From: Thermotogaceae bacterium
GTDB lineage: Bacteria > Thermotogota > Thermotogae > B21-G9 > HyVt-16
Assembly (NCBI GenBank): GCA_029981435.1
Contig: JARRBB010000010.1
Span: forward strand, 1-41,130
Direction of reading: 5' to 3'
Length of the DNA stretch: 41,130 nt
Shown in pieces: positions 1 through 41,130 of this stretch (positions are counted from its first letter, which is position 1; each line of letters begins with the position of its first letter). The position numbers and the translations under genes were made by a program. The notes beneath the pieces were generated by a model. The model worked only from the letters and a program-made list of their open reading frames with translations. It ran no database searches and was not told the DNA's origin.

Positions 1-68
1 TTCAACTCGTTCAGAAGCTTTTCTGATTTCTTTATAACCTTCAACAATTTTCTGACCTCAGCATCCAT
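1..68 (-). CDS. Left-edge partial ORF, unknown
   Basis: An ATG-started reading frame on the minus strand runs off the left edge after 22 codons. The visible peptide is rich in Lys, Leu and Glu (it begins MDAEVRKLL) and looks like the start of an amphipathic helix. A purine-rich stretch (AAAGGGG) lies about 11 bases upstream of the ATG and could be a ribosome binding site, although the spacing is long. It is divergent from the flavoprotein gene that follows. Function cannot be assigned from 22 residues, and it could be a chance frame. Confidence 0.35.
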   Translation of the reverse strand, partial: MDAEVRKLLKVIKKSEKLLNEL

Positions 69-143
69 GAACCGATTTACCCCTTTCCCTTTTGCCTACC
101 ATCTTATATTTCTGTACAATGAAAAAAATTCCAGAACTTTACG

Positions 144-152
144 TGGTATAAT
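144..152 (+). promoter_or_regulatory. Extended -10 promoter for the flavoprotein gene
   Basis: TGGTATAAT is an exact extended -10 element (TG-N-TATAAT). No good -35 hexamer is visible, as is common with extended -10 promoters. It overlaps a possible upstream ATG at 151, which argues that translation starts at 184 instead. Confidence 0.6.
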
Positions 153-183
153 GAGTAAAATTTTTATTCAGGAAGGTGAAAAA

Positions 184-1260
184 ATGTTTCCGAAATTGAA
201 GATAGATGATCTGGAAGTTGAACTGGCGATTGTTCAGGGAGGTATGGGTGTCGGTATATCCTTGTCTGGACTTGCCTCAGCTGTTGCGAATGAAGGTGGA
301 ATTGGTGTCATTTCAGCAGCCGGTATAGGTATGTTGGAGCCAGATTACCAGAAAAATTTAAAAGCTGCAAATCAAAGGGCTCTTATAAAAGAAATTAGAA
401 GAGCACGTGAGAAAACAGATGGAGTTATAGGCGTCAACGTTCTCATGGCTCTTTCGGATGCGGATGAACTTATAGAAACTTCTATAAACGAAGGTGTGGA
501 TGTTTTGTTTCTCGGAGCTGGGTTGCCATTAAAAAACTACAAGAAAAAGAAATCGAAAACGAAAATAATCCCAATAGTATCCTCCGCAAAGGGTGCAAAA
601 ACTCTCTTCAATTACTGGGCTAAGAATTACAACGATGTACCTGATGGAATCGTCGTTGAGGGGCCACTGGCTGGTGGTCATCTTGGTTATAGAAAAAACC
701 AACTTGATGATCAAAAATTCTCCCTCGAAAGAATATTACCCGAAATTTCCATGGTAATAGAACAATTCAGAGAAAAATTCAGAAAAGATATTCCAATAAT
801 AGCGGCTGGTGGAATTTACACCGGCGAAGATATAAGAAAATACATTGAAATCGGCGCACAAGGTGTGCAAATGGCTACTCGATTTGTTGCAACATACGAA
901 TGTGATGCTTCACAGGAATTCAAAAACGCATATCTGAAATGTAAAAAAGATGATATAGTGATAATAGACAGCCCCGTCGGTCTCCCTGGAAGGGCCATTA
1001 AAAACGAATTTTTAGATGAGGTCTCTCTTGGTAACAAAAAGCCGTTCAAATGCCTTTGGAAATGTCTACGAACATGTGATTTTAAAAGTGCTCCATATTG
1101 TATTGCCCTTGCCTTGACGAATGCAAAAAAGGGATTTTTGAATGATGGTTTTGCATTCGCTGGAGCGAATGCTTACAAAGTAGACAGAATAATTTCAGTC
1201 AAAGAATTGATCAATACTTTGAAAAAGGAGTATCAGCTTTCGATCGAACTGACCAGTTAA
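184..1260 (+). CDS. FMN-dependent nitronate monooxygenase / enoyl-ACP reductase II family protein
   Basis: A 358-residue TIM-barrel flavoprotein of the FabK / nitronate monooxygenase (2-nitropropane dioxygenase) family. The N-terminal IVQGGMGVGIS motif, the LAGGHLG motif with the family's active-site histidine, the IPIIAAGGI phosphate-binding strand and GAQGVQMATRF are all visible. A Cys-rich segment (CLWKCLRTCD...YC) near residue 290 is typical of the longer clade often annotated as NAD(P)H-dependent flavin oxidoreductase. I chose ATG 184 because a purine-rich AGGAAGG site precedes it and an extended -10 covers the upstream ATG at 151. The gene converges on the PBP gene and the two stop codons overlap. 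Whether it reduces enoyl-ACP or oxidises nitronates cannot be decided from sequence; no other fatty-acid genes are nearby. Confidence 0.85.
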   Translation: MFPKLKIDDLEVELAIVQGGMGVGISLSGLASAVANEGGIGVISAAGIGMLEPDYQKNLKAANQRALIKEIRRAREKTDGVIGVNVLMALSDADELIETSINEGVDVLFLGAGLPLKNYKKKKSKTKIIPIVSSAKGAKTLFNYWAKNYNDVPDGIVVEGPLAGGHLGYRKNQLDDQKFSLERILPEISMVIEQFREKFRKDIPIIAAGGIYTGEDIRKYIEIGAQGVQMATRFVATYECDASQEFKNAYLKCKKDDIVIIDSPVGLPGRAIKNEFLDEVSLGNKKPFKCLWKCLRTCDFKSAPYCIALALTNAKKGFLNDGFAFAGANAYKVDRIISVKELINTLKKEYQLSIELTS

Positions 1261-3083
1261 TCTGAAAGATAAATGACAACTTTATCGATATCTTCGATTC
1301 TGGTTCCTGGAGCAGGTTCTTGCTTCACAACTCTGCCATTACCCTTTATTTCTATCTTCGATTCATCGATTTTTAAAAGTTTCAGGGCGTCCAGAACATC
1401 TCTGAGGGTCAAACCTGTGAAATCCGGCAGCTTCCATTTATAGATTTCAAAACTTTTGTTTTCGACTTTCGGAGGTGATATTATTGCTTCGGCAATATTT
1501 TTAAAAACAGGTGCTGCAACTTCACCGCCATAATATCTTTCGAGTCCTGGTTCATCTATTATCACCAACATGGTGTATTTCGGATTTTCATATGGAAAAA
1601 AACCTATGAACGATGAATAATACTTTTCTTTGGAGTAAACACCATTCACCGCTTTTTGAGCCGTTCCCGTCTTACCAGCTATCTTAACTTTATCAGAATT
1701 GGCAAGCTTTCCTGTTCCTCGTTCCACCACTGCCCGCATTAGTTCTCTGACAAACTTTGCTGTTTCAGATGAAATAACGCGCTTTTTTTCTGTTTTTTTC
1801 CCCTTTATAAACGTTGGTCTGACCAGGATGCCATCGTTTACAATTGTATTCACCGCCTGAATCATTTGCAGTGGTGTAACACCTATACCCTGACCTATCG
1901 AAATTTCTGCAAAATCTATCCTTGACCACTTCGAAGGTTCTCTCAAAAGCCCGGGAATTTCTCCATAGTACTCTATTCCCGTTTTATCACCAAAACCAAA
2001 TTCCTTAAGAAGTTTGTGATAACCAATGTTGCCGATAACCTCAGAAATCCTCTGAGCTATTTTCACCGTGGCAACATTACACGAATTCGAAAAAGCTGTT
2101 TTCAAATCCTGAAGCCCATGTTTCTCTATATCGGTTATAACAACGCTGACATCCTCTACCGGTTTTATTTTTCCATCACATTCAAATTCATCATCTTCAA
2201 ATGCAAGTTTTTGCTGTATTGCAATTGAATACACGACAGGTTTCATAAGAGAACCTGGTTCGAAATATCCCATTATCGACTTGTTCCAGTCATAAGTGGT
2301 GTAAAGACCTCTTATCTCTCCAGTTTCAGTATCCATAACTATACAGATTCCACCCTTTGCCTTCTCTCTCTTGACTGCTTCATCGATTTTCTGCTTTATC
2401 AATTTCTGTATATTCAAATCCAGACTTAAATAAAGCTCATCGCCGTTTCTCGGGTCTTTTTTCTTTATAATTTTTCCATAGGTTCTGTAAGGTCCACGAC
2501 GATCGTATTCAATGTAACCATTTTCTCTTGGCTTTAAAATATTATCCATGTATTTTTCAACACCAGAAACAGCACTTCCGTCCTCAAGAACTTTTCCAAC
2601 TATCTGACCAACCAGCTCACTAACTGGATAAACTCTTCTATATCTTTTATTCACCGATATTTCTCTGAAATCATCTGGAAGACTGTTTACAAAATCTTCA
2701 GTCACTCCGTAGGCAAGTCTTATGAATTTTTCACCGGAGTCGATGAGTTTTCTGAGATTCTCGTACTCTATATTGAAATAATTTGCGATGTTTTTAAGTC
2801 TTTTTTCAAAATCTACATCACTTGAAAGTTCTTTTAGAAAATCCACATCGAGATAAAGATCATAAACAGGTTCACTTGAAGCCAAAATATTTCCGTTTCT
2901 ATCGTAGATGTTACCTCTTTTAGGATAAATCAGAACTCTACCAACAGAAATGCTCCCCTCAAATTCAGGGTTGGAAATCAGAATTATCACACGTAGTCCG
3001 AATACAATGAATATGAAAGTGAAGATGAAGTAAAGAAACCTGGAACGAGCTCTTATTTCTTTAAACCTGGTTTCATTTTGCAT
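1257..3083 (-). CDS. ftsI: Peptidoglycan transpeptidase, FtsI/PBP2-type with PASTA domain
   Basis: A 608-residue class B penicillin-binding protein that cross-links septal peptidoglycan on the outer face of the cytoplasmic membrane. One membrane segment lies at about residues 15-37, followed by the PBP dimerisation region and the transpeptidase domain. The acylation motif SLMK has Ser278, SxN is SCN at 334-336, and KTG is at 471-473. A single C-terminal PASTA-like domain occupies about 545-608. The gene overlaps the end of the FtsL-like gene by 11 bases and follows rsmH, the usual mraW-ftsL-ftsI order of the division and cell wall cluster. No mraZ is present, and mur genes do not follow here. 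The 3' end shares stop-codon bases with the convergent flavoprotein gene. FtsI is the best assignment; a spore or elongation PBP2 paralog is less likely given the context. Confidence 0.9.
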   Translation of the reverse strand: MQNETRFKEIRARSRFLYFIFTFIFIVFGLRVIILISNPEFEGSISVGRVLIYPKRGNIYDRNGNILASSEPVYDLYLDVDFLKELSSDVDFEKRLKNIANYFNIEYENLRKLIDSGEKFIRLAYGVTEDFVNSLPDDFREISVNKRYRRVYPVSELVGQIVGKVLEDGSAVSGVEKYMDNILKPRENGYIEYDRRGPYRTYGKIIKKKDPRNGDELYLSLDLNIQKLIKQKIDEAVKREKAKGGICIVMDTETGEIRGLYTTYDWNKSIMGYFEPGSLMKPVVYSIAIQQKLAFEDDEFECDGKIKPVEDVSVVITDIEKHGLQDLKTAFSNSCNVATVKIAQRISEVIGNIGYHKLLKEFGFGDKTGIEYYGEIPGLLREPSKWSRIDFAEISIGQGIGVTPLQMIQAVNTIVNDGILVRPTFIKGKKTEKKRVISSETAKFVRELMRAVVERGTGKLANSDKVKIAGKTGTAQKAVNGVYSKEKYYSSFIGFFPYENPKYTMLVIIDEPGLERYYGGEVAAPVFKNIAEAIISPPKVENKSFEIYKWKLPDFTGLTLRDVLDALKLLKIDESKIEIKGNGRVVKQEPAPGTRIEDIDKVVIYLSD

Positions 3084-3435
3084 TTGTACTCATTATCTTG
3101 TATATTTTCCCGTTTTCTCGAATTTCTCTAACATCTGGGAATGAAGCCTCAATAGTTTTAATTTTATCTCTTATCTCGTTTATTTTTGCCGACATTCTGG
3201 ATATTGATATATCGTACTGGGTTATCTCGTTTTTGAGATTACTTGCTTTAATGCCAAGAACTGTTGGAAAGAACAATGCAGCAAATATAGCAGTACCGAT
3301 CAAAGTTATCTGCAAATAAAAAACAAAGACATCTACCCGTGTCTTCAGTAATTCTTTAGTTTGTGTTATAACTTTTCCGAGGGCCTTCAAATTTGAACCA
3401 TTATCAACAACTCTAACCTGCTTAGCTGTAGCCAA
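3073..3435 (-). CDS. ftsL: FtsL-like septum protein
   Basis: About 120 residues: a basic N-terminal cytoplasmic tail, one membrane span (around residues 38-62) and a C-terminal heptad-like helix. That is the bitopic plan of FtsL, which joins the FtsQ/DivIB-FtsB/DivIC complex at the division site. The family is too divergent to recognise by motif, so the call rests on topology, size and position between rsmH and ftsI. The first possible start (TTG 3441) is only two bases from the AAAAGGAGG site; TTG 3435, eight bases downstream of it, is better placed. The 3' end overlaps the ftsI start. Confidence 0.75.
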   Translation of the reverse strand: MATAKQVRVVDNGSNLKALGKVITQTKELLKTRVDVFVFYLQITLIGTAIFAALFFPTVLGIKASNLKNEITQYDISISRMSAKINEIRDKIKTIEASFPDVREIRENGKIYKIMSTNAK

Positions 3436-3454
3436 AACCAAAGCCTCCTTTTAT

Positions 3455-4330
3455 TTATTCTTTCTCAGCTGCTCTTAATTTTGCACTCCTCGCCCTCGGA
3501 TTCTCAAATATTTCCTCTTCATTAGGATATAACGGCTTTTTTGTTAAAATCTTTAGTCCCTTCCCTTCATTTTCTTTGAAAAATCTCTTCACTATACGAT
3601 CTTCAAGAGAGTGAAAGGTTATAACTACAATTCTACCACCTTGATTTAAAAAATCCAAAGATTTCAACAAAGCTTTTTGCAACTCCTGAAGTTCTCTGTT
3701 AACCTCTATCCTTATAGCCATAAAAGTACGTGTTGCAAAATGGATTCGCGAATTTTTGTACTTCCTCGGATAAACTTTCGATATAACCTCTACCAATTCC
3801 TTTGTCGTTTTTATCGGTCTATTTTTAATTATACTATTTGCAATACGTTTTGCAAAAGGTTCTTCACCATATTCCCTTAAAATCCTCTCTAAATCTTTTT
3901 TTGAATAACGATTAACTACATACTCAGCTGTAAGTTCTCCATTTCTATCCATTCTCATATCAAGTGGTGCATCGAACCTGAAGCTGAAACCTCTATCCGG
4001 CCTATCAAGATGATAAGATGATATTCCAAGATCGAACAAAAAACCATCAACCTTTTCAATTTTCAGTTCTCTTAAAATCTCATTCAAATCTGAAAACCGT
4101 CGATTAACGGCTATGAAATTCGGATAATCTTTCAATCTTTCACGTGCAACTTCGATTATTTCAGGATCGGCATCTATTCCGATAACAGTGCATTTACCTT
4201 TGCAAGCCTTTAATATTTCAAAAGAATGGCCACCTTCTCCAAGGGTACAGTCAACAAAAATTTTACCCGGCTGAATATTCAAAAATTCTAATACTTTATC
4301 AACCATTATACTTTTATGGTATATTTTCAA
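3455..4330 (-). CDS. rsmH: 16S rRNA (cytosine1402-N4)-methyltransferase RsmH
   Basis: A 291-residue SAM-dependent methyltransferase (MraW) that N4-methylates C1402 in the 16S rRNA decoding centre. The SAM-binding motif FVDCTLGEGGHS, the GFLFDLGISSYHLD motif, the RGFSFRFDAPLDMRM segment and the C-terminal VVITFHSLEDRIVKRFF block are all present. An upstream ATG at 4381 would add 17 unrelated residues. The TTG at 4330 gives the expected N-terminus (KIYHKSIMVDKVL) and has GGAG eight bases before it, so I chose TTG. The first gene of the rsmH-ftsL-ftsI unit, divergent from a secreted-protein gene whose promoter lies inside its 5' end. Confidence 0.93.
   Translation of the reverse strand: MKIYHKSIMVDKVLEFLNIQPGKIFVDCTLGEGGHSFEILKACKGKCTVIGIDADPEIIEVARERLKDYPNFIAVNRRFSDLNEILRELKIEKVDGFLFDLGISSYHLDRPDRGFSFRFDAPLDMRMDRNGELTAEYVVNRYSKKDLERILREYGEEPFAKRIANSIIKNRPIKTTKELVEVISKVYPRKYKNSRIHFATRTFMAIRIEVNRELQELQKALLKSLDFLNQGGRIVVITFHSLEDRIVKRFFKENEGKGLKILTKKPLYPNEEEIFENPRARSAKLRAAEKE
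4296..4325 (+). promoter_or_regulatory. Candidate promoter for the secreted coiled-coil protein
   Basis: TTATCA, 18 bases, then TATATT preceded by TGG (an extended -10 element). It lies within the first codons of rsmH on the opposite strand and about 44 bases upstream of the ATG at 4369. Confidence 0.4.
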
Positions 4331-4368
4331 TGTATCATCTCCAAAAATTAATGTGGGGAGGTTTGAGC

Positions 4369-5025
4369 ATGAAAAAGTCAAAAGTTTTCATGATAATTTT
4401 GGTGTTATTAATTCTATCATCTATTCAGGTTTTAGCCAACCTTGAAGAATTAAACACCAAAATCGAAAAACTCGAGAAACAGATAAGTCTTGCTCTGATT
4501 TTGAAGAAAGTGGATTTATCTGAGGATGACGCAGCGTATCTTTTCACTGTTTCTATCAACAGTATCAGAAAAATCGAAAATTTGAAGAATGAAGAAATCT
4601 TGGTTCTCGAAAATATCAAGAAAGAGCTTTACAATGACAACTTCAGTGAAATAGAGAGACTGAGCAAAGAATTTTACACAATTGAATTGAAGATACTCGA
4701 AGAACAAATGAAATTGCTTAAAGAATTTGAAGCCATTGTAGATAAAGAAAAAACAGAAAAGCTGAAGAAATTTCTTGAAGAAAAGAATCTGGATAGATAT
4801 TTAAAAGAGATACCATTCGAAAGTATAGTTGAAAACTTCAAAAAACTCCTTGAACTTATACCAGAAGATTTGAAGGAAAAAACTGCAAAAGTAATCGAAA
4901 GTGTTGAAAAACTTCATGATTCAATCAAGGCACATATTCTCTTTAGCTTGATAACTGACGAAGATTTCATAGAAGCGTTGAAAATCGTTGGAAAAGTGAA
5001 TCTGGAAAGTAATGCAACTGAGTAA
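4369..5025 (+). CDS. Predicted secreted or anchored coiled-coil protein, unknown
   Basis: A 218-residue protein that I do not recognise. Residues 1-21 form a typical Sec signal peptide: two lysines, a hydrophobic core rich in Ile, Leu and Val, then QVLA. The rest is highly charged and almost entirely helical with Leu/Ile heptads (for example LNTKIEKLEKQIS and LKILEEQMKLLKEFE), which suggests a periplasmic coiled coil. ATG 4369 follows GGGGAGG; an earlier in-frame ATG at 4330 lacks a site and would bury the signal peptide. It precedes the parvulin foldase gene, which has its own promoter. No terminator hairpin separates the two, so read-through is possible. Confidence 0.7.
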   Translation: MKKSKVFMIILVLLILSSIQVLANLEELNTKIEKLEKQISLALILKKVDLSEDDAAYLFTVSINSIRKIENLKNEEILVLENIKKELYNDNFSEIERLSKEFYTIELKILEEQMKLLKEFEAIVDKEKTEKLKKFLEEKNLDRYLKEIPFESIVENFKKLLELIPEDLKEKTAKVIESVEKLHDSIKAHILFSLITDEDFIEALKIVGKVNLESNATE

Positions 5026-5056
5026 ACAAAAACTTTACGTATTTTCCAATGAACCG

Positions 5057-5065
5057 TGATATAAT
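5057..5065 (+). promoter_or_regulatory. Extended -10 promoter for the parvulin foldase
   Basis: TGATATAAT is an exact extended -10 element, 56 bases upstream of the chosen ATG. Only a weak TTTACG lies in the -35 region, with 20-base spacing. Confidence 0.55.
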
Positions 5066-5120
5066 TTTTCAGGTCAATCCAAATGAAACATAGTAAAGAT
5101 TAAGGAGCGTGGAAACACAA

Positions 5121-7136
5121 ATGAGAGAATGGATGAAAAAGTGGAGTAACGCAATAGTATGGACAATAGCCATATTCTTTATTTTAGGAATAGTCTGGTG
5201 GTCAGTCGCTGCCTACATAGGTTCAAGACGCACAACTACAACCACAAATACAGTTAACACACCTTCTGCCGAAGATGCTGCAGTTGTTTTAACAAAAGAT
5301 GGGACTCCGATGAGTCATGAATACTGGATTATGCCCGATGAGCTTGAAAGCAGGACAAGAAGTTTTGTAAGTACTTATCAACAGCTTGGATATTCCTACG
5401 ATGATGTTTTTGACGAACCTCTTTTAAGATTGTCGAGCGCCAGAGACCTTGTGAATGGGAAAGTTGTGGATTATTATGCAGCTAAAAACAACATATCTCC
5501 AACGAAAGAGCAAATTAATAAAGAACTGGAAAACATCGTTTCACAGTACACAAAAGATCCAAACACTGAGAATTTGATAAAACAAACTTACGGAAGTGTG
5601 GATAGATTCAAAGAACTTTTGAAACCAACAGTTGAAACGAATCTAATTCGCCAGATGGTGCAGGATGAAGTCGCCACAGTCACACAGGCAGATTTAGAGA
5701 AGTACTTTAATGAGAACAAAGATAATCTTAAAGAAACTTACGAGCAAGTCAAAGCAAAACACATACTTGTCGAAACAGAAGAACAAGCAAAAGAAATACT
5801 CAAAAAAATAAAAAGTGGTGAATTGACTTTTGAAGATGCTGCAAAAGAGTATTCCATCGATACAAGCAACAAAGATCAAGGTGGAGATCTGGGATGGGTG
5901 GCTCGGAACAGCCTGGTAAAGGAATTCGCAGATGCAGCATTCTCAGCTACTCCAAACGTCATTACCGGACCTGTTGAAACACCTTATGGCTGGCATTTGA
6001 TAAAAGTGGAGGATAAAAAACTTATAAACTCCCTTGATGATTTGCTGACATCGACTTCAACAGCTGAACAAATTAAATCAACGATTTCAAATGATAAATT
6101 CAGAAAATGGCTTGAAGATTTTAAAAATCAGGAGAACATATCCTACAAATTACAGGATCCATCTTTAGAACTTTACGAAGAATATTATAATCTGATCACA
6201 AGTGCAACCGACACTTCTTCTCTGAATTTTGAACCGTTCATAGTTAAACTTGAAGATATTCTTTACACAGGAGATTCAACCAAAATAAATCCCGAAGACA
6301 AGGATCCGACTCTAATATCTCTCTACGTTACAGTACTTGAAAAAGAAAGAAGTAAAATTTCAGAAAAAGCTCAAAAATATTCAAGATATCAGACGTTGTC
6401 AAAAAGCATAAATCCTGCAATTATGAATCTTTCAGATGAGGAAGTTGAGAAGAAGATAGAAGAAATAGACACCAAATTGGAGAACGCAAGTGGTACAGAA
6501 TACCAAAAGCTTTTCCAGGAAAAGATGAGTTACAGAGATTTGCAGGATTTCAGAAGAATAAAGAAGGAACTTGAGGATTCCGGCATCGATTTATCGAAAA
6601 TAGATGAACTTGCGAAGGAATACAAGGCAAAAGAAGATGAAATCACCGAGAAACTCAAAGATGCCCTTTACGCACTTTATGAATTAGCACCGTATTCTCA
6701 AAGAACTGTTGAAAAGCTTTACAATTATGATCCAATGAATCCCGAAATCAGACTTGCATATTACAAAAATCATTATCAACAATTGAAGCCTTACGTAACG
6801 GATAAAGAAATATTCCAGGCTTATCAATCGCAGTTATTACCAGATATCTACAACACTCTGGCTGCGCTTGAACTCACATCTCTTGATGACAAAATAGCAA
6901 CCGATTTAAGGATACAGGCGTATGAAACACTCGTTGAAATAGCAGAAGATTTGAATCTGTATGAGGATGAATTGAGATATCTCGAAGGGCTTAAAGAGTT
7001 AAAACCAGACTACCAGGGACTTGATGGAATAATACAAGAAGTGAAACAAAAGATTGAGGAAAGTAAGCAAGCAACATCCACAACATCCGAATCAACTTCA
7101 TCAACTTCTTCTGTTTCCACGGCATCCAGTCAGTGA
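5121..7136 (+). CDS. Membrane-anchored PpiC/SurA-type peptidyl-prolyl isomerase
   Basis: A protein of about 671 residues. A membrane segment at about residues 11-32 (WTIAIFFILGIVWWSVAAYI) anchors it to the inner membrane, and a Thr-rich linker follows. A SurA-N-like helical region precedes a parvulin (rotamase) domain at about 210-300, recognisable from VKAKHILVETEEQA, the GGDLGWV motif and the closing TPYGWHLIKVEDK. The remaining ~370 residues are helical repeats resembling TPR-like hairpins, and the end is a Ser/Thr-rich tail. It is likely a periplasmic folding catalyst for envelope or outer 'toga' proteins. GTG 5109 is only one base from the GGAG site, so ATG 5121 is preferred. A strong hairpin terminator follows the stop. 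Confidence 0.85.
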   Translation: MREWMKKWSNAIVWTIAIFFILGIVWWSVAAYIGSRRTTTTTNTVNTPSAEDAAVVLTKDGTPMSHEYWIMPDELESRTRSFVSTYQQLGYSYDDVFDEPLLRLSSARDLVNGKVVDYYAAKNNISPTKEQINKELENIVSQYTKDPNTENLIKQTYGSVDRFKELLKPTVETNLIRQMVQDEVATVTQADLEKYFNENKDNLKETYEQVKAKHILVETEEQAKEILKKIKSGELTFEDAAKEYSIDTSNKDQGGDLGWVARNSLVKEFADAAFSATPNVITGPVETPYGWHLIKVEDKKLINSLDDLLTSTSTAEQIKSTISNDKFRKWLEDFKNQENISYKLQDPSLELYEEYYNLITSATDTSSLNFEPFIVKLEDILYTGDSTKINPEDKDPTLISLYVTVLEKERSKISEKAQKYSRYQTLSKSINPAIMNLSDEEVEKKIEEIDTKLENASGTEYQKLFQEKMSYRDLQDFRRIKKELEDSGIDLSKIDELAKEYKAKEDEITEKLKDALYALYELAPYSQRTVEKLYNYDPMNPEIRLAYYKNHYQQLKPYVTDKEIFQAYQSQLLPDIYNTLAALELTSLDDKIATDLRIQAYETLVEIAEDLNLYEDELRYLEGLKELKPDYQGLDGIIQEVKQKIEESKQATSTTSESTSSTSSVSTASSQ

Positions 7137-7154
7137 ACTTTAAAATCTGCAGAA

Positions 7155-7183
7155 GCGGGCTTAATGCCCGCTTTTTATTTTTT
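7155..7183 (+). terminator. Rho-independent terminator after the parvulin gene
   Basis: The 6-bp GC stem GCGGGC/GCCCGC with loop TTAAT is followed by a T-rich tract (TTTTTATTTTTT). The T tract is on the + strand only, so it terminates the foldase transcript. It overlaps the last codons of the convergent LiaF-like gene. Confidence 0.85.
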
Positions 7184-8014
7184 ACCTTCTAATTTCAGAT
7201 TGGATATCGCTGCTTCAACTGATATCGAAACATCGGGAGAATTTTTTTCCTCTATTAAATCAGAGACCTTTACGTTCTTTATGGCTGATTCTACGCTGAG
7301 TGAATACTTAGTATTTTCAGAAAAATACATTTTCCCACTTGCAACACCCGCTTTTATCTTTATATACACTGGAAAATGAGGGTTTCCTGTATCTATTTCA
7401 AGCTTTGTGATACCTGACTCCAACTCAAGTTTCCTAATTGATACTTTTTCCATATCGAGCTCGATATCGGATACAGCACTTTCGATAGTTATTTCGTATT
7501 CGTATTTTTCTGGTAATTCGAGCGTTATCTTATTTTTAGGTCCGAAGATCACGTTCTCAGAGGATTGAAATACGAATTCGTTTCCTTTTGAAACGATTTC
7601 AAAATATTTTGTTCTGAAAGAATACGAGCCTCTCAGATTATCGGAATTTCCGTCTTTTATTTTCAAACCAAGCAAAGGAGTTTTAAAAACCAATTTGATC
7701 GTGGAACCAGCTTGTGCTTCAATAGGAAGGTTTAAATCAGATTTATAGTAATTTGTGACGTCTAAATCAAAAGGATTAGGCCACAAAAGCAAATAAAGCA
7801 CGAAAATTACCATAAGAAGTGTGTTTACTATTCTCAACCATTTCATTCCTTTTACCTGAGAAAGTATAGCAAGTCCAAAAAATATTAAAATCACCGGCCA
7901 GGTCATTGAAAAGTTCTCCAGAATTCTCTCGAACAATCCCCAGCCAGGATTGAAGAACAACACCATTATTCCAACGAGTATTATAAAAATTCCAAACGCT
8001 ACTTTCATGATCAT
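7175..8014 (-). CDS. LiaF-like membrane protein (cell-envelope stress type)
   Basis: A 279-residue protein with three predicted membrane helices in the first 80 residues. A soluble C-terminal half is rich in short beta strands with repeated patterns (LELESGITKLEIDTG, SVESAIKNVKV, SVEAAISNLKLEG). This is the plan of LiaF / DUF2154-type proteins, which act with PspC partners in envelope-stress signalling. The start overlaps the PspC stop (ATGA), so the two genes are translationally coupled. A second ATG two codons later is possible, but the first is better spaced from AAGGAG. No LiaRS kinase or regulator pair is present nearby. The family call rests on topology and repeat pattern and is moderately sure. 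Confidence 0.7.
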   Translation of the reverse strand: MIMKVAFGIFIILVGIMVLFFNPGWGLFERILENFSMTWPVILIFFGLAILSQVKGMKWLRIVNTLLMVIFVLYLLLWPNPFDLDVTNYYKSDLNLPIEAQAGSTIKLVFKTPLLGLKIKDGNSDNLRGSYSFRTKYFEIVSKGNEFVFQSSENVIFGPKNKITLELPEKYEYEITIESAVSDIELDMEKVSIRKLELESGITKLEIDTGNPHFPVYIKIKAGVASGKMYFSENTKYSLSVESAIKNVKVSDLIEEKNSPDVSISVEAAISNLKLEGKK

Positions 8015-8445
8015 CTGTTCTCCTTAATGAAATTCATCACCATTATTCCACCAACTATCACTAACAGCACTCCCAGGATTGTTTTAATCGAAAACGCCCA
8101 TGAAAAAAGTAATGGAAACGCGTTACCAAGAAGAAGCAAAATTCCAATTATTATCAAGACACCTGCGAAAATCAACCTTGGATCTGTTTTTTCTTTTTTT
8201 TCATCATCTTTTCTTGGTTCAGTTTCAACATCTATAACTTCTGATTCTTCATTTTCAGAAGGTTCGAGAGGCATTATCAACCAAGCTATTACATATAGTA
8301 TTAAGCCGGCGCCACTAAGAAATATCGAAGCTACAAAAAGTATACGCAATAGAACTGGATCTATTTCGAGGTATTTACCAAGACCTCCACATACTCCACC
8401 AATAACCTTGTCTTTTCTGGATCTGTAAAGTTTTTTAACAGACAT
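8011..8445 (-). CDS. PspC-domain membrane protein
   Basis: 144 residues. The N-terminal PspC domain (about 3-62) has the hallmark KVIGGVCGGLGKYLEIDPVLLRILFV and a membrane helix ending in IAWLIMPLEP. A charged acidic/basic linker (about 63-90) and two further hydrophobic helices follow. PspC proteins sense or transmit envelope stress at the membrane. The gene follows methylmalonyl-CoA mutase by 17 bases, with a strong GGAGGAGG site, and overlaps the LiaF-like gene, so the three are probably cotranscribed. Confidence 0.88.
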   Translation of the reverse strand: MSVKKLYRSRKDKVIGGVCGGLGKYLEIDPVLLRILFVASIFLSGAGLILYVIAWLIMPLEPSENEESEVIDVETEPRKDDEKKEKTDPRLIFAGVLIIIGILLLLGNAFPLLFSWAFSIKTILGVLLVIVGGIMVMNFIKENR

Positions 8446-8462
8446 TTTTAACCTCCTCCAAT

Positions 8463-10127
8463 CTAAATTATCGTTCTTTCCCTGTACTCACCAAACACTT
8501 CTCTTAGTGCGTCAGATATCTCACCAACTGTTGCGTAATTTCTTACAGCATCTATTATTGGGTACATTATATTTTCAGATGTTTTTGCAACTTCCTTCAA
8601 TCTTTCAATGCTCATCCTCACTTTTTTCTCATCTCTTCTCTTTCTCAAATCTTTCAACCTTCGCTTTTGTTTTTCTTCAAGCTCAGGATCTACTTTTAAA
8701 ATGTTTTCAGGGATATAGTAATCATCGCTCTCAAATTTATTCACTCCAACAATCACAAGTGAGTTTTCTTCCACCATTTTCTGTTGACTGTACGAGCTTT
8801 CAGATATTTCACTCTGGATATAACCACTTTCTATTGCTGATATAGTTCCACCCATAGAGTCTATTTTATCTATGTATTCTTTTGCCTTGTTTTCTATTTC
8901 AGCCGTTAATTTTTCGACAAAGTAAGAACCTGCAAGGGGATCGATCGTGTCAGCTACACCTGATTCGTATGCGATTATCTGTTGGGTTCTCAAAGCGATT
9001 GTAACGGATTCCTCTGTTGGAAGAGATATAGCTTCATCATAAGAATTTGTATGCAATGACTGAGTCCCACCAAGAACAGCTGCCAGCGCCTGTAATGCTA
9101 CTCTTACAATGTTGTTCATAGGTTGTTGAGCAGTCAGAGTGGAACCACCTGTTTGAGTGTGAAATCTAAGTTTCAGGGCATTTTCAGTGGATACCTTGAA
9201 CCTTTCCTTCATTATTTTTGCCCACAGTCTTCTTGCAGCTCTGAACTTTGCTATTTCTTCAAAGAAATTGTTATGAGCGGCAAAAAAGAAAGAAAGTCTT
9301 GTACCAAAAACATTGGGATCAAGTCCCGCAGATATAGCTGCTTCAACGTATGCTATAGCATCTGCAAGTGTGAATGCTACTTCCTGAACAGCATTCGCCC
9401 CTGCCTCTCTTATGTGATAACCACTGATACTTATGGGATTGAACAACGGCATGTTCTTTGAGCAGTAATCAAAAATATCGGTTATTATTCTCATCGATGG
9501 TTTTGGAGGGTAAATATACGTACCTCTTGCTATGTATTCTTTAAGTATGTCGTTCTGAATGGTACCACGAAGTTTATCCGGTGATACACCCTGCTTTTCG
9601 GCGACTACCACATACATGGCAAGAATTATCGCAGCTGTTGAATTGATCGTCATTGAAGTGCTCACTTTATCCAAAGGAATATCTTTGAAAAGAACTTCCA
9701 TATCTTCAATACTGTCTATGGCTACACCTACACGTCCAACTTCACCTTCGGAAAGTGGATGATCAGAGTCGTAACCAATCTGTGTCGGAAGATCGAAAGC
9801 AACAGAAAGTCCAGTTTGTCCCTGTGACAAAAGATATCTGTACCTTTCGTTTGATTCTTCAGCTGTACCAAAACCAGCGTATTGTCTCATAGTCCAGAGC
9901 CTTCCCCTGTACATCGTCGGCTGAATACCACGGGTGAACGGATAAGAACCTGGAAAACCAAGTTCTTTCAAGTAATCAAATCCTTCCAGATCTTCAGGTG
10001 TGTAGAATCTCTTTATTTCTATCCCTGAAAGAGTTTCAAACTTTTCTTTTCTTTCAGGATACTTTTTCAAAACAGGATTCAATTTTTCTGCTTCCCACTT
10101 TTTCAATTCTTCAGATATTTTGCCCAT
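8463..10127 (-). CDS. mcmA1: Methylmalonyl-CoA mutase, large (catalytic) subunit
   Basis: 554 residues, the length of the catalytic TIM-barrel chain of two-subunit methylmalonyl-CoA mutases, which interconvert succinyl-CoA and (R)-methylmalonyl-CoA. The C-terminal B12-binding domain of the fused enzyme is absent and must be a separate protein; it is not in this window. Mapping onto the Propionibacterium enzyme, Tyr89 corresponds to Tyr83 (RQYAGF), Thr195/Gln197 to Thr189/Gln191, Arg207 to Arg201 and His244 to His238. Isobutyryl-CoA mutases carry Phe and Gln at the Tyr89 and Arg207 positions, so the residues seen favour methylmalonyl-CoA as substrate. It is followed closely by pspC and the liaF-like gene. 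Confidence 0.92.
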
Positions 10128-10162
10128 TGTATTTCCCCCTATTTTTTATTTTAATCATTATT

Positions 10163-10168
10163 ATTATA
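10163..10168 (-). promoter_or_regulatory. Candidate -10 element for mcmA1
   Basis: A perfect TATAAT on the minus strand, 36 bases before the mcmA1 ATG. No convincing -35 element is visible, and the upstream bases form the terminator of the preceding small-gene pair. Confidence 0.4.
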
Positions 10169-10174
10169 CCCCTG

Positions 10175-10198
10175 AAAAAAGAGGGGATGAGCCCCTCT
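10175..10198 (-). terminator. Rho-independent terminator after the small-protein pair
   Basis: On the minus strand a seven-pair stem (AGAGGGG/CCCCTCT) with a five-base loop is followed by a T tract that overlaps the stem end. It separates the two small genes from mcmA1. Confidence 0.8.
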
Positions 10199-10227
10199 GA
10201 GGAAAGGTCAATTTATTATCAGATTTA

Positions 10228-10410
10228 TTAGAAGAGTCTAAAAGGATCCATACCCGATTTTAAAGAAAGCCTTATCGATTCGTTTCTCATTTTTTGAATT
10301 GCAGAGTCGATATCTCTGTAGGAAACCAAATTTCTATTATCTTTCTTTTTTTCTATTTTCTCGAGATTGAAAATATTTACAAACACCTTGAGTACTGATT
10401 CCATAAACAT
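10228..10410 (-). CDS. Small protein, paralog of its upstream neighbour
   Basis: 60 residues, not recognised. ATG 10410 is preceded by AAGGGGG at seven bases. The last 28 residues align without a gap to the last 28 of the neighbour (10423-10620). The shared pattern is IxxxIQKhRxE, then a Ser and a Gly, ending in Arg plus two hydrophobic residues. The N-terminal stretch VLKVFVNIFNL also matches ILKLKLNFFEL in the neighbour. There is no signal peptide, cysteine pair or DNA-binding motif. It lies 12 bases downstream of its paralog and shares a promoter and terminator with it. Function unknown; a short helical protein is likely. Confidence 0.65.
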   Translation of the reverse strand: MFMESVLKVFVNIFNLEKIEKKKDNRNLVSYRDIDSAIQKMRNESIRLSLKSGMDPFRLF

Positions 10411-10422
10411 ACAGATTCCCCC

Positions 10423-10620
10423 TTAAATTATCCTCAAAAAGTTCGCTCCTATGAGACAACTTTTCAACATCTGTTCATCTCGGACTTTTTGGATCTCCTT
10501 TTCAATGTTTTTCAAAGATTTGCTGAACTTGATCGAAGAAACCATATCGTATCCCTCCAATTCTTTTTGTAATTTTGAAAAGTTCAACTCAAAAAAATTC
10601 AGTTTTAGTTTCAAAATCAT
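10423..10620 (-). CDS. Small protein, paralog of its downstream neighbour
   Basis: 65 residues from ATG 10620, which lies eight bases downstream of an AGGGGG site. A GTG at 10629 overlaps the site itself and is less likely. The first gene behind a consensus-like promoter (10667-10695). The sequence has an N-terminal ILKLKLNFFELNF segment, a Ser/Lys-rich middle and the C-terminal IEKEIQKVRDEQM block shared with the next gene. I do not recognise the family. The tandem duplication, two proper ribosome binding sites, promoter and terminator together argue that these are real genes. Confidence 0.65.
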   Translation of the reverse strand: MILKLKLNFFELNFSKLQKELEGYDMVSSIKFSKSLKNIEKEIQKVRDEQMLKSCLIGANFLRII

Positions 10621-10666
10621 CAAAATCACCCCCTAAAATTTTAAATTTTTTCTCCATTCGCTTAAT

Positions 10667-10695
10667 ATAATAGAACATTTTATAAAAAATGTCAA
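10667..10695 (-). promoter_or_regulatory. Sigma-70-type promoter for the small-protein pair
   Basis: TTGACA, 17 bases, then TATTAT on the minus strand. The -35 is perfect and the -10 matches at five of six positions. It lies about 47 bases upstream of the first small gene. Confidence 0.8.
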
Positions 10696-10744
10696 GTATC
10701 TTATTAAAAAAATCAAATAAATACTGAAAAAACAGAAATTCATG

Positions 10745-11031
10745 CTAAAAAAATGATAAAATAAAAAATTCGTGGATATTATCCACGAATTTTAAAAGAG
10801 TTTCCTCTTCCATTCCATCGTCCGAGAATGGTCCACAGGCGTTAATTCGGACGCTCCCCACCATATTTGTTCTAAAACATAATTTACCATCACTGTCTTG
10901 CCAGCTTGGTTTTCTACGAATGTATATCCCCATACGAGGATATTTGGCTTGTTTTTTGAAGAAGTTCTTGAAAGTACACTCTAAATCTTCGAGTGATTTG
11001 GGTAAATACGAAATTTGTAAGTTGGAAGCAT
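10745..11031 (-). pseudogene. Decayed IS605-type TnpB/OrfB remnant
   Basis: The fragment begins with MLPTYKFRIYPNHSK, the typical TnpB N-terminus, and hits a stop after 16 codons. A shifted frame continues with FKNFFKKQAKYPR, a typical TnpB segment. It then jumps directly to a C-terminal-like part (KPSWQDSDGK, RTNMVGSVRINACG) and ends in a hydrophobic tail. An intact TnpB is about 370-400 residues, so most of the RuvC-like core is deleted. The C-terminal DNA (GACGATGGAATGGAAG) resembles the TnpB end at the right edge of this window. No intact transposase or clear ends remain. Confidence 0.75.
10765..10793. repeat. 14-bp near-perfect palindrome in the TnpB tail
   Basis: Two 14-base arms (10765-10778 and 10780-10793) with a single central T form a perfect inverted repeat around CGTGGATA/TATCCACG. 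T- and A-rich flanks on the minus strand would let it act as a terminator. It lies where an IS605-family right-end hairpin would be, but a simple terminator explains it equally well. Confidence 0.7.
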
Positions 11032-11102
11032 TTTTTCACTTTCAATGAATATATATGATTTACTTACAGAAGATGGAGTCTTCTTTGCAAAAAATGATAA
11101 AA

Positions 11103-11127
11103 AATCCCGTCCAATCTGGACGGGATT
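11103..11127 (-). terminator. Rho-independent terminator of tRNA-Ala
   Basis: An 11-bp perfect stem (AATCCCGTCCA and its complement) with a 3-base loop starts six bases after the tRNA 3' end and is followed by TTTTT and further T-rich DNA on the minus strand. Confidence 0.88.
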
Positions 11128-11132
11128 GAAGT

Positions 11133-11208
11133 TGGTGGAGTCGATGGGATTTGAACCCACGACCTCTACCGTGCGAAGGTAGCGCGCTCCCAACTGCGCT
11201 ACGACCCC
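11133..11208 (-). tRNA. tRNA-Ala (anticodon CGC)
   Basis: 76 bases with encoded CCA. The acceptor stem GGGGTCG pairs with CGACTCC (one G-T pair). The D arm is GCGC/GCGC, the anticodon stem CTACC/GGTAG encloses loop TTCGCAC, and the T arm is GTGGG-TTCAAAT-CCCAT. Anticodon CGC reads the alanine codon GCG. It stands alone between the sugar operon and the TnpB remnant, with its own extended -10 and terminator. Confidence 0.95.
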
Positions 11209-11222
11209 ACTGAGCAGGATAT

Positions 11223-11231
11223 ATTATACCA
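11223..11231 (-). promoter_or_regulatory. Extended -10 promoter for tRNA-Ala
   Basis: TGGTATAAT on the minus strand ends 14 bases before the tRNA 5' end and contains the stop codon of the preceding dehydrogenase gene (ATG GTA TAA). No clear -35 element. Confidence 0.55.
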
Positions 11232-12201
11232 TTTCTATTTCAACTTTTCCACCTTTTTCTAACGATTTGTAAGCTGCTTCGACAACCTCCGTTGCTCGCA
11301 ACCCATCTTCTCCACTGGTGAAAGGTGTTCTTTTCTCAATATAAGCATCTATGAAATCTTTCAACATCAATTCATCTCCATCATCACTGACGTAGAAGTT
11401 CGATATTCTCTCACTTTCATTACTATAAACAAATCCAGCTGAGTTGAAAACATCAACCTCGAGAACCTCTTTCGTACCAACGATCCTCAAAGTTACATCA
11501 CCCCATGTCGGAAAAGAAACGGGTCTGTTCCAACTACAATCGAGACTTACAGGAATACCGTCAAGTTCGAGCATCAAAACAGCTGTATCTTCTACTTCTA
11601 TGTCTTTATGTATCTGATTCGCTCTGAAGGTTGTTACATTTTTAAATTCCTTACCTGTTAACCATCTCAATATATCCACAACGTGCACAACATGATCCAT
11701 TATCGCACCGCCACCGGAAAGTTCTTTTTCCAGAAACCAGCCGGGAGGCATTTTACCACGATTTGTTGCTGCAATCATGTATATTTCACCCAATTCTCCA
11801 TTATCGATCTTTCTTTTCAACTCTTTAATCGTTGGAGTGTACCTGACTGGAAAAGCAGTTCCAAGTACTGTTCCTTTTTCTTTACAAATTTCAACCATTT
11901 TTTTTGCGTCATCTGCATTCGTTGAAAGAGGTTTTTCACATAAAATTGCTCCTACTTTACCTGCAAGACTTTCAACATCTTTCAAATGATTTCTATTTTC
12001 AGACGTTATTACAACAACATCACATTTTTCAATTTCGGAAAACGGAACGAAGTTTATTCCAAGCGCTCTGGCAAAATTTTTTCCTCTCTCTTCGTCGGGG
12101 TCGTACAATCCAATAAACTCAACATTTTCGAGTTTCTTCAGTATGTTCGCATAGCTGTATGCGTGAACATGCGCAGCTGATAGCATACCAATCTTAATCA
12201 T
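11224..12201 (-). CDS. Gfo/Idh/MocA-family NAD(P)-dependent oxidoreductase
   Basis: 325 residues with an N-terminal Rossmann fold and a C-terminal alpha/beta domain. The family EKP signature (ILCEKPLS, about residue 93) is present, as is the GGGAIMDHVVHVVDILRWLTG helix with the conserved catalytic-region histidines. The dinucleotide loop is atypical (IGMLSAAHVHAYSY in place of GxGxxG), a variant seen in some members. The last gene of a three-gene sugar operon, six bases after the paralogous dehydrogenase. It probably oxidises or reduces a sugar, inositol or keto-sugar hydroxyl; the substrate cannot be read from sequence. Its stop lies inside the tRNA-Ala promoter. Confidence 0.88.
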   Translation of the reverse strand: MIKIGMLSAAHVHAYSYANILKKLENVEFIGLYDPDEERGKNFARALGINFVPFSEIEKCDVVVITSENRNHLKDVESLAGKVGAILCEKPLSTNADDAKKMVEICKEKGTVLGTAFPVRYTPTIKELKRKIDNGELGEIYMIAATNRGKMPPGWFLEKELSGGGAIMDHVVHVVDILRWLTGKEFKNVTTFRANQIHKDIEVEDTAVLMLELDGIPVSLDCSWNRPVSFPTWGDVTLRIVGTKEVLEVDVFNSAGFVYSNESERISNFYVSDDGDELMLKDFIDAYIEKRTPFTSGEDGLRATEVVEAAYKSLEKGGKVEIEMV

Positions 12202-12207
12202 TTCACA

Positions 12208-13176
12208 TCACCCCTCTACGTTGCTTATTGTTTCGCCACTTTTGGCAGATTCAATAGCTTTAAGTGCCAACTTGAGGCTTCTTATCCCGTCTTCTGGTTT
12301 GATTGGAACAGGCCTTTCTTCTTCAACAGCGTTCAAAAAATCTTTCATCATCATTTTGTAAGGATTTATAAACGTTGGATGTAATAATTTTATGCCATCC
12401 CGATAAGAAACTATGGTATGATTTTTCAAAGAATCAAAAGAGATAGTGTTTTTAGTTCCAACAACCTCGTAAGAATATTTGAAAGGTGCCGCTGTTGGAT
12501 AAGACCAGCCACCTTCTATATGAGCAACTGCACCGTTTTTGAATTTCATAACTACTATACAGTGATCCGTTTCTATATTCTCACTAAACGAATTGGAAAC
12601 AGCTCTGATACTATCGACAGGTCCAAGCATCCATGCCCAGAAATCTATATCGTGTATCGCAAGGTCAAGTATCACTCCGCCACTCAAAGAAAATTTTCTG
12701 AACCAATCCGCCCATTGAGGTATTGAACCAACCCTTGCGGATCTTATCATGGATATTTCACCGAGAGTTCCCTTCAAATATTCCTCTTTCAATTTAAAAA
12801 ACTCCGGGAAATATCTCACAACATGTCCTACCATGAACGGAACAGTTTTTTTTGAAAGTTTTTCTTCAAGCCAGATAGCATCTTCCAGATTTCTAAAAAC
12901 AGGCTTTTCTGCAAATATTGCTTTTTCAAGTTCGATGAGTCTTTCGTAATATTCTTTTCTTTCTGTCGGTGGAATTGCCAAAACAACCACATCACTTTCT
13001 TTGAATAATTCATCAGCTGTTTTAAAAACTTTCCCACCAAATCTTTTGGAAAGCTTCTCTGATTTTTCAGTTATCAAATCGTAAAAGCCAACAAGTTTGG
13101 CATTATCAAGCTCAACTATCGAGGCGGCATGAGTGGTTCCCATGAAACCAGCTCCAACTATTCCAACCCTTAACAC
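12208..13176 (-). CDS. Gfo/Idh/MocA-family NAD(P)-dependent oxidoreductase
   Basis: 322 residues from a GTG start with AAGGGGGT six bases upstream. The Rossmann motif VGIVGAGFMGTTHA (GxGxxG), AIFAEKPVF (EKP) and GGVILDLAIHDIDFWAWMLG place it in the inositol 2-dehydrogenase-like family. It is distinct in sequence from the following dehydrogenase; having two family members with one TIM-barrel isomerase suggests a multi-step oxidation/epimerisation or oxidation-reduction route on one sugar. The gap to the isomerase gene is 48 bases with no terminator. Confidence 0.9.
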   Translation of the reverse strand: MLRVGIVGAGFMGTTHAASIVELDNAKLVGFYDLITEKSEKLSKRFGGKVFKTADELFKESDVVVLAIPPTERKEYYERLIELEKAIFAEKPVFRNLEDAIWLEEKLSKKTVPFMVGHVVRYFPEFFKLKEEYLKGTLGEISMIRSARVGSIPQWADWFRKFSLSGGVILDLAIHDIDFWAWMLGPVDSIRAVSNSFSENIETDHCIVVMKFKNGAVAHIEGGWSYPTAAPFKYSYEVVGTKNTISFDSLKNHTIVSYRDGIKLLHPTFINPYKMMMKDFLNAVEEERPVPIKPEDGIRSLKLALKAIESAKSGETISNVEG

Positions 13177-13224
13177 TTTTTTACCCCCTTTTCGTTTGAG
13201 ATTTTACAAACTGGAGATATTTTA

Positions 13225-14073
13225 TTAACTGATCATAATGGCATTTTTCAATAACTGAACACTTGCAAGTATTCCTTCATCATAAGGTGCTTTGCCTTCA
13301 AATTCTATGGAAAGATATCCTTTGAATCCGTGTTCTTTCAGTGATCTTATTATTCTGACATAGTCAGGATTCAGTCCATAGTCGTAGAATATACCTCCAC
13401 CAAAATACGTTTTCGCATGCACCATAACTGTGTATGGCATTAACGCTTCTAACTGCTCATAAGTGTTCTCCCTGAAGTTCCCACAGTCAAGTATAACTCT
13501 GAACCACTCATCGTTGACTCCATTCAGTATTTGCAACACTCCTTGTGCTGAATACGTCAATCCCCAGTGGTTTTCTATCGCAAGTATTATTCCATGTTTT
13601 TTTGCTTCCTTTAAACATTCCTTGAATGCCTGTACGTTCCATTCTATACCCTGCTCGTAACTGTAACCTTCAAGTGGAGGTTCTTTTCCTTCTAAAGCCA
13701 TGAGTTCTTTGAAATCGGTTATCGTACCCCAACGCCCTCCAAATACTCTAACTATTGAAGCACCAAGCTTACTCGCTATCTTTATCCAACTTTTCACCTT
13801 TTCTATTTCTTCCTTTCTCTTATTCTCATCAGGTGTTACGAAGTTGTTGTGTACTGATATTGCATAGATATCGAGAGAATGTTCTATTGCGAGTCTTTTC
13901 AGTTTGTAGATGTAATCATCATCTGTTGATTCGAACTGAACTGCAAGCAATTCAAGCCCGTCAAGTCCAAATTGATAGGCGAGTGGGAAAATGTCCACCA
14001 GTTTCATCTGACTTTCTGCCGGATTATCAAAATCCAATCTTTTGAAAGAGTATGAAGAACTTCCTATTCTCAT
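13225..14073 (-). CDS. Sugar phosphate isomerase/epimerase (xylose isomerase-like TIM barrel)
   Basis: 282 residues, AP-endonuclease-2/xylose-isomerase-like superfamily (IolE, IolI, tagatose epimerase relatives). Four putative metal ligands sit at the ends of barrel strands: Glu167 (AIENHWG), Asp196 (ILDCGNF), His219 (MVHAKT) and Glu257 (SIEFEG). The first gene of the operon with the two dehydrogenases; ATG is preceded by GAGGGGG. It probably isomerises or epimerises a keto-sugar or inositol derivative. No transporter or regulator gene is next to it, so the substrate is open. Confidence 0.88.
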   Translation of the reverse strand: MRIGSSSYSFKRLDFDNPAESQMKLVDIFPLAYQFGLDGLELLAVQFESTDDDYIYKLKRLAIEHSLDIYAISVHNNFVTPDENKRKEEIEKVKSWIKIASKLGASIVRVFGGRWGTITDFKELMALEGKEPPLEGYSYEQGIEWNVQAFKECLKEAKKHGIILAIENHWGLTYSAQGVLQILNGVNDEWFRVILDCGNFRENTYEQLEALMPYTVMVHAKTYFGGGIFYDYGLNPDYVRIIRSLKEHGFKGYLSIEFEGKAPYDEGILASVQLLKNAIMIS

Positions 14074-14219
14074 TTTTCAATACCCCCTCTTGTTTAATTA
14101 ATTTGATTAAAGTATTGAAATTTATTGAAAATGTTATTATCCTTAAAGATGCTTCGAATGGTTCCTACGGATATAATATAACATAATATAACATAAATTA
14201 TCAAGGAAGGAGTGAAAAA
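14074..14219. promoter_or_regulatory. Divergent control region, sugar operon / aroQ
   Basis: 146 bases between divergent genes. Toward aroQ there is TATAAT at 14172-14177 inside a 10-bp tandem repeat (ATAATATAAC at 14173-14182 and 14183-14192). Toward the sugar operon, TATTGAAA-type direct repeats lie around 14113-14130, and a TTTAAT/ATTAAA inverted repeat with a 7-base spacer lies around 14096-14114; either could be an operator. No strong -35 hexamers are visible. Confidence 0.4.
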
Positions 14220-14654
14220 ATGAAATTTGCTGTTATAAACGGCCCAAATCTTAATATGTTGGGAATCAGAGATAAAAATGTTTATGGTTCTAAAAGCTAT
14301 TATGATCTTATGAATCTTATAAACAACTGGGCTTCAGAAAAAGGTGTAGAACTTATAACATTTCAGAGTAATCATGAAGGTGAAATAATAGATTTTCTTC
14401 AAAGGGAGCATTTCGATGGTTTAGTGATAAATCCCGGCGCATTAACACACTACAGTTATTCTCTGAGAGATGCACTTGAAATTCTTAAAATCCCTAAGGT
14501 TGAAGTGCACATATCGAATATTCATAAAAGAGAAGAATTCAGAAGGAAAAGTGTCACAGCAGAAGTTTGTGATGGACAGATTACAGGACTTGGAATAGTA
14601 GGATACGTACTTGCACTTGAATATCTTTACCAAAAAGTCCTTGAAAACAATTGA
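14220..14654 (+). CDS. aroQ: 3-Dehydroquinate dehydratase, type II
   Basis: 144 residues, the size of the dodecameric type II enzyme that converts 3-dehydroquinate to 3-dehydroshikimate in aromatic amino acid synthesis. INGPNLNMLG opens the protein, NVYG supplies the catalytic tyrosine, INPGALTHYSYSLRDAL and VEVHISNIHKREEFR (catalytic His and substrate-binding Arg) follow. ATG has AAGGAAGGAG eight bases upstream. It stands apart from other shikimate genes. Its 3' end overlaps the convergent phospholipase-like gene by 28 bases. Confidence 0.95.
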   Translation: MKFAVINGPNLNMLGIRDKNVYGSKSYYDLMNLINNWASEKGVELITFQSNHEGEIIDFLQREHFDGLVINPGALTHYSYSLRDALEILKIPKVEVHISNIHKREEFRRKSVTAEVCDGQITGLGIVGYVLALEYLYQKVLENN

Positions 14655-15382
14655 TCCTTGAGTTTTTGTGCTCTGATGGTTGCTTCATCGAGTATTTCAA
14701 AAAAAGTCTTATTTTGATAGAAATTCCCTTTTAGATTCAGGGGGTCTGGAAAGTTTTTGTCATCGACAACAGGATGAATCATAAATGTGTAATCGAATTT
14801 GTTGAAAGTTAACCATTTAACAAGGTACACAATAAACATTTTTAACCTAAGAGGGTCGTGGAAGAACTTTAGAATTCTCATCATGGACCTGTAACTTTTC
14901 TCAACTTCTTCTTTGCTTATTTCAATTTCAAAAACATCTCTAAGTGTTTCAACATAAAGTTCACTGACCTGTTCTAAGGTGTCTTTCTCTATCTCAAGAT
15001 GCTTTACAAAATTATAACCCCAACCTTTCTTTAAAACCTTTTCCAGAAGTATTGTGTCCAGAATAAACTCGAATTTTGTATGTTCAGCCGGAGTGTGTGT
15101 ACGATAGTTTATATAAGGATGCGCAATATCATCCAAAGTAGTGTGGCACATATACCCAATGGAATAAAGTTTTTGGATCTCAGTTCTCGAATTTTTCACT
15201 AAATGTTGTAAAAAAACTTCAGATGACCTTTCATGAAGTATTCTTCCATATTTCGAATATTTATAGAAAAATATGTCCGCACCTTGACATCCTACAAGAA
15301 AAGCAGCTGAAGCTTGTGAAAGAGAAAGGTTCAAAACTTTCATTCCATGTATTGAGTGAGTTATAAAATTCGGCATGTCCAA
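14627..15382 (-). CDS. Zinc-dependent phospholipase C-like protein
   Basis: 251 residues from TTG 15382, or 249 from the ATG two codons later; AAGGAAG lies upstream of both. The pattern of His and Asp residues (MPNFITHSIHG, GCQGADIFF, GYMCHTTLDDIAHPYI, HTKFEFILD) matches the zinc-dependent phospholipase C / S1-P1 nuclease-like helical fold. There, these residues bind a trinuclear zinc site. There is no signal peptide, so unlike secreted bacterial phospholipases it should be cytoplasmic. It is annotated widely as 'zinc dependent phospholipase C family', but the substrate is unknown. It overlaps aroQ tail to tail. Confidence 0.75.
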   Translation of the reverse strand: MDMPNFITHSIHGMKVLNLSLSQASAAFLVGCQGADIFFYKYSKYGRILHERSSEVFLQHLVKNSRTEIQKLYSIGYMCHTTLDDIAHPYINYRTHTPAEHTKFEFILDTILLEKVLKKGWGYNFVKHLEIEKDTLEQVSELYVETLRDVFEIEISKEEVEKSYRSMMRILKFFHDPLRLKMFIVYLVKWLTFNKFDYTFMIHPVVDDKNFPDPLNLKGNFYQNKTFFEILDEATIRAQKLKDQLFSRTFW

Positions 15383-15460
15383 ATTTCACTTCCTTAATTT
15401 AAGTTAGTTTTCATAGATATGTTTTAAAAAAGTTAAATAGTTGACAAAAAAGTAAAAAAG

Positions 15461-15498
15461 TGATAAAATAAAAAACAAGGGGTGTTATCACACCCCTT
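15461..15498 (-). terminator. Rho-independent terminator of tRNA(CAU)
   Basis: A 9-bp stem (AAGGGGTGT with its complement, loop of four) starts two bases after the tRNA 3' end. On the minus strand it is followed by GTTTTTTATTTTATC. Confidence 0.88.
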
Positions 15499-15500
15499 TA

Positions 15501-15576
15501 TGGTGGGCTCAGGTGGACTTGAACCACCGGCCGCCCGGTTATGAGCCGGGAGCTCTACCAACTGAGCTATGAGCCC
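15501..15576 (-). tRNA. tRNA with anticodon CAT (elongator Met or lysidine Ile2)
   Basis: 76 bases with encoded CCA. The acceptor GGGCTCA/TGAGCCC is fully paired, so it is not the initiator (no 1-72 mismatch). The anticodon stem CCCGG/CCGGG encloses CTCATAA. Anticodon CAU could be elongator methionine or isoleucine-2 after lysidine modification. The CTCATAACCG anticodon arm resembles Ile2 tRNAs I know from Firmicutes, but I cannot settle this without comparison. Confidence 0.93.
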
Positions 15577-15588
15577 ACAGCATAAAGG

Positions 15589-15617
15589 ATTATATATCAA
15601 GATATTATTCTTGTCAA
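15589..15617 (-). promoter_or_regulatory. Perfect sigma-70-type promoter for tRNA(CAU)
   Basis: TTGACA, 17 bases, TATAAT on the minus strand, with the -10 ending 12 bases before the tRNA 5' end. Confidence 0.92.
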
Positions 15618-15685
15618 GAATTCTGTTTTGTAAATAGATTTAAAGTATTTGATTAATTTTTGGTATTTGGCAAGGAGTGATTCAG

Positions 15686-15862
15686 ATGAAGGCATCTTCC
15701 AATGTTAAAATCCAGGATCCGGTTAGAGTTCTGGTGAGCAGGTATCCTCGGCTAATAATCATAAAAGCGGCCTTTACTCTATTACATCTTGGAAAAGAGC
15801 TGAATTATTCGAACATGGAAAGTATGATTGTTACCATAATAAAAAAACAAAGAGGGGCTTGA
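15686..15862 (+). CDS. Small protein of 58 residues, unknown
   Basis: ATG 15686 has AAGGAG nine bases upstream; an in-frame GTG at 15677 abuts the site and is unlikely. The peptide is basic, with a hydrophobic middle (LIIIKAAFTLLHLG) that is too short and interrupted to be a sure membrane span. Its stop codon lies in the loop region of the shared terminator (15851-15871). No family recognised and no strong promoter upstream, so this is a plausible but unproven gene. Confidence 0.5.
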   Translation: MKASSNVKIQDPVRVLVSRYPRLIIIKAAFTLLHLGKELNYSNMESMIVTIIKKQRGA

Positions 15863-15876
15863 AGCCCCTCTTTTTA
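15851..15876. terminator. Bidirectional terminator (rpoC and the 58-residue ORF)
   Basis: AGAGGGGCTT and AAGCCCCTCT form a 10-bp stem with essentially no loop beyond G. T tracts follow on both strands (TTTTT on +; TTTGTTTTTTT on -). It ends the long ribosomal/RNA polymerase operon from the right and the small ORF from the left. Confidence 0.88.
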
Positions 15877-15887
15877 GTTTCTATAGA

Positions 15888-18800
15888 CTATCCTACCTGG
15901 CCTTCTGCCTGTGTAATTCCCTCAACGGATACCGCTTCTTCAATTTGTACACCTCTGTAAGATTCAAGACCTGTCCCTGCTGGTATCAGCTGTCCAACAA
16001 TCACGTTTTCTTTCAAGCCTTGCAACTTATCGACTCTTCCCTCAACAGCGGCTTCTGTAAGAACTTGCGGTGTCTGCTGGAACGAAGCCGCACTTAACCA
16101 TCCAGAATGTTCAAGTGATGCCTTGGTTATTCTGAGGAGTCTTCTGATATATTTTGCTGGTTCTTTTGCGTTTATCAATAATGTTTTCTTCTGACCATTC
16201 TCTGTTAGCACATCGATTTCTTTTATGTTTTTGCTTATGAGCTTTTCGAGAAGCTCTTTAGTTATTTTTTCACCTTCTTTTGCTATTTCTTTTACTTCAT
16301 CGTTTTCTTCGACAAGTATGTGATGAGCAAGAATTTTACCAAGCGCCTCAGATCTATTAATGTCTATCTTGGAATTATTTTTCATTATCTCTTCATTTAT
16401 TTTCCTGATTTCGACGAAATTCACGAGGTCGCCAGGCAGAAATTCTGTATCCCCAGGATCCGTTATTTCGACTTTTGCAAACATTTGTCTGATTATTATT
16501 TCGATATGTTTGTTGTGTATATCAACACCCTGCTCTGCATAGACACGTTTTATTTCTCTCAACAGATATTCTTCTGCCTTTCTTACTCCAAGAGATGCCA
16601 TCAGATTTTTCGGCCTTATTGCACCGGTTGTTAATTCCATTCCTTCGACCACTTTCTGGCCTATTTCAACTTTCGGTTTTGTACCACTTGGAACAGTATA
16701 CTCGTGAATCTTACCTTCGTAATCTTCGATGTATATTTTGCTACCTTTTTCATCACTTCTTATGTCTTTGACGAAACCTCTTACTTCACTGAAAACTCCT
16801 GAAGCTTCCTTAAGCTTTTTACGGGCCTCGAACAATTCTTCAGCCCTTGGAAGACCTTGGGTTATATCAGCTGTAGTTGCTATTCCACCTGTATGGAAAG
16901 TCCTCATGGTAAGCTGTGTACCGGGTTCTCCAATTGACTGTGCCGCAATTATTCCAACCGCTTCTCCAATTGTTATGATTTTATGATTCGAAAGATCCAT
17001 TCCATAGCACTTGGCACATACACCATTCTCGGCTTCACAGGTTAAAACTGATCTTATGATTATCGAGGGTCTAACCTCTAAAGTATCTATGAAATTATCT
17101 CTGAGCAACTTTGCAGTAAGAGGGTCTATCTTTTCTTCGATTTTCGTTATTTCGAATTTTCCATCTTTGCTTCGCACTTCCTCACATGCAATGGTTCCTA
17201 CAACTGGATAATAATCGAGTTTCACTGTTTCGACGTTATTTTCTTTCAATTTCTTGAAAATATCCCAGTTAACAACTGTTCCTGATTTGAAAAGAACTTT
17301 CCCATCTTCTGAATAAACATCTTCGGCAATTTCTGTATAAATTCTGGGAGGTTGTGTTGCTTCCAAAGGTTTAAAATAATCTTGATAATAAACCTTCACA
17401 GATTTTTTATAATTTGCAAGAAATTTGGCATCGTCATCGTTTAGTAACGTGTCTTTGGTGTATGTCCTCTGGCTGATCGAGTTCGTTAAAACCTCTTTTG
17501 TTTCAGGATCCAAAACATCTTCCGCAAGAACTCTACCAAATATATTTTTCTCGAGTGATTCAATTACTATTCCCTTGTCTCTTAACGCTGTAGCTTCTAT
17601 TCCACTGTGAGTACCACAATCGGTCGTGACTATAGTAACTGACTGAGCAACATCAACCAATCTTCTTGTAAGATAACCAGCATTCGAAGTCCTGAGTGCT
17701 GTATCTGCTGAGCCCTTCCTGGCTCCGTGAGTTGATATAAAGAATTCAATGACACTCAATCCTTCACGGAAGTTAGAAATTATAGGAATTTCTATTGTTC
17801 TTCCAGAAGGATCTGCCATTAAACCTCTCATTCCAGCCAATTGCTTCACCTGGTCGATGTTTCCTCTTGCACCAGAATTGACCATCATGTAGACGGGATT
17901 GAATGGATCTTTGGCGAGTTCTTCTGAAGTTACATCCTGTATTTTTTTCGTCGCCTCTTCCCAAACTTTTATCACTTGTCTGTATCTTTCATCAGGTGAC
18001 AGAAAACCTTTTTCAAATAGTTCTTCTATTTTTCTAACTTTTTCACGCGCCTGCTGAATTATTTCGTACTTTTTGGGAGAAATCTTAACATCTTTCACCG
18101 ATATCGTCAGTCCTGAAATTGTTGAGTAATGAAAGCCGAGATCTTTTAAGTCATCTAATAAATCGGCTGTTCTGTCTATCCCGTATTTTTTGAAAACATT
18201 GAAAACAAGTTCCTTTATTTGTTTTTTACCAAAAGTTTTAGAATAATCTCTCATATCTTCAGGAATTATTTCGTTGAATATCAACCTACCAAAGGTGGTT
18301 TTTACAATCTGATCATTTATTTTGACTCTGATTGGCGTATGCAAACCGATGTAACCGAACTCTTTGGCCAGTAGTGCTTCCTCTGGTGATGAGAAAGTTA
18401 TTTTACATTCAGGTAATTTTGGATTTTCTGCAGTTAAATAATATGCTCCGACTATTATATCTTTCCCTGGCATTGATATTGGTTCACCATGAGCAGGTGA
18501 TATTATGTTGTATCTTGAGAACATCAGAAATCTTGCCTCTGCTTGACTTGCAGCTGAAAGTGGTACATGAACAGCCATCTGGTCACCGTCAAAGTCCGCA
18601 TTGAAAGGAGGACAGACAAGTGGATGTAATTTTATAGCGTTTCCTTCAACGAGTTTAGGTATGAATGCCTGAATACTTATCCTGTGAAGTGTCGGCGCCC
18701 TGTTCAAAAGAACCGGATGGTCTTTTATAACTTCTTCGAGTATTTCCCAGGCCTGTGGCATTTCTTTTTCAATTATGGTACGTTTCAATTTTCTGGCAGA

Positions 18801-20825
18801 TTTACTTGTATCATCCTTTATCAATTTAGCCAGAACAAATGGCTTGAACAGTTCCATAGCCATCTTTTTCGGTATACCGCACTCATGGATCTTCAATTCA
18901 GGTCCGACAACTATAACAGCCCTTCCTGAGTAGTCAACTCTCTTACCAAGAAGGTTTCTCCTGAACCTTCCTTTCTTACCTTTAACCATGTCTGTAAGAG
19001 ATTTTAAAGGTCTGCCACCTCTATCTGTAACAGGTTTTGACATTCTTCCGTTGTAAATCAATGAATCAACTGATTCTTGAAGCATTCTCTTTTCGTTTCT
19101 TAATATTATATCTGGAACTCCAAGAGACATAAGTTTTTTAAGCCTGTTGTTCCTGTTTATAACTCTTCTATAAAGATCATTTAAATCCGTTGTAGCAAAT
19201 CTTCCACCCTCTATCTGTATCATAGGTCTCAAATCTGGTGGAAGAACCGGTAAAATATCCAAAACCATCCATTCAGGCTTGTTACCAGTTTTTATGAAAT
19301 CTTTTACCACCTTGAGTCTTTTCAACAATTTGAGAGCTTTTGTGCTCGATTTTGGAAGATCCTGCAATTCGGCTTCTAACTCTGTTTTCAACTTTTCAAG
19401 ATCAATTTTCTGAAGTAATTTCTTGATAGCCGCTGCTCCACTTTCAGCCTCTATTTTACCTGGATAGATAGTTTTATATGCTTCGTATTCATTGTCAACG
19501 ATTATGTCACCAACGTTTTTACCTATTTCCTTGGATATCTCCGGATCTATTTCGGTTATCATGACTATTGGCCTGTCATTCTCTACATCTGTTTCCACAT
19601 CAAATTCACCAGAATAATGTGCATCAAATATTTTGTATTCAGTCGTTGAAAGTATTTCATCATCGTATAGAAATCTGTCGGCTATTATATCGCCTTTTTT
19701 GATTTGATCGCCGTCTTTTACATAAATTATGGAACCTTCCATTATTGGATATTCTTTTTCTTGTATAACTCTCTCTATATAAATTTTCGAAGTATTCCTA
19801 ACCTCGTATTTTCCATCTTCTCTACCTTGTAATGAAAGATTTTTATCGAACACAAGCTTACCGGAGATAGTTGAAACAACAGCGGGAAGATAGCCTTCAG
19901 TCGTTATCTGATCTCCTTTCTTTATCTTCTGGCCATCTTTCACGAGGACTCTACTATTGTGAGGTATAACATACACTATTGGCTGATCTTTACTTGTAAC
20001 AAGTGGTTCCAGTCTTATGGTATTTGCCAATTCATCTATTCTGACAGTTCCATCAAAAGGCGAATATATCGGTGGAACCTGATGTTCTTTAACTATTTCA
20101 ACACCTTTATCAACTTTATCGCCATCTTTGAACTCGAGTACCATTCCAGGATAAACAGGATATTCTTCACTTACGGTCTCACGCACAATCACCCAGTTGA
20201 TATACCTTCCAGTATTTGTCTCTTCTTCTCTCAGAGTTACAATTCCATCTAAATCGCTTCTCACTGGTCCACGAGGATTTCTAACTTTCACTGCAATTTC
20301 TGCATCAAAATTCCATTTGGATTTGTAAATGTTGTACTCCGTTTCATAAAGCATATCGCCTTTTTCAAAAAGTGTTGATTTAGGATCGGTTATAAGATAA
20401 GTTTTCTCGATGATTCTGTGTGATCCAAAATAAATAACTTTTTCCAAATCCTTAGAAGTCATGTTCAAAAGCGTTGACAAAACACTTGGAGTCGATTTCA
20501 AGTACCAAACATGTACAATCGGTGATGCAAGCTCTATATGTCCCATTCTTCTTCTTCGAGCTTCTTTTGATTCAACTCTGACACCGCATCTTTCACAGAC
20601 GGTACCTTCGTATTTTTTGCCATTGTATTTACCACAACTGCATTCGTAGTCCTTGGTCGTTCCAAATATTCTTTCGCAAAATAATCCATCCCTTTCAGGT
20701 TTGAAAGTTCTGTAATTTATGGTTTCTGGTTTCTTAACTTCACCACTCGAAAGAGAACGCAAATACTCAGGTGAAGCTATGGAAATTTTTATCGCACCTA
20801 TTTTTTTGGTAGTACTCGTTGCCAT
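15888..20825 (-). CDS. rpoC: DNA-directed RNA polymerase subunit beta'
   Basis: About 1645 residues. An N-terminal zinc ribbon (ECSCGKYNG...CERCG, about 61-81) is followed by a large lineage-specific insertion (about 150-450). That insertion is built of barrel-sandwich-like repeats ([34 protein letters not shown]). The Mg-binding [12 protein letters not shown] motif lies near residue 745. A later Cys set (TTDCGT and [13 protein letters not shown]) binds the second zinc. The C-terminal part carries the trigger-loop region ([10 protein letters not shown]). Two adjacent ATGs exist; the second (20825) is six bases from GGAGG. It follows rpoB by 25 bases and ends the operon. Confidence 0.98.
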
Positions 20826-20842
20826 CATATCCCTCCTCGAAG

Positions 20843-20862
20843 GGATTCATCATAATGAATCC
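20843..20862. repeat. Perfect hairpin across the rpoB stop codon
   Basis: GGATTCAT and ATGAATCC form an 8-bp perfect stem with a four-base loop. It covers the last rpoB codons and the start of the rpoB-rpoC spacer. No T tract follows, so it is not an intrinsic terminator; it could be an RNA-processing or stability element. Confidence 0.6.
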
Positions 20863-23800
20863 AGATTTAACTCATTACCATCTTCATCATAAACTCTTAC
20901 GTCAAGAGCAAGGGCTTGAAGCTCCTTAATCAAAACTTTGAAACTTTCCGGAATCCCAGGTTCTGGAATATTCCTATCTTTTAATATTGCTTTGTAAACT
21001 TCATTTCTACCCTTAACATCATCTGACTTTACATTCAACATTTCGCTCAAAGTGTGAGCAGCACCGTAAGCCTCAAGAGCCCAGACTTCCATTTCACCAA
21101 ATCTTTGACCACCGAATTGTGCCTTACCTCCAAGAGGTTGCTGGTGTATCAGAGAATAAGGTCCTGTACTTCTTGCATGTATTTTATCCTGTGCAATGTG
21201 AATCAGCTTCATCATGTACATGTATCCGACCACAACCGGTTGTTCAAAAGGAAGCCCTGTTCTTCCGTCTCGCAATATCACTTTACCCGTTTTTTCCTCC
21301 TCAGAATCACCTTCATCAAGTTTGAACTGTTTTCTGAGTCTGTACAGTTCTTCCATTATCTCGTCTTCCTTCGCACCTTCGAAAACCGGAGTGGCGACAT
21401 ACGTATTAGTTAGCTTTGCAAGCCAGCCAAGATGTGTTTCAAGTATTTGTCCAATATTCATTCTTGATGGAACTCCAAGAGGGCTCAGTACCATGTCTAC
21501 AGGTGTTCCATCTGGTAAGAAAGGCATGTCTTCTTTAGCGAGAATCTTAGAGACAACACCTTTATTACCGTGTCTTCCTGCCAGTTTGTCGCCAACATCA
21601 AGAGGTTTCCTGCTTGCCACATAAACTTTTATGAGTTTGTTAACACCGGCGCCAAGTTCTGAAACTTCTTCACGGTCGAAAATTTTAACATCTATCACTC
21701 TACCCTGAACACCATGTGGTAGTCTTAAAGAGGTATCTTGAACATCTCTTCCTTTTTCTCCGAAAACTGATCTAATTATTTTTTCCTCAGGCGTTATATC
21801 CTCTTCACCTTTTGGAGTAACTTTACCCACAAGAACATCCTTTGAACTGACAAAAGCGCCAATCCTTACTATACCGTTTTCATCGAGATTTCTCAACAGC
21901 TCTTTATTAACATTTGGAATTTCAGCTGTAACTTCTTCTGGACCAAGTCTTGTTTCTCTAACATGTGTCTCATAAACTTCTATATGTATAGATGTAAAAG
22001 TATCCTCTTCCAACAATTTTTCACTAATAAGGATCGCATCTTCAAAATTGTAACCTTCCCAGGGCATGAAAGCGACGAGAACATTTTTACCAAGCGCAAG
22101 TTCACCCATATCGGTCGCGGGACCATCAGCTATTGGTTCACCCTTTCTAACGAAATCACCTGCTTCTACTATTGGTCTCTGATTTATGCACGTATCCTGA
22201 TTCGATCTTAAAAACTTCAAAAGTCTGTATTCATCAATTATTGGTTTTCCCTTTTCATCTTTTAAAGGATTCTGTTTCTCATCCGTTCTTTGGATCACAA
22301 TCTTTCGACTATCAACCTTTTTCACTATTCCGTCGTGTTTAGCGAGTATAACATATCCTGAATCTCTCGCTGCTATTGCTTCCATTCCCGTGCCAACCAG
22401 AGGTGCATCTGGCTTCACAAGTGGAACAGCTTGCCTTTGCATGTTAGAACCCATCAATGCCCTGTTAGCATCATCATGTTCAAGAAATGGAATCAAAGAA
22501 GTTGAAACACTCACTATCTGTTTTGGGGATACATCCATGAAATCTACTTCTTCTCTTGGAACGTATTTTATTGTTTCCATGTATCTGACAGGTATCATAT
22601 CTTCAACAAGATAACCTTCTTCATCAACCTTAGTACTTGCCTGAGTAATGTTGTACTTTTCTTCCTCATCTGCTGTCAGGTAAACTATTTCATTGGTAAC
22701 CTTTCCATTCACGACTTTTCTGTAAGGGGTCATCAAAAATCCGTATTTATCTATAGTAGTGTAAGTAGCCATTGAAGTTATCAACCCAATGTTAGCTCCT
22801 TCTGGAGTTTCGATTGGACACATTCTTCCATAATGTGAATGATGAACATCTCTGACTTCGAATCTCGCATGTTCTTTTTTCAGACCACCAGGACCTATGG
22901 CTGACAGTCTTCTCTTATGTGTGAGTTCAGCGAGAGGGTTTATCTGATCCATAAATTGCGAAAGCTGACTGCCTGCAAAGAATTGATTCATAATGGCTAT
23001 CATTGGTCTTACATTTATCAAACTCTGAACAGATATCTTGTCCAGTGATGAATAGAGAGTGAGTTTCTCCTGAATTATCTTCTGTATTCTTGAAAATGCA
23101 CGTTCAAACTCGAGTTTTATCAACTCACCGACTGTTCTAACACGTTTGTTGCCAAGATGGTCTTTTGTATCCAGATACTCCGGATGTGATTCCAGCTGTA
23201 AAACATGTCTGGTTGCAAGGATTATATCCATTGGTGTCAGAACCAATTCATCAACATTGTATTCTTTGATCTCTTCTCCAATTTCTCTCAGATAATTCTC
23301 ATAAGCTATCTGTAATCTATGATTCAACTTGTGACGGCCTACTTCTGACAAATCGAATTTTTCACTGTTGAAATAAAGTCCCATTAGATAAGTTCTTGCA
23401 GCATTTATTCTCGGTATTTCACCCGGCCTTAATTTTCTGAAAAGTTCTATGCATGCCTCATCACTATTATAATTCTGAGCTTCATCACTGAGTGATTCAA
23501 ACGATTTTTGAATGTAGGGATCAAGTATTTTTATCTTCTTAATATCGGAGTTAATTATATCTTCAAAAACTTTTGAGTTTAATTTTTCACCAGCGCTAAC
23601 TATAATTCTTCCAGAACCAGTTTTAATATCTTCCACCACAATTGAACCTTCTATCTCCACCAGGTCCTCAATGTCAATTATGTCAACAGTTCTCGGGAAA
23701 AATCTGAAAAGTTCCATGTTGTCATCGAATCCAATCGCCTTCAAAAAGAGAACAAGGTTAACTTTCCTTCTTCTATCTATTCTCACATGAACGGATTCTT

Positions 23801-24356
23801 TGTTGAGATTATGTATTATTTCAAGCCATGCTCCCCTAACCGGCAAAAAGTGTGCTATGTATATTGGCTTCATTGAAAAGCTTGTCCTCGGCTCTTCAAC
23901 AAAATAAATACCTGGGGATCTGACAAGCTGATTAACCACTACTCTTTCTGCGCCATTTATTATGAAAGTTGCTCTATCGGTCATTTTTGGGACGTGGCCG
24001 AGAAAGGCTTCTTCTTCTTTTATTTCACCGGTATTTATATCTGTTATTCTTATTAAAACATACACCGGGACGTTGTAGGTGAGCCCTTTTTCTTTACATT
24101 CTTCCTCTGAATCCTTAGGATCACCAATTCTTGTGGATATGAATTCAAGTGAAAAACCCTTCTCGTTTCTGCGCAGATCTGCCTTATGCGGTTGAGAAAC
24201 TATTGGCGAGAATTTCTTCAAAACTTCCATTATTCCATTTTCAAGGAAGTTTTTGTAAGAATCTATCTGCACACTCAACAGGTTTGGTACTTCCATAACC
24301 TCTTCAAGATTTCCGTAAACCACTCTTTCCCTTTTCCCAAACCTCTTTGTTCTCAT
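20850..24356 (-). CDS. rpoB: DNA-directed RNA polymerase subunit beta
   Basis: 1168 residues from ATG 24356, which has AGAGGTGG upstream. A longer frame from 24413 would begin inside the rplL-rpoB hairpin and adds an unrelated leader. The rifampicin region ([30 protein letters not shown]) is intact at the Asp516, His526 and Ser531 positions, with Ile where E. coli has Asn518. [28 protein letters not shown] and the C-terminal [25 protein letters not shown] block are present. It is well below the E. coli length of 1342, so large lineage insertions are missing or short. Confidence 0.98.
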
Positions 24357-24387
24357 TTTACCACCTCTTTGATAAATTGAGAAACAA

Positions 24388-24423
24388 CCCACATCAGGTT
24401 TTATCTTTTTCACCTGACGTGGG
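24388..24423 (-). promoter_or_regulatory. Hairpin between rplL and rpoB (attenuator or processing site)
   Basis: CCCACGTCAGGT and ACCTGATGTGGG pair over about 12 positions around a 12-base A-rich loop, followed on the minus strand by TTGTTTC. The U tract is weak, so partial termination (reducing rpoBC relative to L7/L12) or RNase processing are both possible. Confidence 0.7.
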
Positions 24424-24447
24424 GTATTTTGTTTCTCTTTTTAAATT

Positions 24448-24837
24448 TTATTTAATTTCTACTTCTGCTCCAGCTTCTTCAAGCTTCTTCTTCAATTCCT
24501 CAGCTTCTTCTTTTGTAACTCCAGATTTAATGAGAGCATCTGGAGAACCTGCTTTTTCAACAAGATCCTTGGCTTCTTTCAATCCAAGTCCTGTTATTTC
24601 TCTAACTACCTTTATAACCTGAATTTTGTTTGAGCCAAAGCTCTTCAACAGAACATCGAAAGATGTCTTTTCTTCTACTTCTGCAGCTGCACCACCTGCT
24701 GCACCACCAGGAACTGCTGCTACTGCTACTGGAGCTGCTGCACTGACTCCAAACTTTTCTTCGAGTTCCTTAACTAATTCCGCTAATTCTGCAACACTCA
24801 TTTCTTCGATTGCCTTGATTATGTCTTCTTTAGTCAT
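24448..24837 (-). CDS. rplL: 50S ribosomal protein L7/L12
   Basis: 129 residues. The N-terminal dimerisation helices ([24 protein letters not shown]) are joined by an Ala/Gly hinge to the factor-binding C-terminal domain. That domain contains [27 protein letters not shown]. It binds L10 as dimers on the ribosomal stalk and recruits translation GTPases. It starts three bases after rplJ and is separated from rpoB by a hairpin. Confidence 0.98.
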
Positions 24838-24840
24838 GAA

Positions 24841-25377
24841 TTATTCACCTCCACCTGATTTCTTTTCTTTTATAGCATTTAAAGCATACAGGAATTTTCT
24901 TAAAATACCACTTAAGGAGAAAACGAGCCCAGTTATAGGTGCCTGCATACGATTCAGCAAAGTAGCAAGAAGTTCTTCTCTTGATGGGAGTTTGGAGTAT
25001 TCCACAACCTGTTCCGAGTTTATGAGGTCTCCGTAGAAATATCCACCCTTGAATTTCAAACTTTCATTCGATTTTCCAAATTTCACAAGCACTTTAAGTA
25101 TATCAACTGGTTCTCCACCAGTCGAATAAACGACGGCTGTTGTACCTGTTAAAAATTGGGAATGTTCGTCTGAAAAACCGGCCTTTTGAAGAGCAAGATT
25201 CAAAAGCTTATTTTTTACAACTCTTATTTTCGCACCGGTTTCAGAAAGCATACTCCTTAGTTCATTGAATTGAGCAACGTTTAAACCTTTATAATCTACC
25301 ATAAGAACAAGGTCATTATCTTTAAAAGCCTCTGTTAAGTTTTCAACTATTACAACCTTTTGCTGCTTAGTGAGCAC
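24841..25377 (-). CDS. rplJ: 50S ribosomal protein L10
   Basis: 178 residues from a GTG start with GGGAGG nine bases upstream. The N-terminal domain (LMVDYKGLNVAQFNELRSMLSETGAKIRVVKNKL split over about 28-60) anchors to 23S rRNA and the C-terminal helix carries L7/L12 dimers. It is preceded by an L10 leader RNA and an attenuator hairpin, so L10-L12 feedback control is expected. Confidence 0.97.
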   Translation of the reverse strand: MLTKQQKVVIVENLTEAFKDNDLVLMVDYKGLNVAQFNELRSMLSETGAKIRVVKNKLLNLALQKAGFSDEHSQFLTGTTAVVYSTGGEPVDILKVLVKFGKSNESLKFKGGYFYGDLINSEQVVEYSKLPSREELLATLLNRMQAPITGLVFSLSGILRKFLYALNAIKEKKSGGGE

Positions 25378-25402
25378 TCTTTTTTACCTCCCTTCTTTAA
25401 AG

Positions 25403-25428
25403 AAAAAGGACCTCGCAAATTTGAGGTC
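25403..25428 (-). terminator. Attenuator hairpin before rplJ
   Basis: GACCTC and GAGGTC form a stem, extended by AAATTT-like pairs, followed on the minus strand by CTTTTTCTTT. Placed directly after the L10 leader and just before the rplJ ribosome binding site, as expected of a regulated terminator. Confidence 0.8.
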
Positions 25429-25438
25429 GTGACCTTAC

Positions 25439-25503
25439 GGCCACACCTCGGTAGGTGGCTTACAGCCTTTAAATTGTTTTGCCTACTGTCTTCGGTGTGC
25501 CAC
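25439..25503 (-). ncRNA. Ribosomal protein L10 leader
   Basis: The leader has the recognised L10-leader architecture. GGCACACC pairs with GGTGTGGCC, then the kink-turn internal loop GAAGACAG opposite CGAG is followed by GTAGG/CCTAC. A terminal hairpin (GGCTGTAAGCC) completes it. The L10(L12)4 complex binds such leaders and represses rplJL expression; the adjacent terminator suggests transcriptional attenuation. Confidence 0.88.
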
Positions 25504-25543
25504 AATTGATATTGGATGTTTTCATATATATTCAACAAAGTTA

Positions 25544-26245
25544 TCAGCTAACTTCGAGACTACTTAAATCGAGTTTCAGTCCCGGACCCATAGTAGGTGC
25601 AACCGCAATCTTTTCTATGAATTTTCCTTTAACTGCCTGAGGTCTCATAGAATTTATCTGTCTCACAGCTTCTTTTATGTTTTCCTTCAATTTATCTTCT
25701 TCAAAAGAAGCTTTACCAACCGGTAAATGGAGATTACCTGTTCTATCGTTTCTGATTTCAACTCTACCTGCTTTGAACTCTTTTACTGCCTTTGCAACAT
25801 CCTGTGTGACTGTGCCCGATTTAGGTGATGGCATCAATCCTCTTGGTCCAAGGATCTTACCCAATTTACCAACAAATCTCATCATTTCAGGCGTTGCTAT
25901 TGCAACGTCGAAATCAACAAATCCTTCGTTCTGTATCTTTTCAATCAGTTCTTCTGCACCAACATAGTCAGCACCCGCTTCTTTAGCTTCTTCAGCTTCG
26001 TTACCTTTGGCAAAAACCAGAACTCTGACGTCTTTACCAGTACCATGCGGTAGCGAAATTGTTCCACGAATCTGTTCCTCACTCTTTCTTGGATCTATGT
26101 TTGTTTTTATTGCAAGTTCAACTGTCTCATCGAATTTGGCCGTTGCCAGCTGTTTGAGTAAACCAACTGCTTCATCAAGAGTGTAAAATCTATTTCTGTC
26201 AATAAGTTGTCTTAACTGCAAATACCTTTTAGATCTTTTCGGCAT
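25544..26245 (-). CDS. rplA: 50S ribosomal protein L1
   Basis: 233 residues from ATG 26245, which has AAGGAGGGG upstream. An extension to 26269 would start inside rplK and is rejected. [33 protein letters not shown] and the C-terminal [20 protein letters not shown] are typical. It binds the L1 stalk of 23S rRNA and helps release of E-site tRNA. It follows rplK. Confidence 0.98.
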
Positions 26246-26258
26246 TCTCCACCCCTCC

Positions 26259-26684
26259 TTAATCCACAACTTCTATTCCCATGCTTCTTGCTGTACCTTC
26301 GATTATTTTCATGGCTGCTTCTACGTCGCGGGCGTTGAGGTCTTTCATCTTCAATTCGGCAATTTCCCTTACCTGTTGTCTTGTAACTTTTCCAACCTTT
26401 ACCCTATTAGGTTCACTGGAACCTTTCTCGATTTTAGCAGCCTGTTTTAACAAGAAAGAAGCGGGTGGAGTTTTGGTAATAAACGTAAAAGATCTGTCTT
26501 CATAAATGGTCACAACCACAGGAATTAACATTCCAGCCTTATCAGCTGTTGCAGCGTTGAAACTTTTACAGAACTCCATCAAATTTACACCATGCTGCCC
26601 CAAAGCAGGTCCAACAGGTGGAGCTGGTGTTGCTTTACCTGCAGGTAACTGTAACCTAACCTGCGCAACTACTTTCTTAGCCAT
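26259..26684 (-). CDS. rplK: 50S ribosomal protein L11
   Basis: 141 residues. [26 protein letters not shown] at the N-terminus and the rRNA-binding C-terminal domain ([22 protein letters not shown]) are intact. It binds the GTPase-associated region of 23S rRNA. ATG is preceded by AAAGGAGG. Confidence 0.98.
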
Positions 26685-26740
26685 TTTTAAAACCTCCTTT
26701 GTGGTTCATGCGGGTTTTAACCCTCCCACTTTTTTGAGAA

Positions 26741-27808
26741 CTAATCTATTTTCTCAACTTCAGATACGTGAAGTATAACAGGCGTTTCCCTTCCAAATAT
26801 GCTAACCATTACTTTCAACTCTTGCTTTTCTGGATTGATTTCGCTTATAGTCCCTACAAAATCCTCAAATGGTCCTGTTTTTATCCTTACAACCTCACCA
26901 ACAGAATAATCAAGTTCGACTTTAACAGCTTTCTTTCCGGCTTTTTCATATTCTTCAAGTCCTGCCTGTCTTAAAAGAACTTTAACCTCATGTCTTTTCA
27001 ATGGTATCGGTTGGCCACCTGAAGAAACGAAATTTACAACATTTGGAACTTCTTTTACAAACTGCCAGGTATCATCATTCATGTACATTTCTATGAAAAC
27101 ATAACCGGGGAACAGCCTTCTCTTTTTTATTTTTATAACTCCAACTTCTTTTCTCATAGGATATTCAACTACTTCAACCATCCCTGATGAAGGCGCGTAG
27201 AATTTCCTACCTTCAGATATCAATTCACCTTGTTTTAAAACTTTACCCTTAAAAATTTTTTCCCTATCAAAAGTCTCATATGGCACGTAATAAACTTCCT
27301 GATCATCATCTTCATTTTTGACAACTATCTTCTTCATTCTTTCGTTTATCACTACTTTTCCATCAAGTTCGCATATATATTCCTGATCCTTTGTTAAGGG
27401 CATTCCCTGCCTCATTCGTGTTCCAACTTTTATACCAGATTCCAGTCTGTGAGCTTCTGGAATATAATAAGTTTTTGTGTATTTCCTGTCCACAGTTTCT
27501 ATTACAATTTTTCTTACGTTTCTTATCTCAATAATCCTACCTGCTTTTTTTGCATATATATTCGGTTCTTCGGCGAGGATATCACCTTTTTCTACTTCAT
27601 CACCGGTACTAACGTGCAAACGGGCATTAGAAGACAGTATGAATCTATCAACAGATTTCCCTGCAGGATCAACGATAGTTTCCTCAGGAACGAGTATCCT
27701 GCCTATTAAGTTGGAAAAACCAGAAGACTTTATCTTAGTCTCCAGAGCGTCTTTAACACTATGCTCAAGTCCAGAGTAAGTCTGGATCACATACCACTTT
27801 TTTTTCAC
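26741..27808 (-). CDS. nusG: Transcription elongation factor NusG with Thermotoga-type insertion
   Basis: 355 residues from a GTG start, almost twice the length of E. coli NusG (181). The NGN domain starts normally ([23 protein letters not shown]), is interrupted at about residue 46 and resumes at about 225 with [14 protein letters not shown]. The ~180-residue insert is rich in barrel-sandwich-like turns ([30 protein letters not shown]). The KOW domain closes the protein ([19 protein letters not shown]). NusG binds RNA polymerase and couples it to the ribosome or Rho. A 353-residue NusG with such an insert is known from Thermotoga maritima. The ribosome binding site overlaps the secE stop. 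Confidence 0.97.
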
Positions 27809-27815
27809 AAAAAAA

Positions 27816-28013
27816 TCACCCTAACCCTAAAGCCTTGATAAGCCAGCTGGTAACTCTGGAGAAGACAAGATCCAGCAGAGCGAAGTAGACTCCTGTTATC
27901 AAAAGAATAACAATTACCGCTGACGATGCAGCTATTAATTGCTTTCTTGTAGGCCAGGTTATAATCTTAATCTCGTTCTTTATCTCCCTGAAGAATCTTT
28001 TTAACTTTCCCAT
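27816..28013 (-). CDS. secE: Preprotein translocase subunit SecE
   Basis: 65 residues with one membrane helix (about 27-50) preceded by the conserved cytoplasmic amphipathic helix [20 protein letters not shown]. It stabilises SecY in the translocon. ATG 28013 follows AGGGTGAT; the upstream in-frame GTG at 28022 is part of that site. Downstream of tRNA-Trp and just upstream of nusG, as in most bacteria. Confidence 0.95.
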
Positions 28014-28060
28014 CCTTATCACCCTATGTTTTGTCGTTTGTACATAAAATAAAAAATTCT

Positions 28061-28137
28061 TGGCAGGCCTGGCAGGACTCGAACCTGCAACCCCCGATTT
28101 TGGAGACCGGTGCTCTAGCCAATTGAGCTACAGGCCT
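28061..28137 (-). tRNA. tRNA-Trp (anticodon CCA)
   Basis: 77 bases with encoded CCA. The acceptor AGGCCTG/CAGGCCT is fully paired with discriminator G. The anticodon stem CCGGT/ATCGG encloses CTCCAAA. T arm GCAGG-TTCGAGT-CCTGC. It lies between rpmG and secE in the same operon. Confidence 0.95.
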
Positions 28138-28147
28138 GCATCAAAAA

Positions 28148-28297
28148 CTATCTTGTTTCCCTATGAACTGTATGCTTTTTGCAGCGGGGACAATACTTAC
28201 GGAACTCCAACCTATCTTTGGTAGTCTGTTTGTTCTTGGTTGTATGGTATGTTCTCTCGCCGCATTCGGTACATGCTAAAGTAACATATACTCTCAC
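28148..28297 (-). CDS. rpmG: 50S ribosomal protein L33, zinc-binding type
   Basis: 49 residues from a GTG start with GGAG nine bases upstream. Cys9, Cys12, Cys36 and Cys39 (ACTECG and [15 protein letters not shown]) form the zinc ribbon of the C+ form of L33. It is embedded between tRNA-Tyr and tRNA-Trp, so its mRNA must be released by tRNA processing on both sides. Confidence 0.95.
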
Positions 28298-28323
28298 TTT
28301 GTCTCACTCCGTTCAAGAAAATA

Positions 28324-28410
28324 TGGTGGTGAGGGGAGGGTTTGAACCTCCGTAGGCATTCTGCCAGCGGATTTACAGTCCGCCCCCTTTGACCACTCGG
28401 GCACCTCACC
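28324..28410 (-). tRNA. tRNA-Tyr (anticodon GTA)
   Basis: 87 bases, a class II tRNA with a long variable arm and encoded CCA. The acceptor GGTGAGG/CCTCACC is fully paired. The anticodon stem GCGGA/TCCGC encloses CTGTAAA. T arm GGAGG-TTCAAAC-CCTCC. Confidence 0.95.
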
Positions 28411-28419
28411 ACTGTTTTC

Positions 28420-28495
28420 TGGAGCCAGCGGAGGGAATCGAACCCCCGACCTGCTGATTACAAGTCAGCCGCTCTCCCGGCTGAGCTACGCTGGC
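28420..28495 (-). tRNA. tRNA-Thr (anticodon TGT)
   Basis: 76 bases with encoded CCA. The acceptor GCCAGCG/CGCTGGC is paired, and the anticodon stem GCTGA/TCAGC encloses CTTGTAA. The first gene of the long operon, nine bases before tRNA-Tyr. Confidence 0.95.
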
Positions 28496-28516
28496 CCAAG
28501 GCGCTCTGCCTTTGAT

Positions 28517-28545
28517 ATTATAATTTGCTTATAAGAAATTGTCAA
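28517..28545 (-). promoter_or_regulatory. Perfect sigma-70-type promoter of the tRNA-rpmG-secE-nusG-rplKAJL-rpoBC operon
   Basis: TTGACA, 17 bases, TATAAT on the minus strand, starting transcription a few bases upstream of tRNA-Thr. A GC-rich GAGCGCC stretch after the -10 could be a stringent-response discriminator, as expected for stable-RNA and ribosomal operons. Confidence 0.93.
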
Positions 28546-28567
28546 CCTGTAAAAAAGTATTTTTTGA

Positions 28568-30298
28568 TTAAAGTTTTTTGAACTTTGAATCACTAATGTT
28601 CTTTTCTGAAAGCAGTATATCTTTTTGCCAGCGCCTTTTTCTTTCTGATTTTTCGACAAAAACCTTCTCATTCGTGAAAGGATCCAGCCCCGTGTAATAC
28701 ATGGTCGTTGAAATCGTCGATGGAGTAGGTGTAAAAATCTGAACCTGTTGTGGTCTGTATTTCAACTCTGCCTTCACAAAGTTTTTTAGATTCTTCGCCT
28801 CTCTTTCTCCACTCCCAGGATGAGCAGCTATCAAATAAACAATTATGTATTGTTTCTTTCGCAACCTTTTATTTATCTTTTGAAATTCACTCTTGAATCT
28901 TCTGAACTTGCTTATATCGGGTTTTCTCATTAATTTTAGAACTCTACTATCTGAATGTTCTGGCGCAAGTTTTAATTGACCAGAAATATGGTGTTCAGAA
29001 AGTTTGATAAGAAAAAACTCACCGTATTTTTTATCTTCGAGAACCAGATCGTGTCTGATACCTGAGGAAACAAAAACTTTTCTCACCTTAGGTATTTTTC
29101 TAAGTTCTTCCAGAAGCTCTATGTATTTCGAATGGTTAACTCTCAAACTTGGACATACTTCTGGAAACAAACAAAGTTTATCTCTACAGGTACCATGTTT
29201 TAATTTTTTATCACATTCGTATCCATACATATTTGCTGTAGGACCACCTACATCAGATATGATTCCTTTGAAGTCATCCATCTTCGTTATTTTTTTCGCT
29301 TCCTCAATTACGGATTCCTTACTTCTCCATGTGACGATCTTCCCCTGATGAAGGGTTATAGCACAGAAGGCACACCCTCCATAACATCCTCTATGAGACG
29401 TTATTGAAAACTTCACAGTTTCTATAGCTTTGACATGGCCTTTTTTGAGACATTCAGGATGAACCTTTCTCGTATAGTTCAAACCATAAATGTGATCAAG
29501 TTCTTTTTGAGTTAAAGGATACTGCGGTGGATTTTGAACAACCCATTGAGTTCCATGCAATTGAGTGAGTTTTTCCCCGGTTATAGGATCATTTTCGAGA
29601 TAAAACTTTTTAAAGGCCTCGGCATATTTTCTCTTATCCAATTTAACTTCTTCGAATGAAGGTAATATCAAAGCATCTTCAGGAATTTTGGAAGTCCAGT
29701 AAACAACTCCTCTTAATCCATAACAATCTTGGATACTTCCGCCTTTTCTAAGAATTTCAGCTATTTGAACGATCGTCCTCTCAGCCATACCGTAAACTAA
29801 AAGGTCAGCTTTTGAATCGAGTAGGATAGATCTTCTGACAGAATCTGACCACCAATCGTAATGAGCAAATCTTCTTAAACTTGCCTCAATTCCTCCTATT
29901 ATTACTGGAACATCTTTGAAATATTTCTTTACAAGGTTTGAATAAACTATAGTTGCCCTATCCGGACGTTTACCAGCATATCCACCTGGTGTATAGTCAT
30001 CAGTTCTTCTCTTTCTCCTCGATGCAGTATAATTTGCAACCATCGAGTCTACATTACCTGCAGTTATACCAAAAAACAATTTCGGCTTACCAAGGCGGGT
30101 AATATCATCAGCCGTTCTCCAATCTGGCTGTGAAATAACTCCTACCCTCAAACCTGAATCTTCCAGAACCCTTGCTATTAATGCAACACCAAAGCTTGGA
30201 TGATCTACGTACGCATCACCTGTTACAAGTATTACATCCAGTTCCTCCCATCCGAGATTATTCATTTCTTTTTTTGTCATCGGCAAAAACATCTTCAT
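28568..30298 (-). CDS. ygiQ: YgiQ-family radical SAM protein (UPF0313)
   Basis: 576 residues. An N-terminal region resembling a B12-binding-type domain (DVILVTGDAYVDHPSFG, ALIARVLEDSGLRVGVISQPDW) is followed by the radical SAM core. The cluster ligands are Cys305, Cys309 and Cys312 (CYGGCAFC, CX3CX2C), and a C-terminal Arg/Lys-rich tail follows. Members are conserved in bacteria, but the reaction is not known to me. The start overlaps the Nif3-like stop (ATGA). No clear terminator hairpin follows, and the tRNA operon promoter lies just downstream. Confidence 0.92.
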   Translation of the reverse strand: MKMFLPMTKKEMNNLGWEELDVILVTGDAYVDHPSFGVALIARVLEDSGLRVGVISQPDWRTADDITRLGKPKLFFGITAGNVDSMVANYTASRRKRRTDDYTPGGYAGKRPDRATIVYSNLVKKYFKDVPVIIGGIEASLRRFAHYDWWSDSVRRSILLDSKADLLVYGMAERTIVQIAEILRKGGSIQDCYGLRGVVYWTSKIPEDALILPSFEEVKLDKRKYAEAFKKFYLENDPITGEKLTQLHGTQWVVQNPPQYPLTQKELDHIYGLNYTRKVHPECLKKGHVKAIETVKFSITSHRGCYGGCAFCAITLHQGKIVTWRSKESVIEEAKKITKMDDFKGIISDVGGPTANMYGYECDKKLKHGTCRDKLCLFPEVCPSLRVNHSKYIELLEELRKIPKVRKVFVSSGIRHDLVLEDKKYGEFFLIKLSEHHISGQLKLAPEHSDSRVLKLMRKPDISKFRRFKSEFQKINKRLRKKQYIIVYLIAAHPGSGEREAKNLKNFVKAELKYRPQQVQIFTPTPSTISTTMYYTGLDPFTNEKVFVEKSERKRRWQKDILLSEKNISDSKFKKL

Positions 30299-31116
30299 TC
30301 AACTATTCCCAGCTTGACTACTTCTAAACCCTTACTTTCAAGTATTCTTGCGAATTCGTTCAAACCCACAGAATCGCTGGCAATGTGACCTGCAATTATA
30401 AGATTTTTTGGTGCCGATTCTCGTCTTAATTCATAAACATCAGACAAATTCATATGTAAAACCATAACTGTATCCACACCATTTTTCCAATAAGATTTAA
30501 TAACATTCGCACCACCGTTTGTGCCACCTGCAAAAGCAACACAAAGCTTTCCAACAATATTCCCAGGATTCCCAACAGCAACAAGTGGTTTTGTAACAGC
30601 GTTTCCGTATTCCGGCATCTCACAAAGAACATTTATCAATTCTTCTACTTTTAAATCCTCGATTTTAGATATTTTTCCTCTCAAATGTTCTTCAACGAGT
30701 TTTTCCATCATAAAGTCACAGGGATAGTGCACATTCATGAAAGGAATGTTAAGTAATTTTGCAAAATCTATGAGGTGTTTCCAGTTTGACATGTGAGCCC
30801 TGTAAAGCATCTCTTCCTGCCTTTTTTTGATGGCTATTTTTGCCTCTTCCAGTGGTACACCGTGTTCCATCATTGTTTCAATCTGTCTTTCTATAACCCT
30901 ATAAAGCTCGACAGTTGCACTCATCCCTGCAGGATGATGTGCTATTACTGCGTCAAACCCCATTTCTTTAGCAGTTTTTAAAATACCTGTATCTGCGTCT
31001 ATCGTCAGAAGGACCTTTTTTATATTTTCCCCATGAACATATATCTGTGAATCATGAGGAATTTCGGTTAAACCAGCCATTTCAAGGGCAATGTTCATGA
31101 TCTGTTCTGTTGTCAA
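30295..31116 (-). CDS. Nif3-like dinuclear metal centre protein
   Basis: 273 residues from a TTG start overlapping the exonuclease stop (TTGA). LLTIDADTGILKTAKEMGFDAVIAHHP matches the metal-binding HHP block of the Nif3 (GTP cyclohydrolase I type 2 / NGG1p-interacting) family. LIIAGHIASDSVG near the C-terminus matches the second metal block. Nif3 proteins are often called GTP cyclohydrolase I type 2, but their physiological role is unclear. The C-terminus is atypical (SDSVGLNEFARILE in place of the usual GH..SE), so this is a divergent branch. Confidence 0.8.
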   Translation of the reverse strand: MTTEQIMNIALEMAGLTEIPHDSQIYVHGENIKKVLLTIDADTGILKTAKEMGFDAVIAHHPAGMSATVELYRVIERQIETMMEHGVPLEEAKIAIKKRQEEMLYRAHMSNWKHLIDFAKLLNIPFMNVHYPCDFMMEKLVEEHLRGKISKIEDLKVEELINVLCEMPEYGNAVTKPLVAVGNPGNIVGKLCVAFAGGTNGGANVIKSYWKNGVDTVMVLHMNLSDVYELRRESAPKNLIIAGHIASDSVGLNEFARILESKGLEVVKLGIVE

Positions 31117-31733
31117 AATATCTCCCCCTTATTGTTAGGTGTTTCAACTTTATTTATTCTTCTTCTCTTTTTCACAAAGCGTGCTACCGAATTTATATCT
31201 CCTATAAGTTCTGTCATTCTTAAAAAAGCCTCCGCGGTTGCCCAGGCATCATCCAAAGCCCTGTGCCGTCTTCCAATTTGAATATTCAATCTGTCAAGAA
31301 TCTCGTCAAGACTGTACCTTCTTCCATTTCTCTTACGTCCGAATAGATACTCAGCTATATCCATTGTATCAACATACGGATTAGCTATTGGAGGAAGTTT
31401 TGCAAGCCAGAGTTCATGATTCAATATTTTTAAATCGAAACGTGCATTTTGCATAACGAGAACAGCACCTTCGCTAACTTCCAAGAATCTTCGCAAAACA
31501 CTTTCTGGTCTCGGTTTTCCAAATATCATATCATTCCGTATCCCATGTATTTTGCTTACATTTCTTGGAATTATAACACCTGGATTCACAAGTTCATGGA
31601 AAATATCCTTGTCATTGATATATCCATCGGAAATTTTTATAGCAGCTATTTCAATCAATCTGGCTCCCTTTTCGGGAAAAAGACCCGTTGTTTCAGTATC
31701 GATGACCAAAAACACCTGACTTTCGTAACCCAC
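31113..31733 (-). CDS. DnaQ-type 3'-5' exonuclease (DEDD superfamily)
   Basis: 206 residues from GTG 31733, which has GGTGG about eight bases upstream; a longer frame to 31859 would lie inside the upstream gene. Exo I is VIDTETTG (Asp12, Glu14), Exo II is QNARFDLKIL and Exo III is HRALDDAWATAEA. The usual HN in Exo II is QN here. It resembles stand-alone epsilon-like or PolC-type exonuclease domains. Cotranscribed with the MoxR-VWA genes, which hints at DNA repair or nucleic-acid processing, but this is inference. Confidence 0.88.
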   Translation of the reverse strand: MGYESQVFLVIDTETTGLFPEKGARLIEIAAIKISDGYINDKDIFHELVNPGVIIPRNVSKIHGIRNDMIFGKPRPESVLRRFLEVSEGAVLVMQNARFDLKILNHELWLAKLPPIANPYVDTMDIAEYLFGRKRNGRRYSLDEILDRLNIQIGRRHRALDDAWATAEAFLRMTELIGDINSVARFVKKRRRINKVETPNNKGEIF

Positions 31734-31734
31734 A

Positions 31735-32607
31735 TTATTCACCACCAAACAATTGCAAATTTTCAACTTCAGCCTCGATGTGTTCGAGAACTTTTGAAAC
31801 TTTTTCAACAAAGCTTTCTGAAAAAAATCCGATCTTCTCTGAAAACTTCGGGTAGTCAAGAATGTTCAGAGAAAATATCGTTAAAATTTTATCGCTCACA
31901 CTCAGCCCTTGGGGTAAATACCCTCCGGTTAGAACGCCATCGCTTTTTTCAGACAGTCTGTCTCTGAAATATCGTGCTATTTCAAAAACAAGGTTATCAT
32001 TGTATTTTAGAAGAAACTCTGGAAATTTTAGAAATATAAGAACCTGTTTATTGTAAGGTTGAACGAAGAACTTTGTTTTACCATCTTGTGATTCTTTCCA
32101 GCAAGCCCAATCTTTCAAGATGGTCTCGATATCTTTTTCATTCGAATTCAAAAACAAAGAAAGATTGTTTTCATTTTCCAGACTTTCTTTCAAGATTTCT
32201 TTCCTGAAAAGTTTAAGGTCCCCAAAAACTTCCAGTGCTGCAGAAAACTTAGCCTTTGCAAGAATAGCTCCTTTCATTATCAGATCATCACATCTTTTAT
32301 TAAAAACATTGAGTAACAATCTGTGGAGACTGTTGAATATTTCATCACTGCTTACAGGCATTATATTTTCACCAAATCTGAATGGCTCTTGAGTACTCAA
32401 CATCAAAAGACCTTTCGATTCATCATTTAGATAGAAATTTACAAACGGTATTTTCCTTTTTCTGGAACCAATTGAAAACGCCAGAGTGTATCTTCCACCA
32501 GACTTCATTTTTTCGGCATGTTCCAGAACGAGTTGTTCATGGAGTTTGGTCGAAATTTCAATTGATTCTCTGTAAGCTTCTTCAAAAAAATTTCTGTGAG
32601 TTTTCAA
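31735..32607 (-). CDS. Unknown protein in the MoxR-VWA operon
   Basis: 290 residues from TTG 32607. The open frame extends to an ATG at 32751 but would then overlap the VWA gene by 131 bases, so I placed the start 14 bases after that gene, with GAGG 11 bases upstream. The start is uncertain, and an ATG at 32655 with a 35-base overlap is the main alternative. I recognise no domain. The sequence is soluble, mixed alpha/beta, with charged helices and a segment (GGRYTLAFSIGSRKRKIPFVNFYL) that could form a beta sheet. Its position between the VWA protein and the exonuclease suggests it works with them. Confidence 0.75.
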   Translation of the reverse strand: MKTHRNFFEEAYRESIEISTKLHEQLVLEHAEKMKSGGRYTLAFSIGSRKRKIPFVNFYLNDESKGLLMLSTQEPFRFGENIMPVSSDEIFNSLHRLLLNVFNKRCDDLIMKGAILAKAKFSAALEVFGDLKLFRKEILKESLENENNLSLFLNSNEKDIETILKDWACWKESQDGKTKFFVQPYNKQVLIFLKFPEFLLKYNDNLVFEIARYFRDRLSEKSDGVLTGGYLPQGLSVSDKILTIFSLNILDYPKFSEKIGFFSESFVEKVSKVLEHIEAEVENLQLFGGE

Positions 32608-32620
32608 TCCAACAAAAACC

Positions 32621-33835
32621 TCAGTTTCTGACGACCACAGCAGCTCCTGCTCCATATCTTTCCAAAACCTCTTTTCTAAAATCAGGATTATGTTTTTTTG
32701 ACAGAACGAAAAGAATTCTTCTTCTGGCGTAAGGAAGCTCAACATATCCATCCGTAAATACTATTGTTCCCTCAACCCTGAGTTCCTTTTCTGCATAATC
32801 GATACCCGGCTGTAGATCTGTCAATCCTCTCCCAAAAAGTGGGAGGTTTTTCCACATACCAGGTTTGTATTCAAAAATACTCTGAATCGCCTCATCAACT
32901 TCTAAAAGCCATATTGAAGAGTTTATCGTTCTGGCTATTTTATCGATTTCACTGAAAAAGTCGTTGAATTCTTCCTGAATAACACTTCCACTCGTATCGA
33001 CTATCAAAGCTACTTTAGCAAGGTATTCCCTACGCCAACCCGGTTCGTCTTCATACCTTCTGTTAGGTTTTAAAGTTGTCCTGTACCTCTCTCCAAGAAT
33101 TGAACTTCCCGTGAATCTTCTGATAGCTGTTCTCCAATTTATAGATGTTTGAAGAACAATTTCAGTCACAACATCGAAAATTCTATCAGGTATTTTTCCT
33201 TGAGATTTTTTCAAAGCATCTTTGAGTATCTTTCTGGTTAGGTTTTCTAACATTTCAGAAGTCATTCCAAAGTCTCCAAAGTGCATATGTGAATCCAATT
33301 CTTCTTTCATTTTTATGAATTCGTCCGACTTTTTCCATCCGTTTTTCTTCACGTAATCTTTTATGTATTCGTAGTAGAATTCCGTGGTTTGATTGTAAAG
33401 ACCTGTAGGCGGCCCAACAAACCAGAACTCACTGTCTGGGCTTGCAAGTCCAGATAGTATCATCTCAAGCGGTAGAGAGTATCTTTCAAGTTCAGGTATG
33501 AATTGATTTATGGCAGCATCCATCGCTAAGTCCCATATAATCTGGTCTTCAGCGTCTTTTGCTTTTATCAAAACATGAAGATTTATTATGTGCATCAACT
33601 GATGTAGAACCAGCGCCCTTATTTTTTTGAAATCCATGGTGGGAAGTTTTGACGGATTGAAAAGCAAATCAAAAAAACCTCTTTCCGAAACTCTCAATCC
33701 TAAGGTACCTATTTTATAATCAGGCACGGGTGTTACATAAAGTAAGAGGTATGAATAAAAAGGCGATTCTCTCCCAAGACTTATGAAAACCTTTTCCAGT
33801 AAATCAAAAGATTCGATCAAGTTTGTTTCAGCCAA
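32621..33835 (-). CDS. DUF2201-type metallopeptidase-like/VWA protein
   Basis: 404 residues from a TTG start with GGGAGG eight bases upstream. The N-terminal half resembles the putative metallopeptidase domain of DUF2201, but the site reads HQLMH (His78, His82) with His87 following. Gln79 replaces the Glu expected in HExxH, so peptidase activity is doubtful. The C-terminal half is a VWA-like domain with the MIDAS motif DTSGS at 280-284 and a later FTDGY. These proteins pair with MoxR ATPases. The start overlaps the MoxR 3' end by 19 bases. Confidence 0.88.
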   Translation of the reverse strand: MAETNLIESFDLLEKVFISLGRESPFYSYLLLYVTPVPDYKIGTLGLRVSERGFFDLLFNPSKLPTMDFKKIRALVLHQLMHIINLHVLIKAKDAEDQIIWDLAMDAAINQFIPELERYSLPLEMILSGLASPDSEFWFVGPPTGLYNQTTEFYYEYIKDYVKKNGWKKSDEFIKMKEELDSHMHFGDFGMTSEMLENLTRKILKDALKKSQGKIPDRIFDVVTEIVLQTSINWRTAIRRFTGSSILGERYRTTLKPNRRYEDEPGWRREYLAKVALIVDTSGSVIQEEFNDFFSEIDKIARTINSSIWLLEVDEAIQSIFEYKPGMWKNLPLFGRGLTDLQPGIDYAEKELRVEGTIVFTDGYVELPYARRRILFVLSKKHNPDFRKEVLERYGAGAAVVVRN

Positions 33836-34908
33836 CCTTCTATCCTCCCTGAAGAAAGATCTATTATTTTCGGATGCATTGCGATATTTTCAAGGATCTC
33901 TTCAGCAAACCTTCCTTTGGTGCTATCATCTATCAAAGATCTCAGATTCCGTATTATGGAAAAGAAAATATCCTTTGGTAATATATCAACAAGTTGAACA
34001 ATTGCACTTGCAAGATTCCCTGGGTCAACCTCTCCGTTTTCAAGATTTTCAATATAATTGTTTAACCTTAAAACAAAGGCATTCAACGATGGTCTATCCA
34101 GATTCAAAAGTTTTTGTTTTGTTTCATCTCCCATATTGAAGAGGACTTCTTCAATCGAAGGAATGTTCAAATAGCCCTCAAGTGAATCCATGAAAACTCT
34201 CGCCGCTTCAGAACCGACTATCGATGCCGCCAAATAGTAGCCATATTTTTCTATCTCACCTTCTGACATAATTTTCAAAACGTTTGAAAGTTTAAACCAG
34301 CTTCTTGGTGAGGGTCTTGGTTCAAACCTTGTTGAAACTCTTTTATCTCTGCTCAAAAACTCCGGAAAACTTTCTATGAAATCAACAACTCTTTTATCAA
34401 GAGAGTTTTCAGCTGCCCAATTTATCCATTCAGCGACATTGGGCGTTATTTCAAGATGAAAAAACCTTGAGAGAAAAGCCGGATCCGTTATAAGTTCAGC
34501 CTGATCGTATTCATCGTCTGGTGGATTTGCAGAACCAAGTATCCATACCCCGTCGGGAAGTATATGATTGTGTATTCTTCTATCAATTAAAAGTTGCATT
34601 ATAGCGTTTCTTATAGATTTATGCGCACGGTTAATTTCATCAATGAACAGCAGAGTGTTCCCGTCATCAGGCCACCAATCGGGTTTCAAGAAAACCGTTC
34701 TTTTTTGCTCTGTATCTCTTAAAGGCAAACCTATTAAATCGCCGGGCTCCATCTGAGATATCACGAGGATTATCAGTTTTCTACCAGTTTCTTTCGATAT
34801 CTGTTTTGCTATGTCAGTTTTTCCAACACCAAAATGTCCCCAGAGTAATGGTATTTCACCTGCTTGCATTATCTTCTTACAAAGAAATTTCACATCATTT
34901 ATCCTCAT
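33817..34908 (-). CDS. MoxR-family AAA+ ATPase
   Basis: 363 residues from ATG 34908, seven bases after GAGGTG; an upstream frame to 34950 adds 14 residues and lacks a site. Walker A is GHFGVGKT (24-31), Walker B LLFIDE (Asp90, Glu91), the sensor region is LGSANPPDDEYD and the C-terminal lid follows. MoxR ATPases act as chaperones for VWA-containing partners, and the next gene encodes one. It starts the operon that ends with ygiQ. Confidence 0.93.
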   Translation of the reverse strand: MRINDVKFLCKKIMQAGEIPLLWGHFGVGKTDIAKQISKETGRKLIILVISQMEPGDLIGLPLRDTEQKRTVFLKPDWWPDDGNTLLFIDEINRAHKSIRNAIMQLLIDRRIHNHILPDGVWILGSANPPDDEYDQAELITDPAFLSRFFHLEITPNVAEWINWAAENSLDKRVVDFIESFPEFLSRDKRVSTRFEPRPSPRSWFKLSNVLKIMSEGEIEKYGYYLAASIVGSEAARVFMDSLEGYLNIPSIEEVLFNMGDETKQKLLNLDRPSLNAFVLRLNNYIENLENGEVDPGNLASAIVQLVDILPKDIFFSIIRNLRSLIDDSTKGRFAEEILENIAMHPKIIDLSSGRIEGWLKQT

Positions 34909-34949
34909 TAAAATCACCTCTAAAATTTTTTGAAAATTTTTTTGAACCA

Positions 34950-35171
34950 CACGAAAAATTTCACGTCAAATATATTGAATCACGAAAAAGTTAATTATCT
35001 TTGAAAAGCAAATATAAGATAGAAAATAGTGAGATTTTAACAAAATGTTTCTATTATGATTAAAATAACTTAACCCCTTTACATAGAATCAAAAATGTGA
35101 TCAAGGAACCCCCCTATCCCCCTTGATATACATTACCCCCACATTTAAACGGGCCATCCGGCCCGTTTTTT
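34950..35171. other. Intergenic region between the MoxR operon and lysS
   Basis: About 220 bases. The minus side before moxR is A/T-rich with no convincing promoter. The + strand half contains a candidate small RNA with C-rich loops and a strong + strand terminator, described separately. No plausible ORF with a ribosome binding site is visible in either direction. Confidence 0.6.
35037..35066 (+). promoter_or_regulatory. Weak candidate promoter for the small RNA
   Basis: TTAACA, 18 bases, TAAAAT on the + strand, giving a start near 35073. Both hexamers deviate from consensus and the region is A/T-rich, so this is tentative. Confidence 0.35.
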
Positions 35172-35173
35172 TT
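35073..35173 (+). ncRNA. Candidate small RNA with C-rich loops
   Basis: About 100 bases. A stem (AATGT-g-ATCAAGG, 35094-35106, pairing with CCTTGAT-at-ACATT, 35121-35134) presents the loop AACCCCCCTATCCC. ACCCCC follows unpaired at 35135-35140 and ACCCC precedes the stem. It ends in a 9-bp GC hairpin with a T8 tract that is on the + strand only, although no + strand gene lies upstream. C-rich loops complementary to G-rich ribosome binding sites are a hallmark of some regulatory RNAs. Expression is not shown. Confidence 0.5.
35147..35173 (+). terminator. Strong + strand terminator downstream of lysS
   Basis: AAACGGGCC and GGCCCGTTT form a 9-bp stem with loop ATCC, followed by eight T on the + strand. 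On the minus strand only TTTAAAT follows, so it is a poor terminator for lysS but could still contribute. Confidence 0.85.
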
Positions 35174-36680
35174 ATGTTTTATTGACGTTCAGAATGTCCT
35201 CGTATTCTTTAGCTACTTCCTCGTCGGGCTTGGTGGTAGGGAACGGTATGATATCCCTTATGGAAGGCGAGTCGGTGAGAAACATCGCAATTCTGTCTAT
35301 ACCTATACCCAGTCCACCGGTCGGTGGCATACCATATTCAAGGGCCCTTACAAAATCCAGATCGAGCATCTGTGCTTCCTCATCACCCATATTTCTTAAC
35401 TCCTGTTGTTTTAAAAATCTCTGAAGTTGATCAACCGGATCGTTCAACTCGCTGAATGCATTTCCTATCTCTCTTCCAAATATTATCGGTTCAAATCTCT
35501 CTGTAACTCTCGGATCTTCTCTATGCCTTTTTGCAAGTGGTGATATTTCAACAGGATAATCCATCAAAAATGTAGGCTGCACTATTTCATCTTCGACAAG
35601 GTCCCAGAGTTTTTCAATTAAGTGTCCCCGGTCTTTTATCTCAGGAACACTATCGTACTTCTCAAGAACCTGAATTAATTTTTCTTCGGGATCTTCCAAA
35701 ATATCAACACCGAGTTTTTCAGCTATGAAATCTCTCATTTTTATTCTTTTCCACGGTCTTGAAAAATCGATCTCAACACCCTGATAAACTATCTTCTCTG
35801 TATTTAAAACCTTTTTTACAACATAAGATATCATCTCTTCCGTAAGGTCCATCATATCATTGTAATCAGCATAAGCTTGATATATTTCTATCATCGTGAA
35901 CTCAGGGTTGTGTTTGTAAGAAATTCCCTCGTTTCTGAAACATTTACCTATCTCAAAAATTTTCTCGAATCCACCAACTATGTATCTCTTCAAATATAAT
36001 TCGAGAGCTATTCTCAAATACATGTTTATGTCGTAAACATTGAGATGAGTAACAAAAGGTCTTGCTGAAGCTCCGCCAGTTAAATGATGAAGAACCGGTG
36101 TTTCTACTTCAACAAAACCTTTCTGCCACAAAAATTCTCTTATGGCCTTTATAATCTCAAACCTGATTTTGAAGTTTTTGATGGAAGCATCGTTTGCTAT
36201 CATATCAACATAGCGCTGTTTGTAGATTATCTCTTTATCTTTTATTCCATGCCATTTCTCGGGCATAGGTCTGATTGCCTTACTCAATATCTCAATATCC
36301 TTTGTAAATACGGTTACTTCTCCTGTTTTGCTTTTGAAAGGAAAACCCTTTACTCCCACAAAATCTCCGATCTTAATGTGTTCCTTGAAAAGCTCGTATC
36401 TTTCTTTACCAACAGCATTTTGATTTATATAGATCTGCAATCTATCCTCTGAATCTTTTAAAACAAAGAAAGAAGATTTACCATGGTATCTAATAGTCAT
36501 AACCCTTCCAGCAACATTCACGTTATCTTCTTCAACTGTCTGGCCATTCTCAAGTTTTGAGTACTTTTCTTTGATTTCTCTGTTAGAATGGGTTTTTTCA
36601 AATTTATAGGGATAAGGATTGTATCCTTTTAACCTTAACTCTTCTACTTCCGCTATTTTAATTTTGCGAAGATCGTCCAA
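35172..36680 (-). CDS. lysS: Lysyl-tRNA synthetase, class II
   Basis: 502 residues from a TTG start following GGAGGTGGAG. An OB-fold anticodon-binding domain (about 50-150) precedes the class II catalytic core. Motif 2 is [20 protein letters not shown] and motif 3 [27 protein letters not shown]. It charges tRNA-Lys. The last gene of the zapA-to-lysS operon, 23 bases after greA. Confidence 0.97.
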
Positions 36681-36703
36681 TTACTCCACCTCCAGATTTC
36701 GTA

Positions 36704-37180
36704 TTAAAAACTGATACCAAGTATCTGATATCTCTGGATTCCTTTTGGTGCTTTAACACGCACAACGTCTCCAACTTTCTTTCCTTCAAGAGCACGTGCA
36801 AGTGGTGACTCTATACTGATCTTGTTTTCAAATATGTCTGCTTCCTGTGGGTTGACTATTTTAAGTTCCAATTCTTCTTGAGTTTCTAAATCTTTTATTA
36901 TAACCTTGTTGCCGAGGGTTATAGTATTACTGTTTAACTTGCTTTCATCTATCACTTCCGCTTTTGAAAGTATCTCTTCTATCTCTCTTATTCTGCTACC
37001 TATTTTACCCTGTTCGTTTTTTGCTTCATCGTATTCACTGTTTTCAGAAAGATCTCCAAGCTCCCTGGCTTCCTTTATTTTAGGAGCAACTTCATACATA
37101 AACCTTTCTCTCAATTCATTCAACTCTTTTTTCAACGCTTCATAACCTTCCCTGGTTAAATATATGACTTCTTTCCTCAC
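36704..37180 (-). CDS. greA: Transcription elongation factor GreA
   Basis: 158 residues from a GTG start overlapping the nrdR stop (GTGA). The N-terminal coiled coil has the [15 protein letters not shown] tip whose acidic residues stimulate transcript cleavage. The C-terminal FKBP-like domain carries [16 protein letters not shown]. It rescues backtracked RNA polymerase. Confidence 0.97.
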
Positions 37181-37665
37181 TCTTGATTCCCTCCTTCGTG
37201 CGGTTCTTTGTTGTCGAATTTCTTCAAACTTTTGAGTTCTTCAAAAAACTCATCGATATCTCTGAAATCTCTGTAAACAGATGCAAATCTTATGTAAGCT
37301 ACCTTATCCAGATTCTTCAGGTAATTCATAACAAGTTCACCTATATGTTTAGAATCAACTTCAAGTCTTCCTTCCTGTTGTAATTCAAGTTCTATCTTTG
37401 AAACAAGTCTTTCGAGAGTTTCAAGAGCTATTGCCCTTTTTTCGCAGGCCTTTAATAAACCGTTCAGTATTTTGTTTCTATCGAACCTCTCTCTTCTGCC
37501 ATCTTTCTTTATAACCAGTATTGGCATTATTTCAAATCTTTCATAAGTAGTGAATCTGAAACCACACTTGAGACATTCGCGCCTTCTCCTTATTGCGTAA
37601 CCATCATCCGTGGGTCTGGAATCAAGAACTCTTGTTTCAAACTCTCCACACTTTGGACATCTCAT
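37177..37665 (-). CDS. nrdR: Transcriptional regulator NrdR
   Basis: 162 residues. A zinc ribbon (Cys3, Cys6, Cys31, Cys34) is followed by an ATP-cone domain ([27 protein letters not shown]). NrdR senses ATP/dATP and represses ribonucleotide reductase genes. No nrd gene or clear NrdR box is nearby, so it acts in trans. It overlaps whiA (ATGA) and greA. Confidence 0.97.
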
Positions 37666-38597
37666 CCTTTCTCACTCTTTTCTATGTTTCTGGCTATCTC
37701 GATTATTTTCTTCATTCTATTGTAAACGGTGCTCTTCGGCACTTTTTTTTGAAGCACTTCACCAAGTTCTCTAAGGCTGAGTTCGGAATTTTTTAAACGT
37801 GCTATCGCAAGCTCACGCAATTCAGGTTTTAAATAATCGAGTCCAACTGCTTTCTGAATCAACTCAATCGCCTTTATTTGTTCTGAACAACTTTGACCTG
37901 TTCTGTTCGCATTGGCACTTATGAAGTTTATCGTTCTGAAAACCTCGGATTTTATCTCCCGCTGTTCAATTATGCTCTGATAATAAGCTGCATTTCTCAC
38001 CGCACCCATCAAATTCAAGAGCTCAACGATATCGGATGCTCTTTTGATGTAAAGTCTTACTCCTTTATTGTTATCTATAACACGCGACTTTATACCAAAT
38101 ATATTGTAAAGGTAATCTCTTACTTTTCGGAGAGTCTCAGCATTTTCTTTTACAAAAAATTCAAGATGATAAGATCTCTTTGGATCAGTCACTGAACCAG
38201 ATGCTAGAAACACTCCTCTGCAAAAAGCACCAAATCTTTCAGGGTCATTGAAATTAAGGTTTAACTCCATTAAACTGTCAAGGCTGATACCATGCTTTTC
38301 AAGAAAAACCTTTAAATCACCAGGGGAGATCAAAATTTTATACTGTTTTCTACCGAGTATTTTATTATTCGTATAAAGTACCCTTGCCTGTTTTCCCTCA
38401 AAGTTGATTATTCTTTTCAATCTTCTCACGACAAAAGGTGAAGATAAAACCACGCTTATGTGATTCCCATTTGATTCTAACACAAGACCACCTTTGGCTT
38501 TTAAAAAGCCTGCCATCTCGTATTCTACGTCACCATTTTCTATTTTCAGATTCACAAGTTCATTTTTAACTTCTTCAGAAAAACTGACACCTTTCAT
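37662..38597 (-). CDS. whiA: WhiA-family DNA-binding protein
   Basis: 311 residues. Residues 1-200 resemble LAGLIDADG homing-endonuclease folds without catalytic activity ([25 protein letters not shown]), and a C-terminal helix-turn-helix follows ([24 protein letters not shown]). It is part of the conserved rapZ-yvcK-whiA cluster. Members influence division and development in Gram-positives; the role in this lineage is unknown. Confidence 0.96.
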
Positions 38598-38602
38598 CTA
38601 TT

Positions 38603-39565
38603 TCACCATCTCAGAAGTCTTTTAACGAGTTTACCGAGCTTTTCACTATCATGCCTTGCCTTTCTCAAACCATCTCTTGGATCGACTTCCATTTTCAGAA
38701 GGGGTTCCGCAAAAACTGGAATATCTATCCTTTCCACATCTAATTTTACCTGTTCCGAGCCTTGTGATTTGTACCTTTCTAAATCCTTATCCGGTAATTT
38801 TTGAGAATTGGCTATCACATAATCAACCTTACAGCCCATATATTTTGTTATTTCGTTAACATGATCACTCAGAGCATAACCTATAGTTTCTCCTGGCTGT
38901 GTCATTATGTTTGCGATGTATATCTTTATCGCTCTATTATTTTCGATTATACTCTCTTTTACCCCTTTTATCAGCAGATTACTTATCAAACTTGTATAAA
39001 GACTTCCAGGGCCAATTATTATACCATCTGCCCTTTTTATTGTTTCAATTACTTCCGGCAAGGCTTCTACTTCGTGGGATAATTGAATTTCTTTAATTCG
39101 AGATTTGCTTTTGACTATTTCAGTTTCTCCTATAATTTCAGAACCATCTTCCATCTTGGCTACAAGTCTTACCAGTTCGTTCGTTACAGGCAAAACTTCT
39201 CCTTTTATTGCCAGAATTTTCGAGCTTTCTTTAACTGCATCACTGAAGTTTCCGAGAATCTTTGTCAGCGCAGCAAGTATTATATTTCCAACGTTGTGTC
39301 CCTGAAGAGTACCATCTGTCTGAAATCTGAAATCGAATAGCTTCGATAACAGTGTTTCATCCGTTGCTAAAGCTATCAAGTTATTCCTGACATCACCTGG
39401 TGGAGGAATCTTCAATTCCTCTCTTATTTTACCGGAACTCCCACCCTCATCAGTTATGGTAACTATTGCATGTATAGATATATCATCGAAGATTTTCATA
39501 CCTCTCAAAAGGCTTGAGAGACCAGTTCCACCACCTATAGCTACAACATCGAGTTTTTCAATCAT
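38603..39565 (-). CDS. yvcK: YvcK/CofD-like gluconeogenesis factor
   Basis: 320 residues with a GIGGGTGLSSLLRG-like nucleotide loop at the N-terminus (AIGGGTGLSS), DEGGSSGKIREEL and IIIGPGSLYTSLISNLLIKGV. YvcK proteins bind UDP-sugars and are linked to gluconeogenesis and cell-wall control in Bacillus. The start shares an A with the rapZ stop (TAATG), so translation is coupled. Confidence 0.95.
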   Translation of the reverse strand: MIEKLDVVAIGGGTGLSSLLRGMKIFDDISIHAIVTITDEGGSSGKIREELKIPPPGDVRNNLIALATDETLLSKLFDFRFQTDGTLQGHNVGNIILAALTKILGNFSDAVKESSKILAIKGEVLPVTNELVRLVAKMEDGSEIIGETEIVKSKSRIKEIQLSHEVEALPEVIETIKRADGIIIGPGSLYTSLISNLLIKGVKESIIENNRAIKIYIANIMTQPGETIGYALSDHVNEITKYMGCKVDYVIANSQKLPDKDLERYKSQGSEQVKLDVERIDIPVFAEPLLKMEVDPRDGLRKARHDSEKLGKLVKRLLRW

Positions 39566-40422
39566 TAAGCTTCCTCCAGATCTCTGTGTTTCACCAAAAC
39601 TTTGTATCCCATGTCTTTGAAATCTCTGGCCAGTCTATCTGCAAAATACACTGATCTGTGTTTGCCACCGGTACATCCAATTGAGATTGTGAGAAAAGCC
39701 TTACCGCTTTGTTGATAGTTGTCGATCACGAATTTTAAGAATTCGAAGGTTCTTCTGTAATATTCATCAACTATTTGGAATTTTTCAAAAAATCTTACTA
39801 TCCCACGATCAATTCCTGTGAGATTTTTGAGAGAATCTTCGTAATATGGATTTGGCAAGAACCTTGTATCTATAACTATATCAGAGGTCATAGGTATTCC
39901 ATACTTGAACCCAAAACTCATAAAATTCAGTGTTAATAAGGTTTTCTTGCCTGAGAAAATGAATTTATCAAGAAGCTCCTTGAATTCGTAAATGTTTATT
40001 CCAGAAGTGTCAATAACAACATCAGCCCTTTCTTTCAAAATCTGCAGGAATTCTCTTTCCTGTTTTATGGCTTCTTCAAGCGAAAGGCCTTTTGAAAGAA
40101 AAGGATGAGGCCTTCTCGTAAAGGCATACCTTTTTATTATGAATTCATCCGAAGAATCAAGGAAAATTAACTTCACATCAAAATTGCTTTCGTAAAGTCT
40201 CTTGATTGAATCAATTATATCATCAACTGTACCGCCTGATCTTATATCAACAACGACTGCCAGTTTTCCTTTACCAGTATCAGAAAGTAATTCGGCAAAT
40301 TGAAACAGCAGATCAGGTGGAACGTTATCTATACAAAAATATCCCAAATCCTCAAAATAATCTATTGCTGTAGTCTTACCAGCGCCTGACATGCCTGTTA
40401 TTATAACTATTTCGCCTTTCAT
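39565..40422 (-). CDS. rapZ: RapZ/YvcJ nucleotide-binding protein
   Basis: About 285 residues from ATG 40422; a TTG two codons earlier is the alternative. Walker A is GMSGAGKT, and the C-terminal domain has IGCTGGKHRSV. In E. coli RapZ presents the sRNA GlmZ to RNase E; outside enterobacteria the role is less clear, although nucleotide binding and hydrolysis are known for YvcJ. It sits in the conserved rapZ-yvcK-whiA order. Confidence 0.96.
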   Translation of the reverse strand: MKGEIVIITGMSGAGKTTAIDYFEDLGYFCIDNVPPDLLFQFAELLSDTGKGKLAVVVDIRSGGTVDDIIDSIKRLYESNFDVKLIFLDSSDEFIIKRYAFTRRPHPFLSKGLSLEEAIKQEREFLQILKERADVVIDTSGINIYEFKELLDKFIFSGKKTLLTLNFMSFGFKYGIPMTSDIVIDTRFLPNPYYEDSLKNLTGIDRGIVRFFEKFQIVDEYYRRTFEFLKFVIDNYQQSGKAFLTISIGCTGGKHRSVYFADRLARDFKDMGYKVLVKHRDLEEA

Positions 40423-40444
40423 ATTCAAACCACGCTCTCGTTCA

Positions 40445-40732
40445 TCAGCCTATTTGTGCGCCGCCACTTATCCCCCTGTTTATTTCTCCAAGAAGTTTAT
40501 CATACTTCTGTCTCAGTTCACCCAATTCTTCTTCAACGTCCATGTACTTTGAGAGCGAATTAAGCAGTATAAGCACTATTATTTTTTCAAAACCAAGCTT
40601 TTCTTCAAGCAGGGTATACTTGGCATATTCTTCTCTAACATATGAAAGAATCTTCTCAACTTTCTCATCGGGTTCATCAGTTACAAAAGAAAACTGCCTA
40701 TCACCAAGTATAAGATCTACTTTTCTTTTCAC
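40445..40732 (-). CDS. zapA: ZapA-like cell division protein
   Basis: 95 residues from GTG 40732, seven bases after GGAAGG. The N-terminal ZapA globular domain (VDLILGDRQFSFVTDEPDEKVEKILSYV split) leads into a long helix that would dimerise as a coiled coil (EELGELRQKYDKLLGEI). ZapA bundles FtsZ filaments. The first gene behind a clear promoter and 23 bases upstream of rapZ. Confidence 0.85.
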   Translation of the reverse strand: MKRKVDLILGDRQFSFVTDEPDEKVEKILSYVREEYAKYTLLEEKLGFEKIIVLILLNSLSKYMDVEEELGELRQKYDKLLGEINRGISGGAQIG

Positions 40733-40782
40733 ACCCCCACCTTCCTTCAAAAAAATTGATTTTTCTCTTTTTATCTTTTTGG

Positions 40783-40811
40783 ATTATACACTATATCGGG
40801 AGTTTGTTCAA
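40783..40811 (-). promoter_or_regulatory. Sigma-70-type promoter of the zapA-lysS operon
   Basis: TTGAAC, 17 bases, TATAAT on the minus strand, about 51 bases before the zapA start. Its -35 overlaps the stop codon of the headless frame upstream. Confidence 0.8.
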
Positions 40812-41038
40812 TTTTTCCAACTCTTTTTGATTTCTTCAAGCAACTTACACGATTCATGAAAATCGAGAAGTATCCCATGATTTCTTTCAAGTCCAAATTT
40901 TCTTTGAAAAGGTACTATTATTCTGTTATAGATTTTCTGCGAATACTTCTTTTTCAAATATATCTTCGTTCCTTCCGGTATATCTCCAATGAGAACATCA
41001 ATATCAAGTATTTTGAAAAGTCCATCGACAAAAGTGAA
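40808..41038 (-). pseudogene. Headless C-terminal reading frame abutting TnpB
   Basis: 76 codons open from just after an in-frame TAG (41039-41041) to TGA at 40808. There is no start codon with a ribosome binding site near the beginning. Codon choice and residues (LDIDVLIGDIPEGTKIYLKKKYSQ, FGLERNHGILLDFHES) look like a genuine protein C-terminus. I do not recognise the family. The simplest reading is a gene whose 5' part was cut off by an IS605-type element. Confidence 0.5.
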
Positions 41039-41130
41039 CTACCACACCTTACAGAAGATGTGGCTTCCTGCTTCATCCCATGTTGACTCGTAGACCAGAA
41101 GAGTTTTCCTTCCGTTCCACCGTCAGTGCA
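41039..41130 (-). mobile_element. 3' end of an IS605-type TnpB gene
   Basis: The window ends within a sequence typical of the C-terminus of Thermotogales IS605 OrfB/TnpB. One frame reads VYESTWDEAGSHIFCKVW before TAG 41039-41041, and another reads STSQHGMKQEATSSVRCGSS. The DNA GACGGTGGAACGGAAG matches the tail of the TnpB remnant at about 10830. A small indel relative to that copy means the element may be frameshifted; the rest lies outside the window. Confidence 0.55.
41042..41063. repeat. Hairpin at the TnpB 3' end
   Basis: CCACATCTT and AAGGTGTGG form a 9-bp stem (one G-T pair) with the 4-base loop CTGT on the minus strand. It sits at the last TnpB codons, where IS605-family elements carry their right-end palindrome. 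A related CATCTTCTGTAAG sequence occurs at about 11060-11080 upstream of the old TnpB remnant. Confidence 0.6.

Follow-up and report, generated by a model that had tools for sequence, protein, structure and literature searches.

An uncharacterised tandem pair of small paralogous proteins with its own predicted promoter and terminator in a Thermotogaceae genome

Two short open reading frames that resemble each other, match no known protein family and seem to have a transcription unit of their own raise the question of whether they encode real proteins, and what these proteins could do together. They lie on the minus strand of a 41,130-nucleotide stretch from a Thermotogaceae bacterium (“the window” hereafter means this whole stretch), where ORF A (10423..10620) encodes 65 and ORF B (10228..10410) 60 amino acids, lengths and coordinates that a preliminary description of the locus had given correctly. 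ORF B is in the same frame as ORF A, and the gap between them consists of the stop codon of A plus 12 bases. The unit is flanked by a tRNA-Ala(CGC) gene (11133-11208) and by a gene at 8463-10127 which, from its sequence, we take to be methylmalonyl-CoA-mutase-like. The space of about 1.0 kb between these two genes is AT-rich and loosely packed, and holds an insertion sequence (IS) relic in addition to the A/B pair. This relic of IS200/IS605 type, about 307 bp long (10796-11102, minus strand), separates the pair from the tRNA-Ala terminator; it presumably preserves N- and C-terminal TnpB-like pieces, identified by eye, and scored 12.5 bits against Pfam HTH_OrfB_IS605, under the cut-off of 21. 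By manual count, matches elsewhere in the genome at E <= 0.001 number 20 for the left end (about 40 bases) and 11 for the right (about 60-95 bases), several of them sitting at contig ends. Between the relic and the A/B promoter lies a 13-pair hairpin with a T run (10765-10793); searched in full against the genome, it matched itself only, as an inverted copy.

The kinship between A and B exceeds what chance would produce in sequence comparisons. A gap-free alignment of the last 28 residues had been described, and 9 of these 28 are indeed identical (I, I, Q, K, R, E, S, G and R); the reported likeness is therefore real, but its extent was slightly understated, as kinship spans nearly the whole length of both proteins. 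Aligned locally, the two share 18 identical residues over 63 columns, with gaps of 2 and 7 residues, and BLASTP of A against B returns E = 2e-5 for a single comparison. Shuffling gave a mean score of 27.0 (sd 5.3), and 20 of 320,000 shuffled pairs reached the 62 of the real alignment; none of 207 sixty-residue pieces taken from 13 window genes did so, whether compared with A or with B. A less favourable control took the best 28-residue window without gaps; here 20 of 5,000 shuffles reached the observed value, and among real pieces 1 of 207 did so against A and 0 of 207 against B. The 165 window ORFs of 40-100 aa form 13,434 pairs without overlap, and in a ranking of these A and B came second; the top-ranked pair owes its place to two genes on the opposite strand, to which it lies antisense and which are homologous to each other (87 of 307 aligned residues identical). 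We take the two genes, by eye, to be Gfo/Idh-type oxidoreductases.

The pair had been proposed to be a compact, independently expressed unit, and a predicted promoter and terminator of its own support this. The TTGACA-17-TATTAT promoter of sigma-70 type is present on the minus strand at 10695..10667, matching the consensus at 11 of 12 positions, and from it a transcription start is predicted near 10660. The terminator described as clean was likewise found 3′ of ORF B on the minus strand (10198..10180); it is an intrinsic terminator with a 7-bp stem and a T run, folding at -11.4 kcal/mol, and 2 of 200 shuffles fold equally well or better. Both G-rich ribosome binding sites were confirmed, the Shine-Dalgarno sequence being AGGGGGTGAT at 4 nt upstream of the ATG of A and AAGGGGG at 7 nt upstream of that of B. 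Sites with at least 11 of 12 consensus matches (spacers 16-18) number 4 in the 41-kb window, and 2 of the other 3 lie just upstream of tRNA genes. Across the 1.96-Mb assembly, exact TTGACA-17-TATWAT occurs 22 times versus 2 for the reversed control pattern, and 4 of these 22 promoters have a tRNA gene no more than 250 bases downstream. A strong basal promoter is thus probable for the A/B pair, given the excess over the control, the use of this class by tRNA genes and the E. coli-like sigma-70 consensus of high information content that PMC3636130 reports for T. maritima. As in the Thermotoga maritima RpoD units of that study, an E. coli-like sigma-70 architecture is combined with well conserved ribosome sites; unlike them, with their median intergenic space of 5 bp, A/B is an orphan two-gene unit in a space of about 1.0 kb (PMC3636130). 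Other TTGACA-17-TATWAT promoters among the 22 of this genome precede ORFs that were labelled by eye as cold-shock-, Fur-, GntR- or antitoxin-like.

Promoters of this class also drive tRNA genes, and a strong one would suit a non-coding transcript on which A and B are chance ORFs; the weak codon score of A and the lack of homologues described below would agree with it. The codon score of ORF A is low, at the 1st-5th percentile of gene pieces, and its +2 frame, which has three stops, outscores the coding frame (17.7 versus 2.8 bits); that of ORF B, at about the 25th percentile, falls within the range of window genes. What speaks against chance ORFs is the in-frame paralogy, the pattern over codon positions and the two good ribosome sites, signs of real coding that stand beside the weak codon score of A. 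In an alignment picked for amino-acid similarity, which biases both tests toward the observed result, codon positions 1, 2 and 3 were identical in 23, 37 and 19 of 55 aligned codons, and neutral simulations with DNA identity set to the observed level (79 of 165 aligned bases) equalled the observed BLOSUM score in 0 of 5,000 and the count of identical residues in 2 of 5,000 cases. With less agreement at position 3 than at positions 1 and 2, translation of both frames is probable. In fact, 11 of the 18 identical residues are encoded by different codons, and the ungapped C-terminal register scores 37 in the coding frame versus -18, -18, 10, 2 and -14 in the five others. Moreover, the folding energy of the A/B transcript is ordinary (z -0.01) and Rfam gave nothing at gathering score in 9900-11400 besides the tRNA, both of which count against a non-coding transcript. 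We consider chance ORFs very improbable. Allowing for an alignment selected at the protein level, A and B would seem to have been under long-standing selection as proteins.

Inside the promoter spacer, between the -35 and -10 elements, an 18-bp dyad was found (ACATTTT-N4-AAAATGT, 10675..10692, no strand). It is the sole perfect copy in the 1.96-Mb assembly; with at most one mismatch there are 2 genomic sites versus 3 for the reversed control pattern. A 7-bp arm is found in 2 of the 22 TTGACA-17-TATWAT promoters, so that an operator is possible, not established; we regard the dyad as a candidate operator, and what the sequence offers on autoregulation as weak evidence. If the product or products of the pair did bind this dyad, keeping the promoter shut until needed, A and B would form either a toxin-antitoxin-type module under its own control or a small regulator acting locally. 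The position and uniqueness of the dyad, the two cistrons 12 nt apart and the regulator- or antitoxin-like ORFs (labels by reading) behind some promoters of the same class would all be in line with such a module, and type II toxin-antitoxin modules share with A/B the small, closely spaced cistrons and a possible promoter dyad. However, the toxin and antitoxin of one module are normally unrelated proteins. Instead of a toxin and an unrelated antitoxin of known families, the locus holds two paralogues without a toxin or antitoxin family match, as Pfam, NCBIfam and PADLOC gave nothing at cut-off and PHROGs reached E 0.03-0.04 at best. The counts of arms and control sites given above also weigh against autoregulation. 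Taken as a whole, a module or regulator of this kind is quite unlikely.

The preliminary description had known no family with such a pattern, and Pfam, NCBIfam, PHROGs and PADLOC bear this out. ORF A, at 13.4 bits versus a cut-off of 25 in Pfam and 13.9 versus 45 in NCBIfam, falls short in both databases, and ORF B has no match in either database; the best E values in PHROGs were 0.029 (A) and 0.043 (B), PADLOC gave none, and a sequence search of the PDB with a two-sequence A/B profile reached E 0.087 at best. The preliminary description had proposed a search for further copies in Thermotogales, and this was run in 103 Thermotogota genomes with each protein and with a profile of the two, where none was found. 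Protein searches at E <= 1 gave matches in 40 of the 103 genomes with A (best elsewhere 0.013) and in 32 with B (best elsewhere 0.045), and the profile did so in 45 of 103 at E <= 0.5 (best elsewhere 0.0014), each count including the own genome and none of the matches elsewhere being accepted as a relative. In a wider sample of 390 genomes, which includes Thermotogota, the profile matched 7 at E <= 0.01 (own included), the best elsewhere (7e-4) being inside a 672-codon frame. The family of the window is represented in the genome collection by one genome and its order by one other, about 79% complete. At each of seven loci inspected, the weak match lies on the strand opposite a longer ORF or in a different frame from it, and at three of them it also crosses stops; the remaining weak matches were judged by frame length and score alone. 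Phage searches gave one chance match each for A and B (E 5 and 0.1), and neither a plasmid search with B nor an IMG/VR search with both yielded a relative. No homologue outside the lineage has therefore appeared within the Thermotogota, 390-genome, phage, plasmid (B only) and IMG/VR searches, and none of the papers listed in literature searches deals with the pair, by which we do not claim its absence from print.

The neighbourhoods of corresponding genes were also inspected, with every ORF of 30-130 aa, whichever its strand, scored against the two proteins. The mutase-like gene is present in 90 of the 103 genomes, and neither in 20 of those 90 mutase neighbourhoods nor at ten tRNA-Ala loci from eight genomes, of which three have the anticodon CGC and seven GGC, was an A/B-like pair seen; the best scores, 42 among 1,317 ORFs of the mutase regions and 41 among 215 of the tRNA-Ala loci, compare with 62 for A and B themselves. 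An ORF of about 100 aa occurs upstream of the mutase-like gene in relatives (L064, 2599-2901; also L162, L164 and L171-L174), and that of L162 scores 38 against A/B, far under 62.

The lack of relatives may be due to fast divergence, loss or recent origin. Perhaps the pair was born recently, as a de novo small gene beside the IS relic that was duplicated later and has little or no function yet; the lack of relatives, which extends to the 20 mutase neighbourhoods and ten tRNA-Ala loci, and the AT-rich, loosely packed surroundings with their relic would favour such an origin. Yet A and B are far diverged (18 of 63 columns, 79 of 165 bases) and have nonetheless kept their amino-acid similarity and both ribosome sites, which argues for upkeep over a long time. 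A recent birth is in our view rather unlikely. Absence of homologs had been named beforehand as one half of what would refute the pair, and this half came true within the genomes searched; against it, the way A and B differ from each other suggests constraint at the protein level. A and B are, with high though not complete confidence, a real, paralogous and lineage-restricted protein pair. What stands is an uncharacterised, independently expressed paralogous pair for which the outside relatives that would make it a family were not found.

How such a pair might work can be approached through its predicted structure. In an AlphaFold2 (AF2) model of A, helices span residues 2-23 and 26-57, at low confidence (mean pLDDT 71, pTM 0.34), and in an artificial fused A-B chain they span 2-22, 32-91, 101-122 and 126-129 (pLDDT 62, pTM 0.30). 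Helical modelling of a dimer had been suggested earlier; helices are predicted, but the fused chain at pLDDT 62 leaves the dimer a guess. Foldseek gave 0 matches against the PDB. On the scale used to compute helical moments, hydrophobicity is greatest over the N-terminal 18-19 residues of both A and B, and by Kyte-Doolittle the highest stretch of A is its C-terminal end. In both chains the helical moment over 18 residues peaks within the C-terminal helix, at 31-48 (0.64 in A, 0.48 in B), and no transmembrane-like stretch was detected, the top 19-residue Kyte-Doolittle mean being 0.31 for A and 0.99 for B. Judging from these models, A and B may be two helical hairpins that pair.

Both products are small and cationic (12 K+R and 8 D+E each) and have amphipathic stretches, and they would be made together. 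These features might also be those of a secreted or membrane-active peptide pair, either a two-peptide bacteriocin or the precursor of a signal peptide. On reading, though, neither A nor B showed a double-glycine leader and no adjoining export or processing gene was noticed, the neighbours being a tRNA, the IS relic and the mutase-like gene; nor was there a family match at cut-off. Such a peptide pair seems to us highly unlikely.

The explanation that we put forward is that one small helical gene could have undergone tandem duplication, its copies diverging into A and B. Both would be co-transcribed from one near-consensus housekeeping promoter, with strong expression and probable translational coupling, and would thus be made together, probably in comparable amounts. 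Each chain would be mainly helical, with a hydrophobic helix at its N-terminus followed, after a break, by an amphipathic one at its C-terminus that bears the common IQK.R.E....S...G motif, and the two chains would pair through their helices into a hetero-oligomer, a small protein of accessory or regulatory function restricted to the lineage. We hold this whole mechanism, from duplicated and co-expressed helical pair to hetero-oligomer with an accessory or regulatory role, tentatively and with somewhat less than even confidence.

ORF A may moreover give rise to a second product. A possible internal start at M26 (short form 10423..10545, minus strand) has GGAGG 8 nt upstream of its ATG at 10545. 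In a comparison devised after the site was noticed, GGAGG at this spacing preceded none of the 209 internal ATGs that lie in frame within 32 window ORFs (10,729 codons), which were taken as genes, being at least 120 aa long and chosen for little overlap. With no comparable site among these 209, a 40-residue short form of A is plausible. It is worth adding that A differs most from B around the internal start, the 7-residue insertion of A beginning just after it. If the site were used, one transcript would give three products, B, the complete A and a short A of 40 residues, a form with the C-terminal helix only that could tune how the A/B complex assembles, and the pair would represent an undescribed helical family; we regard this extended scheme as doubtful.

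According to a survey (PMC2602986), 58.79% of mini-proteins are species-specific, as an average over six representative phyla. A and B resemble such species-specific mini-proteins in being under 100 aa and without a known domain or detectable relative, and differ from them in being two paralogues of one operon with strong individual signals and with internal coding evidence from their paralogy (PMC2602986). The candidate internal start and the promoter dyad would be further twists on this common theme. The A/B pair alone has no bearing on a large open question. If real, nonetheless, the possible internal start would make it a simple test case for one tiny gene making two subunits, and the pair would be an instance where paralogy within a genome reveals coding where outside relatives were not found, offering a route to recognise genuine orphan small proteins in poorly sampled lineages.
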